This document shows positions 1 through 64,000 of a stretch of DNA of 64,000 bases, piece by piece. The notes beneath the pieces were generated by a model that was not told where the DNA came from, made no database searches, and was given only the letters and a program-made list of their open reading frames with translations. Source of the stretch: Metallosphaera sedula DSM 5348 (GTDB lineage: Archaea; Thermoproteota; Thermoprotei_A; Sulfolobales; Sulfolobaceae); the NCBI RefSeq assembly GCF_000016605.1, contig NC_009440.1, positions 930,001-994,000 on the forward strand, given 5' to 3'. The translations under genes were made by a program, and so were the position numbers. The stretch's first letter is position 1. Every line of letters starts with the position of its first letter.

Positions 1-1158
1 TACGTCTCATATGAACAGGTACCGCTCCTCTGGGATTACGCCGAGGAATACGTACTCTTTGATAACTACTTCTCTCCCACCCTATCCGTGACTGTACCCA
101 ACAGGATTGCATACATTACAGGTTTTCCCACTCAGGTTGAGAGCGACGCCCCTCAATTTGGGTTAATACCTCTTAACGAGTCTATCCTTTACCAGCTCAC
201 GGAGAACAATGTAAGTTGGGGCTGGTACGAATACGGTTACTCCAAGGACTTTCAGATACTATCCCCTGATCTTTACCTTGGATACAACAACACGGCACCC
301 CTGCCCGTTAGCCTCTTGAAGGGAGCGAATCAGTGGAACTCGCACTATCACGACCTTTCAGACTTTCTGGCTGAGGCTAGAAACGGGTCTCTTCCATCAG
401 TCTCATACGTCATGTTCACGGGTCCCATGGGGTATGACGATCACGTGCCCGGTTACGATATGCATCCTCCCTACAATACCACACTCGCTATGCTCATGCT
501 CTCCACAGTGATCAACGCCGTGATGACGGGGCCAGACTGGAACTCCACTGTGATTTTCATCACCTTCGACGAAGGCGGAGGATACTACGATCCAGTCCCT
601 CCACCAATAGTTAATGGGTTCGGTCTCGCCAATACTCCAACAATATCCAAGATATTACCGGGTTACTTCACCCTAGGGCAGAGGATCCCGCTCCTTATGG
701 TTTCGCCCTACTCCAAGGAGGGATTCGTGGACAACTACACCGCTTCGGGCTACTCAATCCTTGCCTTCATTGACTACAACTGGCATCTTCCCTACCTGAA
801 CCCCATAGTGAAGGAGTTCGGACCAGAGTCAATCCTTTACGGGCTTAACTTCACTGCTCCAAGGCCTCCCCTGGTCCTGACCCCTGAGAACTGGAGTTAT
901 CCGGTTCCCCTACAGTATCCAATTCACTACGGCTACGTGGCAACCATTAACAATAACTACAGCATCTACAACGCGATCTACCACGATAAGCAGATGGGCA
1001 ACTACACGCCCCCGCAGTACTTCCTTGAGGGCAACGTGGTGCAAGGCGGGGTTCAGGAAGCCACGGGCTCCTCGGCTGGTTTCCCAACCCTCCTCCTGTG
1101 GATTCCAGTCCTCCTCATCATCATAGCCGTGGGAGTCCTCCTGGAGAGGCGTAAGTGA
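1..1158 (+). CDS. Secreted, membrane-anchored phosphoesterase (PF04185 family), 5' partial
   Basis: C-terminal part of a phospholipase C/acid-phosphatase-type phosphoesterase. The frame is open from base 1 and reads YVSYEQVPLLWDYAEEY, matching the middle of the complete paralogue at 28934-30289, so the signal peptide and first metal motif lie off the window. Visible are the metal-site-like motif FDEGGGYYD, many N-x-S/T sequons and a C-terminal membrane helix ending in ERRK, implying an enzyme outside the membrane anchored by its C terminus. Compared with the paralogue it carries roughly 20 extra residues between the FDEGGG motif and LGQRIPLL. The family hydrolyses phosphate esters; the substrate is unknown. 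The first ATG in view (88) is internal. Confidence 0.88.
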   Translation, partial: YVSYEQVPLLWDYAEEYVLFDNYFSPTLSVTVPNRIAYITGFPTQVESDAPQFGLIPLNESILYQLTENNVSWGWYEYGYSKDFQILSPDLYLGYNNTAPLPVSLLKGANQWNSHYHDLSDFLAEARNGSLPSVSYVMFTGPMGYDDHVPGYDMHPPYNTTLAMLMLSTVINAVMTGPDWNSTVIFITFDEGGGYYDPVPPPIVNGFGLANTPTISKILPGYFTLGQRIPLLMVSPYSKEGFVDNYTASGYSILAFIDYNWHLPYLNPIVKEFGPESILYGLNFTAPRPPLVLTPENWSYPVPLQYPIHYGYVATINNNYSIYNAIYHDKQMGNYTPPQYFLEGNVVQGGVQEATGSSAGFPTLLLWIPVLLIIIAVGVLLERRK

Positions 1159-1248
1159 ACTATATAGAGTATCGAGTCTATGTAGAACTATATTTTTTAC
1201 TAATTCTATATGTGCAAACCCTATTTTTCTGAACACGTCTTACCGCGC

Positions 1249-2085
1249 ATGAACTACGTCTTAGTTGGTATAGTTCTCGGTCTAGTTCAAGGAATCAGTG
1301 AGTGGTTGCCCATTAGCAGTAAAACCCAGGTCTTGATAGCCTCAACCTTTCTCCTGGGCTTACCCTTCTCCCTGGCATACGCCTTCGGCCTCTTCATGGA
1401 GATTGGAACCATTTTCGCTGCGGTGATATACTTCAGGCGAGAGATAGTTAGGCTGGTGAAGGCCCTGGTGGGTAGGGGAACATCGCAGGACGTCAAGTTG
1501 CTCAAGTTCGTCGTAGTCATTACGCTGATAACGGGGATGATCGGTGTTCCGCTCTACCTTTTCGTGATAAACTTGGTCACGTCTGCGGTCGTGGGAATTC
1601 CCATGACTGTCCTTGGGGTAATCCTAGTCTTGGATGGGATAGTGATCTACTTAACAAGGAAGAGATATGTTCCCAGAAGAGGGTTGAATGAACTCACGTG
1701 GAGAGACATGGTGATCGTGGGGATAGCTCAGGGGTTGGCAGCGCTCCCGGGAGTTAGCAGATCTGGGATGACCACCTCAGCCATGATCCTCCTAGGGGTA
1801 AAACCAGAGGAAGCGTTCAGGCTCTCCTTCCTTTCCTTGATTCCGGCTGCGCTCGGAGCAATAGGTGTCACCGTGATATTTAGTAAGGCTGAGGTAGTGC
1901 AAGCCGTCCACCTCATAAATGTGACAGGACTTGCCGTATCCATGATAGTTGCCACGGGAATTAGCTTGGTTCTCATTGACGCGCTCCTCAAGTTCGCGAG
2001 ATCAGGTAGAGTCCTCATCCTGGTATTTAGCCTAGGAGTGCTCGCGATCATTAGTGGGATACTTAGCTCGATCTTTGGAGGTTAA
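1249..2085 (+). CDS. uppP: Undecaprenyl-diphosphatase family protein (UppP/BacA)
   Basis: Integral membrane polyprenyl-diphosphate phosphatase, expected to recycle the dolichyl/undecaprenyl-type lipid carrier used in glycosylation. Both family signatures are present: GLVQGISEWLPISSKTQ near the N terminus and PGVSRSGMT in the second half, within about eight hydrophobic segments. An in-frame ATG exists at 1210, but family alignment favours 1249 (MNYVLVGIVLGL), because the 13 extra residues are polar and unlike the usual N terminus. It follows the phosphoesterase by about 90 bases with its own A+T-rich promoter region. Confidence 0.9.
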   Translation: MNYVLVGIVLGLVQGISEWLPISSKTQVLIASTFLLGLPFSLAYAFGLFMEIGTIFAAVIYFRREIVRLVKALVGRGTSQDVKLLKFVVVITLITGMIGVPLYLFVINLVTSAVVGIPMTVLGVILVLDGIVIYLTRKRYVPRRGLNELTWRDMVIVGIAQGLAALPGVSRSGMTTSAMILLGVKPEEAFRLSFLSLIPAALGAIGVTVIFSKAEVVQAVHLINVTGLAVSMIVATGISLVLIDALLKFARSGRVLILVFSLGVLAIISGILSSIFGG

Positions 2086-2126
2086 GAGTTCCATCGGGAG
2101 ATAGGAAATCTCCCTCAACTCTCAAA

Positions 2127-2137
2127 CTTTTAATTTT
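2127..2137 (+). promoter_or_regulatory. TATA box for htpX
   Basis: CTTTTAATTTT centred about 25 bases upstream of the ATG at 2156. This places transcription initiation at or next to the start codon (leaderless mRNA). Confidence 0.6.
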
Positions 2138-2155
2138 AGCCAACGAACTAATTCC

Positions 2156-3088
2156 ATGAGCGTTAAGGGAAGGCTCCTCACTAGCATGGGGTTTGCACTA
2201 ATCCTCACCGTGGTGTCAGAGGCCCTCATCCTTCTGGTTATATCCTCAGCCCTCAGGATCTCGCTCGTCTTAGTTTTCCCTCTACTCTTCGTGTTCTGGT
2301 TATTTCAATGGCTAATCTCACCTTACCTTGTGGGAAGGGGAGGAATAGAGATTCATTCAAGCGACCCAGAGTATGGCTGGTTAGTACAGATGGTGAGGGA
2401 GGTGGCGCTCGCGTCGAGGATATCCCCACCTAGGGTTTTCCTCGTGGATGCTCCCTATCCCAACGCCTTCGCCTATGGAAATAGCGTAAGCGGGAAAAGG
2501 GTGGGAATAACCATACCTCTCCTTCAGATCTTAGACGTGAATGAACTCAGGGCTGTAATAGCCCATGAGGTGGGTCACCTGAAACATAGGGACGTGGAAA
2601 TTGGGATGACCCTAGGCTTGATACCTACTGCCCTGGGTTACATTAGCACCCTCCTCATGAACTTCGGGTTTTTCGCAATACTCTTAGCAGGAGACGAATT
2701 TGAGCTTCTATTTGCCCTACTTGCCTTGGCCCTTGGTTTTATCCTTCTAGTTGCCACGTTAACTCTTCAGGTCTTTGTCCTATGGTTCAATAGGCTGAGG
2801 GAATCCTATGCCGACTACAACTCGTATGAGGTCCTAGGTGAGGGATCGAGCGCCCTTGCCACTGCTCTGGCAAAGATAGAGCTATACATGCAGAAAATTA
2901 GACTGGACCCCTTCACTGGGATCATTGTGACGGCAGCCCCGGTCAGGGTCGAGAGCCAGGAACCTCTCCTCGTTGTGAGGGAGTGGCTCAACAAGAAGGT
3001 GAGCGTCTTCACGGACATACTTTCCACACATCCACATCCGGCCAGGAGAGTCCAGATGCTGTATAGGCTAATCAGGGAAGGCGGTTAA
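2156..3088 (+). CDS. htpX: HtpX-type membrane zinc metalloprotease (M48)
   Basis: Membrane-bound M48 peptidase for quality control of membrane proteins. The zinc site is HEVGHLKHRD (HExxH, roughly residues 138-147), with the third ligand in RESYADY (ExxAD) about 80 residues later. Two hydrophobic hairpins flank the catalytic part: residues 10-60 and about 160-215. Length (310) is normal for the family. The ATG at 2156 sits the right distance behind a TATA box for a leaderless message. It is probably a single-gene unit between uppP and a separately promoted transporter. Confidence 0.92.
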   Translation: MSVKGRLLTSMGFALILTVVSEALILLVISSALRISLVLVFPLLFVFWLFQWLISPYLVGRGGIEIHSSDPEYGWLVQMVREVALASRISPPRVFLVDAPYPNAFAYGNSVSGKRVGITIPLLQILDVNELRAVIAHEVGHLKHRDVEIGMTLGLIPTALGYISTLLMNFGFFAILLAGDEFELLFALLALALGFILLVATLTLQVFVLWFNRLRESYADYNSYEVLGEGSSALATALAKIELYMQKIRLDPFTGIIVTAAPVRVESQEPLLVVREWLNKKVSVFTDILSTHPHPARRVQMLYRLIREGG

Positions 3089-3199
3089 TTCGCACGGTTT
3101 TGGTGGAGGATCAATCACTTAAGCTCCCTTGAGTTCTTACTAACAGTTTAGTGGTAATACGATATCCTCTAAACTTTTTAGAGATCACATTCGTAAACC

Positions 3200-3210
3200 T
3201 TTAAAATATA
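3200..3210 (+). promoter_or_regulatory. TATA box for MFS gene
   Basis: TTTAAAATATA centred about 24 bases before the ATG at 3229, supporting leaderless transcription and that start. Confidence 0.6.
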
Positions 3211-3228
3211 AGCAGTTCTTATGACTCG

Positions 3229-4542
3229 ATGGATCCAAATCTTCCCAGTAAGAACCTGGACAAATTCTCCTGGTCCAAGGTTCATACCTTCGCCTTCATA
3301 GCTTTCTCTGCCGGATTTTTCCTAGAGGCTTACATTTTTGGTATGGCCTCCATAGCAACTGGCTGGGTAAGCGTTCCTAAGTTCCTCACGAGCACTCTCC
3401 TGGCATGGGCACCCCTCTGGCTAATCATAGGGATTATGGTGACCGGTCCCCTTTCCGATAGACTTGGCAGGAAGACCATGTTCTACATCACCATGGCCTT
3501 ATATGGGGTTGGCGCAGTGGGACTGGTTTTCAGCGGGACCTACTATCTAATCCTTCTTTTCCTTGCCATGATGCTCTTCGCCGCTGGGGGTGAGATGAAC
3601 ACAATCATGGTCGCGACCCACGAGATAATGCCCAGGAAACACAGGAGCAAGGCCTTCTTCCTGGAGCTCAACTTCATTAACGTTGGAGGTTTCGTACTAG
3701 GTCTCGTGGGTTACCTGGTTCAGAACCAATCGGTGTTTTTCCAGAGACTCATGATAGGTGTCACAGTCCTCATAGTCCTCGTGGTTCTGATGTACACCAG
3801 GCTCAAGATTCCCGAGTCCATACGGTGGCTCGAGAAACAGGGTAGACTTGAAGACGCGGACAAGGAAATCAAGAAGTACTTCGGAGATATAAAGATAATA
3901 TCGCAGGATGAATTGAGGCCAAAGATCACGGTTAAGAAGCTTCCCATGTGGTTTAAGCTCCTGGTCGTAATCCTGGTTGCGGCTGCCAACACCATCGGTT
4001 ACGGTCTCATGACCTACGTCCTGGGGCCCTACTACTTTCCGAGTCAGACTGCCATGATCATACTAGTGACCAACCTAGCTGAGATGCTTGTGGGACTGGT
4101 GATAGGCGTGTTCGCTGACTCCCTGAGCAGGAAACTACTCCTCCTCATCTCCTTTGTGGGGGCGACGGGATTCACGTTTCTGATCATGGGGACAATACCC
4201 ATGTGGAGCAAGAGTCTGACCCTATTCTACTCTCTACTGGTGTTGCTAAACGTGTTCGTAGGGATCTCCTATCTTACGGAAGATGCCCTCAAGAGCGAGA
4301 TCTGGCCTACCCTCAAGAGGGGTACAATAACGGCGGTGGCAAGGTTCATATCCATTGGAGCTTACATTCCCACGATTTACCTTACAAGTAACTTCAGCAT
4401 TTTCCAGTACACTCTGTTCAACGGGCTAGTATGGGCAGTGGGTATGGTAGCAGCCATATTATGGTTCGTGAAGGGGTATGAGACCGGTAAGGGAATCAGT
4501 GTCGATGAAATTTCGGAGGAAGTAGAAGGAACGAAGGTGTGA
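3229..4542 (+). CDS. MFS transporter (sugar-transporter-like)
   Basis: Twelve-segment major facilitator of 437 residues. The loop between helices 2 and 3 has DRLGRKTMF, the MFS signature, and a second, weaker copy (ADSLSRKLLLL) starts the C-terminal half. A polar central loop around residues 195-245 separates the halves. Typical of Sulfolobales general-substrate MFS proteins; the substrate cannot be read from sequence. A T-rich run follows the stop codon, and the gene converges with the membrane protein at 4653-5186. Confidence 0.85.
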   Translation: MDPNLPSKNLDKFSWSKVHTFAFIAFSAGFFLEAYIFGMASIATGWVSVPKFLTSTLLAWAPLWLIIGIMVTGPLSDRLGRKTMFYITMALYGVGAVGLVFSGTYYLILLFLAMMLFAAGGEMNTIMVATHEIMPRKHRSKAFFLELNFINVGGFVLGLVGYLVQNQSVFFQRLMIGVTVLIVLVVLMYTRLKIPESIRWLEKQGRLEDADKEIKKYFGDIKIISQDELRPKITVKKLPMWFKLLVVILVAAANTIGYGLMTYVLGPYYFPSQTAMIILVTNLAEMLVGLVIGVFADSLSRKLLLLISFVGATGFTFLIMGTIPMWSKSLTLFYSLLVLLNVFVGISYLTEDALKSEIWPTLKRGTITAVARFISIGAYIPTIYLTSNFSIFQYTLFNGLVWAVGMVAAILWFVKGYETGKGISVDEISEEVEGTKV

Positions 4543-4550
4543 ACCAGTTC

Positions 4551-4566
4551 CCTTTTTTGTTCTTGT
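4551..4566 (+). terminator. Possible T-rich archaeal terminator
   Basis: CCTTTTTTGTTCTTGT lies about ten bases past the stop codon of the MFS gene. Archaeal termination commonly uses such oligo-T runs without a hairpin. Confidence 0.45.
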
Positions 4567-4652
4567 CTAATTTTCCTTATCCTGATATCTCTTCACGTTT
4601 TCTCCTTTAGATTATGTACTGTATATAGCTTCACGTTAAAGGCATCCATACG

Positions 4653-5186
4653 TTACCTTGAGGGTGTAGTAACCTTGCCCTTCGTCAGCAACATTATTAT
4701 CCCAACCATTTTCACAATGTCCCCCACAATGGAGACTACACCAGCGTGGAAGAGGTACAGGGGAAGCCCTGCGGTGAAGATCACGGCACCCCAGAAGAAA
4801 AGCGACGAGTACAACCTGGATATCTGATTTGCAGTTAGGTAAATGGAGATTCCAGCTATTGGCTCCAGAGTGTAACCAGCTACTATTACCTCAATCCCCA
4901 GGAAACTGTGGAGGAACGCGAGTATTAACCCAACAAGGGTTATTACGATCGCTGAAACTGCGAAATAGTCCATTATCCATTGCTTCTGAAGTTTACTCCT
5001 ATGATAACTTAAAAAGGAGGGGATGGCCACTGCCCAGACCACGGTCATTATCCCCAGAAACGTGGGGGAGAGGGCGTACCCTATCCCGTTCAACTCAAGG
5101 AGAACTAGCCCGTAAAGTATCACTAGGGATGCGATCAAGCTTATCACGTTACCTTGAAACAGGAACTTCCTATCCATATGATTCAT
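4653..5186 (-). CDS. Hypothetical multi-pass membrane protein
   Basis: 177 residues with about five hydrophobic segments (near 12-30, 40-58, 73-92, 95-115 and 133-165). I do not recognise the family, and there are no obvious catalytic motifs. The start is either Met1 (5186) or Met4 (5177). It is divergent from the acyl-CoA ligase, whose promoter lies in the roughly 80-base gap, and convergent with the MFS transporter. Codon use is like that of its neighbours, so it is likely a real chromosomal gene. Confidence 0.7.
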   Translation of the reverse strand: MNHMDRKFLFQGNVISLIASLVILYGLVLLELNGIGYALSPTFLGIMTVVWAVAIPSFLSYHRSKLQKQWIMDYFAVSAIVITLVGLILAFLHSFLGIEVIVAGYTLEPIAGISIYLTANQISRLYSSLFFWGAVIFTAGLPLYLFHAGVVSIVGDIVKMVGIIMLLTKGKVTTPSR

Positions 5187-5237
5187 TTAACGTAAAAGAA
5201 CTTAAACTAGTGGTAAACTCAACTTTTCAGAGGGTCA

Positions 5238-5246
5238 CTTTTTAAG
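5238..5246 (+). promoter_or_regulatory. TATA box for acyl-CoA ligase gene
   Basis: CTTTTTAAG centred 26 bases upstream of the ATG at 5268. A leaderless transcript is expected. Confidence 0.6.
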
Positions 5247-5267
5247 CCATGAGGAGTTCACGACTCA

Positions 5268-6764
5268 ATGATTAGAGGCCCAATTTTACCCGACCTCAGA
5301 CCTAGAACCCAGAGCGATATCCTAGAGTCCTCTGGGGAAGGCGTGGCCATAAACTTCCTTGGCAACAGGATAAGTTACCCCGAGCTGAGGGGAATGGTGG
5401 AGAGCGTTTCCTCCCAACTGGAAATTGGCCGGGGAGACGTGGTAATCCTCTCCACCCAGAACATACCGCAGTTCGTCATTGCCGAGTACGCGGTGTGGAG
5501 GAAGGGAGGGATTGTGTTGCCCGTTAATCCCAGTTACACGCAAGCTGAACTGGACTACTTGGCAAGGGACTCTGGGGCGAAGCTCGTGATCGCGTCATGT
5601 GAGTCCAACGTTCCCTCGAACTTGCCTGTGATCAGGACCAATCCTCACACCTTTCACAAGGTGGAAGGGTGGAATATCCCGGACTGCGAAGAGGAACTCA
5701 ACCTCAAGTCGGGGAGAGGGGACAGGGTGAACTACTCCCCCCAAGAGGTCGCGGTCCTGATGTACACCTCGGGAACAACGGGGAAGCCCAAGGGAGTTCC
5801 GATTACGCACTCCAACCTTTACGCCTCCTCTCTCATCTACGTGAGGTGGTTCCAGTTCACGGGACGGGACAAGGTCCTTGGGATCGCACCATTCTTCCAC
5901 GTGACTGGGCAGGTCTTCCACGTGACCACGCCCGTGATGGCTGGGTCGCAGATAGTAGCAACTTTCAGGTTCGATCCCAGGTCAGCACTTAGGACAGTTC
6001 AAGAGGAGAGGACCACGGTAACCATGAGCGTTGCCACAGCGTATAGGGCCATGCTCAACTCCTACTCTGGGGAAGACCTAACGTCGATGAGGTTATGGTC
6101 CTCTGGCGGGATGCCAATGCCTCGAGCCCTAGAGGAGGAGTGGAAAAGGTTGACAGGTTCCTGGATCTATATGGCCTGGGGCCTCACGGAGACCACATCA
6201 CCGGCCACGCTGTGGCCTTACCCCTACTCAGGCGAGCTACCGGTTAACGAAATGGGTGTAGTGAGCTCTGGGATGCCCGTGTACAACACAGAGATCGAGT
6301 TGGAGGACGGCGAGCTCCTGGTGAGGGGTCCTCAAGTCGTGAAGGGTTACTGGAAACAGGAGGAGTTCAAGGACGGATGGCTTCACACAGGGGACATTGG
6401 CGAGATAAGAGATGGTTGGGTTTACGTAATAGACAGGAAGAAGGATGTCATAGTTACCTCGGGCTTCAAGGTAATGCCGAGAGAGGTGGAGGAAGTTCTT
6501 CATCTTCACCCTGGGGTTGACGAGGCAGTTGTCGTGGGTATACCGGACGAGTACAGGGGCGAGCGGGTAGTAGCCTTCGTGAAACCTAGACCGGGAGCCA
6601 AACTGAACCTCGAGGAACTTAAAGAGTTCTGTAGGACAAGGCTAGCCCCATACAAGGTCCCCAGAGAGATCAGACTTGTGGACGAGATTCCGAAGACAGG
6701 TTCAGGCAAGATTATGAGGAGAGCCTTCAAGGAGGAGAGGTCACCAAGTCATAGTAACAGTTAA
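5268..6764 (+). CDS. AMP-dependent acyl-CoA synthetase/ligase
   Basis: Adenylate-forming enzyme converting a carboxylic acid, ATP and CoA to acyl-CoA, AMP and PPi. Motifs in order: the phosphate loop YTSGTTGKPKG (about residues 166-176), WGLTETTSPAT (A5-like), GWLHTGDIG (A7), the hinge DRKKDVIVTSGFKV (A8) and the C-terminal catalytic lysine motif PKTGSGKIMRR (A10). At 498 residues it is a compact, medium/long-chain acyl or aryl ligase type, shorter than acetyl-CoA or 3-hydroxypropionyl-CoA synthetases. The substrate is not resolved. It is monocistronic as far as can be seen. Confidence 0.9.
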   Translation: MIRGPILPDLRPRTQSDILESSGEGVAINFLGNRISYPELRGMVESVSSQLEIGRGDVVILSTQNIPQFVIAEYAVWRKGGIVLPVNPSYTQAELDYLARDSGAKLVIASCESNVPSNLPVIRTNPHTFHKVEGWNIPDCEEELNLKSGRGDRVNYSPQEVAVLMYTSGTTGKPKGVPITHSNLYASSLIYVRWFQFTGRDKVLGIAPFFHVTGQVFHVTTPVMAGSQIVATFRFDPRSALRTVQEERTTVTMSVATAYRAMLNSYSGEDLTSMRLWSSGGMPMPRALEEEWKRLTGSWIYMAWGLTETTSPATLWPYPYSGELPVNEMGVVSSGMPVYNTEIELEDGELLVRGPQVVKGYWKQEEFKDGWLHTGDIGEIRDGWVYVIDRKKDVIVTSGFKVMPREVEEVLHLHPGVDEAVVVGIPDEYRGERVVAFVKPRPGAKLNLEELKEFCRTRLAPYKVPREIRLVDEIPKTGSGKIMRRAFKEERSPSHSNS

Positions 6765-7069
6765 CCTTGGGTTTATGGACTGAAGGCCTGCTTAGGGAAC
6801 ATAACCTAAAAGTTTCACACGGAAACTTGTTCATGAAGGCCCTACTGGCTAAATATGTCCATAGGATGGGTTGAAAGACCTCGCTTACCCAGAGGAACCC
6901 CTTGAAGACTTCACCGGTCTCCTGTACATTCTGGATATTTCTATCTAGAATTTACAACATTATATAGTTCAGACATTCTATTAAGATCACAAGGGCAAGC
7001 AACAGGCATGATTCATCAAGTCAAGGGTAAGCCTATCCTGGCTTTCATCAAGTGATCGACTCCTAGACT
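6765..7069. other. Intergenic region between convergent genes, no gene seen
   Basis: Lies between the acyl-CoA ligase and the end of the ATPase gene. Only a 13-codon ATG frame beginning at 6834 is visible. I see no conserved product, no tRNA-like fold and no insertion-element ends. Confidence 0.5.
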
Positions 7070-8323
7070 TCACAGAGTGTTGTAGTCTCTCAGCAAGAAC
7101 TGATACAAGGGGATTACCCTTATCTCCATGCCCTCATGCTTGATTGTCTCCCTTAAATCCCAGCTGACAACTATTAGCTCCTTGGCCCTTGTTAGCTCGT
7201 GACCCCTGATTAACCCCCTTATTTCCCTCTCCTCTACTACATCGCTAGCATAGGTAACCTGAATCAGTCGAGAGTTTAACTCATCGTAAAAGTCGACCTC
7301 GAAACCGTTCCTAACGTAGTATAAATGATCTGTACCCTGAAGTTCTCTCACGAGCTTGATAGCCACCAGGTTCTCCATTATTCTACCCTTGTCCTTTCCT
7401 TTTATGGCTACGCTTGAAATTATTCCAGGATCTACAACGTAAACCTTCTTGTTGTATGTTAGCCTTTGCTTTAGCTTCTCGCCGTACCTTGGTAGAAAGA
7501 AGATTAGGTATGCCTCACTCAACCCATTAGCCCACATCTCCACGGTAACCTTGTTCAGACCCAGGACTTTAGCTAAAGAGGAGAGCGAGACCTCATTGGA
7601 GTAGTAGGAGACTAGTGTCCTGGCAAACTCCCTAAACTTACCTATTTCCCTAATCCTGTATCTCGCTATCACGTCCTTGAAGAGTATGTCATTATAGATG
7701 AAGTTCACCTGTTCCCTGCTCAGAATTAGGGACTCCGGAAATCCTCCCTCCACAATGTAGTTCTCAAGTTCCACCTTCAGTCTGGATACCCTTAACGTGG
7801 AGTAAAAGTCGTTATCTGCAACCTCTTCGCCCTTATATCTCAGGTACTCGCGAAAGGAAAAGGGAAAGAGGATGAAATCGCTGTGTCTACCCGTTAGGGA
7901 TGTAGCTAGCTCACCGGACAAAAGTTTGGAGTTGGTCCCAGTGACGATTACCCTCTTCACATCCCTTAACCTTGAAACGAAGGGCTCCCAGCCCTCTACT
8001 CCTTGTATCTCGTCAAAGATGATGTATTCAACGTCACCGTACAGCTCATGAATACCCTGGAGAACCTTATTCAGTTCCTCTTTCCTGATACCTTTCAATC
8101 TCTCATCTTCGAAGTTTACATACGCGAATTTTTTCCCCTGAAGGAGAAGAGTTGCCAGGGTGGATTTTCCAGCCCTCCTTACTCCTAGGATGGCTAGGGC
8201 GTTTGGGGCCCTCAAGTACTTAAGTAGATCTGGGACGTCCCTCTTCACTATCCTTCCTCTCAATTTATTTTGAAGTATGTCTGACTGATCCACTATGACC
8301 TGCTTAATATCCTCAATATCCAC
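7070..8323 (-). CDS. AAA_14/DUF4143 ATPase
   Basis: P-loop ATPase of the archaeal AAA_14 + DUF4143 architecture. Walker A is GVRRAGKST (residues 47-55) and Walker B is IIFDEIQG. A sensor-like segment starts VTGTNSKLLSGE, followed by SLTGRHSDFILFPFSFREYL, typical of the family. The C-terminal DUF4143 part includes a short helix-turn-helix-like stretch and a nuclease-fold-like EVDFYDE. The start codon is GTG (MDIEDIKQVI), about 26 bases behind an A+T box at 8345-8358 on this strand. The biological role is not established; such genes are multi-copy in Sulfolobales, and this window has two plus one of the related DUF234 type. A strong palindrome sits just upstream. Confidence 0.85.
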   Translation of the reverse strand: MDIEDIKQVIVDQSDILQNKLRGRIVKRDVPDLLKYLRAPNALAILGVRRAGKSTLATLLLQGKKFAYVNFEDERLKGIRKEELNKVLQGIHELYGDVEYIIFDEIQGVEGWEPFVSRLRDVKRVIVTGTNSKLLSGELATSLTGRHSDFILFPFSFREYLRYKGEEVADNDFYSTLRVSRLKVELENYIVEGGFPESLILSREQVNFIYNDILFKDVIARYRIREIGKFREFARTLVSYYSNEVSLSSLAKVLGLNKVTVEMWANGLSEAYLIFFLPRYGEKLKQRLTYNKKVYVVDPGIISSVAIKGKDKGRIMENLVAIKLVRELQGTDHLYYVRNGFEVDFYDELNSRLIQVTYASDVVEEREIRGLIRGHELTRAKELIVVSWDLRETIKHEGMEIRVIPLYQFLLRDYNTL

Positions 8324-8768
8324 AGGGTATATTCGGGACAGCGTTAATATGGTTTATTGTACTATACCAAGTTATCGAGAAGTTGGTATAGTATACTATA
8401 CCAAGTCATCTTATATACTCCTATGACATCGCCTTGTATGGCAACAATAGGGCACTACCCAAGATAGGTTTGAAACGTGATAACCCACTACTTTTGGTTA
8501 TAAATGTCGTGACTGAGGAACAGCAATTACATATAGATAACGCGACCTAAGGCCAGACATGGGAAACTTACCTAGTTCCTAACCCCAAACATAAAGGAGA
8601 AGGAGTGGCATAAACTAAACAATCGCTGGAAACTGAAAACCATTTTACAAACCCAAGGACACTCTACCTTATCACTGATAATTTTTTAAGTAAAACAATG
8701 TTCGTTTTAAATGAAATTAATAGAAAAGTTTAAATTCTTTGAAGTGTAGAGAATAGCAGTGAACCCTG
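8324..8768. other. Divergent intergenic region, ATPase promoter and UspA upstream region
   Basis: The left end contains the ATPase promoter (A+T box 8345-8358 read on the minus strand) and the operator repeats at 8360-8404. The rest is A+T-rich with no frame I can support, and it presumably contains the uspA promoter near 8690-8750. Confidence 0.6.
8360..8404. promoter_or_regulatory. Operator: 22-bp perfect palindrome plus half site
   Basis: The half site TACTATACCAA (8360-8370) is followed by TTGGTATAGTA directly joined to its reverse complement (8383-8404), a perfect 22-bp palindrome. The array lies immediately upstream of the minus-strand TATA-like box of the ATPase gene, the usual place for an archaeal activator or autoregulator site. 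A self-complementary DNA site of this length is what a dimeric DNA-binding protein would use; which protein is unknown. Confidence 0.75.
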
Positions 8769-9185
8769 TTGTATAAAAAGCTTCTAGTTGGATATGATGG
8801 ATCGGAGCAAGCCAGGAAGGCGTTGCTCCACGCTATCCAACTGGCTAAGCTTCACTCCTCAAAGGTGGTTGCGGTCGAGGCAATAGACTCTGATCACTTC
8901 GTGATCGAGGGCTATTACAGGGAGGATCACGTCAAGATTAAGGAGAGGATAATGGCCCACACCGAGGACATCAAGAGGATATCTCACGAGCATGGAATTG
9001 ACGTGGAGTTCAAGGTGGCTAGGGGTCCACCTGATCAGGTGATCTCGAAGTTCGCTGAGGAGGAAGACGTTGACCTGATAGTGTTAGGCACCAGGGGATT
9101 TAAGGGACTTAAGAAGGTTTTTCTCGGGAGCGTTAGCTCGTCGGTTGCCGAGAGGACCAAGAGGCCGGTCCTAGTCGTGAAGTGA
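8769..9185 (+). CDS. Universal stress protein (UspA family)
   Basis: Single-domain 138-residue Usp. It starts KKLLVGYDGSEQARKAL and ends with GTRGFKGLKKVFLGSVSSSV, which satisfies the G-x2-G-x9-G-S ATP-binding motif, so this is an ATP-binding subtype. The start codon appears to be TTG at 8769 (protein YKKLLVGYDG); no in-frame ATG gives the conserved N terminus. Cytosolic and probably dimeric. The role is stress or energy signalling by family precedent only. Confidence 0.9.
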   Translation: MYKKLLVGYDGSEQARKALLHAIQLAKLHSSKVVAVEAIDSDHFVIEGYYREDHVKIKERIMAHTEDIKRISHEHGIDVEFKVARGPPDQVISKFAEEEDVDLIVLGTRGFKGLKKVFLGSVSSSVAERTKRPVLVVK

Positions 9186-9199
9186 GAACTTGGAATAAG

Positions 9200-9207
9200 T
9201 TTATATC
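9200..9207 (+). promoter_or_regulatory. TATA box for thermopsin gene
   Basis: TTTATATC centred about 26 bases upstream of the ATG at 9229, implying a leaderless message. Confidence 0.65.
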
Positions 9208-9228
9208 ACGTTCTCAATACTAATCCTC

Positions 9229-12087
9229 ATGAAGTTTCTCGTGCTTACTCTGCTGGTTCTATCCTTGATCCCCGTAATTAACAGTTCTATGGTCCCAGCT
9301 CATCCACCTGCAGAGTTACCTTCGCATCTTCGCGGAGATCCATCCTCCTCCTTCTACCTTCTCCCTAGGTACTATGAGAGCTTTTGGTGTACCGTGTACA
9401 CGGGTCAGAACGTTACAGGAACGCTGAACTCTACTAACCCAGTAGTATTGTTTGTAATGAACTCGAGCCAGTATCAGGCCTTTACTCAGTCAGGATCCTT
9501 CAACTCCCTGTTCATGGCCTACGGAAACAACATCAGCTTTAACGTTGGTCCACTTCCAGGGGGTGAGTATTACGTCGTTGTTGAGAATAACGGTTCCCTC
9601 AATGCAAACGGGTTCCTTTCCTATTCTGCAGTACCTCTGGTCCCCTTCACCGTCCACTCCTATCTCCCTGCCCCTGTGGGAATAGCGGACTACGGCGTGA
9701 AGAATACCTCCAAGGGTCTACAGGGTTACATCGTGAAGTTTAACGAGGTCGTGGGAGAGTTCACCGTGAACTCAATATCAGCTTACAACTCAACTCCTCC
9801 CAGCGGAATCTCTCCCTACTCAGCAACCCTTCAGCTCAACGTAGTACTTCAGGTTAACACTGTTCACGGCGGATATCAGTACTGGCTTCAGGACGTTCTC
9901 TTGTTCTTCACAAATAACGACACAGCGTGCGTAGAGGATAACGTGTGGAATTTCACAAGTTACCCCTCAATTCTCTCAAACTCCACCTTGACGGGACAGG
10001 GACACGTTTACCCCTACAGGGAAGGAAACTACATCGAGTATTACTACGCTTACGGTATCTCTGCCTTCAGGTATTCCACACCCTTCAAGGGACAACTAGT
10101 AATGAGGACCAACGTGGTCCCTCAGGGCATTGAGGTCATGTTTGGGTTCTACAACGGCACCATGAATTGGTACGACAACGTAACGATCCACGAGAGCGGA
10201 GTCACGAGCGCATATATGTTGGTGGACGGCTTCAACACCACTGGAAGAGGGGTAAGATATGACGCCGAGCTCGTGTTCGGAGGGGGAGGGAGTGGGGAGA
10301 TCACTAACTTCAACTCAATGAACTCAACGCTTTCACTCATGTACGTAGTGAATGGGGTTAACGAGACTCCCCAGGAGCTCTACGGATATGGGGCGGACAC
10401 GGCCGAGGCCGCGGATAACCTTAAGACAACCCTCGTGAACGGGGTACCCACGGTCACCTTGGGGCAAGAGAACTTTTACGAACCCCTATACCCCGTGGGA
10501 TCTCCCTTTGGCCACTTCTCGTTCGCCGTGTTGAGAGCAGAGCAGGGAGCGCCTGTTGTGGTTAACGTGAGCGTACAGGTGTTTAATGGTGTGGGGCCCT
10601 ACACCTATAGGTTCTACCTGGACGGAACACTAGTGAAGGCGATAACGGGTGGATCCACGCTCAATACTCAACTTAATCTCGGCGTTCTCACCGTGGGCTC
10701 ACACAATCTTACCGTGATTGTTGAGGACGGACTCGGGCAGACTGTGTCTAGCTCAACGAACTTCGTTGTTGGGGTTGGACCAGTTATCACAATTTCGTCG
10801 CAAACCATCCTGGATTACGGCCAGCCACTCAGGGTCACGATCCAGGTTAACGGTGGAACTCCACCTTACACCGTGTTGCTTCACGTGAATGGGAGTACCT
10901 ACACTGTGACTGGTGACGAAGTGACCCTGAACCTAACTCCGGGCACATACCTAATTTACGCTACGGTTACGGACTCGCAGGGGGTCTCCTCCACGTCAGG
11001 GAAAGAGATCGTGGTCGTGAACCCTGACCCAACAATCCAGTTGAGATTTCCCTCAACCCTGGACGTGGGAGAGGGAGGGAACGTCACCTACACCGTGAGT
11101 GGTGGTACTCCACCCTACGTCGTTACCCTTTACCTCAACGGTACCCGCGTGGGGAATTTCATCAGGTTTAACTCACCTGGGGTCTACGTTCTCTCAGCGA
11201 CCGTGAAGGATAGCCTGAACTTCACGATTTCCAAGAGTATCGTGGTTACGGTGAATCCTGATCCCACAATCTCCGTGACCGCCTTGTCAAGGCTAGACCA
11301 GGGACAGGCTAACCTCATCAACGTGAGCGTCGAGGGAGGTACACCTCCCTACAAGTTCTCGTACTCAATACCTGGAGTCTTGACTAGTACCACAAGCAAC
11401 CCAAACTTCACGGTGAACGCATCTCCTCCGCCTGGAAACTACACCTTTAACGTCACGGTCAAGGACTCCACGGGATTCGTGACGTCGAAACTAATTACCT
11501 TCCAGGTAAATCCAGATCCCTCCCTTCAGGTTGAGTATAACTCCTCGATCACAGAGGTTAACATCCCAGTTCTGCTTTTCGCGAACATCTCAGGCGGAAC
11601 TCCTCCCTACTCCCTGTCCTGGTCAACGCTAGGAACCTCACTTGGGGGATCTCAAACCCTCCTGTTCCATGAACCCCCTGGAAACTACACGGTGACCCTC
11701 ACCCTCAAGGACGCGGTCGGGTTCGTCGTGAATAGAACTGTCAACATCTTGGTGTATCCAAGACTCGAGGCAAACATCTCAGTGCAGGAGGGGAATTCCC
11801 TTGTGGGCGGTTATGCAGTACTTTCTGCCTTAACCAGAGGAGGCGTATCACCTTACTCCTATACCTGGTTGCTGAACGGAGAGAAGGTGGGGGATCAATC
11901 GAGTCTTAACCTGTCCTTATCGCCGGGTAAATACAACGTAACACTAGTGGTGAGGGATTCCTTCGGAGTTGTGTCCACGAGTCAAGTTAACGTGAATGTC
12001 GGTTACGGTTATGTGGTATACCTAGTTCCCGCGATAGCGATCGTGGTGATAGGAGTGGCGATAGGGCTTAGAAGACGCGGTACCTGA
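9229..12087 (+). CDS. Thermopsin-family acid protease with PKD-like repeats and C-terminal anchor
   Basis: 952-residue exported protein. An N-terminal signal peptide (MKFLVLTLLVLSLIPV) precedes a peptidase A5 (thermopsin) domain of about 400 residues. Recognisable thermopsin segments are PVGIADYGV, GYIVKF, the QLNVVLQV strand and YWLQDVLLF. From about residue 450 to 920 there are six immunoglobulin/PKD-like repeats of 78-90 residues, each marked by GGTPPY or a variant (near 451, 541, 623, 701, 788 and 869). The protein ends in a membrane helix and RRRGT. Many N-x-S/T sequons indicate surface glycosylation. Most thermopsins are about 340 residues, so this is a tethered, stalked version acting at low external pH. 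Confidence 0.9.
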   Translation: MKFLVLTLLVLSLIPVINSSMVPAHPPAELPSHLRGDPSSSFYLLPRYYESFWCTVYTGQNVTGTLNSTNPVVLFVMNSSQYQAFTQSGSFNSLFMAYGNNISFNVGPLPGGEYYVVVENNGSLNANGFLSYSAVPLVPFTVHSYLPAPVGIADYGVKNTSKGLQGYIVKFNEVVGEFTVNSISAYNSTPPSGISPYSATLQLNVVLQVNTVHGGYQYWLQDVLLFFTNNDTACVEDNVWNFTSYPSILSNSTLTGQGHVYPYREGNYIEYYYAYGISAFRYSTPFKGQLVMRTNVVPQGIEVMFGFYNGTMNWYDNVTIHESGVTSAYMLVDGFNTTGRGVRYDAELVFGGGGSGEITNFNSMNSTLSLMYVVNGVNETPQELYGYGADTAEAADNLKTTLVNGVPTVTLGQENFYEPLYPVGSPFGHFSFAVLRAEQGAPVVVNVSVQVFNGVGPYTYRFYLDGTLVKAITGGSTLNTQLNLGVLTVGSHNLTVIVEDGLGQTVSSSTNFVVGVGPVITISSQTILDYGQPLRVTIQVNGGTPPYTVLLHVNGSTYTVTGDEVTLNLTPGTYLIYATVTDSQGVSSTSGKEIVVVNPDPTIQLRFPSTLDVGEGGNVTYTVSGGTPPYVVTLYLNGTRVGNFIRFNSPGVYVLSATVKDSLNFTISKSIVVTVNPDPTISVTALSRLDQGQANLINVSVEGGTPPYKFSYSIPGVLTSTTSNPNFTVNASPPPGNYTFNVTVKDSTGFVTSKLITFQVNPDPSLQVEYNSSITEVNIPVLLFANISGGTPPYSLSWSTLGTSLGGSQTLLFHEPPGNYTVTLTLKDAVGFVVNRTVNILVYPRLEANISVQEGNSLVGGYAVLSALTRGGVSPYSYTWLLNGEKVGDQSSLNLSLSPGKYNVTLVVRDSFGVVSTSQVNVNVGYGYVVYLVPAIAIVVIGVAIGLRRRGT

Positions 12088-12487
12088 TGACTGCATTAGT
12101 TTCATTACAACTCCTTTTTTGAACAACTTCTCAATGACGAGAATACTATGTATAACGGGTTATATGTCAAAGATTACACATGAACGTGAAAGAGCTATCA
12201 GGGGATGATATAGTTGGAGACCTGCATCCAAGCATAAGGGATAGTTGTCTCGTGTTGAGAAATAGCTCTGGATCCACGGGCAGTGCCATACATCGTAATT
12301 CAATCCCGGAGCGCTTTCATAACGGTCTAGGTCAGGAAGCTTTCTCTGTCTCATCTCTTGAAAATTTTCCGAAAATGATTTCATCTCTGACTCCTCCACT
12401 GTCATTTAAGGTTCCTCATTCTAGAGGGAGGAGTTAACCCCATCATGTTATGAAAAGGATTATTAGTTCAGTTGAGAAACCTACCCT
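12088..12487. other. Intergenic region, no supportable gene
   Basis: Contains opposed open frames of about 80 codons (12180-12437 plus, 12160-12405 minus), neither with a recognisable family or good start context. The right end should carry the promoter of the small surface protein (A+T stretch near 12452-12462). Confidence 0.5.
12112..12120 (+). terminator. Possible T-run terminator after thermopsin
   Basis: TCCTTTTTT about 25 bases after the stop codon; an archaeal-type oligo-T terminator is plausible. Confidence 0.4.
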
Positions 12488-12919
12488 ATGAAGCTCACCG
12501 TACTCATCGTCATATTACTGGCCATAGGCTTGGTCGGCTTTGGGGCATTCAGAGGGGCACATATCCTATCTCCATCACGCCCCAGTTCCACGAACGTGAC
12601 TCCCTCTAACACTCCCTCTAACACAACCTACCCCTCGTTCCAACAGGGGATCTACGTGGTAAACTCAACCGTTTACCTAGTTTACTATTCTCAGTTCTCG
12701 CAGGTTAAGATTGGGAACACTACCTTTATCCACGGGGGGCCAATCATGGCTGGATTCAACGGAGTCTATCTGGTGGAGAACTCCACACTGCTAAATCTCA
12801 ACGAAGTTCAGATTTACAACGGTAGCTGGTTCAACATCTCCCTTCCAATCTTCCATCAGGGCCCAGGGGCTTTCCCAAGGGGTACACTTTACCCTGCCGG
12901 ATCAGTGATCCCGCTTTAG
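12488..12919 (+). CDS. Small membrane-anchored surface protein, function unknown
   Basis: 143 residues: an N-terminal signal/anchor helix (LTVLIVILLAIGLVGFGAF), a Ser/Thr/Pro/Asn-rich linker with repeated PSNT, and an outside domain of short beta-like strands with several N-x-S/T sequons. I recognise no catalytic motif. It follows the thermopsin gene in the same direction, but a 400-base gap and its own promoter-like A+T stretch argue against one operon. Probably a cell-surface or pseudomurein-free envelope protein; function not inferable. Confidence 0.7.
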   Translation: MKLTVLIVILLAIGLVGFGAFRGAHILSPSRPSSTNVTPSNTPSNTTYPSFQQGIYVVNSTVYLVYYSQFSQVKIGNTTFIHGGPIMAGFNGVYLVENSTLLNLNEVQIYNGSWFNISLPIFHQGPGAFPRGTLYPAGSVIPL

Positions 12920-13336
12920 GCCGTCTAAGGGAGTTGTGTCCACACCTCATTTTCTCACGTGCTAACTCAAATTCAAGGAATAGGGAGTAATGTGGAGTAT
13001 TTGATTACTTAACGTCAATTCTACGAATAAATATGATTGAGAGAACAATCTCAATTTTCTAACACTCCACACCATCAATGAGCATGAACTGACACCTTTA
13101 ACCTGTACACTTAGAAGCGACGTTATTCTCTAAATTGAAACTATTCGTAAAATTAGAACCAAGTAGTATACTACATACTAGATAGGTGGGACTTGATTAC
13201 CTAACATTTATTACGAATGATTTTAACTGGGACAAGATCATTAATTCAGACACCCCTGAGATCATAATGAAATAGGAACTTGGTGCAAACCCTTAGTCGC
13301 CCCACCAAAGTTTCTCTTCTAAAACGCGAACTAGGA

Positions 13337-13390
13337 CTGTCAAATCAAGTTTTACAGAGAGACGTAGAACTGTAAAATAGAATTTGACAG
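13337..13390. repeat. Imperfect inverted repeat, 19-base arms
   Basis: CTGTCAAATCAAGTTTTAC (13337-13355) and GTAAAATAGAATTTGACAG (13372-13390) pair at 15 of 19 positions around a 16-base loop. It is not next to a gene end, so a terminator is unlikely. A structured RNA or the ends of a miniature element are the alternatives. Confidence 0.5.
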
Positions 13391-13588
13391 GTTCAGAGCC
13401 ATTGCGCTAATTTCTCTCATGGACAAGGATCTTCTTGTCACAAAAGGCGAATTCTCCTTGAGAACGGAGAGTAAACAGAAAGTCCTTTAGTTCTAGACTA
13501 GAGAAAGATAGCTGAGGGACGGAATAGCTCAATAGCTGAAACGGGCCTCCTCGAAATCCAAAGGGAGTAGTTTCGACCACCTCCAAGA

Positions 13589-13597
13589 TTTATTTAT
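13589..13597 (+). promoter_or_regulatory. TATA box for coiled-coil gene 1
   Basis: TTTATTTAT centred about 23-28 bases before the two candidate ATGs (13615, 13621). Nearly the same TTTATTTAT box precedes the paralogue at 24819. Confidence 0.6.
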
Positions 13598-13614
13598 GTT
13601 AAGGAGAAGAGTAG

Positions 13615-14448
13615 ATGGGAATGGCCACTGACATATCATCAATGGTGTCGGATCTAGTTCTGGAGTACGTGAGGGGCATCCTGGACAAGTCGAAGCAGGG
13701 GAGGAAGCTTTCGGAGCAGGATTACCAGGTCTTACTATCCTATCTCGTAAACAAGAGGATTGACGATCTATCCACGGAAATGAGGGAGGTAAAGGAAGAT
13801 GTGAAGGGATTGAGGGACCATGTGGACAAGAAGTTTGATACCATGAGAGACTACGTGGACAAGAGGTTCGACACGCTCAGGGACCACGTGGATAGCAGGG
13901 TCGACGTCTTGAGGGACCACATGGACAAGAAGTTTGAGGAGTCGAGGCAGTTCACTGAGAGCAAATTTAAGGAATTGAGGGAGTACACGGACAAGACATT
14001 TGAGGAACTGAAGGGGAACATGGACCATAGATTTGAGGAGCTCAAGGGTTACGTGGATGTACAGTTCGTTAAGATGAAGGAGTATGTGGATGTACAGTTC
14101 AAGCAAATGGACAAAAGGTTCGAGGAATTCAAGGTTGACATGGGCCAGAAATTCGAAGAATTTAAGGCCGACACGGACAAGAAATTCGAAGAGTTCAAGG
14201 TTGACATGGGCCAGAAATTCGAAGAGTTCAAGAGCGATACTAGAAGGGAAATGGAGGGATTTAAGAGCGATATGATCAAGAAGTTCGAGGAATTCGAGGC
14301 TAGGACCGACAAGAAGATTGACGAGCTAAAGAAGGATATGGACATCAGGTTCACTCAAACCGACAAGAGGCTCGATGACCTGCGAAGCGATATGAACGCC
14401 AGATTTGACGAGTTAATAAGGATCCTGAGTAGTAAGAGGGGAGAGTAG
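13615..14448 (+). CDS. Hendecad-repeat coiled-coil protein (paralogue 1)
   Basis: 277 residues, no signal peptide or membrane helix. A conserved head (about residues 3-55) contains VLEYVRGILDKSKQG and ends NKRIDDL. It is followed by a rod of consecutive 11-residue units such as DKKFDTMRDYV, DKRFDTLRDHV and GQKFEEFKADT, interrupted by two 7-residue units (DVQFKQM, DIRFTQT). The conserved tail contains LDDLRSDMNARFDELI. The 11-residue period means a hendecad coiled coil, probably a homo-oligomeric cytosolic rod. Head and tail are shared with the protein at 24819-25370, which has a shorter rod. Start is 13615 or 13621. Function unknown; it resembles t-SNARE/DUF1640-like coiled coils only in general character. 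Confidence 0.85.
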   Translation: MGMATDISSMVSDLVLEYVRGILDKSKQGRKLSEQDYQVLLSYLVNKRIDDLSTEMREVKEDVKGLRDHVDKKFDTMRDYVDKRFDTLRDHVDSRVDVLRDHMDKKFEESRQFTESKFKELREYTDKTFEELKGNMDHRFEELKGYVDVQFVKMKEYVDVQFKQMDKRFEEFKVDMGQKFEEFKADTDKKFEEFKVDMGQKFEEFKSDTRREMEGFKSDMIKKFEEFEARTDKKIDELKKDMDIRFTQTDKRLDDLRSDMNARFDELIRILSSKRGE

Positions 14449-15178
14449 GTCCTAGAGGGGATACAACTAGAACTCTCAAGGGGCCAAAGGTGTGATCCGA
14501 AGCGTGGTACGTCATTTTCGTCACTGAAATAGGGCCTCTCGTGAAACCTTGACTAAGGTCACCATTTTAAGGAGTACTTGCAATATTAATTCACCCTGGT
14601 ACTGATAATTGATTCCGAGGTAAGTGTCCCGAAGTTCAAGGGAATTTCCATGACTCTCTCCTGTAAAAGTTTCTCTTTGTGGGCCAACGAGGAACGGATG
14701 GACATAGTACTTCACACCTTAAGTGTTCCTTCATAGTCCCTGAACATTACTGGTCCATAAGTAGGGTACCATTGGTAGGGTCTCGAGAGTTTAATCAAAG
14801 CATCTATCTTGAAATAAAGATATTGGGAGAGGGATCATCACGCATTTTACCTTGAGTTCATCTAAGCTTATCTGAACTTTTGTCCAATCTCTCGCGGAAA
14901 AAGTTTCGACGAGGTCCCCGAGTTTAACGTCGCTGTCATATCTCATGATATGGGTTAGAATAGGCGAAATAAACCTAGTATTCCCAGACGAAGAGAGCAT
15001 GATGAGAGTTTTGAGGAGTGCAGGGATTAAACTTGAGGATGTGTCAATAGTCGAAAAGAGAGACTAATCTTTCCAAGTCAGTCTTTCTTTTTCTCGCTCC
15101 AACTTATTTCCCCAAGACTATCAATTGTAATAGTCTCTTAAGATAACTTCAGGTGTTAGAGAATATCCGCAAGTAATA
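14449..15178. other. 730-base region with only weak small frames
   Basis: Lies between the coiled-coil gene and the end of the McrC-like gene. The best frame is the short one at 14945-15067. Nothing else on either strand has a recognisable product, and no tRNA or insertion-element end was seen. Confidence 0.45.
14945..15067 (+). CDS. Possible small protein of 40 residues
   Basis: ATG frame encoding MIWVRIGEINLVFPDEESM followed by MRVLRSAGIKLEDVSIVEKRD. The amino-acid mix is protein-like (strand then amphipathic helix then charged strand) rather than random. I recognise no family and see no clear promoter at the right distance, so it may be a C-terminal relic of a larger gene. Confidence 0.3.
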   Translation: MIWVRIGEINLVFPDEESMMRVLRSAGIKLEDVSIVEKRD

Positions 15179-16414
15179 TCATAATAACTTGCTTAGGTAA
15201 CTATTTGATGTAAATATCCTTGCTATTTTCTCCTCGTTAGTTTCGTCATCATCAGCAGGATTTAGGACCACTATATATAATTTTTTGGAATTTTTGAAAT
15301 TAATATCCACGAATCCTTCCTCCTTGGCCTTCTCATTGATCTGGTACGTTGCTTTCTCCTCCGAATCCATGACCTCAACCTCCTTATCTAATCCTGGATA
15401 AATAAGTATCGCGGTAAGAGGATTGTATTCATAAGCATATGCCATGAGTTTAAATCTGCTAGAGGTAATATATCCAACCTTGCTAGAATATTTGCATTCG
15501 ACTAGTACAGAATTTCCAGCTACCAATGAGAGATCAGGTCTACCTCTGAAAATCTCAGTATTATCTAAGTCATCAACGGAGTCCAGTTGCGAGAAATCTA
15601 GATCGCTATTAAGGATTAAGCTAAGTCTTCTGTTTCCTTTCTTGGCCACATATCTTCCGTTTTCCTTCGCTACATCGAATCCTTCCCTCTCTAGATATTT
15701 AACGAAAATGAAGAAAACGTAAAGCTCATACAATTTCCACAAAATCACTTTAAGCATTTTCTTATTCATAGACGGCGCCTTCTGAGTAGAAATGCCCAAG
15801 GAAAGTTCCTTTAGCTGAGATAATGTATAGTAGAGATTGAAAGTCTCCCTTAGCCACTCGGGATCGTAATCTGTCAAAGGTCTAAAATATTCTCCCTTAA
15901 AGTAGCTGAGACCTTTCCTTAGCCGATCCAGTCTAGTTTTCATCCTACCCTTCACGCGAAAGTATTTGATTTCCTCTCGAACATCCTTTATTTTATTGTA
16001 GTATTGTAAAGCTGTACTATATATACGCTTCAAGAGATAATTCATGATAGCGTACTCCGGCGCATCATACCCCTTTATGTAAGTATAGTACGCATAAATT
16101 CCCCTTGACATCACAGGAATGCTTCTAGGTAAATCAATAGCTCCCATAGGTTCGCGATCATAACTTATTACAAATTCCCTATAGGTTAGCCTGGCTTCGA
16201 TGGCCTGCTCGAGGTAGGCCAAAGCTCTATCTACGATCCATGTGGTCATGGATGACAGAATAAAGTATTTAGTTATTTCATTAATTTCTATGTTCTCTAG
16301 GCCCTGGGTTAACAGTCTGTCTAGGTCTATATCTCCCCTGTAAGCTAGGTAATACTTACCCACTTTCTCAATTAGTTGTTTGTCCCTGATTAACATTCTT
16401 CTCACATTCTTCAA
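15179..16414 (-). CDS. McrC-like PD-(D/E)xK nuclease subunit
   Basis: 411-residue partner of the McrB-like ATPase just upstream; the genes overlap by 47 bases, implying coupled translation. The C-terminal half has a PD-(D/E)xK core: RGRPDLSL (Asp294) then VLVECKYSSK (Glu306, Lys308), the expected metal and catalytic residues. Upstream are GAIDLPRSIP and FRPLTDYDPEWL, resembling the conserved blocks of McrC/DUF2357 proteins. In McrBC systems this subunit cuts DNA after McrB-driven translocation. The start may be Met1 (16414) or Met7 (16396). The gene is visibly more A+T-rich than flanking metabolic genes. A DUF2357-type nuclease is the closest alternative name. Confidence 0.82.
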   Translation of the reverse strand: MKNVRRMLIRDKQLIEKVGKYYLAYRGDIDLDRLLTQGLENIEINEITKYFILSSMTTWIVDRALAYLEQAIEARLTYREFVISYDREPMGAIDLPRSIPVMSRGIYAYYTYIKGYDAPEYAIMNYLLKRIYSTALQYYNKIKDVREEIKYFRVKGRMKTRLDRLRKGLSYFKGEYFRPLTDYDPEWLRETFNLYYTLSQLKELSLGISTQKAPSMNKKMLKVILWKLYELYVFFIFVKYLEREGFDVAKENGRYVAKKGNRRLSLILNSDLDFSQLDSVDDLDNTEIFRGRPDLSLVAGNSVLVECKYSSKVGYITSSRFKLMAYAYEYNPLTAILIYPGLDKEVEVMDSEEKATYQINEKAKEEGFVDINFKNSKKLYIVVLNPADDDETNEEKIARIFTSNSYLSKLL

Positions 16415-18167
16415 AGTATTTATTGTAGTTCTCCAAGTCCTTCAAGTTCACGGTTCCAAGCGTGCTTCTTAATATCTCACGAAATATATGTATATCTTTA
16501 TTTTGAGTAGAATTATAAATATTTATTGCCTTCTTGAGGGACGCAGGCGATATATTAAATCCGGATCTGGTATCAAATCCCTCAAGTAAGTCACCTCTAG
16601 GTCTTGACGAGAATTTCTCTCTCAGACATTTTATAATGTCCTTTATCTCCTTATCTACTTGAAGATTTAGTTTCGATATATCCTCAATTCCCTTTGGGTA
16701 CTCAAATTGAAAAACAAAGAACCTTCTAGTCAGTGCACTACCAATGTCGAAGAGATTCCTAAAGTCTATTAGGTTCATGGTGGCGATTATTCTTAGCCCA
16801 GTCAGTGGTTTATCTCCCAATCTCTCGTAATTCTCTAGGAATCTTCTAGCTTCCTCATCCACGTTATTCCCGTAACTCTTAATCTCATCAACTAGGGAAG
16901 ATGGTAACTTCCAATTGCTAAGTTCGGTACTGGAAAATATTGTGAAAAATTCACCAAACGCCTTATCTATGTCAGCTCTATTTATCTCGTCTATTATTAT
17001 CGCGAAGCTATTTGCGGAAGGAATTTCGGCCGCCCTATTATATGCTTTCACTAGCAATCCGCTCTTCCATATAACAGAACCTGCCTGAATGGTTTCACCA
17101 CCTATAACATCTCTCCTAAACCATAGTGAATTTGCAGTCGTTATTGTATAGCAATTGTCTCCAGCGTAATAACGGGCGAGACGTGTAGCCAGTTCAGTTT
17201 TTCCGACACCTGGGGGGCCTACAAACAGTACATTTCCACCACGCATACTCTCCTTCAAGATTGAGCTAAACTGAGTTGTCTCTAGTCCAGTGCCTAGATA
17301 AAGGTCATTTAGGACTATGTCTCCAGTCTTAACGCAGCTGATTTGGGGTTTAAATTGAAGGTTTCCAGTTGTTAGGTTTTGGAGAGAGGATAACTTTCTC
17401 TCCTGAGATGCGCGGAGTTTTTGATAGATATCCCTATAGAAGAGTAGGGTATTCCTTATCTCGTCCTTTTTTGGTTTAATATATTCATTTAGTAAGTATT
17501 CCATTACTTCTTTTTTACGATAGCAATTATTGGCATTTAATGATATTTTCCCATCTGTTAACGGATCAAACGAAATTTCATCAAAAGACGCCCAATTTTC
17601 AAAAGGCTTGTCCCTAAGCTTTTTGTGAATATATAGGACTTTCATTCTAACGCGCATTTTCCATATTTTATCGAAACTAACCTCTTTCCAATACGTAAAA
17701 TTTCTAAAAATATCATAGTTAATGTCCGTAATTATTCCAAAACCAAAGAATGATTTATTTAGATAAAATATTGCAAAAAGCGGGTCTACTATATTCCCGT
17801 CTTTAATTTGTTTTCGATAGGCATCGACTAAAGTTCCATATTCGAAATGTGTCTCCTCGTCCGGAGTACTCTTTGACTTGGAGCTAACTGTATCCCCCCA
17901 CAGCATGTAACTTACTTCTGCTTCTAAAGAATATCTAAAAGAGTACATCCAATGTTCATAATTATCCTTGTTTCCAACAAAAACACATATTGGATTTGGT
18001 TCTTCTCTAGCAGAATTTTCCTTAATATCGGTTTGACTAATTATCTTTTTATCTATTAGACTTATTATTCTATCAATCGACTCATTTAGTTCTTTCTCAT
18101 TGTTCGTAGTGAGATATGTATCCAGATATTCCAAGCCTTGTCTCAACTTAAACCAATCATCATACAT
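16368..18167 (-). CDS. mcrB: McrB-like AAA+ NTPase with N-terminal YTH/EVE-like domain
   Basis: 599 residues. The AAA+ module has Walker A GPPGVGKT (317-324), Walker B IIIDEINRAD (390-399), the McrB-specific MNxxD signature as MNLID (464-468) and an arginine finger region SALTRRF. The first ~215 residues contain a segment (about 70-185) with features of EVE/YTH/PUA-type readers: MLWGD, DPLFAIFY, FFGFGIITD, YWKEV and an alternating basic-hydrophobic strand. By precedent (Thermococcus gammatolerans McrB, whose N-terminal YTH-like domain binds N6-methyladenine DNA) it would recognise modified DNA and hand it to the nuclease encoded at 15179. The ATG at 18167 follows a TATA-like box, so the message is leaderless. 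Confidence 0.87.
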   Translation of the reverse strand: MYDDWFKLRQGLEYLDTYLTTNNEKELNESIDRIISLIDKKIISQTDIKENSAREEPNPICVFVGNKDNYEHWMYSFRYSLEAEVSYMLWGDTVSSKSKSTPDEETHFEYGTLVDAYRKQIKDGNIVDPLFAIFYLNKSFFGFGIITDINYDIFRNFTYWKEVSFDKIWKMRVRMKVLYIHKKLRDKPFENWASFDEISFDPLTDGKISLNANNCYRKKEVMEYLLNEYIKPKKDEIRNTLLFYRDIYQKLRASQERKLSSLQNLTTGNLQFKPQISCVKTGDIVLNDLYLGTGLETTQFSSILKESMRGGNVLFVGPPGVGKTELATRLARYYAGDNCYTITTANSLWFRRDVIGGETIQAGSVIWKSGLLVKAYNRAAEIPSANSFAIIIDEINRADIDKAFGEFFTIFSSTELSNWKLPSSLVDEIKSYGNNVDEEARRFLENYERLGDKPLTGLRIIATMNLIDFRNLFDIGSALTRRFFVFQFEYPKGIEDISKLNLQVDKEIKDIIKCLREKFSSRPRGDLLEGFDTRSGFNISPASLKKAINIYNSTQNKDIHIFREILRSTLGTVNLKDLENYNKYFEECEKNVNQGQTTN

Positions 18168-18513
18168 AATTTTATTGTGAATCTAAGAAGATTTTAATTT
18201 TTGCTCTAAATGTACTTCTTTAAGAGGTATCGTATGATTAGGTCAAGTACTACTATCTCATTACTCCTCGGTTAAAATTAAGTTCAAGTATAATATATAT
18301 TAATAACATGGTTACGAATAGATATGGTATAGAATATTTCAAAAATAACTGCAATTCCCAGGATACACTGAATAATAGTTGACAAACCCGTATAAAATCT
18401 ATATAATGAGCAGATATGTAACTATATATCGAAATAAACTCAAAAAATTATTATTTGCTATATTAAAATCCATTTCTGATTAGCCTGGGATTGTGATAAA
18501 ACAAAAATTAGAA
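18168..18513. other. A+T-rich intergenic region upstream of mcrB
   Basis: Contains the mcrB promoter at its left end and the 3' flank of the surface protein gene at its right. It is very A+T-rich with several TATATA-like runs and no supportable gene. Confidence 0.5.
18192..18201 (-). promoter_or_regulatory. TATA box for the mcrB-mcrC operon
   Basis: Minus-strand AAATTAAAAT about 29 bases upstream of the ATG at 18167. Confidence 0.5.
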
Positions 18514-19539
18514 TTAGTTTATTTGAATGTCTGCGTTAGAAGTTTCAAGGGATACCTGTGTTGCTCCTCCGTTCATAGATCCTGTGAGTATTTGATCGTT
18601 GATATTTTGTACGTTTGTTAGTGGTAAGGTGTAAGAGATGGCACCGTTACTGGTCATGGCAGACACCTCTATGCTTGAGGATGTTGGAGTCGTGAAGTAG
18701 ATATTACCATTGGAAGTAATAAGGGAAATAGATCCGCCGTCTAGAGTGGAGAACTGGGCTTGTATTGCCCCATTAGAGGCAGTCACACTCACAGAGGTTG
18801 GAGAGTTTAACTGAAGAATTACTCCACCATTTGATGTTTCCGCCTCAACACTAGTTGCAGAATTGGATATTATCTCGATGTTACCGTTACTGGTTATGGC
18901 CGTAATACTGGTTACGTAGTTGTTCGAGATGTAGATGTTAGCATTGGATTTCTCAATGACTATCTGCGTCACTGTTGGAGGAACAGTGATCGTGGTGTTC
19001 CCTACTTCGGAGGCGGAACCCTGAATTACGGCTTCGCTCCCACTATAGGAGGTAGATAATTGCACGTTTGAATTCACCTGGAATTGACCAGACACGATTG
19101 AGATAGATCCGCACACATCAAGGACTTCCACCGCGGTAATTGTGGAAGAGGTCGATGAGCCTGAACTACCGGAGCTGGAGGAGGTTGTACTTCCAGACGA
19201 GGATCCGCCTGTAGATGATGAGGACTGTGTGCCTTGTGTCGATGTACCAGTGGAAGTACTCTGTTGACCCCCCTGATTGGTAGATGTGCTTCCAGAGGAT
19301 CCACCGTTACTTGACGTACTTGTAGATGGAGGAGATGTGGTTGTAGATGGAGGAGTAGATGAAGGTTGTTGAATGGAGTGAGATGCCGGGGAGAACAAGT
19401 ATAATCCTGTTACTGCAACAACTCCAATTACAATTATGGCCGTGACAAGAACAATGGTCGAGGAAGCACCTATAGATCTTATCTTCCTTCTCCTAACTCC
19501 CAAAGATTTAATATTTAGAGTAGAAGTTCCTTTTTTCAT
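18514..19539 (-). CDS. Membrane-anchored surface protein with DUF4097-like beta-ladder
   Basis: 341 residues: a short basic cytosolic N terminus with RRRKIR, one membrane helix (IVLVTAIIVIGVVAVTGLYL), then about 80 residues of almost pure Ser/Thr/Gly/Pro linker, then a repetitive beta domain. The domain has TSNGNI, TSNGGV, ASNGAI, TSNGNI, TSNGAI and TSNADI at intervals of roughly 20-25 residues, the pattern of a DUF4097/adhesin-type right-handed beta-helix. It is likely displayed outside the cell on a glycosylated stalk. Base composition is A+T-rich, like its upstream neighbour at 19822. Function unknown. Confidence 0.78.
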   Translation of the reverse strand: MKKGTSTLNIKSLGVRRRKIRSIGASSTIVLVTAIIVIGVVAVTGLYLFSPASHSIQQPSSTPPSTTTSPPSTSTSSNGGSSGSTSTNQGGQQSTSTGTSTQGTQSSSSTGGSSSGSTTSSSSGSSGSSTSSTITAVEVLDVCGSISIVSGQFQVNSNVQLSTSYSGSEAVIQGSASEVGNTTITVPPTVTQIVIEKSNANIYISNNYVTSITAITSNGNIEIISNSATSVEAETSNGGVILQLNSPTSVSVTASNGAIQAQFSTLDGGSISLITSNGNIYFTTPTSSSIEVSAMTSNGAISYTLPLTNVQNINDQILTGSMNGGATQVSLETSNADIQIN

Positions 19540-19821
19540 TGGATAGTAATTGCATAATTGGTTAATATGTTTACCTTCATATTTGCTTCAATATCCTAAA
19601 TGGATAGGTAAAAAGATAGAGATATCTTATGATATTGTGTTTTACTTGAATAGTCAATATATTCTCAGTATTATTAAATCATTTTTAGAGTTTTACGACA
19701 GATCAGACTTTCCATAATTACTTTGGCCAATCACTTGTATATGTTCTCCCATGCGAGAACACAGAAACTAGCATTACTAAATAAAGGGGAATACTTGTAT
19801 TTTAATCAATAAAATTAAAAA

Positions 19822-20352
19822 TTAATAAGTATAAGTTATGGTCACAGTTTCTGAAGCTCCATTTATTAGATTGTTATTACCAATCTCTATATTTATGTTG
19901 CCCGGTAATACTGGAAATACTACAGTCCCACTTGTACCTACGTTATATGTCTGGCTTGTTATTGTTTGTCCATTATTAGTGGATTCTACTATTGTAACAG
20001 TTGTTTTGCTTGTGGTTGAAGACAATACATTAACAGTTACGTAACCAGCATAATTTGAAGTGAATGAAATTGTGCTATATTGACCAGCAGGTTGATTTAC
20101 AGAATAATCATTTGCAATTGTATTTGTATCTTGTAAGTTAACGATTGATTGCAGTTGTTGATTTTGGTTAGTGAGGCTATTTACCTCATTTTGCAGTGTT
20201 GTTATTTCATTTAAAAGCGCCGTTACATTTGAGTTGCTTGTGGTCACAGGGATTGAAGTATTAATTGTTCCCATACCGAAATAAAAGAACAAAGATACTA
20301 TTGCTATAATTCCCAGAATAATTACAACTCCTACTATTGCTAATTTCTTCAT
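19822..20352 (-). CDS. Membrane-anchored coiled-coil plus beta-domain surface protein
   Basis: 176 residues: an N-terminal signal/anchor (LAIVGVVIILGIIAIVSLFFYF), a coiled-coil segment around residues 45-70 (LLNEITTLQNEVNSLTNQN) and a C-terminal beta-sandwich-like region rich in Thr, Asn and Val ending ASETVTITYTY. There are several N-x-S/T sequons. It probably forms an oligomeric surface structure; it could be a minor pilin-like or S-layer-associated protein but lacks a recognisable class III signal peptide. It has the same anchor-outside topology and A+T-rich composition as the next gene. Confidence 0.72.
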   Translation of the reverse strand: MKKLAIVGVVIILGIIAIVSLFFYFGMGTINTSIPVTTSNSNVTALLNEITTLQNEVNSLTNQNQQLQSIVNLQDTNTIANDYSVNQPAGQYSTISFTSNYAGYVTVNVLSSTTSKTTVTIVESTNNGQTITSQTYNVGTSGTVVFPVLPGNINIEIGNNNLINGASETVTITYTY

Positions 20353-20449
20353 ATGAGCGTAAAGTGAGATGAAGCCACTATATAAAGCTTATTTATCGTC
20401 AATAATATGTATCCAGCAATATCGCTAAATTAGACAAAATAATATTTAA

Positions 20450-20645
20450 GGGTCAGGATGGGTCTATCACACGAGTAAACGTGAAGATTCCTCTTCCTGT
20501 CCTGACCCGTATTATGATTTACTTTCTTGAACTTAATAACCTTAAGTCCAGGTTCTGGTCGCTAGAGAAGTTGGAAGCCCTAGCAGGCTATTTCCTCGGG
20601 CTCTCGCCCGGGAGATTTAAGGTCCCTAGCACAGTGACATCATGA
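20450..20645 (+). mobile_element. Insertion-sequence remnant A (transposase N terminus)
   Basis: A frame from GTG 20481 to the stop at 20643-20645 encodes 54 residues including RIMIYFLELNNLKSRFW, then LEKLEALAGYFLG and RFKVPSTVTS, which reads like the N terminus of a Sulfolobales insertion-sequence transposase. It ends abruptly where the IS1-like remnant begins. GGGTCAGGA (20450-20458) recurs inverted at 20500-20508. I infer that a second element inserted into or fused with the first. The family is not identified. Confidence 0.45.
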
Positions 20646-21352
20646 AGTTACAAATTTTGGGATTAGGTCGCGTTCCCACAGGAAGAGCCCCACCGAGTAC
20701 CTCATCATCTCAAGGCTCCTATTCACAGCCTTCGTAGCTCTCTTAAACCTCACGAGCCTATCGCGAAGCAATAAGTGAAGGGACTCGTTGGGGTTCATAG
20801 GTGACACGACGGTGTGTTTCGGCAAGAGGAAGTATGCGTTGTTGTCACTTACCCAAGTCCCCTTTTAAGGTAGATATCTAAGTTCTTGAAAGGTCTCTCC
20901 CCTGTCGCCCACGGAGAAGGCAACGTACATGCTCTTGCTTGAGATCAGGAAAGTGAAGACCCACACGTAGAATGCCTTCGCGTTCCTCTTCACGTAAGTC
21001 CACATCTCATCAACTACACGCCCTCCCCCGCGACCTTCTTCGCGCCACACAGGTCGATGAGCTTCGCGTACCTCTTCCCACCGTACCTCTTGATCTACGT
21101 GAAGACCGTCCCAAGGGGCACCTGGAGTACCCTGGAGATCGCCCTCATGCCCATCCCAACCGCGTACATCTTGAGCGTCCTTTCCCTCACGCTCTTGTCA
21201 TAACGATGCGTAGCTCCATCCACCAACTGTCTCCCGCAGTTCCTGCAATACTCCTGCTTCCCCCTAGACTTACCCTTCTTAACCACGTGGTTCCTACCGC
21301 AGGAAGGGCAAGATATCTCCCTGTAAACAGGTTTTCTCCCCCTTTTGCCAAT
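20640..21352 (-). pseudogene. IS1-like transposase pseudogene
   Basis: Degraded transposase readable across several frames. It begins GKRGRKPVYREISCPSCG, with a zinc-ribbon (CPSCG and CRNCG, 19 residues apart), then a helix-turn-helix like MRAISRVLQVPLGTVF, followed by a TAG where WIKRYGGKRYAKLI would continue. A frameshift near 21015-21040 leads to VVDEMWTYVKRNAKAFYVW, then a TAA after ELRYLP, then MNPNESLHLLLRDRLVRFKR to the C terminus. Organisation and motifs match IS1-family/archaeal IS1-like transposases. At least two nonsense codons and one frameshift make it inactive. No intact ATG remains; the frame opens at an ATT. Confidence 0.8.
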
Positions 21353-21448
21353 AGTATTACCTTATTATACAAATATTCATACCTATCTGATGGCACTATG
21401 GTACCGTCTTACAAAAACTAATTATCGGATGGTGTTGATATAAGTTGG

Positions 21449-21640
21449 ATGTCCCAACCTAAACCTGTTGATCGTTCGACTATGGTCCTAATTACACAAA
21501 CGATAGTTATTGTGCTCATGATCATATCGACTGCCGTTCAACCCAGTCTACAGAATAATCAGAATTGGCTGGATATTCTTTATCTTCTGGTGGGGAGTAC
21601 ATTAACTCACGGAGGATCAAAAATCTCACGTGGTCAGTGA
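21449..21640 (+). CDS. Possible small single-pass membrane protein
   Basis: 63 codons from ATG: polar start MSQPKPVDRST, one strong hydrophobic helix (MVLITQTIVIVLMIISTAV), then a short polar/hydrophobic tail. The start resembles that of the protein at 22578 (MSQPGPDR). It sits inside the insertion-sequence/kinase decay zone, so it may be a fragment of a larger membrane protein. No family recognised. Confidence 0.4.
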   Translation: MSQPKPVDRSTMVLITQTIVIVLMIISTAVQPSLQNNQNWLDILYLLVGSTLTHGGSKISRGQ

Positions 21641-21842
21641 ACATGAAGACTAGTGCCTGAAGGGAATAGTTTTAGTTTCTTTTCGTCATTACACCTTAGT
21701 TAAGGCTTAAATACTTACAATGAACAGAATATTATGTCTTATTATTCTTACTTTTCATTTGCTTTCATAAAATTTTGTATTCTTTCTTATATGCTCACAT
21801 GGATATGCTACACATTACGTGAAAATAGTAATAAAATTGTAA

Positions 21843-22385
21843 ATTCTGAGGGAGATCGCGAAGGCTTTGGCCTTCCTCCACTCACGCGGATACGTCCACC
21901 TAGACGTTAAGCCCCAAAACATTTTCCTAAGGAGTGATCCAGGTAGAACTGGGGAGGAGGTGTACAGGGGATTGCAGGGAAACCTTAAGCTTGGCGACCT
22001 AAGAACCACGGTGAGAGCAGGTGAGAGGGTAACCCAGGCCACCCCAGCCTATTGCCCTCCAGAGCAGGTTGAGGCTATCATCAAGGGTTCGGGGACTAGA
22101 CCGGAGATGGACGTTTTTGCGCTGGGAATGACCGGGTATAGGTTACTCACCCTAAGGGACGACAACCCGGCCACGCCTTACCTGGACGAGGCCTTCAACC
22201 ACATTCCACGCGACCCGGAAAAGGCCCTCGAGCTCGTGAGAAGGGCCAGAGAAAGCCTGGAGAGGTGGACCCCAGTCATGGAGGGTCCACGGGAGCTCAG
22301 GGACATCATTGTGAGGATGATCTCAACTCAACCCGAGAGGAGGCCTAAGGCCCACGAGGTCGCAATCGCCTTGAGGGAGAAGTAG
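21843..22385 (+). pseudogene. Truncated Ser/Thr protein kinase (C lobe only)
   Basis: The frame is open from just after a TAA at 21840 and begins ILREIAKALAFLHSRGYVHL. This is the eukaryote-like kinase alphaE helix and catalytic loop HLDVKPQNIFL (HLD in place of HRD), followed by KLGDLRT at the DFG position, an APE-like region TPAYCPPEQ, DVFALGMTGYRLL and the closing RRPKAHEV. The glycine loop, the ATP-anchoring lysine and helix C are missing and cannot be found upstream, where sequence becomes A+T-rich and stop-filled. A TTG at 21867 could start translation, but the product could not be an active kinase. Truncation beside insertion-sequence debris suggests deletion. Confidence 0.8.
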
Positions 22386-22577
22386 AAAGTGATACCTCCA
22401 GTCACCTGTGGGGATGCGTGAAACTGATGGACCGACCCGCATCTCATGCTAAACGTGACGTCCAAGTGGCTCGACTTGTCACGTTCCCTTCGCGACTTCA
22501 ACGGATCAACATAATATTTAAGCTTTATCCATGCTTGGATAAGGTTAATATTTGGAGGTTCCTCAAATTTCAAGGAA

Positions 22578-23255
22578 ATGTCTCAACCAGGTCCAGATCG
22601 AAACCAGCCACCTAACTCCCCCTTTAGGAGTAAAAAGTGGCTTATCATCTTCGGCGTCATGGTGGTGGCTCTCGCGATAGCCTTACCAATAGTTTTAATG
22701 ACCTCATCAACACATGTTCTATCTCCCACCACCTCATCAGTCGACGTCATATCAGCGTCATCTGTCCAAGGTATTTTCGGCGGTTCATGGAGAGTGGCCC
22801 TTAACAACACATGTGACCAGGTCATAGAGCGGATACCAGGCATCACCAATATTACCGCATATCAGAATGGAACTACTGTGACACTATCCTGTCCTCATCT
22901 GCTCCGACTGTTTCATCGGGAGGTCCTAGTGGGAAACGTTAATGGGACGAACGCGACCATAACAATCGAGGAGATGCAGATAATTGAAAGCGTGGGTAAC
23001 GCGTCCAACGTAACAATACAGGGCATTGATATCCCAGGTATTTTCCATGTTCCCCAAGAGCCTCAGATGCCGACAGGGTTCATTCTTAAATTAACTAGAT
23101 ATGATGGATACACAATATTATATGTCACGAGAGTATATTCCAATAACACGAGTACGCTGGTTGAAGCAGTTAAGGGCAACGAGTTCATTAGAATAGAGGT
23201 GAGTGGAGTCAACGCATCTTTACAGCAGGCTGAAGAATTACTAAAGATTATCTAG
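22578..23255 (+). CDS. Membrane-anchored extracytoplasmic protein, function unknown
   Basis: 225 residues: a polar Pro/Asn/Arg-rich N terminus (MSQPGPDRNQPPNSPFR), one membrane helix (WLIIFGVMVVALAIALPIVL) and an outside domain with many N-x-S/T sequons and two cysteines (NNTCDQ, LSCPHL) that could pair. No catalytic motif recognised. It lies downstream of the truncated kinase; in an intact ancestor the two may have been partners, which is only inference. The start is supported by the MSQP similarity to the small protein at 21449. Confidence 0.65.
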   Translation: MSQPGPDRNQPPNSPFRSKKWLIIFGVMVVALAIALPIVLMTSSTHVLSPTTSSVDVISASSVQGIFGGSWRVALNNTCDQVIERIPGITNITAYQNGTTVTLSCPHLLRLFHREVLVGNVNGTNATITIEEMQIIESVGNASNVTIQGIDIPGIFHVPQEPQMPTGFILKLTRYDGYTILYVTRVYSNNTSTLVEAVKGNEFIRIEVSGVNASLQQAEELLKII

Positions 23256-23590
23256 GAAATCGAGCTCTCTTTTTCCTGTTTATTCCTTCAAGTGTCGGTG
23301 TCAGGGAACTGGAAGTAAGAACTTATTTACCTTGTTATCGAGGTAAGGTTTTCTAGAGTCGGTCGTGGGTCTCAGTTTTCTAGAAAGGCCTCTTGGAACT
23401 CTTGGCCTCCAGATCTGGTTTCTTGACTGTTGACGCCACCTCAAGGATACCTGGATCAGTTGATCTGATCTGCGACATTTCTCTACTCCAGAACTATTCC
23501 GTTGTGAGGATGGGGAAACACGGGATTCCCATCAGGAAGTATCCCCTATTCCCGCATCTATTTTTAGGGGAAGAAACTAGACATTAGGAG
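23256..23590. other. Intergenic region with one weak frame
   Basis: An open frame at 23393-23587 (64 codons, ends 3 bases before the methyltransferase ATG) has no recognisable product or promoter. The region otherwise should hold the methyltransferase promoter; a T-run (CTCTTTTTCC, about 23267-23276) may terminate the previous gene. Confidence 0.4.
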
Positions 23591-24193
23591 ATGGACAAAT
23601 CATACTTTGGAACGTATCATCACACCACATTTGAGGAATCCGAAAGAATGAGGGAAACGGCCAAGGAGATGTTTATGGAGGCATTTAAGAGGATACTTGA
23701 TAGTAACGCGGACCTACAGATCATAGATGTAGGTTGCGGTTTAGGTTTCCTCACAATTCTCACCGCCTCTTATTTCCCTAGGGCCACAATAACCTGCGTG
23801 GACGTGTTTACCCAATCATCTCTGAGGGAAAACTCTAGGGATATCCTGGAAAACAATCTCAGGATCGCTCAAGTCCTCGATAGGGTGAAAATCGTTGAGG
23901 CAGACGTAACCGAGATTCTCCCCCCAGGGAAATTCGACCTTGCAGTATCCAATCTGGTGCTCCACAACCTAGGGAGAAAGAGATTCGTCGCTTACAGGAA
24001 TATTCATGACGTGCTTAAACCTGGATCGTACTTCGTAAACGCCGACGGATTCATAAAGAAAAGCCTGTTCGTGGATCCCTTTCGCGATGACATGAAAAGG
24101 ATTTCAGACATATTTCACGTTGATTTTGTGATAAAACCAGAAACTCAAGGTTTATTCTTCAAATACATCTTGGTTGCACTAAAATCTAAATGA
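23591..24193 (+). CDS. Class I SAM-dependent methyltransferase
   Basis: 200 residues with the Rossmann-type motif I IIDVGCGLGFLTIL (about residues 44-57), motif II ITCVDVF, acidic motif KIVEADVTEILP and a post-catalytic FDLAVSNLVLHNLG strand. This is a small-molecule or protein methyltransferase type (Methyltransf_25/31-like). The N terminus FGTYHHTTFEESERM is a helical cap. The substrate is unknown and neighbours give no clue. ATG at 23591. Confidence 0.8.
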   Translation: MDKSYFGTYHHTTFEESERMRETAKEMFMEAFKRILDSNADLQIIDVGCGLGFLTILTASYFPRATITCVDVFTQSSLRENSRDILENNLRIAQVLDRVKIVEADVTEILPPGKFDLAVSNLVLHNLGRKRFVAYRNIHDVLKPGSYFVNADGFIKKSLFVDPFRDDMKRISDIFHVDFVIKPETQGLFFKYILVALKSK

Positions 24194-24818
24194 AATGAAT
24201 AAGTAACGTGAATGGTATTGACACCCCGTGGATGGCGAGAATGGTTGGTAGTCCTCGAGGCTCTTGGTTAACCTCTGGGCTACGCTTCCAGTTCCCTCCA
24301 AGCCCCTCATTAGACGGAAACCTGGAAGGCAGACCTTTACGTTCTCATGAACTCTCCACGTTGAACTCTGTCCGGCTGAGACAGAATTCTCAGGACGCAA
24401 TTAGCAAGTCGCTCAGCTTTAGGTCTCTATTGTTGAGTCCCTAGGGCTTTCAGGACAAATAGGTGACTTCATTCCTGGTCTTGAGACTAGAAGACGTCAT
24501 GGGGCCAGTTGTCGCTCGTCACTTACGGCCTTGAGAATTCTGGTTAGGAGAGGCTCCTCTCCCTCCATAGTCGTTGAAGAGATGCTAGCATGACGGCCTT
24601 CTGTTCAGTCCCTTGAATTCTAGGATTTGTGGACGGATTTGCCGACTACTTTTACGGAAAACTGGTTTTCTATCCTGACCACTTTCAGAACCATGCGTTA
24701 ACTTTCTAGGTCTCAACGTGCCCCGCCTCCCCTCAACTAGCCTAATGTGGTAGGTTCGTTCACGCCACCATTTTCAGGTAACTCTCAGGTTTATTTATAT
24801 TCGCGAGAATTGAGACAT
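24194..24818. other. 625-base region, no supportable gene; possible relic
   Basis: G+C is similar to genes and several frames of 70-80 codons are open, including a minus frame with GLEGTGSVAQRLTKSLEDY, yet none has a recognised family. It may be a decayed gene or insertion element. The right end carries the coiled-coil gene 2 promoter. Confidence 0.4.
24790..24800 (+). promoter_or_regulatory. TATA box for coiled-coil gene 2
   Basis: TTTATTTATAT centred about 24 bases before ATG 24819, matching the TTTATTTAT box of paralogue 1. Confidence 0.6.
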
Positions 24819-25370
24819 ATGAGTGAGATTACCTCCCTCGTGACTGACATAGTCCTAGAGTACGTGAAGGGGATTGTCGAGAAGTCGAAGCAGGGGAAGA
24901 AGATCACGGAACAGGAATATCAAGTTCTCATCGCGTACCTTACTAACAAGAGGATAGATGACCTCCAGGCTCAACTGGATAGGAGAGTTGATAAGCTGGA
25001 GTCCGAGGTGAAGGGATTGAGGGATCTAGTAGAGAGGAAATTCGAGGAATCAAGGTCCTACACAGATAAGAAGACCGAGGAGATAAAGCAATACACCGAC
25101 AGGAGGTTTGAGGAACTCAAGCAATACACCGACAAGAGATTCGATGAGATGAAGCAGTACACGGACTTAAGATTCGAAGAACTCAAGCAATATACCGATA
25201 AGAGATTCGAAGAACTTAAAGAGTACACCGACAAGAGGTTTGATGAGATGGAGAAGAGGTCTGAGTCAAGGTTCGATGAGCTAAACAGAAGAATTGACGA
25301 CTTACGTAAGGACATGAACGCAAGGTTTGACCAATTGATAGCAATCCTTACCAAGAAGGAGAACGGATAG
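24819..25370 (+). CDS. Hendecad-repeat coiled-coil protein (paralogue 2)
   Basis: 183 residues from ATG 24819; an upstream in-frame start at 24747 is rejected because the promoter and the paralogue's N terminus favour 24819. The conserved head has VLEYVKGIVEKSKQG and ends NKRIDDL. The rod is built of 11-residue units (DRRFEELKQYT, DKRFDEMKQYT, DLRFEELKQYT, DKRFEELKEYT) with one 7-residue unit DKRFDEM. The conserved tail is IDDLRKDMNARFDQLIAIL. It differs from 13615-14448 mainly in rod length. The near-identical 33-base units suggest growth and shrinkage by unequal recombination. Cytosolic; function unknown. Confidence 0.85.
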   Translation: MSEITSLVTDIVLEYVKGIVEKSKQGKKITEQEYQVLIAYLTNKRIDDLQAQLDRRVDKLESEVKGLRDLVERKFEESRSYTDKKTEEIKQYTDRRFEELKQYTDKRFDEMKQYTDLRFEELKQYTDKRFEELKEYTDKRFDEMEKRSESRFDELNRRIDDLRKDMNARFDQLIAILTKKENG

Positions 25371-25673
25371 ACTAAAAGTCGTAGATGAAGCCCTTCGACT
25401 TCTTCGGTTGGCTTCACCTATATGGTTCCTACTTTTCGGGGAGCCGTGCCATTAGGAGATGTGGATTGAAGTATACTCTTGTCCTTCCCCACGATTTATC
25501 CTCAAGTACTGAGATAGAGCCAGAAGTTGATTGGACCAACCAGGGACACGATACAAGGTGAACTTCTCATGACCGCCCCTATCGCTCCTCTATAGAACCA
25601 GTAATCTACATACAACTATATACTTTCTGAATTCTCTATACAATACTTGTATAAACTCTGTAACGATCAACTC

Positions 25674-26417
25674 ATGATAAAAATGGGATTTAATGGAATT
25701 GAGGGAGCAATAAACGTTCCGGGAGAAATTCCCTGGGAGATAGTGGTACTTTACTTTCTAGGCGCTCTTCTTTTTGTTGTGTATTACGGGAGGAAGACAG
25801 GAGGTCTCAGGTCCTTCACCACGATCGACCTGGTTTACATAGGGATAGGTGGAGCTTTCTCGGTAGTGTGGGAGTTCTACATTGGTAGTTTCCTGGGAAG
25901 GTTCCTTCCAAGCACGCCGTTCGTGAGTGTAGGTTTCTGGGGTAGGCTTATCATTGTCTTCATCATAGCTGCCCTAGTCAGGAAGGTGGGTGCGGGGATG
26001 TTTACCTTGCTCGTGTATAACCTATTGGGCGACCTTTTCCATTACGGTTTCGGTGGAGAACCCATGTACTTCATTTACGAGTCGCTAACCTATGGACTTT
26101 TCGTGGACATAATGATCGCGGTAACTGGAGGCCACCTCTTTGGGATAGGGAAGGAACTAAGTAATGGAGCAGGCGAGGCTACGGCCACAAGGACCACCAC
26201 GATTCTAGGTGTGATACAGGGCGCGATCCTTGGCTTAACGTGGGCGATTCCCGATCCAGTATTCTACAGCGCCTTCTTTAGCCCCTTCCTCTACGGTTCA
26301 TACGTGAACTGGGCTCACATCCTCTTTAATCTAGGGGCCTTCATGCCTGGGGACATCGTCATGGGTATACTGGCCTCAATCCTGGCCGTGAGGATAGCGA
26401 GGGCAGTGGGTCAGTGA
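25674..26417 (+). CDS. ECF transporter S-component-like membrane protein
   Basis: About 247 residues and six hydrophobic segments, first gene of a tight operon encoding an ECF-type vitamin/precursor importer. A conserved-looking patch TTIDLVYIGIGGAFSVVWEFYIG precedes the membrane core. It resembles YkoE-type S components (thiamine precursor HMP uptake) in size and operon partners, but specificity is not proven. Two starts are possible: TTG 25647 or ATG 25674; I prefer the ATG, about 23 bases after TTGTATAAA. An A+T box at 25614-25622 would suit the TTG. The ATPase gene follows after 15 bases. Confidence 0.72.
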   Translation: MIKMGFNGIEGAINVPGEIPWEIVVLYFLGALLFVVYYGRKTGGLRSFTTIDLVYIGIGGAFSVVWEFYIGSFLGRFLPSTPFVSVGFWGRLIIVFIIAALVRKVGAGMFTLLVYNLLGDLFHYGFGGEPMYFIYESLTYGLFVDIMIAVTGGHLFGIGKELSNGAGEATATRTTTILGVIQGAILGLTWAIPDPVFYSAFFSPFLYGSYVNWAHILFNLGAFMPGDIVMGILASILAVRIARAVGQ

Positions 26418-26432
26418 ACTGGTGGTTCTAGC

Positions 26433-27971
26433 TTGTTTGTAAGGATAAGGGACCTTAAGGTAACTTATCTGGGAAGAGGAAGGCCCTCCCTTCAGGTGGA
26501 CAGCCTGGATATCAAGGAGGGGGAGTCGGTCCTAGTACTCGGCAAGTCCGGTTCAGGGAAGTCTACCCTGGTGAGCTCCTTGAATGGTGTGATCCCCAAC
26601 CTAATCTCGGCCAAGGTTGAGGGAGAGATCACGGTTTTCGGGAGGGACCCCAGGAAGACACCTGTTCACGAAATGGCCAAGCTAGTGGGAACCCTCCTGC
26701 AGGACCCTGAGGCTCAGGTTTTCCATCACCTGGTTCGAGACGAGATCGCCTTCGGACCGGAGAACTTTGCCCTTCCTAGAGAGGAGATCCTGTCACGGGT
26801 TGAGGAGTCCGCAAGGGTCACAGGGGTCTCCCACCTCATGATGAGGGAGACATCCTCACTGTCCGGGGGTGAACTTCAGAGGACTGTGCTTGCCTCCGTC
26901 TTAGCCTTGAGGCCTAGGGCGCTCATCCTTGATGAGCCCACGTCCAGCATTGACCCCCAAGGGACAGCGGAGATCCTGGGTCTCCTGAGGTCGCTAAGGA
27001 ACTCCGGCGTGAGCATGATAATTGTGGAGCATAAGGTTGAGAGGGTTCTGCCTTACGTGGATAGGGTTATCCTAGTGGATGGAGGAAGGGTTGCCCTGAA
27101 CGTCGAGAAGGCCAGATTAATGGAGCACGTCGACCTGTTAACCAGGGCAGGGGTTGAGGTACCCGAGTATTACCTTCATATGAAAAGGTACGGCGTAACT
27201 CGGGATTCCCTCTCGACGTATAGGCGAAGTCCGATCCCCAGGGTGAGGGGTGGGAGCATCTCACTCTTCGCGAGGGTTAAGGTTTGGACTAAGGAAGGAA
27301 AGGTCCTAGTCGACACCGAGATTCAACTGAGGAAGGGCGAGATAGTTGCCCTCATGGGAAGGAATGGGGCAGGGAAGACGACTCTCCTGAAGGCGATCAT
27401 GGGCCTTCTGGACACCAAGTTGAGGAGCGAGGTTCACCTGGTCGTGAGTGGGAAGGACATCTCCAGGTCTAGGTATTACGAGAGGGGAAGTTACGTCGCA
27501 TATTTACCTCAAAACTTCGACGTAATGTTTGTCAGGAGAACTGTGGAGGACGAGATTAAGGCCTCCTCCAACGATCCAGAGCAATACCTCAAGTTATTCT
27601 CGTTGAACCAAGTAAGGAAAGAGGATCCCTTAACCCTATCCTTTGGTCAGAGGAGGAGAGTAGCCATGGCCTCTATCCTCGGAAGGGGGCAGAGGGTGGT
27701 CCTGATGGATGAGCCCACGAGTGGACAGGATTGGTATCATAGGGAGAACCTGGGGAAAGAGTTGAGGGAACTGGGGAAGAGGGGAATATCAACGCTCGTG
27801 GTCACACACGATTCAAGGTTCGTAGACAAGTTCTGCGATAGGGTGATCGTGATGGACCAGGGAAGAATCGTGACTGAGGGAACGCCAGAGGAGGTGTTCA
27901 GAGTGGGGATCGTGACTCCGCCCACTGAGTACCTGGTTGAAGCTGGAACCTGGAATCCGCTGGAGGGATAA
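26433..27971 (+). CDS. ECF/ABC transporter fused A-A' ATP-binding protein
   Basis: 512 residues with two complete ABC ATPase domains. Domain 1 has Walker A GKSGSGKST (about residues 36-44), signature LSGGELQRT and Walker B ALILDEPTSSIDP. Domain 2 has Walker A GRNGAGKTT, signature LSFGQRRRV and Walker B VVLMDEPTSGQDW. Such A-A' fusions energise ECF transporters (EcfA1/EcfA2, YkoD type). The start is TTG 26433. The T-component gene begins 2 bases after its stop, so the genes are co-transcribed and probably translationally coupled. Confidence 0.92.
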   Translation: MFVRIRDLKVTYLGRGRPSLQVDSLDIKEGESVLVLGKSGSGKSTLVSSLNGVIPNLISAKVEGEITVFGRDPRKTPVHEMAKLVGTLLQDPEAQVFHHLVRDEIAFGPENFALPREEILSRVEESARVTGVSHLMMRETSSLSGGELQRTVLASVLALRPRALILDEPTSSIDPQGTAEILGLLRSLRNSGVSMIIVEHKVERVLPYVDRVILVDGGRVALNVEKARLMEHVDLLTRAGVEVPEYYLHMKRYGVTRDSLSTYRRSPIPRVRGGSISLFARVKVWTKEGKVLVDTEIQLRKGEIVALMGRNGAGKTTLLKAIMGLLDTKLRSEVHLVVSGKDISRSRYYERGSYVAYLPQNFDVMFVRRTVEDEIKASSNDPEQYLKLFSLNQVRKEDPLTLSFGQRRRVAMASILGRGQRVVLMDEPTSGQDWYHRENLGKELRELGKRGISTLVVTHDSRFVDKFCDRVIVMDQGRIVTEGTPEEVFRVGIVTPPTEYLVEAGTWNPLEG

Positions 27972-27973
27972 AG

Positions 27974-28933
27974 ATGAGTCTCATCACGACCCTTATTAGC
28001 TGGTTCCTATTCTTTTATGGAGTGGGGTTTCCGGTGCTCCTCATAGTCTCCGTGGTCAGGCTCAAGGGTTTCATGGAGATAACCAGATACGAGAGTGGGA
28101 CAGGTTTCATGTACAGGGTAAACCCGGTCACTAAGGTTCTCCTAGGTCTGGCGGTTATGGGGGTTGCGTCGACCACGGTGTGGTGGATAGGTGCACTCCT
28201 CACCCTCGCTATCTCCCTGGTTTACCTTACCCTGAGGGACGGGGTTAGAAAGCTCGTGTACCTCTCTGTGGTCCTAGTGAGTAGCCTTATCTCATCTATG
28301 TGGAGCGTTGCACCCTACGTTACTCCATCTATCCTGGAGTTGGCCTTCCCGCACCAGAACCTGGTCACGGTGTGGACATGGCCCTCCTATTTCGAGGTTA
28401 TGGGGTATCAACCCAACCTTACCCTTCAGGCCTTGATGTATGGCCTGCAGATTGGGTTTAGGGTTACCGCAGTTCTCGCCTCTGCCCTGATCCTGGTGTT
28501 GACCACAACAACGTCAGACATTTTCAGGATGTTCACGAAGTTGAGGGCACCCCTCTCCTTAACCTTCTCTCTCCTCGTGGGAGTGAGGACTGTTCCAAGG
28601 ATATTTGAGCTCCTAGACTCCTCCGTGAAGATGCAGTTTATTAGGGGACTAGGTAGGGGGAAACCTAGGATTGTGTACCCCTTCCTTCTCCTCTATTCTG
28701 CGATCCTCGCCTTGGTACCAACCATGGTTTACCTCCTGAGGGGAGCCAAAACCATGGCCATCTCTGCGGACACGCGCGGATTTAGGGCCTCGCCAAGGAG
28801 GACGGAGATCGTGGAGCTTGGGTTCAGGAAGGAGGACTACGTGATATTTGGTGTAGTGGTGGGGCTCATCCTGTTGGCCATCGTCGCAAACCTGTTGGGC
28901 TTCGGTAGATCTGTACCCTACTTAGGTGTCTAG
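27974..28933 (+). CDS. ECF transporter T component (EcfT/CbiQ family)
   Basis: 319 residues: an N-terminal hydrophobic helix, a conserved YRVNPVTKVLLGL entry and about six membrane helices. The cytosolic coupling helix region has RGLGRGKPR and ISADTRGFRASPRR, the Arg-containing motifs by which EcfT contacts the ATPases. It links the S component to the A-A' subunit. It lies between the ATPase gene and a secreted phosphoesterase gene whose ATG immediately follows its TAG. Confidence 0.9.
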   Translation: MSLITTLISWFLFFYGVGFPVLLIVSVVRLKGFMEITRYESGTGFMYRVNPVTKVLLGLAVMGVASTTVWWIGALLTLAISLVYLTLRDGVRKLVYLSVVLVSSLISSMWSVAPYVTPSILELAFPHQNLVTVWTWPSYFEVMGYQPNLTLQALMYGLQIGFRVTAVLASALILVLTTTTSDIFRMFTKLRAPLSLTFSLLVGVRTVPRIFELLDSSVKMQFIRGLGRGKPRIVYPFLLLYSAILALVPTMVYLLRGAKTMAISADTRGFRASPRRTEIVELGFRKEDYVIFGVVVGLILLAIVANLLGFGRSVPYLGV

Positions 28934-30289
28934 ATGAGGTTGGTCTCGGTAGCTTTGTTCCTAGTACTCCTTCCATCACTTCACGTGGTATCTAACGTGA
29001 CGACCCAGACGGGCACGGCGACCCCTATCAAGCACGTGATCATCGTGATAGATGAAAATCATTCCTTCGATAACCTCTTCGGGGTTTACCCCTTTGGGGT
29101 TCCTCCCATAGTGAATAACGTGACCTGTTCAGTGATGAGGCCAGTCAACCTAGTAGATGGTCCAGGGAAATTAATGCAGATAGACGTTCCCTGGATACCT
29201 GGAATACCCCTGTACACTCATCCCTTCTACATTAACTCCTCAACTCCACCAGACCCGATCGAGGGGTATACCACATACCACGAAGATTACTGGTACGCCA
29301 CACAGGATGGGTTCCCCCTCTTCTCGGGACCGCAATCCATGGGGTACTTCTCCTACGAACAGGTTGGGGTCCTTTGGGATTACGCGGAGGAATACGTCCT
29401 CTTTGACAACTACTACTCCCCTGTCCTTGACGTGACTGAACCCAATAGGATTGCCTACCTAGTGGGTTTCCCTCCATCATTTCACAACGACGAGGCATCA
29501 GGAATTTACTCCTTCAATGAGACCATCATGTACCAGTTAACTGCGCACAATATCTCGTGGGGGTATTTCGTATACGACTTGGAGGGAATACCGTGGCCGA
29601 TCTCCACCCTCAAGGGTGTGTCAGGAAATTTTTACAACCTTAGTGTGTTCTATCAAGACCTTCAGGACGGGAATCTGCCCAGCGTGTCCTGGGTCATGTT
29701 CCTTGGCGGGGAGACGGGAAAATACGACATGCATCCTCCCGACAACGTGACCGTTGGTGCAATTGCCTTCTCACAGGTGGTGAATGCGGTCATGAGGAGT
29801 AGGTACTGGAACTCGACGGCGATCTTCTTTACCTTTGATGAGGGTGGCGGTTATTATGATCAGGTAACTCCTCCCTTCGTGAACGGGACGTCACTGGGCC
29901 AGAGGATTCCGTTACTCGTGATATCGCCTTACGCAAAGGAGGCCTATGTGGACAACTACACGGTGTCAGGTTACACATTGTTAGCCTTCGTGGATTATAA
30001 CTGGAAACTTCCTTGGCTGACTCCCTGGGTTCAGAACAGTGACCTTCAGGGTCTTCTTAACGCGTTCGACTTCTCCGCGATTAGGTCACCCATCATTCTA
30101 ACCCCAAGTAACTGGACCTACCCTGTTCCCCTACAGTACCCGGTGAAGTACGGGTACGTGGCTACCGTGAACCACCAAGTGGATCCCTCGCTATACTCCT
30201 TCTCCTTTCCCGTGTACATCTTTGTGATTTTATTCGTGTTAGTCGCAGTGGTCATGGTGAAGAGGAGACGGTCTCGTAAGGTGTCTTAA
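28934..30289 (+). CDS. Secreted, membrane-anchored phosphoesterase (PF04185), last gene of ECF operon
   Basis: 451 residues. A signal peptide (MRLVSVALFLVLLPSLHVV) is followed by the family's first metal motif IIVIDENHSFDNLFG. Later come DNYYSP, DMHPPDN, FTFDEGGGYYD and a C-terminal membrane helix before KRRRSRK. Many sequons indicate an outside location. The family includes phospholipase C and acid phosphatases. Direct abutment to the T-component gene (no gap) places it in the ECF operon, suggesting that it strips phosphate from an extracellular substrate before import. It is a close paralogue of the truncated gene at 1-1158. Confidence 0.9.
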   Translation: MRLVSVALFLVLLPSLHVVSNVTTQTGTATPIKHVIIVIDENHSFDNLFGVYPFGVPPIVNNVTCSVMRPVNLVDGPGKLMQIDVPWIPGIPLYTHPFYINSSTPPDPIEGYTTYHEDYWYATQDGFPLFSGPQSMGYFSYEQVGVLWDYAEEYVLFDNYYSPVLDVTEPNRIAYLVGFPPSFHNDEASGIYSFNETIMYQLTAHNISWGYFVYDLEGIPWPISTLKGVSGNFYNLSVFYQDLQDGNLPSVSWVMFLGGETGKYDMHPPDNVTVGAIAFSQVVNAVMRSRYWNSTAIFFTFDEGGGYYDQVTPPFVNGTSLGQRIPLLVISPYAKEAYVDNYTVSGYTLLAFVDYNWKLPWLTPWVQNSDLQGLLNAFDFSAIRSPIILTPSNWTYPVPLQYPVKYGYVATVNHQVDPSLYSFSFPVYIFVILFVLVAVVMVKRRRSRKVS

Positions 30290-30432
30290 TTCGTGGAGAG
30301 GGAAGAGGTGCATCTCGAGTCTCGAAGAGCTCTGGGTTATGTTGTCGATACTCGGTGAGGTCGAATCGGTCAGGCGAGATGAAACAATAGATAAACAAGC
30401 GTGATTCATTTCATGAAGACAAGGCTCGAGTC

Positions 30433-31392
30433 TCAAACCCAGTTTCCAATCAGTGTAGAGAGAACGTAAAGAGTCCCAAACAACATGAAAATCTGGGAGG
30501 TTTCCGCTGGAGAATCGGGCGGGAGTTCCCTAGAAATCTTAAGCGATCTTTTAGCCACGACGAGGCTGGTAAGAACTGATATCAGGCTAGTTGGGGGAAG
30601 TAACCTCGCCATCACAAGCATTACAATAATGACATAAGGAGATAACATGGAGAACAGGTACAATCTCCTCGAAAAATTAGGGAAAAGAATTGCAAGCGTC
30701 TTTCCTCCCTTTCTTTTATCGCTCTCAACATCCCTTAGGTTATTTACCAAGAGAACGCCGGCAATTGGAAGAGCCAGTGGGACTCCATCCAATACTCCGG
30801 CACTTGAGATCATCCCCGTGGAAACGTAATAGCTTCCAAGCACGATCAGGTCATATGTTATAAAGACCAGAACCTCCCCAAGCGCCCTATGCTTCAGATT
30901 GAAGGGGGGCCCATTATACATGTATAACAGGAGAACACCCAATAGGCCCAAGGGTAAGGCTAAGGGCCTATAAAGGGTGAGGTAAATGGCTAAGGACAAC
31001 CCCATCACCCCCAACGCTATACCCAGGATTAAGGTTCCCCTCTCGCTCATGACCCCATGAATTATTGGGTGAAGCCTGTAACCCGTGTTCTCCCTTGTAT
31101 CTATCTCCTGAACGTAGTCGAAGTAATCGTTGAGTACGTTCACTGAAGCGTTGAGCAGGACAGTTCCGAGGAGCACTGCGACGTAGAAAAGTGGATTAAA
31201 CGTTCGAAACATGTAATATCCCAAGGAGAAACCAAAGGAAGTACAGATGGCGGGCATAACGAAGGACCAAGGTCTGCTTACCATGAAGATCTTTTTAGAA
31301 CTTGTTATGAACCCTCTCATGGACACTTCAAAGGCCATGGTCAAGGAAGGGCCGTCATTCCTGGACCTATTCAACTCAACTGTTGATACCAT
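30433..31392 (-). CDS. UbiA-family prenyltransferase (MenA-like)
   Basis: Integral membrane prenyltransferase with the two Asp-rich motifs NVLNDYFDYVQEID and LRDVESDKRKGGKTLA about 115 residues apart, spread over roughly eight hydrophobic helices. The second motif with GGKTLA resembles MenA/1,4-dihydroxy-2-naphthoate prenyltransferases, so a role in quinone side-chain attachment (caldariella-type quinones in Sulfolobales) is plausible. Start uncertain: Met1 (31392) follows a very A+T-rich promoter region, while Met26 (MRGFITSSKKIF) would give a more typical N terminus. Convergent with the phosphoesterase gene. Confidence 0.85.
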   Translation of the reverse strand: MVSTVELNRSRNDGPSLTMAFEVSMRGFITSSKKIFMVSRPWSFVMPAICTSFGFSLGYYMFRTFNPLFYVAVLLGTVLLNASVNVLNDYFDYVQEIDTRENTGYRLHPIIHGVMSERGTLILGIALGVMGLSLAIYLTLYRPLALPLGLLGVLLLYMYNGPPFNLKHRALGEVLVFITYDLIVLGSYYVSTGMISSAGVLDGVPLALPIAGVLLVNNLRDVESDKRKGGKTLAILFPNFSRRLYLFSMLSPYVIIVMLVMARLLPPTSLISVLTSLVVAKRSLKISRELPPDSPAETSQIFMLFGTLYVLSTLIGNWV

Positions 31393-31477
31393 ATTAAAAT
31401 TTTATCATATTAAAATTTATAGTAATTTTATGATAGACATCGCCAAAATTTTTAACCTTGTTTAGTGCTTTGATCGT

Positions 31478-31728
31478 AAGGTCGAGATTTTCAATGATTA
31501 TAATACGGAGCGGATCATAGGTTACGTGACGCAGGCCGGTCTCCTTCAACTGGAGGAGATCTATGGGAAGGATGCCGTTGAACAACTGAGAATCAAGAGT
31601 GTGGAGGAACTGGTGAAGGTGTCCCTCAGAGTACACAGGGAGGATCCCGGTTCATGAAGAGGGCAGTGGAGGAGAGGTACAGGGGAATTAAGGAGTGGCA
31701 TGAGAAGAACAGGATCTTGATTGAGTAA
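31478..31728 (+). pseudogene. Broken small gene (possible antitoxin-like remnant)
   Basis: After a TAG, a protein-like frame reads KVEIFNDYNTERIIGYVTQ, then LLQLEEIYGKDAVEQLRI, then SVEELVKVSLRVHREDPGS and a TGA at 31655. A second frame starts at the overlapping ATG 31654 and gives KRAVEERYRGIKEWHEKNR before a TAA at 31726. No ATG begins the first part (GTG 31526 is the only candidate). The composition is that of a soluble helical protein; a frameshift joining the two parts would restore one product. Family unknown. Confidence 0.4.
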
Positions 31729-31809
31729 TACTTTTTCCTGCGACGTTCCCAAGAGCACTACTTGGACCCCTGTCTTTAACTGGGGAGTTAAAACCGCGAA
31801 GCAAGCAAG

Positions 31810-31818
31810 GTTTTAATC
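31810..31818 (+). promoter_or_regulatory. TATA box for thiamine-diphosphate enzyme gene
   Basis: GTTTTAATC centred 25 bases before ATG 31839; leaderless transcript expected. Confidence 0.55.
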
Positions 31819-31838
31819 TGGGCCTCCTCCCTTTTCCC

Positions 31839-33494
31839 ATGAAGGGTTCAACTCTTCTTCTAGAACTACTGAAGGATTACGACGTGGATAGGGTTTTTGG
31901 ACTTCCTGGAGAGACATCTATCCCATACTACCCCGAATTCGCAGAGCTTCAGGTGATAACTAGGGATGAGAGGAACGCCGTCTACATGGCTGACGCCTAT
32001 GCCAGGGTTAGTTTCAAGCCGGGAGTGGTTGAGGGACCGAGCGTTGGCTCGCCCTACATGTTACCAGGTGTGATAGAGGCATACAAGTCCTCCTCTCCCG
32101 TGATAGTCATCACCACGGATACTGACCTCTACGGAGAGAGGATGAACATGTTGACTTCCCTGGATCAGACAGCCCTCTTCAAACCCTACACCAAGGAGTC
32201 CATCACCGTGACGAAGGCAGACGACCTGTCCCACGCCGTGAGGAGGGCCTTCAGGTTAGCAACCGGAGGGAGACCTGGACCAGTTCACCTAAGGATACCC
32301 CATCATGTACTCGAGGAGGAGGGATCCATCTACCTCCCACCGCAGAGGGAGTTCTCCAGGTATCCAGCTCAAAGGCCCGTCGCAGACCGGGATGCGGTGA
32401 GGCTCGCGGTCTCAGCCCTCCTGGACAGTTCCAACCCGGTCATTATCTGCGGTCAAGGAGCACTGTACTCCAGGGCGTGGGATGAGGTCGTGGAGTTGGC
32501 TGAGCTCATGGGAATTCCAGTGGGTACCACCATCACGGGGAAGGGATGCATCTCGGAGCTTCACCCCCTCTCCATAGGGGTAGTGGGAGGAAGAGGAGGG
32601 ACTAGCTTTTCAAATTCCTTTCTGGAGGAGGCCGATCTAATCTTCCTTGTGGGATCAAACACGGACTCAGCCAACACAGATAGGTGGAGATATCCTCCCA
32701 GGACGAAGACCGTGATCCATCTAGATGTGAGTGAGGCTGAAGTGGGGAACAACTACAACTCCATAAACCTGATAGGGGACGCTAAGGCAACGCTTAGGGA
32801 GATAATCAGGGAGGTAAGATCCCGGGGAGTGAAGAGAAGGGAAGTGAAAGTGAATAGGGACGAGTTTGAGGCCAGGGTGAGGGAGATTGCCTCCATGTCC
32901 GGGGAAAGGGTCAACCCGGTCAGGTTTGTGAAGGAGTTGGAGAGGAGGGTTAGGGATCAGGTAATAGTAGCAGACCCTGGGGTAGGTGCAATTTACGTCT
33001 CCGCCCTTTTCAGAACTGGGAAGGCTGGAAGAAACTTCGTGTTCAACTACGGCCTTGGGGGACTGGGTTACGCGATACCTGCCTCAGTTGGGGCCCAACT
33101 GGGATCTGGTAGACAGGTTCTTGCCATGACCGGGGATGGTAGCTTTGGGTTCTCTGCGGGAGAGCTGGAGACAATTGCTAGGTTGAAAAGTGACGTGGTC
33201 TTGTTTGTGTTCAATAACTCCAGTTTCGGCTGGATAAGGGCAGAAATGAGGATTCAGGGTAGGGATGTGAGGGGGACCGACTTCTCGTCGCTGGATTACG
33301 TTAAGATAGCTGAGGGATTCGGGCTCAGGGGTTACAGGATCTCCACGGACCAAGAGATAGGCGATGTGTTGGACGAGGCCATGGAGAGCACTCCCAGTCT
33401 GGTTGAGGTAGTCGTGGATCCTGAGGATAAGTTCTACCCACCTGTGGCACACTGGGCTAGGGCACTACTCCACGACGTGAAACATGTATATTGA
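31839..33494 (+). CDS. Thiamine-diphosphate-dependent enzyme (acetolactate synthase-like)
   Basis: 551 residues in the three-domain POX/ALS fold: an N-terminal Pyr domain with the activating glutamate in VFGLPGETSIPYYP, a central domain and a C-terminal PP domain with the cofactor motif beginning GDGSFGFSAGE and ending NNSSFGW. It lacks clues to a specific reaction and could be a 2-oxoacid decarboxylase, acetolactate-synthase-like or sulfopyruvate/sulfoacetaldehyde-type enzyme. In Sulfolobales such solitary proteins are usually annotated as TPP-requiring enzymes. Its proximity to a possible thiamine-precursor ECF importer is suggestive only. ATG 31839 fits its TATA box. Confidence 0.85.
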   Translation: MKGSTLLLELLKDYDVDRVFGLPGETSIPYYPEFAELQVITRDERNAVYMADAYARVSFKPGVVEGPSVGSPYMLPGVIEAYKSSSPVIVITTDTDLYGERMNMLTSLDQTALFKPYTKESITVTKADDLSHAVRRAFRLATGGRPGPVHLRIPHHVLEEEGSIYLPPQREFSRYPAQRPVADRDAVRLAVSALLDSSNPVIICGQGALYSRAWDEVVELAELMGIPVGTTITGKGCISELHPLSIGVVGGRGGTSFSNSFLEEADLIFLVGSNTDSANTDRWRYPPRTKTVIHLDVSEAEVGNNYNSINLIGDAKATLREIIREVRSRGVKRREVKVNRDEFEARVREIASMSGERVNPVRFVKELERRVRDQVIVADPGVGAIYVSALFRTGKAGRNFVFNYGLGGLGYAIPASVGAQLGSGRQVLAMTGDGSFGFSAGELETIARLKSDVVLFVFNNSSFGWIRAEMRIQGRDVRGTDFSSLDYVKIAEGFGLRGYRISTDQEIGDVLDEAMESTPSLVEVVVDPEDKFYPPVAHWARALLHDVKHVY

Positions 33495-33712
33495 GAGGAT
33501 GAAGTAACGAGTGGTGACATAATCTACGCCTGTTTCCCGCGATCGTGGAGTCATGATAGTCTTTCCAAGATTCATCGAGAAGTTCTTTTTCCATTTCCTC
33601 CTTCTCTCACGAGTTGTGTCGTTCAACTTCTTTCGTCTAGATCTCTCGACGTCGGAGGGATAACTGAGAAGTAGAAAGAGTGACCAATTCCTTCGACTAA
33701 AAAAGAATCCCT

Positions 33713-34888
33713 TCACGATTTAGGGGAATATCCGAAGAGCCTCTCAAGGTATGCCTGCTCCCATCTGTCCTTCTGTAGTGTATATTCTCTCTTGAGCTGA
33801 GGATCCTTCGCAGGCTTTGGCGGTTGGGTTGTTAAGTCTAGTTGGAACTGGAGGCTCTGGGTCTCAAGTCTTCCCTCGAGATTACCCATATAGGCCCAGC
33901 CCACAAACGCATACTGAACGGGAACTTTCTCCGTTACACCCTCCATCTCCAGAATCTTGTTGGAGGCGAAGAGGGCGCTCTCGAAGGCGATCTCCTGGTT
34001 CTTAGGGAAGGGTAACTTCGCTGCATCTCCCACTGCCAGGACGTCATCATACTTCGGATGTCTCAAGTCCTGCGGTGACCTAACCTCGACGAACGGCGTT
34101 CCTAGTCCAGCCTCCTCCACGAACCTGGGAGCCCTGTTGGGCTCCAGGAGGGCAAGTATGGTATATCCATATCTCTCGCCAGACTTCGTGATCACCTCTT
34201 TCTCATTCACCTCAACTATCTCCTGGTTAGTCACAAGCTCTATCCCGGCCTTTTCGTAGACCTGCTTCACAACGTCGGCGATGAAAGGCGGTTGTGTCTT
34301 ATCGTTTGCGTCCACATGTATTATCCTGAACTTCTCCCTCACTCCCCTGTGCTTTAGCACTGTGTGAGCCAGGAGGGCCGTCTCCGTCGGAGCAGGGGCA
34401 CATCTGTAGGGAGCCTTTGGGGCATAAATCAGGACTGTCCCCTCGTTCTCGCTCCATAGCCTTTGCCTCAACACGTTTACCCTTCCAGGGTCGTAGACCG
34501 TGGTGTTCCTCCACCAGTTCCTATCAAGCCCTGTGATCGAGGAGCCGTCATATACGACGCCAGGGGCAAGCACTAGATAGTCGTACTGGATTTCCCTGCT
34601 TGTCAGTCCAAACCCTGATTCAGACAGGGTTATCTTCCTATTGTCGGGATCAACCCTTATCACGTTCCCCGCGACCACCTTAATACCCTTCTCTCCCACC
34701 TTTTCGTATCCCCTCAGCATTCTTCCGTACTCTTGCTCGCCTGTAAGGAGCAATGGTCTCGAGGGCCCTGTCACGTAGAAGTTATCCTTATTGATCACGG
34801 TTATCTCTGCATTTAACTTACCTGCGAGAGTTGTGGCTACTCCCATTCCTCCTATTCCGCCACCAACTATTACAATTCTCTTGGCCAT
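33713..34888 (-). CDS. SQR/FCSD-like FAD oxidoreductase with a single cysteine
   Basis: 391-residue flavoprotein: an FAD dinucleotide motif [17 protein letters not shown] at the start, an ATG-like YLVLAPG and a second FAD motif [13 protein letters not shown] near the C terminus. The sequence [11 protein letters not shown] (Cys163) matches the first redox cysteine region of sulfide:quinone oxidoreductases and flavocytochrome c sulfide dehydrogenases. No other cysteine exists in the protein, so the second catalytic cysteine of canonical SQRs is absent. It may be a type II NADH dehydrogenase-like or divergent SQR-family enzyme feeding electrons to quinone, membrane-associated through its C-terminal amphipathic part. 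ATG 34888. Confidence 0.8.
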
Positions 34889-35265
34889 ATGTGAGGATCT
34901 CGTTAACGGTATTTAGGACTACTTTTAATGAAATAAAGTAGAAAAACTTTTATTCCATGAAGGCTATATTATCTGTATATTTTTCTAAAAACGTTAGAAT
35001 CTTTCAGAGATTTCCTTTGTTAACTAATTATGACTCTGAAACTAAGCTAGGTCTAGGGTTACACGAGATTTGAACGCGGTGGTGAGGAGTGCGGGAGGAT
35101 TAGTGAACCATTCGTTAGGTAGATGGAGCTCCCAGTAGGTCTCCATTTCATGGGATCCGAACATCTCCACTACTTACCGGAAAACTTGCTAATTAGATAT
35201 CAAATTTACCGGAAAACTTGCCAGTTAACACTCAATCTTTTAGGTAAACTTGCCACTTTACTATC
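34889..35265. other. Divergent intergenic region
   Basis: Left end: promoter of the flavoprotein gene. Right end: three direct repeats and TATA-like box of the ATPase gene. No supportable coding frame between. Confidence 0.55.
35175..35254 (+). repeat. Three direct repeats in ATPase promoter
   Basis: TACCGGAAAACTTGC occurs at 35175-35189 and 35207-35221, and a degenerate copy TAGGTAAACTTGC at 35241-35253, spaced 32 and 34 bases (about three helical turns, same face). They run from about 90 to 12 bases upstream of the ATPase ATG and the last copy abuts the likely TATA box CTTTTAGG, so they are candidate operator sites. Confidence 0.7.
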
Positions 35266-36531
35266 ATGTCAATGATATCGCAGATGAGCTTTCAAAACCC
35301 CTGGTGGACTCAACCCTCATCCATTGATGATGACGATCACGTGAGGAGGGCAAAGTATTACCTCCCACCCGTGAGGGAGAACCTGCTTATCCTAGGTCCG
35401 AGACAGGTGGGGAAAACTACTTACATGAAGACCGTGATCAGGGATCTACTGAGGGAGGTGGAGCCCAGGAAGGTGTTCTATTTCTCCTGCGACTCACTCT
35501 CCAGGAAGGACGAGTTAATCCAGCTACTTAACGAGTATCGAACCCTTGTGAACGGAGATGAGGCCTTCATATTTCTCGACGAGATCACGTCAGTAGATGC
35601 GTGGAACATGGGCCTTCTTCACCTCTTTAACGCAGGTTATTTCAGAAACTCCTTGGTTTACGTGTCTGGATCCTCCTCTCTTAACCTGAGTAGGGAAACT
35701 CTCCCGGGTAGACCGCTCAAGAAGGTCGTGTATTATCCGCTCAACTTTAGGGTTTACTTTGACCTTTTTACACGGAAATTGGACGTCCCCACACTCCCCG
35801 TGACCAGTCCCCATGAGATCATGAAGGAGGCGAAAAAGCTACTACCACACCTCTCGGCCCTCAACAAGGCCCTATTAAGTTACGTTGAAAGGGGAGGATT
35901 CTTCGCCACAAATCTAAGCTCTGCCTCGCTGTATGAAACGTATAGGGACACCGTTCTAAGCGAGATCGCGAAGACTGGGAGGAGTGAGGCCCTCTTCAAG
36001 CAGGTGATTTCCAGGATAATCGAGAGTTATGGTAGCAGAATTTCAGACAACGGGATATCCAAGGAGATTTCGGCATCCCACACGACGGTATCTGAATACC
36101 TGGAGCTATTGGAGAGGTTGTTCATTACGAGAACCTATAGGAAATGGGAAAATGGGAGGGTGAACTATAGGTCCTTAAAGAAGGTCTACATGATAGATCC
36201 CTTCCTTTTTAGGGTAATGAAGAGGTATTCCCTGGGGAAGGACCTGGAGACGGAGGACATACCCCACGTGATCGAGGGAATAGTTGGGGAGCACCTATCT
36301 AGGGAGTACGCAGAGAGCCTCTTCACCTTCTTCAAGGACGGTAGAGAGATCGACTTTCTAGTTAGGGGGATTGGGATTGAGGTTAAATGGAGTGAACGGG
36401 TGAGGTCTAGGCCTAAAGCACCAGAGTACGTTCTTACCATGGACGAGTTTGATGAGGAAAGGAGGTTAATTCCCGTGTCCCTATTCCTTTACCTCATTTC
36501 CTCGGACAAGGTGTTTTACGACCTGGGTTAG
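35266..36531 (+). CDS. AAA_14/DUF4143-family ATPase
   Basis: 421 residues. Walker A is GPRQVGKTT (44-52), Walker B FIFLDEITSVDAW, with sensor-like VSGSSSLNLSRETLPGR and YPLNFRVYF. The middle has a winged-helix-like segment (SDNGISKEISASHTTVSEYL). The C-terminal nuclease-like fold has GREIDFLV and IEVKWSE, keeping the D and E-x-K spacing of a PD-(D/E)xK core. Same architecture as 7070-8323 but only distantly similar. Three ATGs open the frame (35266, 35272, 35284); the first fits the promoter spacing. Role unknown. Confidence 0.85.
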   Translation: MSMISQMSFQNPWWTQPSSIDDDDHVRRAKYYLPPVRENLLILGPRQVGKTTYMKTVIRDLLREVEPRKVFYFSCDSLSRKDELIQLLNEYRTLVNGDEAFIFLDEITSVDAWNMGLLHLFNAGYFRNSLVYVSGSSSLNLSRETLPGRPLKKVVYYPLNFRVYFDLFTRKLDVPTLPVTSPHEIMKEAKKLLPHLSALNKALLSYVERGGFFATNLSSASLYETYRDTVLSEIAKTGRSEALFKQVISRIIESYGSRISDNGISKEISASHTTVSEYLELLERLFITRTYRKWENGRVNYRSLKKVYMIDPFLFRVMKRYSLGKDLETEDIPHVIEGIVGEHLSREYAESLFTFFKDGREIDFLVRGIGIEVKWSERVRSRPKAPEYVLTMDEFDEERRLIPVSLFLYLISSDKVFYDLG

Positions 36532-36835
36532 ACTTGAGGGTGAAAGTGGAACAGTCCCAGACCCTGGTCTACGCAGTCCCAGACTAGAATTTAATGGGAC
36601 TAGACTTCACTCGTCACTAAGCCCTATTCTGCATCGCGTTGATAGTTTCAAGTTAGAACTACCCCCGTCAAAAAATTCCTTTCTTAGTACCTTTCAAGTC
36701 ACTTCATGATAGAATTGTAATCTTTTGATTTTACCCAGATCATACATTGAAATTAATGTTTAGTACCAACGGATGTATCTTTAAAAAATTCACACTCTGT
36801 TAACAAAGCTTAAGATCTATTTTTATACAATTATA
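36532..36835. other. Intergenic region, promoter of lactate-permease-like gene
   Basis: The last 60 bases are A+T-rich with TATA-like CTATTTTTATA (36817-36827). The remainder has no supportable gene. Confidence 0.45.
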
Positions 36836-36838
36836 GTG

Positions 36839-38413
36839 ATGTATGTACAAGAGTTAAATCCTACAGGAAACGTGGGTTTAACCATTTTTCTTTCTCTTGT
36901 ACCACTGATCACCCTTTTTATATTGCTCATGGTCTTCAGGCTTACCGCTTGGTTAGCCTCAGTTATTGGAGCTATCGTGGGGATAATTGACGCTATAGCG
37001 GTTTGGAGAACTCCACCATCCCTTGCCCTGACCTCGTTCCTCATAGGTGCCCTAACTGGGACATGGGCCATTTCATGGATAGTTTTCTGGGGGCTAACAT
37101 TCTACAACACCCTGGTTCTCACGGGGAAGTATGACGCGTTTAAGCAATGGGTTCTCAGGAACGCCACGGAGGATTCCAGGATACAGGCAATCCTCCTAGC
37201 TTGGTCCTTCGGTGCCCTGTTTGAGGGGTTGGTCGGCTTCGGTTACCCGTGGGCACTCGTGTCCCCTGTCTTAATCGGGATAGGATTCGAGGAACTTACT
37301 GCGCTAAAGGTGACGGCTATAGCGAATAATGCCCCAGTGTCCTATGGTGCCCTGGGGACCCCCGTAATAATCTTGTCAGCGGTGACAGGTCTTCCCCTAC
37401 TTTTCGTATCGTCATCCGTGGCGAAGATAGTCGCGATTCTAGCCCTTCTGCCTCCCTTCCTCCTTGCCTACCTCGTGGATGGATGGAGGGGGATCAAGGA
37501 CGTGTGGCCCTTTGCCCTACTCGCCTCAATCTCGTACATTCTAGGCCAGTATCCCATGGCCTCCTTCGTTGGCCCATATCTTCCTGATATCACAGGTTCC
37601 ATGGTCTCCTTCCTTATCCTTCTGGGATTCCTTAGGATTTGGAAGCCCAAGAACATTGTGTCCAAGACAGGGAAAGTTGAGAGATCCTCAGTTCCAGGGA
37701 TAGGTAGGTTCTGGTTGGCTGTGTTGGCGGTGGTTATAGTGGTCACCCTCTGGACTGGACCCTGGTCCCCCCTCACCAAGTTGAACCTGGGGACGCTTGA
37801 ACTTCATGCCTACTCTCAGCTCTATCATAAGACCGTGGCAGTTTCCTTTGCGTTCAACCCAGCGGTAGCAGGAACGGCAATATTCATGGCGTGGCTTGTC
37901 TCTCTTCCCATCCTTGGAGCAAAGCCCTCCACAGTCAAGGAGGCCCTATCCAGGTCCATTCACCAGTACTGGGGTGGAATACTCACGGGAGTCTTCGTGG
38001 TGGGACTGGCGCTTGTGTTCAACTACAGCGGGATGGCTTACTCCCTGGCCTGGAAGGCTGCAGATCTCTCCACCTTGTTCATCGTGGTCTCACCAATCTT
38101 TGGATGGATTGGATGCGCCCTCTCAGGCAGTAATACTTCAACCAACGCCCTATTTGGGGCATTCCAACTAGCAGTTGCCAAGGTGACGGGATTGCCTGTG
38201 GGACTAACTCCTGCTCTTAACTCTGTTGGAGCTGAGGTTGCTAAGCCGATTGCGCCACAAACTCTGAGTGCTGGGGTCTCCACCACGAGTTATGTGAGGA
38301 AGGAGGGGATAGTGGCTAGGAATAACCTACCGTGGACGATTCTTCTCTTGGTTTATCTCATCCTCATAGGCGTGCTATACTACCTTCTCGTCCCAGGTCT
38401 TTTCACTGGTTGA
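36839..38413 (+). CDS. L-lactate permease family transporter (LctP)
   Basis: About 524 residues and 12-14 membrane helices. Typical LctP landmarks are FEGLVGFGYPWALVSP, NNAPVSYGALGTPVI and, near the end, LSGSNTSTNALFG and the NSVGAEVAKPIAPQ segment. Expected to import lactate or glycolate with protons. Starts are GTG 36836 or ATG 36839; the ATG is preferred. It lies 32 bases upstream of malate synthase, whose own TATA box is in the gap. The pairing suggests glycolate/glyoxylate or lactate use. Confidence 0.9.
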   Translation: MYVQELNPTGNVGLTIFLSLVPLITLFILLMVFRLTAWLASVIGAIVGIIDAIAVWRTPPSLALTSFLIGALTGTWAISWIVFWGLTFYNTLVLTGKYDAFKQWVLRNATEDSRIQAILLAWSFGALFEGLVGFGYPWALVSPVLIGIGFEELTALKVTAIANNAPVSYGALGTPVIILSAVTGLPLLFVSSSVAKIVAILALLPPFLLAYLVDGWRGIKDVWPFALLASISYILGQYPMASFVGPYLPDITGSMVSFLILLGFLRIWKPKNIVSKTGKVERSSVPGIGRFWLAVLAVVIVVTLWTGPWSPLTKLNLGTLELHAYSQLYHKTVAVSFAFNPAVAGTAIFMAWLVSLPILGAKPSTVKEALSRSIHQYWGGILTGVFVVGLALVFNYSGMAYSLAWKAADLSTLFIVVSPIFGWIGCALSGSNTSTNALFGAFQLAVAKVTGLPVGLTPALNSVGAEVAKPIAPQTLSAGVSTTSYVRKEGIVARNNLPWTILLLVYLILIGVLYYLLVPGLFTG

Positions 38414-38423
38414 TTTTTTATTT
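38412..38423 (+). promoter_or_regulatory. TATA box for malate synthase gene
   Basis: GATTTTTTATTT centred about 28 bases before ATG 38446. It overlaps the permease stop codon, so malate synthase can be transcribed on its own. Confidence 0.5.
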
Positions 38424-38445
38424 GTCGATAATTAGGTGATTAAGC

Positions 38446-41058
38446 ATGACAGATCAGGTAAAGGTTGAGATAGATCCCCTGGTTAAGGAGAGGTACGGTG
38501 TTCTCTTCGGGAATAAGAACGTTAATGGAAAGGTAGTAAACGTTGAGCAGGTCATAGGGGAACTAACCCTCGAACTGAGGGGAGAAATAGAGAGGGCCAT
38601 GTGGGAAAGGAGGAAGCTACTGGACTCTCGGAGAGAGGTTCGAGATAAATACTCATTCCCCCCAATGGAGGAGAAGTTCACACATCCAGTCACGGGAGAA
38701 GTGAGGACATTTCGTGAGATAGTTCAGGGACTCATAGACAATCTTCTGGACAGGAACACTCCCCTCAGGTGGAGGTTAAACGAAAACCTCCCAGTTCCTC
38801 CGGAGGTGGATCCATTCAAGGTACCTGGTCTGGAAATTACGGGACCTTGGAACCCCGTGGACATGGCCATAAAGCAGATAAATGCAGACGTTTCCGCAAC
38901 CATGGGACCAGATGACGAGGACGCGGCTCCGCCAGACTTCATTCCCTTCGGTTCGCAGGAGAAGGAGGTGGGGCTCTACCTCTCAAGGGTCAACGAGCAC
39001 ATGATACTATCTGGGGAGATCTCTGAGGTCGAGATAACGAAGAAGGGCGAAAGGAGGAAGTATAGGATTAATAAGCCTAGGGAGAGGTGGCCCACGAGTA
39101 TTCATAGGGTTCCGGGGATGCACTTACTAGACTTTCACGTAAAGGTCAACGGAAAACCTGCGCCGAGCATAATAGTTGACTACGTGATTCACGTCCTTAA
39201 TGACTTCGAGCCCTTGAGGAAGAGGGGTTCGTTACTCTATTTCTATCAGCCAAAGGTTCAGTTCCCAGAGGAGGCCTCCATAATCGCCAAGATACTCTGG
39301 AAACTCGAGAGGATCCTGGGGGCAGAAAAACCTGGAACCCTGATCAAGATGAAGGCGCTCTACGAGGAGGGTAATGCGGGAAGGTTCCTCCCCGTCATCA
39401 TGTGGTATTGGCGCTTCTGGCTTGTGGGACTTAACGTTGGGAGGTGGGACTACACTGCCAGCCTGATTGAGATGTGGAACCAGAGGGTCCTGCCTGATCC
39501 CCAGAACGGTCCGCTCATGGGAATGACCGCGAGGCATATGATGGCCTATCAGAGGTATAACGCCATCCTCAACATCATGGCAGGGGGATCGCCCATTGGT
39601 GGAATGAACGCGGTCATGCTTTATGCTGAGAATGATCCCTATGGGCGAGCTAGACACAACCCTGTTACCTTGAGGTCCATGTGGTTAGACAAAATGAGGG
39701 AGAGACTTGTGGGACTAATCTTCGTGCCGGAAGGTGAAGTGGAGAGCGTGACCCTTGAGGACATCCTGTCAGGAAAGGTTAAGGGGAAGCTCTATGACGG
39801 TTATAGGCAGAGCTGGGTAGCGTCTCCAGACGAGAGGTACGTGAGTGCTGGCAACTTACCCCTGAGGGCGCCTCTGGAGAAGCTACAGGCCATGCTCGTT
39901 GCCCCTGAGGAGTGGGAGACCGTGGATGGGAAGAGGGTGGCCCCTAAGGTTAGCAGTGGACTCACCGAGTCGGAGAGGAAACTCTTCATCTCCCTGGGTC
40001 TTCTGAACGAGAAAGGGAAGATTACCCCCTTCGTGTTGAGGGATATGACGCCTGAGGGTTTCCTAAAGTTGCTGGGAGGAGACCTTTGGGATGCCCTTTA
40101 CAACATACCGCCAGGGGAGATCACGGTGGAGAACATTCAACACGCGTTCTACATGGCGGCAAACTACGGCTTCCAAATACTAAATGGAAACCTGGCCGCG
40201 GCCATCGACGATTACGTCCTCTTCCCTGGGAGGGTGGTGAGGTTCATGAACGACCTTGCAACCTACAGGATCTTTGTGACCTGGTTGTGGACAGTAGTCC
40301 AACATGAGCCCGCAGTGACCAAGGACGGATGGCTCAAGGGTCCAAAACTTACGGAGGACGGAGTCATTCCTGCGGATCCCGTGATTCAGCTCAAGGCCGG
40401 AGAGAGATTCACCAAGGAGCATTTCCAGAAACTCTGGGAACTGCACAACCAGTGGACCAGGGCATTCTTTGAGGAGTACGACAGGCTGACCGCAATTAGG
40501 ATAGTTGCCTCCATAATATCCAAGAGAACAGGGATTAACGTTGATAAGTTGGTTCAGGCCATGATCAGGGGAGAGGCAGAGAAGTTAGTGGGACATCAGA
40601 CCGAGATTGGGGCGATCCCCAGGATTAGGGAGATTGTGTCCAAGGCCTATGGTGCATATCCTAGATATGTAAGGGAGATCTCGCTAGAGGAGGCATCCCA
40701 CAAGATCTCGGAAATCGTGGGGAATCATGAGTTGGTGAGGAGGGAACTGGAGAGTATGCAACCTAGATTTGACAGATCGAAGGCACCCCTAATAATGGAT
40801 GTCTTAAGGAGACAGATGCTGTGCCCCAACTTGATACAACACAGCGGGAGAGTCCTCTTCATCATAGCTGACAAGGACGAGAGTACCAGGGAGAAGATCC
40901 TCGAGGCAGTTTACTATCTGGACCGGGAGGGTAGGCCGTTATTCAGGGATATGGGTAGGCCGTCACGCGTGCTATTGGCGAGAGCGGTAGAGGAAGGTAA
41001 GATGCCCAAATACGCGCTAGAGGCCCATGATTATGTATATGATATACCGGAATCCTGA
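38446..41058 (+). CDS. aceB: Malate synthase, archaeal (Sulfolobus) type
   Basis: 870 residues, the long archaeal malate synthase form. Recognisable segments include VPGMHLLDFHVKVNG, SLLYFYQPKVQFPEEAS, GTLIKMKALYEEGNAG and IMWYWRFWLVGLNVGRWDY, which hold the acid/base and glyoxylate/Mg2+ binding residues of the TIM barrel. Also present are MTARHMMAYQRY and a long C-terminal helical domain. Reaction: glyoxylate + acetyl-CoA + water to malate + CoA. No isocitrate lyase gene lies in the window. Adjacent to an LctP-type transporter, consistent with entry of two- or three-carbon acids. The malic enzyme at 52416 could use its product. Confidence 0.9.
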   Translation: MTDQVKVEIDPLVKERYGVLFGNKNVNGKVVNVEQVIGELTLELRGEIERAMWERRKLLDSRREVRDKYSFPPMEEKFTHPVTGEVRTFREIVQGLIDNLLDRNTPLRWRLNENLPVPPEVDPFKVPGLEITGPWNPVDMAIKQINADVSATMGPDDEDAAPPDFIPFGSQEKEVGLYLSRVNEHMILSGEISEVEITKKGERRKYRINKPRERWPTSIHRVPGMHLLDFHVKVNGKPAPSIIVDYVIHVLNDFEPLRKRGSLLYFYQPKVQFPEEASIIAKILWKLERILGAEKPGTLIKMKALYEEGNAGRFLPVIMWYWRFWLVGLNVGRWDYTASLIEMWNQRVLPDPQNGPLMGMTARHMMAYQRYNAILNIMAGGSPIGGMNAVMLYAENDPYGRARHNPVTLRSMWLDKMRERLVGLIFVPEGEVESVTLEDILSGKVKGKLYDGYRQSWVASPDERYVSAGNLPLRAPLEKLQAMLVAPEEWETVDGKRVAPKVSSGLTESERKLFISLGLLNEKGKITPFVLRDMTPEGFLKLLGGDLWDALYNIPPGEITVENIQHAFYMAANYGFQILNGNLAAAIDDYVLFPGRVVRFMNDLATYRIFVTWLWTVVQHEPAVTKDGWLKGPKLTEDGVIPADPVIQLKAGERFTKEHFQKLWELHNQWTRAFFEEYDRLTAIRIVASIISKRTGINVDKLVQAMIRGEAEKLVGHQTEIGAIPRIREIVSKAYGAYPRYVREISLEEASHKISEIVGNHELVRRELESMQPRFDRSKAPLIMDVLRRQMLCPNLIQHSGRVLFIIADKDESTREKILEAVYYLDREGRPLFRDMGRPSRVLLARAVEEGKMPKYALEAHDYVYDIPES

Positions 41059-41302
41059 AACTTGTCGTTCAAGCTAACATCTTTTCAATCTTTCCTTCTT
41101 TCAAGAAATTGATTTTGAGGTATTTCCCCACGTTATCTAGTGCAACACTGAATCTTATAGTCAGGCGAGAGCCCTCTCTCATGAGCGGGAATACTAATTA
41201 AGATATTAACAACTAGGAAATAGAGGAGCATATCATTTTACTGTAGCATATGGTAAGCGTCTCCGGCCGTTTAACTTTTCATTTAAACCGACAAAAGAAA
41301 AA

Positions 41303-41764
41303 CTAGATGGATTTAGTCAATTGTTCGAGGGTCGCCTTGATTTTCTCGAGTTCCTTCCTCAGCTTCTCGTTCTCCTCGCTGAGAGTCGAGTTCATAGCCC
41401 TGCACTGCTCCTCTGTGTAATACCTCGTTATCTTTACGTTTTCGAAGTGAAGTTTCTTTTCCTCCCTGTTGTACCTGGCCTCAACCACGATCTTGACTAG
41501 ATCTAGCTTACCAATTTTCATCTCAGTCAACTTGTTGAAAAGCTCCTTGTTAAGCTCCGAGATATCCCTTATTATTATCTCACGATCCACTATCCTGCTG
41601 AGTGACACGAGGGCTACTCTCCTTAACTTGTCCGCAAATCTTGCAGCTATTATGATCCCAGTGGATAGCTCGAACCTATTCTCACCTAGGGGAGACACCC
41701 TAGAGGTAGTCACTTCATATTCCTGTGCCCTCTCCATATCCCTATTAATTTCTTCCGCAGACAT
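41303..41764 (-). CDS. Conserved archaeal hypothetical protein with C-terminal coiled coil
   Basis: 153 residues. A compact alpha/beta N-terminal domain contains FELSTGIIIAARFADKLRR, which resembles the DUF2258 group of crenarchaeal proteins; the last 35 residues form a coiled coil (LSEENEKLRKELEKIKATL). No membrane helix. Some relatives are thought to be nucleic-acid-associated, but I cannot confirm that here. Monocistronic, cytosolic, normal codon use. The coiled coil suggests oligomerisation. Confidence 0.7.
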   Translation of the reverse strand: MSAEEINRDMERAQEYEVTTSRVSPLGENRFELSTGIIIAARFADKLRRVALVSLSRIVDREIIIRDISELNKELFNKLTEMKIGKLDLVKIVVEARYNREEKKLHFENVKITRYYTEEQCRAMNSTLSEENEKLRKELEKIKATLEQLTKSI

Positions 41765-42024
41765 AATATAATATATCGAAAATTAAGTTAAAAGGTTTAC
41801 TCGGTTTACATTGTAGTCGAGAGCGGTTTTAGACCCACGGAGAACCGCAAGATGTCACTTATTCGTCACAGGATCTCGCTCAGGATCTCTTCTTGGGAAT
41901 AATTTTCCCACATGATTGGGCTTGATTTCAAATCATAAATTCCAGATTGCAATGAGTAGTCCGTATTTGCAGTTAACCTGGCGACGGAAGGCCTGGAGCT
42001 CCTCAAGTAAAATTACGAAAGGAT

Positions 42025-42393
42025 CTATTCATTCCATATCCACAGCTTTCCCTCTCTTCTATACCTTTTCCTTACCTCCTGAAAAATCTTCTTAACCGTC
42101 AAGATAAACCCCTCGTCTCCGCACATGATGACCCCATCCTCAATTACCTCAAGAAGAAAGGTACTTCCGTCCCTCAACTTTTTCAGGAAAACCTCCGTGT
42201 TATAGGCTGTGGGAATGACCCTGGGCTCCTCTATTCTGTAGGCCATACGAAATGCCTCCCTTGGGTCCTTAGGAAGCTTATCTGATACTACCAAGATGTC
42301 CACGTCACTGTTATTTGTGTAGTTCCCTCTAGCATATGACCCAAACAGGATCACTAGCCTCGGGTTAAGATCCTGGAACAGATCACACCACAC
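42025..42393 (-). CDS. MNT-type nucleotidyltransferase (antitoxin)
   Basis: 122 residues with the minimal nucleotidyltransferase motif LFGSYARGNYTNN then SDVDILVV (GS...DxD), and a second strand carrying the third acidic position. In HEPN/MNT pairs this protein neutralises the HEPN ribonuclease, in characterised cases by adding nucleotides to it. The start overlaps the HEPN gene's end by 11 bases, so translation is coupled and the order (toxin then antitoxin) is the usual one. Confidence 0.9.
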   Translation of the reverse strand: MWCDLFQDLNPRLVILFGSYARGNYTNNSDVDILVVSDKLPKDPREAFRMAYRIEEPRVIPTAYNTEVFLKKLRDGSTFLLEVIEDGVIMCGDEGFILTVKKIFQEVRKRYRREGKLWIWNE

Positions 42394-42766
42394 GTCCCTT
42401 CACCCAGTTTAGAACTCTTCTGGCACATTCCATACAACGCTCCGCATCTCCCCTATTGTAATAATCCAGAGGTCCTCCCTCGTCGTAAGCATCTGGATAA
42501 CGTGACGGAATATAATGTTTGTCCAATTCTTGGGCACATTCCAGAACTTCACTGGGAACCTCTAAAGTGACAGCTCGTAATAGGAGTGTTATGGAGTGAC
42601 CCCTTTCCTCCCTGTGTAGATGGGCTAGGAGGCCCTTGACAGCTTTCTCCGCGCATTGTTGCGACTCATAGCAGGACTCCTCATAGAGTCCGTGCTGATA
42701 GTTAACCTCGGCCGATTTAAGATTCCTCTCAGCTTGTCTTAACCAATCACTAGTTCTGCTAGGCAT
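42383..42766 (-). CDS. HEPN domain protein (toxin of HEPN/MNT pair)
   Basis: 127 residues, all-helical HEPN fold: SDWLRQAERNLKSAEVNYQ, CYESQQCAEKAVKGLLAHL, then the catalytic Rx4H ribonuclease motif REERGH, and a C-terminal MECARRVLNWV helix. The HEPN toxin is expected to cleave RNA when not neutralised. An A+T box at about 42791-42802 on this strand is spaced for leaderless transcription from ATG 42766. Confidence 0.9.
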   Translation of the reverse strand: MPSRTSDWLRQAERNLKSAEVNYQHGLYEESCYESQQCAEKAVKGLLAHLHREERGHSITLLLRAVTLEVPSEVLECAQELDKHYIPSRYPDAYDEGGPLDYYNRGDAERCMECARRVLNWVKGRVV

Positions 42767-42842
42767 CTAAAGGAAATGGATGCCTGGCTTATTAAATATT
42801 CTAATTCAATTCAGGTAGTTATGCGAACGATCCTGCCCTTTC

Positions 42843-42875
42843 AGATGTGGGATCTCCACTTCTAGATGTGGGATC
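42843..42875. repeat. Direct repeat upstream of HEPN/MNT operon
   Basis: AGATGTGGGATC occurs at 42843-42854 and again at 42864-42875, 21 bases (two helical turns) apart, about 45 bases upstream of the HEPN TATA-like box. A candidate operator pair; significance untested. Confidence 0.45.
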
Positions 42876-43635
42876 CTACCTCTTAACTCACTGAAAATTA
42901 AATAATATTATTAGACTTCTCTAGCTATATTTGACGTTAAATGAAAACTCAGGCCGTCTCAGCTTACAGGTTAAGGTGGGAATCCTTCATCTTGTACAAG
43001 GGAACAAAAAAGATTACAAATTATACTTAGGTAGCTATCACAACTTAGCATCAGTTGATATAATTTAAGATTCAATCAGTTTTCTATCGAGTCAAGGCAC
43101 TTTAAACTATATTTCAAAGAATCGGATAGGTCCTATTTGTAATCACATCTGATATTCGCCGAAAAACTGTCTAGCATTCATCTTCTTGTCACTTGATCCC
43201 CATTATCGAGAGCTGACCATAACTTAAGCGAGTTTGCCCTTGATGATTAATATTTTGTTTATATTAACGACTATACTATTCAAATAACATACCAGCATGT
43301 TCACTCTTTGATATTTAATAGTTGATATTCTATATTTCCTGCAAATCCAAATCCATTATTGACGTGTTATTGAAATAAATTGTTAACAAGAATGCAATAA
43401 ATCATGATTGGCTTTGTAAAGTTTTTAAAAAGAGAACGCTTTGACAGAGCTTATATACTAAATTGATAATTTTGTTATAAACTTTTAATAGATAACCCTG
43501 TTCTGGAGACTAAATGTATAAATAAATTCCGGAAGCTTTTAGATTATTATCAGAGAGTTTATAATGATGTTAGTCAAATGCTTAATAAAAGTTTTTAATC
43601 CTTTCATATCTTGAGATGACTTTCATGAAAAACGC

Positions 43636-43645
43636 TTTAATATAA
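43636..43645 (+). promoter_or_regulatory. TATA box for oligopeptide ABC operon
   Basis: TTTAATATAA centred 25 bases before ATG 43665. Confidence 0.6.
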
Positions 43646-43664
43646 CTACTAAATGCAGTAAGTT

Positions 43665-45692
43665 ATGAAACTTCGAAAAGGTATAAGTCGCACGTTGGTA
43701 GCAGGTATAATTGTGGTAATTGTTATAATAGCTGCAGTGGCGTTTATTTCCCTATCAAGACATCCCACAACAACTACCCCAGTCAACGTGACCCATACCA
43801 CTAACACGACCACCACTAAGACTAACGTGACTGTGCCCACAACGAATGTCACATCGATTCCCTCATCAATTACAGTAGACGAGGCAACTCCGCCAGTTAG
43901 CGTGGATCCGGCGTCCAGTTTTGACGTTGCTGGGGGAGAATTGCTACAGAACGTGTATCAAACCCTCGTGTTCTACAACGGAACTAATACGTCCAGTTTT
44001 GTGGGAGTCTTGGCAGAAAATTACACAGTATTGAACAACGGAACCACTTACGTGTTCCACCTCTGGCCATTTATAACCTTCAGCAATGGTGATCCATTGA
44101 ACGCAACCGACGTCTGGTTCTCGGTGTACAGAACAATGTTAATGAATCTTGGAATCTCGGTCTACGTTAGTCAAGGACTATCAGTCAATAACGGACTTGG
44201 ATTTGTAGGGAAGCTACCCAGTGGCGCTACCGGGACTATCGAATTGCCCAACGGTACTCTTCAGGCCCTCGAATATGCTGGTTACACTTTCCCCTCAAAC
44301 AAAACTCAGGCATACGAACAGGCAGCCTATGATTTGGCCTATATTCTTTCCCACTTCAATGTAAGCAATCAGACCATTCAAAAGGTCATGAGTTATCCCT
44401 ATCAGGCAGTGGTCGTGGTGAATCCCTATACTGTTCAATTCAACCTTCAGTATCCATACTCTGCATTCCTAGCTGCAATTTCCACATCTGCTGGAGCCGT
44501 AGTTGATCCAGTCTTCGTAGACGAACATGGAGGAGTCCAGATAGATACTGCCAACACTTACCTTTCAACTCACGCCCTAGGCTCAGGTCCCTACATGTTG
44601 GAAACTCCACTGGGTCAGTCCTACGTAATCCTGCAGGCAAATCCCAATTACTGGGCGTCCAAGGTTCCTCAGTCTGAGAGAAACTTCATGTTAGCTATTC
44701 CCAAGATCGAGACCATCGTAATAGATTATCAGACCAACGAGGCACTTAGGATAAGCGACCTTCAATCCGGGAAGGCCCAAATAGCCCAGATAGATATTAT
44801 AGACTTACCCCAGATAATTGGCTCGCAGGGGATTTCCTACATAAGGACCCATACACATTATCCTATCATGTATAATGGAACCTATGGGACAGTCTATGTT
44901 TGGGGACCATCCCCGCAGATTGACTTCTTGGCAATAGATGCTTACCAGTATCCGTTCAACATCACCAATGTGAGGCTTGCCATCGCGCATGCCATAAATG
45001 CTACGCAGATTCAACAACAGGTCTACGACGGATTAGCCCTAAGCTATGTTGGTCCCAATGATCCGTCCCTTCCCTTCTACAACTCCTCGATTCAAGGCTA
45101 TACCTATGACCCCGCCCTTTCCATAAATCTGCTGACCCAAGCAGGATTTAGCTTAACCCTTCCCAACGGCACAACGGTTAACCCAGGTGGAACGCCCTTC
45201 CCAACCATAGTTTTGACCTACCAGACAGGTAGCACGGCACTTCAAGATGAGGCCCTCATTATACAGCAGCAGTTAGCTCAGATAGGAATAAAGGTCCAGT
45301 TAAACCCCGAGTCCACAGTTACCATTGTAGAGTCCTACCTCAACCCACCCAATTCCAGCAGCTATCCAGCCTTCCAGCTTGCAGCTAACTTCCCACCTGT
45401 CCTCAGCCCCATTGATCCTGCCATCTACCTAATGTCTCAGGCGAGGCTTCACCACGGCAATCCTGCTTTCGTCGATAATCCAGAGATAAACTCTCTCATA
45501 ATTCAAGCAGTGAGGACTGATAATCCAGTTCAGCTCCAGAAAATCTTCAATGAGATAACAGAACTCTCGCTACAGCAGGCCCAATACGTATGGCTCGATG
45601 ACTTCATCGCATATACAGTGACTGTCCATGGAATTCAAGGAATATATTACAGTCCAGGGTTTGACGGATTGTTCTACGCAACAATATACTAG
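43665..45692 (+). CDS. Oligopeptide/dipeptide ABC transporter substrate-binding protein
   Basis: 675 residues, SBP_bac_5 family. A basic N terminus, one anchoring helix (TLVAGIIVVIVIIAAVAFISL) and a Thr-rich glycosylated linker lead to the binding domain, which begins TVDEATPPVSVDPASSFD. It contains the family's TYVFHLWPFITFSNGDPLNA region and ends with NEITELSLQQAQYVWL. It sits outside the membrane and delivers peptides or sugar oligomers to the permeases encoded next. First gene of a five-gene operon, with 8 bases to the permease gene. Confidence 0.92.
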   Translation: MKLRKGISRTLVAGIIVVIVIIAAVAFISLSRHPTTTTPVNVTHTTNTTTTKTNVTVPTTNVTSIPSSITVDEATPPVSVDPASSFDVAGGELLQNVYQTLVFYNGTNTSSFVGVLAENYTVLNNGTTYVFHLWPFITFSNGDPLNATDVWFSVYRTMLMNLGISVYVSQGLSVNNGLGFVGKLPSGATGTIELPNGTLQALEYAGYTFPSNKTQAYEQAAYDLAYILSHFNVSNQTIQKVMSYPYQAVVVVNPYTVQFNLQYPYSAFLAAISTSAGAVVDPVFVDEHGGVQIDTANTYLSTHALGSGPYMLETPLGQSYVILQANPNYWASKVPQSERNFMLAIPKIETIVIDYQTNEALRISDLQSGKAQIAQIDIIDLPQIIGSQGISYIRTHTHYPIMYNGTYGTVYVWGPSPQIDFLAIDAYQYPFNITNVRLAIAHAINATQIQQQVYDGLALSYVGPNDPSLPFYNSSIQGYTYDPALSINLLTQAGFSLTLPNGTTVNPGGTPFPTIVLTYQTGSTALQDEALIIQQQLAQIGIKVQLNPESTVTIVESYLNPPNSSSYPAFQLAANFPPVLSPIDPAIYLMSQARLHHGNPAFVDNPEINSLIIQAVRTDNPVQLQKIFNEITELSLQQAQYVWLDDFIAYTVTVHGIQGIYYSPGFDGLFYATIY

Positions 45693-45700
45693 GGAAGAGC

Positions 45701-46768
45701 ATGGGGCTAGCGAAATTAATAGGAAAACGTGTGGCTGGGGCGCTCCTAGTTATTTTTGGTGAGTTAATTCTCGTCTTTTTCTTGGTAAACGTTGCGGCCC
45801 CGAATCCGGCTTCCATATGGGCTGGCCCAGAGGCTTCACCTGAACAAATACAGATTATTACCGAGCTTTATCATCTTAACTCCCCGTGGTACGTTCAGTT
45901 CCTCTATTATATCAAGAACTTCTTCACAGGAAATTGGGGGATTTCACCCCTTTATCAAACTCCCGTGATACAGCTCGTGGAGGAGTACCTTCCTGTTACG
46001 CTTGAGCTTGCGGTAATATCACTCGTACTCAAGTTGATTATTGAGATTCCTCTAGGTGTCCTATCTGGTCTCAAGCCAAACGGGCTTCTGGACAATGCCA
46101 TCAGGATGATCTACACGATAACGAGAAGTGTCCCTCCCTTCTTCGTGGCACTGGGTCTCCTCCTCGTGTTAGCCTATGATGTACACGTATTCCCCGCATC
46201 ATATCCTGTGGATCCAATCCTGGCCCTGAAGGAACCAAAGTTCGAGATATATGACCCATTTAACGGGAAGTATTACCCGTTCTGGCTCCTTGATAACATG
46301 CCCATCCTGAATGCCCTTCTGGTGGGAGATTTCAGTGCCTTTGCCTCTGCTCTGGACCACGCGATTTTACCGGCTCTCAGTCTCACCCTCTTCGGTTTCG
46401 GTGGAATAACGAGGCTCTCAAGAAACTCCATGATAGAGGCCCTCAACATGGATTACATAAAGACAGCGAGGGCGAAGGGTTTGAAGGAGAGGGTAATAAT
46501 ATTTCGTCATGCCCTAAGGAATTCCCTTCTCCCAACCATAACTCTCTCCAGCGTAATATTCGCCGGTTCAATTCAAGGGGCCTTAGTGGTGGAAACAATC
46601 TTTAACTATTACGGGATGGGGTATTACCTAGCCCAAAGCCTACTTGACCTTGACACTCCTTCCTTACTAGCAGGGACCGTTGTGGTTACCATAGTTGTAG
46701 TTATCTCTAACCTTGTCGCAGATGTGTTGTACAGTGTGGTAGATCCTAGGGTGAGGGAGACAACATGA
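45701..46768 (+). CDS. Peptide ABC transporter permease (DppB/OppB type)
   Basis: 355 residues, six membrane helices. The coupling motif region EALNMDYIKTARAKGL (EAA loop) is clear, as is the N-terminal extra helix and large outside loop typical of DppB. The next permease gene starts within its stop codon (ATGA overlap), implying stoichiometric expression. Confidence 0.93.
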   Translation: MGLAKLIGKRVAGALLVIFGELILVFFLVNVAAPNPASIWAGPEASPEQIQIITELYHLNSPWYVQFLYYIKNFFTGNWGISPLYQTPVIQLVEEYLPVTLELAVISLVLKLIIEIPLGVLSGLKPNGLLDNAIRMIYTITRSVPPFFVALGLLLVLAYDVHVFPASYPVDPILALKEPKFEIYDPFNGKYYPFWLLDNMPILNALLVGDFSAFASALDHAILPALSLTLFGFGGITRLSRNSMIEALNMDYIKTARAKGLKERVIIFRHALRNSLLPTITLSSVIFAGSIQGALVVETIFNYYGMGYYLAQSLLDLDTPSLLAGTVVVTIVVVISNLVADVLYSVVDPRVRETT

Positions 46769-47640
46769 GTGTAAAAACGGCGTTGCTCTCAAGTAAAACG
46801 TTATTGGTAGGTGCAGTCATTATAGTGGGATTCATAGTCACAGCCATTATCTCAGCCCTAGATCTGAAACTTCTCACCCCCTACGATCCCAACAAGATTA
46901 ATTTCGCCCTAGCCAACCTTCCGCCGTCCTCTGCCCACCTGTTCGGTACTGACAGTGAAGGGAGAGATGTATTTACAAGAGTTCTGGCTGCTCTTCCCAA
47001 CGATGTGGCTATACCCTACATTATTGCCGGCGCCTCTGCCCTTATAGGTGGACTAGTTGGGATGGTATCAGGTTACGTGGGAGGATTAGTGGATGAGGGA
47101 CTCATGAGGTTCACCGACATTTTCCTAGCCTTCCCTGGAATATTGTTGGCCCTAGCCATAAGTACAATCCTTGGACAGACTCACGTGGCTGAAAGGTTAT
47201 ACTTCAGCATGATAGCCCTTATCGTGGTGAATTGGCCAATTTACGCTAGGCTTGTTAGGAGTCAGGTACTTCAGGTGAGGGGAATGCCCTACATTACCCT
47301 AGCCAAGGCAGCAGGCTTAACTAGGTGGGAGATCATGAGGAGACACATAATTCCAAATATATTATCCCTAGTTATAGTGTATATCACGCTGGATATGGGA
47401 ACCATAATCCTGTTCTACTCTATCCTGGCCTTCTTTGGCCTAGGCGCTCCTCCTCCCACTCCAGAGTTGGGGAGGATGGTTTACGACGGCTTAACCGCAC
47501 TGCCAGGGAACTGGTGGTCCTCCGTCTTCCCTGCCCTCACAATAACGTTAATGGCCGTAGGCTTCTCACTCTTCGGTGAGGGGCTTAGGGATTACCTGGA
47601 TCCAAGAGGTGGAGATTATGTCAGAAGAGCTAACGCTTAG
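46765..47640 (+). CDS. Peptide ABC transporter permease (DppC/OppC type)
   Basis: 291 residues. It contains LPPSSAHLFGTDSEGRDVFTR, the diagnostic N-terminal DppC motif (LGTDxxGRDxxSR), and the EAA loop ITLAKAAGLTRWEIMRRHII. It forms the channel with the DppB-type protein. Overlaps both neighbours (4 bases at the start, 23 at the end, taking the ATPase start at 47618). Confidence 0.93.
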   Translation: MSVKTALLSSKTLLVGAVIIVGFIVTAIISALDLKLLTPYDPNKINFALANLPPSSAHLFGTDSEGRDVFTRVLAALPNDVAIPYIIAGASALIGGLVGMVSGYVGGLVDEGLMRFTDIFLAFPGILLALAISTILGQTHVAERLYFSMIALIVVNWPIYARLVRSQVLQVRGMPYITLAKAAGLTRWEIMRRHIIPNILSLVIVYITLDMGTIILFYSILAFFGLGAPPPTPELGRMVYDGLTALPGNWWSSVFPALTITLMAVGFSLFGEGLRDYLDPRGGDYVRRANA

Positions 47641-48610
47641 GGTAGAGAACCTTTGGGTGTCCTATTACCTAGAGGGAAGGGAGGCCTTCGCAGTGAGGGA
47701 TGTTTACCTAGACGTAGGGAAGGGAGAGGTAGTGGGAATAGTGGGAGAGAGCGGTTCAGGAAAGAGCACCCTAGCTCATGCCATCATAGGCTTACTTCCC
47801 AGGAATTCAAGGATATCTAAGGGAAGAATTCTGTTTAAGGGAAAGGATATTACAGGAATTAAGACGGACCAAAGATATCTCTACAGGGGTACAAACATCT
47901 TCATGATATTTCAGGATCCAATGTCAAGCCTTAATCCCACAATGAAGATTCGCGACCAGTTACAGGAAGCAATAGACGTGAGGTTGGGAAAAAGGGGATG
48001 GAATATTGGAACGTGGAGACCTCCAAAGGGGAATAACGAAGAGGAGATCGTGGATTCGTTGGAAAGGGTAGGGATAAAGAGGCCTAGGGTCATAATGGAG
48101 AAGTATCCTCATCAACTTTCAGGTGGGGAGAGGCAGAGGGTCATGATTGCCATGGCCTACCTCTTAAAACCTTCCCTCCTCATTGCGGACGAACCAACCA
48201 CTGCGTTAGATATGATAACCCAAGCACAGGTAATGAGGCTAATCACGGAGTTGAGGGAGAGTCTGGGACTTTCTGTTCTCTTTATAAGTCACGACATAGT
48301 CCTTGTGGGGCAGATAGCCGATAGAATAGTGGTAATGTATGCGGGGAAAGCTGTGGAGGAGGGTAAAGCTGAGGAGATAGTCGAGTCCCCCATGCACCCC
48401 TACACTAAGGGTCTAATTAACTCGATCCCAGATGGCTACAAGAACGAGAAAAGAATTGAGTCAATTCCTGGATCTCCACCCAATATTCTTAAACTGCCTC
48501 CAGGTTGTTCCTTTAATCCAAGGTGCAAGTTTGCCATGGAGAAGTGCATGTCAGAGGATCCGGAAACTAGAGTTTTAGGAGGGAGAAAGGTTGCTTGCCA
48601 CCTATACTAA
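47618..48610 (+). CDS. Peptide ABC transporter ATP-binding protein (DppD/OppD type)
   Basis: 330 residues from ATG 47618 (MSEELTLRVENLWVSYY); an earlier in-frame ATG at 47576 would add 14 residues lying within the permease gene and not matching the family. Walker A is GESGSGKST, signature LSGGERQRV, Walker B LLIADEPTTALD. The C-terminal oligopeptide-transporter extension has a cysteine cluster (GCSFNPRCKFAMEKC), the iron-sulfur-like motif of OppD/DppD proteins. Confidence 0.92.
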   Translation: MSEELTLRVENLWVSYYLEGREAFAVRDVYLDVGKGEVVGIVGESGSGKSTLAHAIIGLLPRNSRISKGRILFKGKDITGIKTDQRYLYRGTNIFMIFQDPMSSLNPTMKIRDQLQEAIDVRLGKRGWNIGTWRPPKGNNEEEIVDSLERVGIKRPRVIMEKYPHQLSGGERQRVMIAMAYLLKPSLLIADEPTTALDMITQAQVMRLITELRESLGLSVLFISHDIVLVGQIADRIVVMYAGKAVEEGKAEEIVESPMHPYTKGLINSIPDGYKNEKRIESIPGSPPNILKLPPGCSFNPRCKFAMEKCMSEDPETRVLGGRKVACHLY

Positions 48611-49523
48611 CCTTGTTGAAACGGAGAACCTAGGAGTAGAGTTCACTGCGGGAGGTAGAGTCATAAGGGCAGTAGACGGAGTCTCTCTGGGAATAGGTGA
48701 GGGAGAGACTTTCACTGTGATTGGTGAATCGGGAAGTGGGAAATCTACCCTTGCCTTGGCCATTCTAAAGCTCATCAAGATCAAGTCAGGGAAGATCTTC
48801 TTCAAGGGACAGGATATAACCAAGCTGAAGGAGTCAGAAATGAGGTCAATAAGAAGAGAAATGCAGATAGTCCTTCAGGATCCCTACCTGAGCCTGGATC
48901 CTAGGTTGAGGGTGGGAGATATAGTCAAGGAACCCCTACTACCCCTAGGGGAGAAGGGAGATGATAAGGTGGATGAGGTACTTAGCCTGGTAGGGCTAGA
49001 TCCTGGGGTGGCAACAAGGTTTCCCCACGAGTTCTCAGGAGGACAGAGACAGAGAATAGCCATTGCTAGGTCGCTTATCAGTGATCCCAAGTTCATAGTG
49101 TTGGACGAGCCTACATCTAACCTTGATGTCTCCATTCAGGCCCAAATACTAAACCTCCTCCTTGATATCCAGGAAAGGAGGAAGGTATCCTATCTCCTCA
49201 TAACACATAACATGTTAGTGGCAAAGTACATGTCCGACAACGTGGCAGTGATGTATTCAGGAAAGATTGTGGAAAGGGGTTCAGCAAGGGAAGTAATAGG
49301 AAAGCCGTTACATCCTTACACTATGGAGTTACTCAATGTAACCCCTACGAAGGGCTTTATGGAAAGGATTAGGAAAATGGAGTTCATACAAGAAGGCGAG
49401 ATACCCATCAAGGGTTGCAGATACGCCAACAGGTGCAGGTTTGCAAAGGAAGTGTGTAGGACCACCGAACCCACTCTGAAGAAGGTCTCTCAGGATCATG
49501 AAGTAGCCTGTTTCTTGTATTAA
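48591..49523 (+). CDS. Peptide ABC transporter ATP-binding protein (DppF/OppF type)
   Basis: 310 residues. The start is probably TTG 48591, overlapping the previous gene by 20 bases. Walker A is GESGSGKST, signature FSGGQRQRI, Walker B FIVLDEPTSNLD. The C-terminal GCRYANRCRFAKEVC is the same cysteine cluster as in DppD. It completes the five-gene importer; convergent with the ATPase gene, whose stop overlaps by 4 bases. Confidence 0.92.
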   Translation: MLATYTNLVETENLGVEFTAGGRVIRAVDGVSLGIGEGETFTVIGESGSGKSTLALAILKLIKIKSGKIFFKGQDITKLKESEMRSIRREMQIVLQDPYLSLDPRLRVGDIVKEPLLPLGEKGDDKVDEVLSLVGLDPGVATRFPHEFSGGQRQRIAIARSLISDPKFIVLDEPTSNLDVSIQAQILNLLLDIQERRKVSYLLITHNMLVAKYMSDNVAVMYSGKIVERGSAREVIGKPLHPYTMELLNVTPTKGFMERIRKMEFIQEGEIPIKGCRYANRCRFAKEVCRTTEPTLKKVSQDHEVACFLY

Positions 49524-50815
49524 CTCATGAACCAGGAGTTGAGGTCGTTGATGTCCACGAGTTCCGCTTTTTCCATCTTCTCCTTCGTGGAGAAGGACCT
49601 CGCAAACACCACGTAACGATCCACGGTATGACCTAGCCTCTCAACTTTCCTCTCCAGGTTGGCGAGGACGCTGTGGGGATTCACATCCTCGCTCCACTTA
49701 CATTCCCCTGCAACCTTAACATTCCCTAATCCCATGACGTCAATTTCCACGTCCTTCCACCACTGTCTGCCCACTTTCTTAACGCGATATCTGTCTCTCA
49801 CATACTCCCTGCAAATCCTCTCAAACACGTGGCCAAGGTAGTTCGCGTACTCCCCTTCAGTTATTTCGTACGTCCCTTCCTCTATAAGGCTTAGATTGGG
49901 GTAAACGAACCTAAACCAGAAGTTGGTGAAGTTATCCCTTATCACATACCTTCCCATCTTGGACCTGACGCTCTCGGTAACTGGAACTTCCCTTGTTACT
50001 AGCTCAATCCTCTCAAGTTTCTTGATGTAAGAGCTTATTTCACCTCCCACCTTCACGTAATCCCTAATCTCTGCGAGGGTGTTCTTTCCCATGGAAATTG
50101 CCCTTAAAATCTCCTTGTAAGTCCCTATTTCCCTAAACTCATACCTAAGCAGGAAATCAACCTCGTCCCTCAGGAACGAGTCAACTCTCTTGAGCTCACG
50201 GTTGACCCAATCCAGAAAGGGAGGAGTAACCCTGGTCAAGTACATGGGAACACCTCCCGCAAATCCGTAAATTTTCACCGCTTCCTCTACGCTGAACCCT
50301 AAATGACGTAGGTCCCTGAACTTGAGCTCCCCTACCTTGAGTGAGGCAGTTCTCCTCCCGTAAAGCGGACTCCTGTAGGAAAGGACGTCCTCCATGACGG
50401 AGATTGATGAGCCCAAAAGTATCAACTTGGTTCTGCTATCCCTGTTCTCGTCCACTATTCTCTGAAATGTGGACAAGATCGACTTATCCTCTTCAATCAG
50501 GTAGGGAAACTCGTCTATGATCACGACCTTGTCTCTCAGGAAGTGGAGGAGGGATTCCCAATCCTCCCTAGCATATCTCACCTCCGGGAACTTCCTTTGA
50601 GCTACCTCCCTAAATCTTTCCAAATTGTTCCTCTCCGTGGCATAATAATATACGGAGTCGTTTCTCCCAGAGATTGCCCTCAATATCAAGGAGGTCTTTC
50701 CTATTCTTCTCCTTCCGTAGACGATCACGAGCTCGAAGGTAGGGGAATTTAGTCTCTGCATCAAGGTCTGAAGCTCTTTCTCCCTATCCACGAATATCAT
50801 ATTCATGAATATCAT
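49520..50815 (-). CDS. Archaeal ATPase (PF01637) with DUF234 domain
   Basis: 431 residues. Walker A is GRRRIGKTS (34-42) and Walker B VVIIDEFPYL. The segment GSSISVMEDVLSYRSPLYGR matches the sensor region of archaeal ATPases, followed by a winged-helix (EIRDYVKVGGEISSYIKKL). The DUF234 C terminus has VEIDVMG and VAGECKWSE, a PD-(D/E)xK-like core. Starts at Met1, Met4 and Met6 are all possible because a 15-bp repeat duplicates the start region; Met6 (50800, MIFVDREKEL) gives the usual family N terminus. It splits the peptide transporter from the dipeptidase. Role unknown. Confidence 0.85.
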   Translation of the reverse strand: MIFMNMIFVDREKELQTLMQRLNSPTFELVIVYGRRRIGKTSLILRAISGRNDSVYYYATERNNLERFREVAQRKFPEVRYAREDWESLLHFLRDKVVIIDEFPYLIEEDKSILSTFQRIVDENRDSRTKLILLGSSISVMEDVLSYRSPLYGRRTASLKVGELKFRDLRHLGFSVEEAVKIYGFAGGVPMYLTRVTPPFLDWVNRELKRVDSFLRDEVDFLLRYEFREIGTYKEILRAISMGKNTLAEIRDYVKVGGEISSYIKKLERIELVTREVPVTESVRSKMGRYVIRDNFTNFWFRFVYPNLSLIEEGTYEITEGEYANYLGHVFERICREYVRDRYRVKKVGRQWWKDVEIDVMGLGNVKVAGECKWSEDVNPHSVLANLERKVERLGHTVDRYVVFARSFSTKEKMEKAELVDINDLNSWFMS

Positions 50816-50833
50816 ATTTTAGAATATGATTTT
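50792..50833. repeat. Three tandem 15-bp-spaced near-palindromic iterons over ATPase start
   Basis: GAATATCATATTC (50792-50804), GAATATCATATTT (50807-50819) and GAATATGATTTT (50822-50833) begin exactly 15 bases apart. Each is a near-perfect palindrome with an odd centre. They cover the candidate start codons and reach the minus-strand A+T box GCTTAAAAT, so binding there would block initiation or, in RNA, translation. Confidence 0.75.
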
Positions 50834-50907
50834 AAGCCTTTCCCATTGGGTAGGTCTAGTCTAGGGAAAACATGATATCAGGGTCATGTGATCTGATAGG
50901 AGATACC

Positions 50908-50914
50908 TTTTAAG
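50908..50914 (+). promoter_or_regulatory. TATA box for dipeptidase gene
   Basis: TTTTAAG centred about 26 bases before ATG 50937. Confidence 0.5.
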
Positions 50915-50936
50915 GGGACGAAATCCACACGGTATC

Positions 50937-51869
50937 ATGAAATTTGTGGATCTTCATGAGGATTTGGCCTATTCCAACCAAATGGGGATAGATGTAATAG
51001 AGGGAGATCATCAATCGAGTCTAAAGCTCCTAAGAAACTTCGATTCCTTAGTCTTTGCGTCTCTCTTCCCTCATGTGAACACGAGGGACGAGAGGTCAGA
51101 CCTTCTCACGTCTATGTATGGGTATACGACCCACTCCACCACCTTCTCCTGGGAGCTCCTCATGGATCAGATCAAGTTTTACCTGTACCTAGAAAGAAAG
51201 GGACTGGTTAAGGTAATTAGATCTCGTGAGGACTTAAGTGCTCCAGTGACCAAACTTCTGCTCTCCCTGGAGGGGGCTGACGTGTTAAGGGATTACACGG
51301 ACATCTACATTCTCAGGGAGCTTCACGTTAGAAATCTGGGACTAACTTGGAATTATGACAACAAGTTCGCCTCTTCCTGCATGTCCAGAAAGGACTACGG
51401 TTTAACCTCTGAGGGGGAGGAGCTAGTTAAGTTGGCGAATTCCCTGGGAATAATCGTGGATCTGGCACATGCTGGCAAGAGGACTGTAATGGACGTAGCC
51501 TCAATTACTAGGAAGCCAGTGATAGTTTCACATGGGAACGTAATGAAGCTGAAAACTCACAGGAGAAACCTGGACGATGAGGAAATAGAGGCCGTCGTTA
51601 GAACTAAGGGAGTTATAGGGGTTACCGCGATCGTGTCAACCCTGAGGGAGCCCACGCTTCAAGGCCTGGTTGAAAATTTGAGATATATTGGAGAGTCTTA
51701 CGGATGGGAGTACGTATCTCTAGGAACGGATTTCCTGGGCATAGAGAAGACACCCGAGGGATTTGATAACGTGTTGAAGGTTAATGACCTATTGAAATAT
51801 GTGGAGGGCCATGAGGAGGAAGTACTTTGGAAGAATGCCATGAGAGTTATCATGGCAAACATGGTTTAG
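50937..51869 (+). CDS. Membrane dipeptidase family metallopeptidase (M19)
   Basis: 310-residue TIM-barrel dipeptidase, cytosolic (no signal peptide). Binuclear zinc ligands are all visible: DLHEDLAY (HxD, His7/Asp9), the bridging glutamate in LSLEGADVL, VDLAHAG and VSHGN. The C-terminal SLGTDFLGIE is also typical. It would cleave dipeptides, including D-amino-acid or atypical ones. Closeness to the oligopeptide importer suggests use of imported peptides. ATG 50937 fits its promoter. Confidence 0.9.
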   Translation: MKFVDLHEDLAYSNQMGIDVIEGDHQSSLKLLRNFDSLVFASLFPHVNTRDERSDLLTSMYGYTTHSTTFSWELLMDQIKFYLYLERKGLVKVIRSREDLSAPVTKLLLSLEGADVLRDYTDIYILRELHVRNLGLTWNYDNKFASSCMSRKDYGLTSEGEELVKLANSLGIIVDLAHAGKRTVMDVASITRKPVIVSHGNVMKLKTHRRNLDDEEIEAVVRTKGVIGVTAIVSTLREPTLQGLVENLRYIGESYGWEYVSLGTDFLGIEKTPEGFDNVLKVNDLLKYVEGHEEEVLWKNAMRVIMANMV

Positions 51870-51964
51870 GCATTCACCATTCGTAGTTAGAAGCAACTCA
51901 GCATTAAAAACAAGGTCTTGGCCCTTTGCATAATTACAAATCCATGAACTCTCTCAGTTTCAGG

Positions 51965-52426
51965 TTATATCCTCTTTATGAACTCGTAGTGTATCTCCCT
52001 GAAACCTCGCTTCCTGTAGAAGGACTCGGCAATGATGTTCTTTGCGGGGAATCTAGCCATTATGGATCTCGCACCTTTCTTGGATAGCTCTGATATCACG
52101 AAGTCCACCAGTTTCTCACCTACCCCTTCCCTCCTGTATCCAGGCATCACGTATATCTCCTCTATGACTGCCATCTTCTCTGGAATGTAGTATTCCCTTC
52201 TCTCTAGCCTGACCCTCACAGCCCCTATTACTTTCCCTCCATCCTCTGCTACGGCCACGAGACTATCCTCACTCTTCAGGTCCTCGACAAGGCTCCTCTT
52301 CAATCTCTCACTGATCTCATCGTGGACTTGAAGGAGTGGGTCAAACTCTGAGTTCAGGGTGTACATTCGCTCGAACATGTCAGCAACGCTGTCAATGTCC
52401 TTGGGTTCAGCTTTCCTAATCAACAT
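51965..52426 (-). CDS. GNAT-family N-acetyltransferase
   Basis: 153 residues in the GNAT fold: an N-terminal [16 protein letters not shown], the acetyl-CoA binding motif [20 protein letters not shown] (RRxGxG) and a C-terminal [13 protein letters not shown]. The substrate could be a protein amino group or a small molecule. Its start overlaps the end of the malic enzyme gene by 11 bases, so the two are co-translated, an arrangement compatible with acetylation control of the metabolic enzyme, though this is inference. Confidence 0.85.
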
Positions 52427-53684
52427 TCTGGATCGCCCTTATCTTATTCCTGGTCTGCTCTATCTTAGTTTTGGCCATCAGTCTAAACTCCTCCCTACTT
52501 AGCCTTACCCTGGCGTATCCCCTTTCCACCGCCTTTTCCGCAACTGCAGAGGCCAACTCGTAATAGGCGTCCCATTCATCCATCCTGGGGATAATGTAGG
52601 TGGGCGATATACCCTTCCTCTCGGCGAATCTCGCTAAGGCCTCCGCTCCCGCTATGACCATGGCATCATCAACCTTGGAGGACCTACTGTCCAGGACTCC
52701 CCTGAAAACCCCAGGGAAAATGAGCGAGTTGTTCACCTGGTTAGGGAAGTCGCTTCTGCCCGTGGCCACCACCTTGGCTCCGGCGTCTATCGCGTCCGAA
52801 GGATAGATCTCAGGGACGGGATTGGCCAAGGCAAAGACAATGGGGTCCTTCATGAGGCTAATCCATCTCTTAGGAATGGTGTTCGGACCTGGCATAGAGG
52901 CAGCAATTAGAATATCTGCTCCCTTGAATGCCTCATCCAACGTGGTAATGTTGAACCCGTTAGTCGTGACCGCAATTTCATACTTCCATTTATGACTGAA
53001 CATCATTGCGTCCAGATCCCTCCTCTCAGCGTGAAGCACGCCTTCCCTATCAACCACTATCATCCTCTTGGGGTCGAAACCATATGCCTTGAGGAGTCTC
53101 ACGGTAGCAATGTTAGCTGCACCGGCTCCAAATATCACTATCTTGCTGTCCAGTCCCTTTCCTGCGACTTTCATGGCGTTTATGAGGGCAGCAAGTACAG
53201 CTCCAGCGGTTCCCTGTTGATCGTCATGCCACACTGGGATGTTCATCCTTTCCTGAAGTTTTTCAAGGATGTAGAAACACTTGGGACTCTCTACGTCCTC
53301 CAGGTTTATTCCACCGAAAGACGGTTCTAGAGCAGAAACTACGTTTATGATGGTGTCAGGATCCCTCACAGCCAGAGGCAAGGGAATAGCGTCTACGCCT
53401 CCCAGGTACTTGAAGAGAAGTGCCTTTCCCTCCATCACGGGAAGAGATGCCTCTGGGCCAACGTTACCTAGACCCAAAACCCTGGTACCATCCGTGATAA
53501 TAGCTACGTTATTCCACCTACTTGTTAATTGGAAACTCTTGTCCTTGTCCTTAGAAATCTCCTTGACTACCTCAGCAACTCCAGGGGTATATATCACCGA
53601 GAAGTCGTCGTAACTGGAGATGGGAACCTTGGGCATCACCTCAATCTTTCCCTGGTACTTGAGGGATATCTCTACAGGTTTCAT
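52416..53684 (-). CDS. NAD(P)-dependent malic enzyme
   Basis: 422 residues. Malic-enzyme signatures are [19 protein letters not shown] (metal and substrate site), [18 protein letters not shown] and the nucleotide fold [16 protein letters not shown]. It converts malate to pyruvate + CO2 with reduction of NAD(P). Length is typical of short archaeal/bacterial malic enzymes without phosphotransacetylase fusion. With malate synthase at 38446 and the aldolase cluster at 55679-57087, it links C4 acids to pyruvate. First gene of a two-gene unit with the GNAT gene. Confidence 0.92.
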
Positions 53685-54003
53685 AATGACAAATTAAGGA
53701 ACTAGTATAAAATGTTATGTCCCTTTTCGGAGTTACTTCATTCATGGTGGATTTAGTAAGCCCCATGAATAGGTGTTCCATATGGATGACAGCGATGCAA
53801 AGTATACAAAATTGGTCCTCAGTGATCTTTCAAGACGTTAACCAGGGATCATGTGAAATTCATTTCAGAAAGATCCGAGATATGTTTAAAACAAAACAAA
53901 AAATAAATGGTATTCATATGCTCGTTTTATAGATTTCTAAAAATATTACCTTCACTACTTTACAGTTTTAGGTAAGTTTGCTCATAGCATGCTCACTGAA
54001 AAG
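53685..54003. other. Intergenic region, malic enzyme promoter
   Basis: A+T-rich. A 71-codon plus frame (53717-53932) lacks family resemblance or promoter and is not accepted. The palindrome-like AGCATGCT at 53986-53993 is probably chance. Confidence 0.45.
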
Positions 54004-55338
54004 TTAGGCGACCTCGGTTTTCACTGTTTCCTTGGCAAAATATATGGTGATCGCAGTGAGAATGGCAGTAGCTATCCCGAAGTCGATTATATACGGTAAT
54101 GATACTACTATCCCTTTTCCACCTATGAGTAAGGGAATCACTAAAACGGACACTAGTCCCAATACCAGACTTCCCAATTGATATGCAATTCCGGATCCAG
54201 AATACCTGTACTTCGTTGGAAATAGCTCTGAAAATAGAGCCGGCGTTACCCCATCTCCCAACTTATACAGCGCATTTATCAGGACAAGTCCAGCAACAAT
54301 TAGCGGATAACTCAGAGTTCCTACCATGAGGTAGAAAGGATAAAGGAAAATTGCCACCAATACTGAGGAAATTATCATTGTAGTTTTCCTACCTATCTTG
54401 TCTCCCAATAGGGAACCTAGGATAGTTGCAAATATTCCTCCACCCGCTGCGTAGGATACCGCAAGGGACAGAGACGCAGCAGGAATGGCATGTGTTTTGG
54501 CCACCACGAAGTCAAGGATGTAAGGTCCGCTCACAAATAGCCCAGGAGCACCCACAATAAAGAATGCCGTAGGTAGGAGTAGGAGAATTAGTTTCCACTT
54601 TTCTTTGAGTGCCGTCAAGATCGGTTGCTTTTCCACTTGATTTCTTTGTTTCAATTCTTGAAATAGTGGTGATTCCATGATTTTTAATCTTATAACTATT
54701 GCAAGGACTAGGATAGCTAGACCTATCGCGAATGGTATCCTCCACGCGAAGTTTAACAGCTCTGTTTTGTTGAAGATTGAAGCCACAGTAGTAAAGGCAA
54801 GGGATGCCAGGAGAACACCTATATTTACTCCGTTCTGTATCCATCCTGTAAGGAACGCCCTGTGCCTTGAGTGAGATAGGAATTCAATGGAAAATGAGGA
54901 GGCCCCAGCCCACTCCCCACCCAGACCAATTCCCTGTATCATCCTGAAAAGGACGAGCATGGAAACAGCTAAGGAAGTACCAATCACTTTGGATTCAGGT
55001 AGCACCGCAATGCCTCCCACACCTAGTGCGGTAAGCCCAAGTGTCCATACCAGCATGTCTCTTCTACCTATTTTATCTCCAAAATGTCCAAAAATGAACG
55101 CTCCCACTGGTCTAGTAATGTAGGTAATACCAAAAGTGATTAGGGTTAAACTGGCCTTGAGTGCGGCGCTAAGTCCAGTGAAGAATATGGATGGCCACAC
55201 TAACGATGCAGCTGTGGAAACTATGAAAAGGTCGTAGTAATCTATTACCGTACCCAGAGAGCTAGCTAGAATTACCTTACCTATTATTCCCTTATCATCT
55301 CCCATTGATATATCAACTATATCAAGATGAACTGTCAA
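54004..55338 (-). CDS. MFS transporter, metabolite:H+ symporter (MHS) type
   Basis: 444 residues, twelve helices. The start region SSLGTVIDYYDLFIVSTAASLVWP and the loop GHFGDKIGRRDMLVW are characteristic of the MHS group (citrate, proline/betaine, shikimate, aromatic acid symporters), and GLGGEWAGA is the group's helix-4 motif. It likely imports an organic acid with protons. Divergent from the catabolic operon starting at 55679, sharing a 340-base control region, so it may supply that pathway's substrate. Confidence 0.87.
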   Translation of the reverse strand: MTVHLDIVDISMGDDKGIIGKVILASSLGTVIDYYDLFIVSTAASLVWPSIFFTGLSAALKASLTLITFGITYITRPVGAFIFGHFGDKIGRRDMLVWTLGLTALGVGGIAVLPESKVIGTSLAVSMLVLFRMIQGIGLGGEWAGASSFSIEFLSHSRHRAFLTGWIQNGVNIGVLLASLAFTTVASIFNKTELLNFAWRIPFAIGLAILVLAIVIRLKIMESPLFQELKQRNQVEKQPILTALKEKWKLILLLLPTAFFIVGAPGLFVSGPYILDFVVAKTHAIPAASLSLAVSYAAGGGIFATILGSLLGDKIGRKTTMIISSVLVAIFLYPFYLMVGTLSYPLIVAGLVLINALYKLGDGVTPALFSELFPTKYRYSGSGIAYQLGSLVLGLVSVLVIPLLIGGKGIVVSLPYIIDFGIATAILTAITIYFAKETVKTEVA

Positions 55339-55678
55339 TTATATATTATTTATGGTATCAAACAACTTAGTTAATTCTTAGTTTTTATGCCTTGCAGAAT
55401 CCATCACTGCTTTATTTGGTGAACAGAATTGTTCATCACTAATGCTCAACAACTCTGCTTAACTATTTGGGTTAGGTTCGGACCACCACTCCTAAATGTG
55501 AGAAATTGATTACGTGCATTAGGAACTTGATGTTGCAAAAGCGGATACAGTGATGACAGCGAGCGCAAATTATAAAGTCTAAATGCTATATGAATATTTG
55601 CAATGATCGAATTTCATACACCTAGGAAAACTAGTCTAAGTTTTCTAAAAAACGATACAACCATAAGAGGTGGAGGAA
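55339..55678. other. Divergent control region between MHS transporter and catabolic operon
   Basis: Holds both promoters. Purine-rich AGAGGTGGAGGAA directly before ATG 55679 provides a Shine-Dalgarno, unusual here, where most genes look leaderless. No coding frame supported. Confidence 0.55.
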
Positions 55679-56398
55679 ATGGGTAGGAAACTTCTAGTCA
55701 TAGGGGCGCATTTGGGAGATATGGTATGGAGAGCCTCTGGAACTGTGGCCAAATATATGAAGCAAGGGAATGAGGTCAGCTTGGTAGCTCTCACCTTCGG
55801 CGAAAGGGGGGAGTCTGGGGGCGCATGGAAGGCGGGAGCCAAGACCGTAGAAGAAGTAAAGGCAATAAGGAAGAAGGAGGCTGAGTGCGTGAAAGAATCC
55901 CTTGGAAGTCCAGTAATGGAGTTTATGGATTGGGGAGATCACCCTCTGATATTCAATGAGGAGAGGCTTATCACCATTGCCAAACTGATAAGAAAGTATT
56001 CCCCAGACATACTCATAACCCATGGGCCTGACGACAAAGTTAGACCTGATCACGTTAACACAGCAGAGGCTGTACTCAACGCCGTGAGATTAGCTGCAAT
56101 AGACGGTCTGAAGCTCGAGTATCCTCCGGTCCCTGAGCCAAGGATATACGGTTTCGATCCTCATGTGGCTGATCAAGTGGGGTTCTATCCTCACGTCTAC
56201 ATCAACATTACCGACGTTTATGACAAAAAGGTGAAGGCCATGAATTGTCTTCAGTCCCAAAAGAACGAGATTGAATATTACCAGCTCAGGGATCAGTTAA
56301 GGGGATTACAGACGAGGAGGTTCGGAAGATCCTCATATTTCAAGTATGCAGAGGCCTTCTACATGTATAATCCAGTGATTGGAGAGGACTTTCCGTGA
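55679..56398 (+). CDS. PIG-L/LmbE-fold protein, 4-oxalomesaconate hydratase (GalB)-like
   Basis: 239 residues. The PIG-L fold begins LLVIGAHLGDMVWRASGTVA: the usual AHPDD is AHLGD, so the first Asp (catalytic base of deacetylases) is Gly13 while metal ligands His11 and Asp14 stay. The AH..D.VWRA..A and FGERGES motifs resemble the PIG-L hydratase GalB of gallate degradation more than sugar deacetylases. ITHGPDD and RPDHVNTAEAV supply further ligands. GalB hydrates 4-oxalomesaconate to 4-carboxy-4-hydroxy-2-oxoadipate, precisely the substrate of the aldolase type encoded next. ATG 55679 is chosen over GTG 55670 because of the ribosome-binding site. It overlaps the next gene by 4 bases. Confidence 0.78.
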   Translation: MGRKLLVIGAHLGDMVWRASGTVAKYMKQGNEVSLVALTFGERGESGGAWKAGAKTVEEVKAIRKKEAECVKESLGSPVMEFMDWGDHPLIFNEERLITIAKLIRKYSPDILITHGPDDKVRPDHVNTAEAVLNAVRLAAIDGLKLEYPPVPEPRIYGFDPHVADQVGFYPHVYINITDVYDKKVKAMNCLQSQKNEIEYYQLRDQLRGLQTRRFGRSSYFKYAEAFYMYNPVIGEDFP

Positions 56399-57087
56399 AA
56401 CCTGTCATTGTTAGGGAAATTCCTAGATCTGAGAAGGATAAGGAAAGGATAGCGGAGCTCCTAAGATATGGGGTTGCGACGATATCGGAGTCTCAGGACA
56501 AGTTGGGCTTACTCTCTCCCGATATTAGACCTATACAACCTGGGCTCAAGGCCGCTGGAACAGCGATTACTGTGAGATGTGCTGATGGAGACAACCTTAT
56601 GTTGCACGCTGCACTTGAGGTGGCTAGACCTGGGGACGTGATAGTCCTCACAACCATAAGTGGAGGATCGAGGAATGGTATGTTTGGTGAGTTGTTGGCC
56701 AATGCCTTCATCACTAGGGGGGTCTCTGCACTGATAACTGACTCAGGGGTTAGGGACGTGGCAAGACTTAGGGAAATGAAGTATCCCGTTTGGTCCAGGT
56801 ATATCACGGCAGTGGGAACTTCGAAGAACACTCCAGGTTGGGTTAACGTGCCAATTGTCATTGGTGGGGTTAACGTAAATCCCGGAGATTTTATCCTTGC
56901 AGATGACGATGGTGTGGTTGTAGTCAGAAGGGAAGAAATAGACGTGGTATTAGAGAATGCATCTAAGAGAGAATCCAAGGAAGAAGTAACAAGGAAGAGG
57001 ATACTTAATGGAGAACTAACCGTGGATATATACGGCTTTAAGAAAGTCTTAGCCGATCTAGGAGTTAACTACGTGGATAGGCTGTGA
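56395..57087 (+). CDS. RraA-family aldolase, 4-carboxy-4-hydroxy-2-oxoadipate/HMG aldolase-like
   Basis: 230 residues from GTG 56395. The RraA/aldolase core has GTAITVRC, GDVIVLTTISGG, GELLANAFITRGVSALITD followed by SGVRD (pyruvate/metal site) and GDFILADDDGVVVV, then a C-terminal arm ending LADLGVNYVD as in class II CHA/HMG aldolases. Expected reaction: 4-carboxy-4-hydroxy-2-oxoadipate to pyruvate + oxaloacetate. Translational coupling with a GalB-like hydratase supports this against the alternative RNase E regulator-like role. Confidence 0.85.
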   Translation: MKPVIVREIPRSEKDKERIAELLRYGVATISESQDKLGLLSPDIRPIQPGLKAAGTAITVRCADGDNLMLHAALEVARPGDVIVLTTISGGSRNGMFGELLANAFITRGVSALITDSGVRDVARLREMKYPVWSRYITAVGTSKNTPGWVNVPIVIGGVNVNPGDFILADDDGVVVVRREEIDVVLENASKRESKEEVTRKRILNGELTVDIYGFKKVLADLGVNYVDRL

Positions 57088-57347
57088 CCTCATGACATGC
57101 TATTACCAAGGATGATGAGCTATTGCCTTACAGCTAACGAGGGCTTTGAGCGTTATAGTGTGATTAATCTAACACGAAAGAGATTCTTAGTAACATAATA
57201 TTTGCTCTTATTGCCCATGAAAGAGACGTGTCCGTTTAATAAATAACCATTATTTTTCATTTAATCTATTATAATAACCTTATCATTGAGTTATAACTTC
57301 CTATGAAAGGTTATTAACTTGTTAGTTCCATTTCACCACGTGATATA

Positions 57348-58247
57348 ATGGTTTCAGTTGAAGAGGCAAAGGAGCTTATCCGTGGAGGATATGATATACA
57401 TCTACACTCCGCCCCAGATCTCCTTCCAAGGAAGGCTAATGATATAGAATTTGCTAGAATGGCCAAGGAGGCGGGCATGGCGGGGTTTGTCCTTAAGTCC
57501 CACTACATGCCCACAGCGGAACGGGCGTCACTAGTCAGATATGTTGTGGAAGGTTTCAAGGCCTATGGTGGTCTTGTTCTGAACTGGGGAGTAGGTGGAA
57601 TAAATCCTGTTGCGGTTGAAGTAAGCGCCAAGTCAGGCGCAAAGGTCGTCTGGATGCCTACCATAGACTCAATCAACGAAAAGGGAAGATGGACTGATGT
57701 TAACGATTGGTCCAAGGCCCCCTACTGGGCTAAACTGAGCAAGGAACTGAAGTCCCTAAACAATGCAACTCCCATAGTGATCTGGAAAGGCCAAGAGCTT
57801 AAGGAGGAAGTATACGACGTTCTGGATATCATTAAGAAGTATAACATGGTTCTCGCTACTGGTCACATTAGTAAGGAGGACGGTCTAAGGTTCATCCCTC
57901 TTGCCTCTCAGTACGGAGTGAGGAGAATAGTTGTGACCCATCCTGAATTTCCTTCTACCTCTTACAGGGTGGAGGAGCAAGTTAAGCTCCTGGACTATAA
58001 CCCAGTCTTTGAAAGGTGCTTCACCACTCCCTTTTCCAGGAAAACGACATGGGACGTCGTGATAAGGGGAATAAGGGAGACGGGAATAGAAAACAACGTA
58101 TTGTCCACCGATCTAGGTCAGCCCACCGCACCCTATCCTGTGGAGGGAATGATAATGTTTGCCCAAAAGCTACTGGAAGCTGGCTTTTCAGGGGATGAAA
58201 TACATAGGATGATAGCGGACAATCCTAGAAAACTATTGGAGGAGTGA
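57348..58247 (+). CDS. Metal-dependent hydrolase-like protein (DUF6282-like)
   Basis: 299 residues, likely TIM-barrel amidohydrolase/PHP-like fold. The start has GYDIHLHSAPDLLPRK (HxH metal motif), then VLKSHYMPT, VVWMPTIDS, LATGHISKED and VVTHPEFPS, supplying further His ligands. Function not established; it may hydrolyse a lactone or amide in the surrounding pathway. It has its own promoter region (57088-57347) and is followed after 15 bases by the dehydrogenase gene. Confidence 0.7.
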   Translation: MVSVEEAKELIRGGYDIHLHSAPDLLPRKANDIEFARMAKEAGMAGFVLKSHYMPTAERASLVRYVVEGFKAYGGLVLNWGVGGINPVAVEVSAKSGAKVVWMPTIDSINEKGRWTDVNDWSKAPYWAKLSKELKSLNNATPIVIWKGQELKEEVYDVLDIIKKYNMVLATGHISKEDGLRFIPLASQYGVRRIVVTHPEFPSTSYRVEEQVKLLDYNPVFERCFTTPFSRKTTWDVVIRGIRETGIENNVLSTDLGQPTAPYPVEGMIMFAQKLLEAGFSGDEIHRMIADNPRKLLEE

Positions 58248-58262
58248 TGTGGGGTCGACATC

Positions 58263-59237
58263 ATGAAACCAGTTGTTGGTATAGATTCCTCGGTTATAGT
58301 TGAGGAACTAGACCAGGAAAAGGTTAGGGAGTTAAATTCGTTAGCAGAAATTGTATACTTCAATCCATACGCTCCAGAGGATCAGATAGTCTCCCTTCTA
58401 AGGGACGCTATTGCCATAGTTGACCGAAAGGCTAAGATATCGTCGAAGATAATTAGGGAACTTAGAAACTTGAAACTCATAGCTAGGACTGGTGCAGGAG
58501 TTGATGAAACTAGGGTTGACCTCAAGGCAGCTAAGGAAAGGGATATCATCATTACCTATAACCCTGGAGGAAATTCGGTCGCCGTCGCTGAACTTACTAT
58601 TATGCTGGCAATTGCACTTTATAGGAAAGTAATTCCACTTGCCTTGTCTGTGAAAGCAGGAAAGTGGAGTGAGCTTAAGCCTAAGGACACCATGGGACAT
58701 GAATTGGAGGGAAAGGCCTGGGGAATCCTGGGGTTTGGGAACATAGGGAAAAGGGTTGCACAACTTGTCACTTCACTCAACTGCAAGGTACTGGGATATG
58801 ATCCATACGTGTCATCGGAGATAATGGAGAAACACGGGGTCAAGTCACTCTCACTGGAGGAACTTCTATCAAAGTCAGATATAATCTCAATCCATGTACC
58901 ATTAACTGAATCCACCAGGCATCTTATCAACAGCGAAAGATTGAAAACCATGAAAAAGACCGCCATCCTAATAAACGTTAGTAGAGGGGGAATAATTGAC
59001 GATAAGGCATTATATGAGTCCCTCAGGAATGGGGAAATAGCGGGGGCAGCCCTCGATACGCCTGAGGAGGAGCCAGTTAAAGTAGACAATCCATTGCTCT
59101 CCCTAGATAACGTGATTATTACTCCCCATATTGGAGGTTCAACCTTTGAGGCTTCAATAAAGAACGCTAATTCTGCAGTAGAAGAAGTTATTAGGTTCTT
59201 AAAGGGACTGCCTCCCCTGGTCCCCTTTAGGTATTAG
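58263..59237 (+). CDS. D-2-hydroxyacid dehydrogenase (SerA/GyaR-like)
   Basis: 324 residues. The NAD-binding motif WGILGFGNIGKRVAQ is followed by LNVSRGGIIDDKAL (catalytic Arg vicinity in the preceding strand), a Glu-containing DTPEEEPV and catalytic His in ITPHIGGSTFEA. There is no ACT domain, so it is a short 3-phosphoglycerate dehydrogenase/hydroxypyruvate-reductase type. In this locus it may interconvert a 2-oxo/2-hydroxy acid intermediate. Convergent with the GntR gene with one base between stop codons. Confidence 0.88.
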   Translation: MKPVVGIDSSVIVEELDQEKVRELNSLAEIVYFNPYAPEDQIVSLLRDAIAIVDRKAKISSKIIRELRNLKLIARTGAGVDETRVDLKAAKERDIIITYNPGGNSVAVAELTIMLAIALYRKVIPLALSVKAGKWSELKPKDTMGHELEGKAWGILGFGNIGKRVAQLVTSLNCKVLGYDPYVSSEIMEKHGVKSLSLEELLSKSDIISIHVPLTESTRHLINSERLKTMKKTAILINVSRGGIIDDKALYESLRNGEIAGAALDTPEEEPVKVDNPLLSLDNVIITPHIGGSTFEASIKNANSAVEEVIRFLKGLPPLVPFRY

Positions 59238-59238
59238 C

Positions 59239-59910
59239 TCACGTAGCAACTAGATCTAAAAGTTCCTTATTATTTTGGATCAATTCCCTTACATTTTTGA
59301 CGTGAGTCCTTGCCCACAGCTCAGCCTCGTTCTCGTCATGGTTTTTCAATGCCTGGAAAATCCTGAAGTGTTCGTTCCATGAAACTTCGGCTCTCCCTGG
59401 TACCATTACAGTCCTAAATTGGTATCTAATCATCTTTAGCTTTAGAGTTGACAAGAGGAGCTGGGCCGTGGTGTTTCCAGAGGCTTCGTAAATTATGCTA
59501 TGAAACCTTTCATTTAATTGCGAGTACCTCAAGAATTCCCTGTTTTCTAAGGCAGTCTTCATCTCCATCAGGGTTGACTCAAGTCTCTGGAGGCTCTCCT
59601 CAGATATCCTGGTGGCAGCCTTTCTTGCCAGGAATCCCTCAATTACTTCTCTCACCTCAAGTATTTCCACAGCCTCCTTTAGGTCAATGAACGACACAAT
59701 AACACCGCTGGTAGTTCTCTTAACTATTCCGTCATTTTCTAGCCTCGTGAGGGCGAGTCTAATGGTGTTCCTACTTGAACCGTATTCCTTGGCGAGGGCG
59801 TCCTCTACTAGTCTTTGGCCAGGCAAGAATTTCCCTCTCTGAATATCAGTTTTCAACCTTTCATAGATGTAATCGCTTTTCTTTCCTCTTGTCTGTGTCA
59901 TTTGTTCCAT
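59239..59910 (-). CDS. GntR-family transcriptional regulator (FCD/FadR type)
   Basis: 223 residues. The N-terminal winged helix is clear: YIYERLKTDIQRGKFLPGQ, then LVEDALAKEYGSSRNTIRLA and TTSGVIV. The all-helical FCD ligand domain has EVREVIEGFLARKAA, LNERFHSIIYEAS and SWNEHFRIFQALKNHD, with the Asp/His metal-binding set. FCD regulators sense organic acids, so this is the likely local regulator of the 54004-59237 catabolic genes. GntR factors are uncommon in archaea, hinting at acquisition from bacteria. Confidence 0.9.
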   Translation of the reverse strand: MEQMTQTRGKKSDYIYERLKTDIQRGKFLPGQRLVEDALAKEYGSSRNTIRLALTRLENDGIVKRTTSGVIVSFIDLKEAVEILEVREVIEGFLARKAATRISEESLQRLESTLMEMKTALENREFLRYSQLNERFHSIIYEASGNTTAQLLLSTLKLKMIRYQFRTVMVPGRAEVSWNEHFRIFQALKNHDENEAELWARTHVKNVRELIQNNKELLDLVAT

Positions 59911-60424
59911 CTCTAGTTAATCAATTTAAATCATTGACATATAAAAGATTTTCCTGTATACTCAAAATACGGGGTAAATGAATCTAGATCGTGAACGTAA
60001 GGCGAGGGAGAGGAATTTTAAGGCCAGTAATTCAAATGTTCTACCATCTTGATCCAATATGTATAAATAAAGTTTCTGATTTAATTTATTGCCTATAGCT
60101 ATATAATTGATTTAACTTCTGTTTCTCCTGATACATATCTAGTACAGTGAATAATAGTTAGCATGATTCCTTATAAAATTAAAATCTTTTTCTCAACTTT
60201 TAATAGCGTCATCACTCCATTCAATGTAACAGAGATAAACGGCCAAGACCTAGGGTAGGAATAATTGTAAATAAAAAACTAGATTATTATGAGCCTTTAA
60301 CAATACTATATTAAAAGATATTCAGGAGATTAAATCGCACTATATTTCACATTACTATTTGGAGTTGTGACTCCAGATCTCAAGTTCCATGAAATCGACT
60401 GAGAACCTCAGCTAAGTTTATACG
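59911..60424. other. 514-base A+T-rich intergenic region
   Basis: Contains the GntR promoter on the left and the methyltransferase promoter on the right. A 24-codon ATG frame at about 59978 (MNLDRERKARERNFKAS) is protein-like but too short to call. No RNA gene recognised. Confidence 0.45.
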
Positions 60425-61057
60425 TTGAATTATTACTTGGAAAATCACCAAATAGTTATGGAAACACTTAAGGAAGTGTTTGGCCGTGATCTCAGTAAGT
60501 ACGAGGAGGAAGCCGAGGAAATAAGCCTCGAGCTGAGTAGGAAGCTTGGCAATTCTTTCCCTTATGCTTTAACCAAACAGAAAAGGATAATCCTCTACGC
60601 CGTTGTTAAGCAATGTAACCCAGAAATAGTAATCGAAACTGGTGTAGGTCCAGGTGTATCGTCTACGATGATCCTCTCAGCACTGGAAAGGGGAGTACTC
60701 CACTCCATAGATGTCAGGGAAAAACTGGAGAACGGGATGGCGTTAGGTTTCTTGGTTCCTGAGAGGCTAAGGGGGAAGTGGAGACTGCACATTGGCAGGA
60801 GTATAGACGTATTAGCTAACCTTGTGAGGGAGATAGAGGTGGACATATTCCTTCATGATAGCGAGCATACGTTTGAAAATGTGATGTTCGAGCTTAGAAC
60901 AGTGTGGGATCACCTCAGAACTGGAGGGATAATATTCATCGATAACCTAGACTTCACTGATGCACCAAGGACCTTTGTCAAGGAGAAGAAGGTGAGGCTT
61001 TACAGGTTGTCGGAGGAGGCAGGAGGCTTCGGGATGATAGTGAAGGAGGCTAGATAA
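60425..61057 (+). CDS. Class I SAM-dependent methyltransferase (Methyltransf_24-like)
   Basis: 210 residues. SAM motif I is VIETGVGPGVSSTMIL (about residues 71-86), followed by LHSIDVRE (motif II), VDIFLHDSEHTFENVMFEL (motif IV with DSEH) and GGIIFIDNLDF. The family resembles CmcI/TylF-type or caffeoyl-CoA-like O-methyltransferases that act on small molecules. The start is TTG 60425 or ATG 60458 (METLKEVFG); both keep the fold. Substrate unknown. Confidence 0.8.
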   Translation: MNYYLENHQIVMETLKEVFGRDLSKYEEEAEEISLELSRKLGNSFPYALTKQKRIILYAVVKQCNPEIVIETGVGPGVSSTMILSALERGVLHSIDVREKLENGMALGFLVPERLRGKWRLHIGRSIDVLANLVREIEVDIFLHDSEHTFENVMFELRTVWDHLRTGGIIFIDNLDFTDAPRTFVKEKKVRLYRLSEEAGGFGMIVKEAR

Positions 61058-61089
61058 GATACTTTAACACTGCAGTTATCTACGCTTGT

Positions 61090-62034
61090 TCAGTAAACCG
61101 ACTTAATGAACCTCACTGCGTCGTCGTCCGTCATCTTTCTCGGACTCTCAGAGGAATTCGTTAACTCCTTCAGAACCCTAGAGTACTTTAAGGCGTCATC
61201 CAATCTAGAGTAGTTTGAGAGTCTCTCCTTCACCCCGTGGTTCTCGAGGAGGGTCTCAAGGGTCTCAACCACGTTACCCAGCTTGTTTGCTCCACCGTTG
61301 AACTTTACCGCCTCCACCAGGGATATACATGACGTGACGCCGTGGGGTATGTTAAATGCAGGGCCAAACACGTAACCGAATACGTGACTTAGTCCTCTAC
61401 CTGCATACATGAATGAGAGCGAGGCTAGCCAAGTTCCGACCTGACAGAGGCCCAGATTCCAGCTCTCAAGGCACTTGACCAGGTACTCGTAACCCTTTGA
61501 TGCTAGCGCATCAGTGAAGGGGGAACTCCGAGTGGAGTAACTTGCCTCCACAGCGTGATCCAATGCCCTAAATGCCGTGGTCACCAATAGCCTCCTGGGG
61601 GTCCACTGAAGGACCGTAGGGTCGAGTATCACCACGTTGGGGGGAGTGACCCTCGCGGATTTCTTAAGTCCGCCCTCGCTGTATCCGGCAACCGCCGTAT
61701 GCTCAGCTCCTGAGAGAGTGGTGGGAATTGATACGTGGAACCTAGGAGAAGACAACTTGACAGCGTCTATCACGCTTCCTCCACCCAGGGAAAGTACCAC
61801 CTTATTCTCGATTAGTGACGAGAGACTCTCGAGTTCCTCCTTAGGAGTGTGCTGGGAGGGGCCCCTCACCACCTTGAAGTTCCTCAAAGACGAGACAACC
61901 TCCTTGAGCAGTGGAGAATCTAGTAGACTTCTGGTGGTCACGACGACAACATCGCTCAGTTGAAGCTCCCTTAGGTGCTCAAGTGATCCCTCCCCGTAAA
62001 CAACCCTCGTGTCGTAGAACTGTGTAACCCACAT
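61090..62034 (-). CDS. Maleylacetate reductase-like member of the iron-ADH family
   Basis: 314 residues: GEGSLEHLRE, the NAD motif VVLSLGGGSVIDAVKL, then TTLSGAEHTAVAGYSEGG and LDPTVLQWTPRRLL, an order seen in maleylacetate reductases. Metal ligands of true iron ADHs are partly lost: the Asp four residues before the first His is Arg (FRALDHAVEA), and the GLxHxxxH helix reads GLSHVFGYVFG with Tyr for the second His. The last His (FNIPHG) remains. Maleylacetate reductases are metal-independent relatives, consistent with a role in aromatic catabolism. Shorter than typical (about 350). Follows the EamA gene by 2 bases. Confidence 0.75.
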   Translation of the reverse strand: MWVTQFYDTRVVYGEGSLEHLRELQLSDVVVVTTRSLLDSPLLKEVVSSLRNFKVVRGPSQHTPKEELESLSSLIENKVVLSLGGGSVIDAVKLSSPRFHVSIPTTLSGAEHTAVAGYSEGGLKKSARVTPPNVVILDPTVLQWTPRRLLVTTAFRALDHAVEASYSTRSSPFTDALASKGYEYLVKCLESWNLGLCQVGTWLASLSFMYAGRGLSHVFGYVFGPAFNIPHGVTSCISLVEAVKFNGGANKLGNVVETLETLLENHGVKERLSNYSRLDDALKYSRVLKELTNSSESPRKMTDDDAVRFIKSVY

Positions 62035-62036
62035 AT

Positions 62037-62867
62037 CTATTTCCTCGAGGTGATGGTCAAATAAATTCCTATCAAGGTAATGATGGAACCAATTGCCTCC
62101 CCAGCTGAGGGTATCACGCCCAATGTAAGGAAGCTAAGGATATACGCTGCAATGGGGACCAGAAGGGAACCCGCTGAGGCCCTAATGCTTCCCATTTCCT
62201 TCAGGGCGTTAAACCAGAGGATATAACCTAGCGCTTGCCCCAGTATCCCTAACAAGATCAAGAGAACCAGTGCTAGGGGCGTAAAGGTAAAGTAGTAGTC
62301 CAGCGGGGTCATGGCCAAGGTCACTGGAAGTGAGACCAAGCTCATGAAGGCATTAAGTTTTGGAATGCTCTCACCCTTGAGATTTCTTGAGTAGTACACA
62401 GTCCCTATGGCCCAGCTTATCCCTCCTGCAAGCGCAATCAGAATTCCTAGGTCGAGGCTCGCCTAAGTTATGGAGAAGGCTAGCCCCAAGATACCTAGGA
62501 GAATTCCGATTACCGACCTAGTGGAGATGCTGGTTCCCAGAATTCTCTCAAAAATAATCACGAAAATGGGCTGAGTGTAGATCATTAGTGCTGCTAAACC
62601 TGGGTTTGAAGATATGGATGTTCCCACGTTGAGGCATAACATAAAGATAGTGAAATTGAAGATCGCGGTAACTAGTTGTTTCCTTCCCACTGAAATCTTG
62701 AAGCCTGAGACGATCAAAAAGAAAAGTGCTCCAATCGCGAATCTGACCCAAGTAATTATTATGGGGGAGACATCCGCTGAAACTATCTTGGTTAAGGGAT
62801 ACGTCAATCCCCACACAATGGCCAGGGGGCCTAACCATCTTAAACCCTTGAGAGAGGCGTTGGACAC
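62037..62867 (-). pseudogene. EamA/DMT-family transporter interrupted by one in-frame TAG
   Basis: Read through, this is a 276-codon drug/metabolite transporter with ten helices in two EamA halves: [16 protein letters not shown] at the start and [19 protein letters not shown] in the second half. After [11 protein letters not shown] a TAG (62463-62465 on the plus coordinates) stops translation, but the same frame continues [20 protein letters not shown] without a gap. A TGG, CAG, AAG or similar codon changed to TAG would explain it; sequencing error is also possible. The downstream maleylacetate-reductase-like gene starts 2 bases later, so polarity is possible. Confidence 0.85.
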
Positions 62868-63193
62868 AGAGATATTACATGTTTCTTTAAGTTTAAATAG
62901 TTAATTATTTTTCTTTTTAGGACTTGGTTAGTGTCTCCTGATCTTGTACAATAACTTGGACCATACAAGTATCCTTGCTTTCTAGATAGAGGATTAACAG
63001 TAACATGGTGTAGCTCTATCACTTCAATTTTACCCTTCTAATAGCACCTTATCTAAGGTCATTCATGTTTAGCTATCTTTACCCTCTCATCGAAAACTCG
63101 TATGTACAAGGAATAACCCATGTTGATCAAATCCCAAAGAAAGTTAATATTTAGATGGTTAAGCTTAATACGTATTTTCCTAGATTATAGGAT
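62868..63193. other. Divergent intergenic region
   Basis: Carries the EamA promoter at left and the molybdenum hydroxylase promoter at right (A+T runs near 63148-63158). No supportable gene. Confidence 0.45.
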
Positions 63194-64000
63194 ATGTTAA
63201 AGGAACATTATCCCATAGTAGTGGGAAAGTCACTCTACATAGATGATATAACTCCCTCAAATACTGCTTACCTTCACGTAGTTAGATCCCCGATAGCTAG
63301 GGGAGTAATCAAGTCCGTGTCGGGTCCGGAGAAGGCCCTTCTAACCTTTACGTGGGAACAGGTGAGGAACTGGATCCCCGTAAGGCTCTTTGGACCCTCA
63401 GAAGGCCTTCAGGTTACCAGAATGCCAGTCCTAGCGAATGGAAGAGTGAACTTTGTGGGTCAACCAGTAATAGCCTTTGTGGTACAGGATAGGTATGAGG
63501 GAGAGGACCTCGCGGACGACGTTTCTGTAGATTACGAGGAGCTAAATGCCGTTACTGATCCTGAAACTGCCCTTGAAAGCGAGCCAATTCACCCAGAGCT
63601 CAAGAGCAATATCTTCATGGATCAACTCCTTCAGGGAGGCAACCTCTCCCTTAAGGACAAGGCTGACGTGGTGGTGAGGAGAAAGATTAAGCAGAGCAGG
63701 GTGGCGACAAATCCCATGGAACCAAAGGGCATACTGTGCTGGTGGGATGGTGACACGCTGAACGTTAAGGTCTCGACTCAGGCCCCCTTCGGTGTGAGGA
63801 ATGACCTTCACGAGTTGTTAGGGATACCTCCGGAGAAGATCAAGGTGAGCTCACCTCCAAATGTGGGGGGAGGTTTTGGAAACAAGAGCGGAGGATACCC
63901 TGAGTACGTTCTGGCCGCTCTGGCCTCCCTAAAGCTGGGAAGACCCGTGAAGTGGATTGAGACGAGGTCTGAGATACTTAACAACGCCCAATCACAGGGA
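63194..64000 (+). CDS. Molybdenum hydroxylase large subunit (xanthine/CO dehydrogenase family), 3' partial
   Basis: Frame open from ATG 63194 to the window end (269 codons, no stop). It begins with the a/b hammerhead domain (IVVGKSLYIDDI, then AYLHVVRSPIARG), VGQPVIAFVVQD and DYEELNAV. Molybdopterin-binding domain motifs follow: NPMEPKGILCWWDG, STQAPFGVRNDL and PPNVGGGFGNKSGGY. In the family this subunit holds the molybdenum cofactor and oxidises aldehydes, CO, purines or aryl-CoA. Substrate undetermined; small subunits may lie beyond the window. Confidence 0.9.
   Translation, partial: MLKEHYPIVVGKSLYIDDITPSNTAYLHVVRSPIARGVIKSVSGPEKALLTFTWEQVRNWIPVRLFGPSEGLQVTRMPVLANGRVNFVGQPVIAFVVQDRYEGEDLADDVSVDYEELNAVTDPETALESEPIHPELKSNIFMDQLLQGGNLSLKDKADVVVRRKIKQSRVATNPMEPKGILCWWDGDTLNVKVSTQAPFGVRNDLHELLGIPPEKIKVSSPPNVGGGFGNKSGGYPEYVLAALASLKLGRPVKWIETRSEILNNAQSQG

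Follow-up and report, generated by a model that had tools for sequence, protein, structure and literature searches.

A catabolic locus of six genes lies at positions 54004 to 59910 of the window, i. e. of the whole stretch of 64,000 nucleotides from Metallosphaera sedula DSM 5348 that was analysed here. The initial annotation had listed all six genes with their positions and families, and both the open reading frames and strong Pfam and NCBIfam scores for these families bear this out. The first gene (54004..55338, minus strand) encodes an MHS-type MFS transporter, a metabolite/H+ symporter related to shikimate and tricarballylate transporters: It matches TIGR00883 with 1.1e-79 and 268 bits, under the cutoff of 443, and in profile searches also the shikimate model PRK09952 (4.6e-55) and the TcuC model (7e-43). 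A divergent intergenic region of 331 bp (55339..55669), which contains inverted repeats of 7 bp and 6 bp and is probably regulatory, separates this gene from that of a putative GalB-type 4-oxalomesaconate (OMA; KCH) hydratase with the PIG-L fold (55670..56398, plus strand; PF02585, 2.2e-29). The adjacent plus-strand gene (56395..57087) encodes an RraA-fold protein, a predicted aldolase for 4-carboxy-4-hydroxy-2-oxoadipate (CHA). The two had been described as fused by overlap: the overlap of 4 bp (GTGA) is real, but they are separate genes. After a gap of 260 bp, the plus strand continues with the genes of a DUF6282 protein (57348..58247; PF19799, 2.7e-63) and a D-2-hydroxyacid dehydrogenase (58263..59237; PF02826, 1e-64), and the locus ends with a GntR/FCD transcriptional regulator on the minus strand (59239..59910; PF07729, 2.6e-28; PF00392, 1.6e-15). 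The locus was searched for the GntR/FCD operator motifs TnGTnnnACnA and TTGT-ACAA, and no match was obtained. The third-position GC of the six genes is 0.41-0.53, compared to 0.56 +/- 0.08 for the window's open reading frames of at least 200 amino acids; thus, composition does not flag them as recent strangers. A tblastn search of the window for remnants of LigB, Rieske, GalD, LigI and DUF1932 proteins gave no credible match.

The assignment of the PIG-L protein to the OMA hydratase GalB group rather than to the deacetylases is well supported by its sequence. The motifs AHLGD (residues 13-17) and FGERGES (residues 43-49), which had already been pointed out as GalB-like, both align with GalB, and our motif table indicates that AHxxDxVWR and GERGES-type motifs are common to the GalB group only. 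By alignment, the metal ligands are H14, D17 and H128, which correspond to the AHSAD and DH motifs of GalB. LmbE deacetylases carry an HXD1D2 motif in which D1 acts as general base and D2 binds the metal (PMC4101496). The M. sedula protein has H-L-G-D and GalB has H-S-A-D at this site, i. e. the general-base aspartate of the deacetylases is replaced by G16, whereas HPDD occurs in the more distantly related PIG-L proteins from this order. Among the solved structures, GalB (5cgz) is the top match (3.6e-40), 87 bits ahead of the next relative; the runner-up is the LmbE-related 2ixd (1.3e-13). Moreover, every score with the NCBIfam deacetylase models is under the respective cutoff. The initial annotation had proposed a phylogeny of the PIG-L protein against GalB, in which clustering with deacetylases would refute the assignment. 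The tree did not refute it: In a maximum likelihood tree of 37 proteins, the PIG-L proteins of the Sulfolobaceae fall inside a clade of GalB and GalB-like proteins (support 100/99) that leaves out BcZBP, diacetylchitobiose deacetylase and the second PIG-L protein of M. sedula.

It is similarly well supported that the partner of the PIG-L protein is a CHA aldolase, judged from its profile matches and from the conservation of all the catalytic residues that were checked. The protein passes the CHA-aldolase equivalog NF006731 (274.1 bits, cutoff 179), and among the solved structures the CHA aldolase 3noj is its best match (9e-62). The residues R123, D124, E199, R195 and K147 named for the Pseudomonas putida aldolase (PMC5065237) correspond to R120, D121, E196, R192 and K144 in the alignment with 3noj. 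The stricter model TIGR02798 (LigK/PcmE) is not passed (236.9 bits, cutoff 304.5), and this counts against the reading that we prefer. Taken together, the tree, the ranking of the solved structures, NF006731 and the catalytic residues agree with the original proposal of a GalB-type hydratase next to a CHA-type aldolase.

The DUF6282 protein had been called hydrolase-like. An amidohydrolase-type barrel is predicted for it, but it had been missed that the protein belongs to DUF6282, a family that accompanies GalB in many phyla. Sequence and profile searches found no close match, and none to LigI. The AlphaFold2 model (pLDDT 92.6) retrieved the lactonase GkaP (1.6e-7) and renal dipeptidase (1.8e-7); LigI (4d8l, 7.7e-6) was found at rank 28, under the PTE-like lactonase GkaP and dipeptidases. 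Thus, neither the profile nor the fold searches single out LigI, and we do not regard the protein as a clear LigI relative. The predicted barrel contains H18, H20, H173, H198 and D255 as well as R28, K50, H52, R59 and K232. All of them except H18 are invariant across 45 DUF6282 proteins; H18 is replaced by Q in five, four of which are encoded at loci with a LigB dioxygenase.

Among the best 80 named DUF6282 loci, a GalB-type PIG-L gene is present at 57 and adjacent at 52; an RraA aldolase occurs at 58, an FCD regulator at 54, a DUF1932-type dehydrogenase at 29, a VOC dioxygenase at 7, a LigB dioxygenase at 5 and LigI at none. Judged from these neighbourhoods, DUF6282-GalB-aldolase-FCD is a widespread bacterial cassette. 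Some of the bacterial cassettes lie beside VOC or LigB extradiol dioxygenases. At the DUF6282-PIG-L loci of Clostridia transporter-like genes are present and no oxygenase homologue was found. GalD was found at 11 of 13 GalB loci without DUF6282 versus 1 of 43 with it (Fisher p 6e-9, with loci that are not independent by descent and a bacterial GalB sample that is small and plasmid-biased). This near-exclusion favours a GalD-like isomerase role of DUF6282, which we keep as one option. A plain substitution for GalD fits poorly, as GalD and a separate GalB often occur in genomes with a stand-alone DUF6282: All seven Actinobacteria checked that have DUF6282 without an adjacent GalB encode a PrpF-family protein, and in four cases a separate GalB is encoded near it. 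Because of the fold, the link to the dehydrogenase and the genomes in which DUF6282 and GalD occur together, we place a LigI-like role as a lactone or pyrone hydrolase somewhat ahead of the isomerase.

Among 197 sampled genomes of the order, five encode a PIG-L protein of this close type (68-100% identity). All five belong to the Sulfolobaceae, among which 5 of 31 genomes searched have the PIG-L-aldolase pair. In the four relatives of M. sedula, the pair is accompanied by an extradiol dioxygenase of class III (LigB), and each of these genomes encodes three to four Rieske alpha subunits: In M. yellowstonensis the LigB gene directly follows the aldolase gene, in two other genomes (G141 and G151) it comes before that of the PIG-L protein, and in the fourth (G032) it lies about 18-19 kb from the pair, beside Rieske genes. 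Alignment of these cluster LigB proteins indicates conservation of the residues that we take to serve as metal ligands and acid-base residues in class III enzymes. The original remark that no ring-cleavage dioxygenase is visible is true of the window, and it also holds genome-wide for the relevant class III type. The proposed search of the M. sedula genome for ring-cleavage homologues found only one LigB homologue, a match to the DOPA-dioxygenase model with 28% identity to the cluster LigB over part of its length, and two HpaD-type dioxygenases unlinked to the locus. Moreover, the genome has no match to Ring_hydroxyl_A (Rieske alpha). As both a LigB of the pathway type and Rieske genes are lacking, the locus cannot be read as part of a complete aromatic pathway: on its predicted gene content, M. 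sedula has a lower pathway without a ring-opening head. GalD (PrpF family, PF04303) had no match in M. sedula or in the four relatives. In all five genomes, the protein most similar to the D-2-hydroxyacid dehydrogenase (48-54% identity in the four relatives, next best 32-36%) is encoded at most about 14 kb from the pair; thus, the dehydrogenase probably belongs to the module.

The comparison with M. yellowstonensis, in which aromatic catabolism (benzoate, phthalate) is enriched among the species-specific gene families (PMC7325606), suggests how the locus is composed. This organism has two neighbouring modules, MHS-PIG-L-aldolase-LigB and DUF6282-FCD-permease-TPP enzyme-MHS. The M. sedula transporter is 69% identical to the MHS protein of the DUF6282 module versus 35% to the other one, and DUF6282 and FCD of the same module are 67% and 55% identical to their M. 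sedula counterparts. The M. sedula locus thus consists of the pair together with homologues of the MHS, DUF6282 and FCD proteins of that module. From this we infer two heads for the OMA tail in the Sulfolobaceae, i. e. ring cleavage and an import route with DUF6282, of which M. sedula has only the latter.

We consider it rather probable that the locus encodes the post-ring-cleavage lower half of a pathway of the gallate/protocatechuate-4,5 type, in which the MHS protein imports an acid, DUF6282 and the dehydrogenase feed OMA, and the FCD protein exerts control. The symporter would import a di- or tricarboxylic acid; since M. sedula has neither Rieske nor pathway-type LigB proteins, the route is most likely fed in this way. 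DUF6282 and the D-2-hydroxyacid dehydrogenase would then bring the acid into the OMA pool: DUF6282 would most likely open a lactone or pyrone, e. g. 2-pyrone-4,6-dicarboxylate, or isomerise OMA. By its family, the GalB-type enzyme would hydrate OMA (2-keto-4-carboxy-hexenedioate or its enol form) to CHA, which the aldolase, again by its family, would cleave to pyruvate and oxaloacetate. The GntR/FCD protein would control the locus. In this scheme, support is good for the last two enzymes and their identities only; the other steps draw on fold, linkage and neighbours. The original reading of a gallate/protocatechuate-type pathway is therefore retained in part: the LigB and Rieske proteins of the relatives link the pair to ring cleavage, but the genes of M. 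sedula itself cannot be read as a complete aromatic pathway. Several observations count against our interpretation. Any enzyme of M. sedula that makes OMA is putative, and OMA itself is hardly an obvious compound of the environment. GalD, the enzyme after ring cleavage in P. putida, is absent. The fold search with DUF6282 does not single out LigI, and genomes with a stand-alone DUF6282 often have GalD and a separate GalB.

Three other explanations have to be weighed. It is unlikely that the hydratase and the aldolase use another C6-C7 keto-tricarboxylate of non-aromatic origin, with the dehydrogenase making the 2-oxo acid for the hydratase from an imported 2-hydroxy acid; oxalomesaconate would then be a name for the family only. 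The DUF6282-PIG-L loci of Clostridia and Spirochaetes, where transporter-like genes and an RraA relative occur and no oxygenase homologue was found, are in agreement with this idea, as are a plasmid locus that combines PIG-L-aldolase with GalD and a tripartite tricarboxylate transporter, with no dioxygenase in the stretch read, and the MHS protein, which is nearest to carboxylate symporter models. However, the RraA protein of most of those Clostridia is only 32-38% identical to the references, and the four archaeal relatives link the pair to ring cleavage. Quite improbable is a complete gallate/protocatechuate pathway in M. sedula, in which an unlinked HpaD-type dioxygenase or the DODA-like LigB makes the OMA precursor. 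Two M. sedula proteins do pass the HpaD equivalog, one LigB-family protein is present, and in several bacteria VOC-type dioxygenases are encoded between galB and the aldolase gene, in one case beside tannase. Yet the HpaD proteins share only 23-26% identity with the VOC enzymes linked to GalB, their genes are unlinked to the locus, HpaD of the Sulfolobales has already been tied to HpaH (4-hydroxyphenylacetate hydroxylase; PMC3512248), and the LigB homologue is a match to the DOPA-dioxygenase model, with 28% identity to the cluster LigB over part of its length. Finally, it is very improbable that we are dealing with an ordinary LmbE-like deacetylase or amidase in the case of the PIG-L protein and with a generic RraA protein in that of the aldolase: despite its PIG-L family membership and the BshB models that match under their cutoffs, the PIG-L protein stays under all deacetylase cutoffs, its gene overlaps that of the CHA aldolase, and the tree and the motif (GalB clade, general-base aspartate lost) lead us to reject a deacetylase.

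Returning to the lower pathway fed by import, we see in the locus a known pathway end that lacks its head and has a widely shared, uncharacterised partner. We found no description of a gallate/protocatechuate-4,5 lower pathway in Sulfolobales in the titles and abstracts of the open-licence literature. Class II and class III extradiol dioxygenases of the Sulfolobales have been reported, and the function of class III was called unknown (PMC3512248). The relatives seem to carry a fuller set of Rieske oxygenases, LigB, GalB and CHA aldolase, and the comparison with them yields a testable prediction for thermoacidophilic aromatic catabolism. For DUF6282, of which we found no mention in the open-licence literature, the linkage to GalB in many phyla provides a space of functions. 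It is tempting to speculate, as a tentative idea that falls somewhat short of an even chance, that DUF6282 acts as a hitherto overlooked entry enzyme into the OMA route, i. e. as a lactone/pyrone hydrolase or an OMA isomerase, that it is an analogue but no orthologue of LigI or GalD, and that its coupling to GalB and the CHA aldolase extends over Archaea, Deinococcota, Bacillota, Actinomycetota, Acidobacteriota, Chloroflexota and Spirochaetota, including Clostridia, where it would serve organisms without ring-cleavage enzymes. If this is true, such organisms can use compounds of the OMA pathway.

The locus can be compared to four known systems. The gallate pathway of P. putida, GalA-GalD-GalB-GalC, ends with pyruvate and oxaloacetate (PMC12314914), which are also the predicted products here. 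As in the gal system, a hydratase of the GalB group and a CHA aldolase are encoded at the M. sedula locus together with a transporter and a dedicated regulator; unlike it, the locus is archaeal, contains neither a gallate dioxygenase nor GalD, has an FCD instead of a LysR regulator and adds DUF6282 and the D-2-hydroxyacid dehydrogenase. With protocatechuate 4,5-cleavage (LigAB, LigC, LigI, LigJ/GalB, LigK) it would share the last two reactions, and LigI has an amidohydrolase-type fold as predicted for the M. sedula DUF6282 protein. In contrast to that pathway, M. sedula has no cluster-type LigB, the window has no LigI homologue, and the hydratase is of the GalB and not of the LigJ type. The DUF6282-PIG-L-aldolase-GntR cassette of Thermus oshimai plasmid pTHEOS01 has the same genes and a homologous regulator (DUF6282 45%, PIG-L 38% identity), in the order C23O-GntR-DUF6282-PIG-L-aldolase-NADox near a 4-hydroxybenzoate monooxygenase gene. 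Thermus has the C23O-type dioxygenase, the 4-hydroxybenzoate monooxygenase, Rieske genes and a DUF1932 oxidoreductase, whereas M. sedula has the MHS symporter and the D-2-hydroxyacid dehydrogenase instead. The fourth system is the cluster of M. yellowstonensis MK1 (PIG-L 76%, aldolase 77%, with the DUF6282, MHS and FCD identities given above), which differs by the LigB gene right after that of the aldolase, by the Rieske oxygenases nearby and by its division into two separate modules.

The window's own genome encodes two HpaD-equivalog dioxygenases, both of them outside the window (918340-919071, L041, and 1717764-1718519, L040, on its contig). Within the window, a malic enzyme gene (52416-53684, minus strand) lies directly downstream of the MHS transporter gene on the same strand; since no such gene was seen beside the hydratase-aldolase pair in the stretches read from the archaeal relatives, it is probably unrelated to the locus. 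Elsewhere in the window, an EamA-type transporter gene (62037-62870, minus strand) carries one in-frame stop that separates its two domains, and each half matches PF00892.

On Rhodococcus plasmids, the pair of GalB and CHA aldolase is followed two genes on by a LigB-family dioxygenase that is annotated as a hypothetical protein (L026, 12387-13280; L044, 12354-13292). A LigB dioxygenase is also present at the loci of four of the five DUF6282 proteins, among 45 aligned, whose HxH motif begins with Gln instead of His; proteins with this substitution include those of L094, L095, L108 and L130. In Alphaproteobacteria, the galB and CHA aldolase genes flank a protein labelled catechol 2,3-dioxygenase, VOC or BphC (L156, 8744-9706; L047, 8750-9718; L155, 8964-9929), and in one of these loci a tannase adjoins the dioxygenase. 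It is possible that these three proteins are misannotated gallate-type ring-cleavage enzymes. The "catechol 2,3-dioxygenase" of the Thermus oshimai pTHEOS01 cassette shares 58-60% identity with the L156 and L047 proteins.
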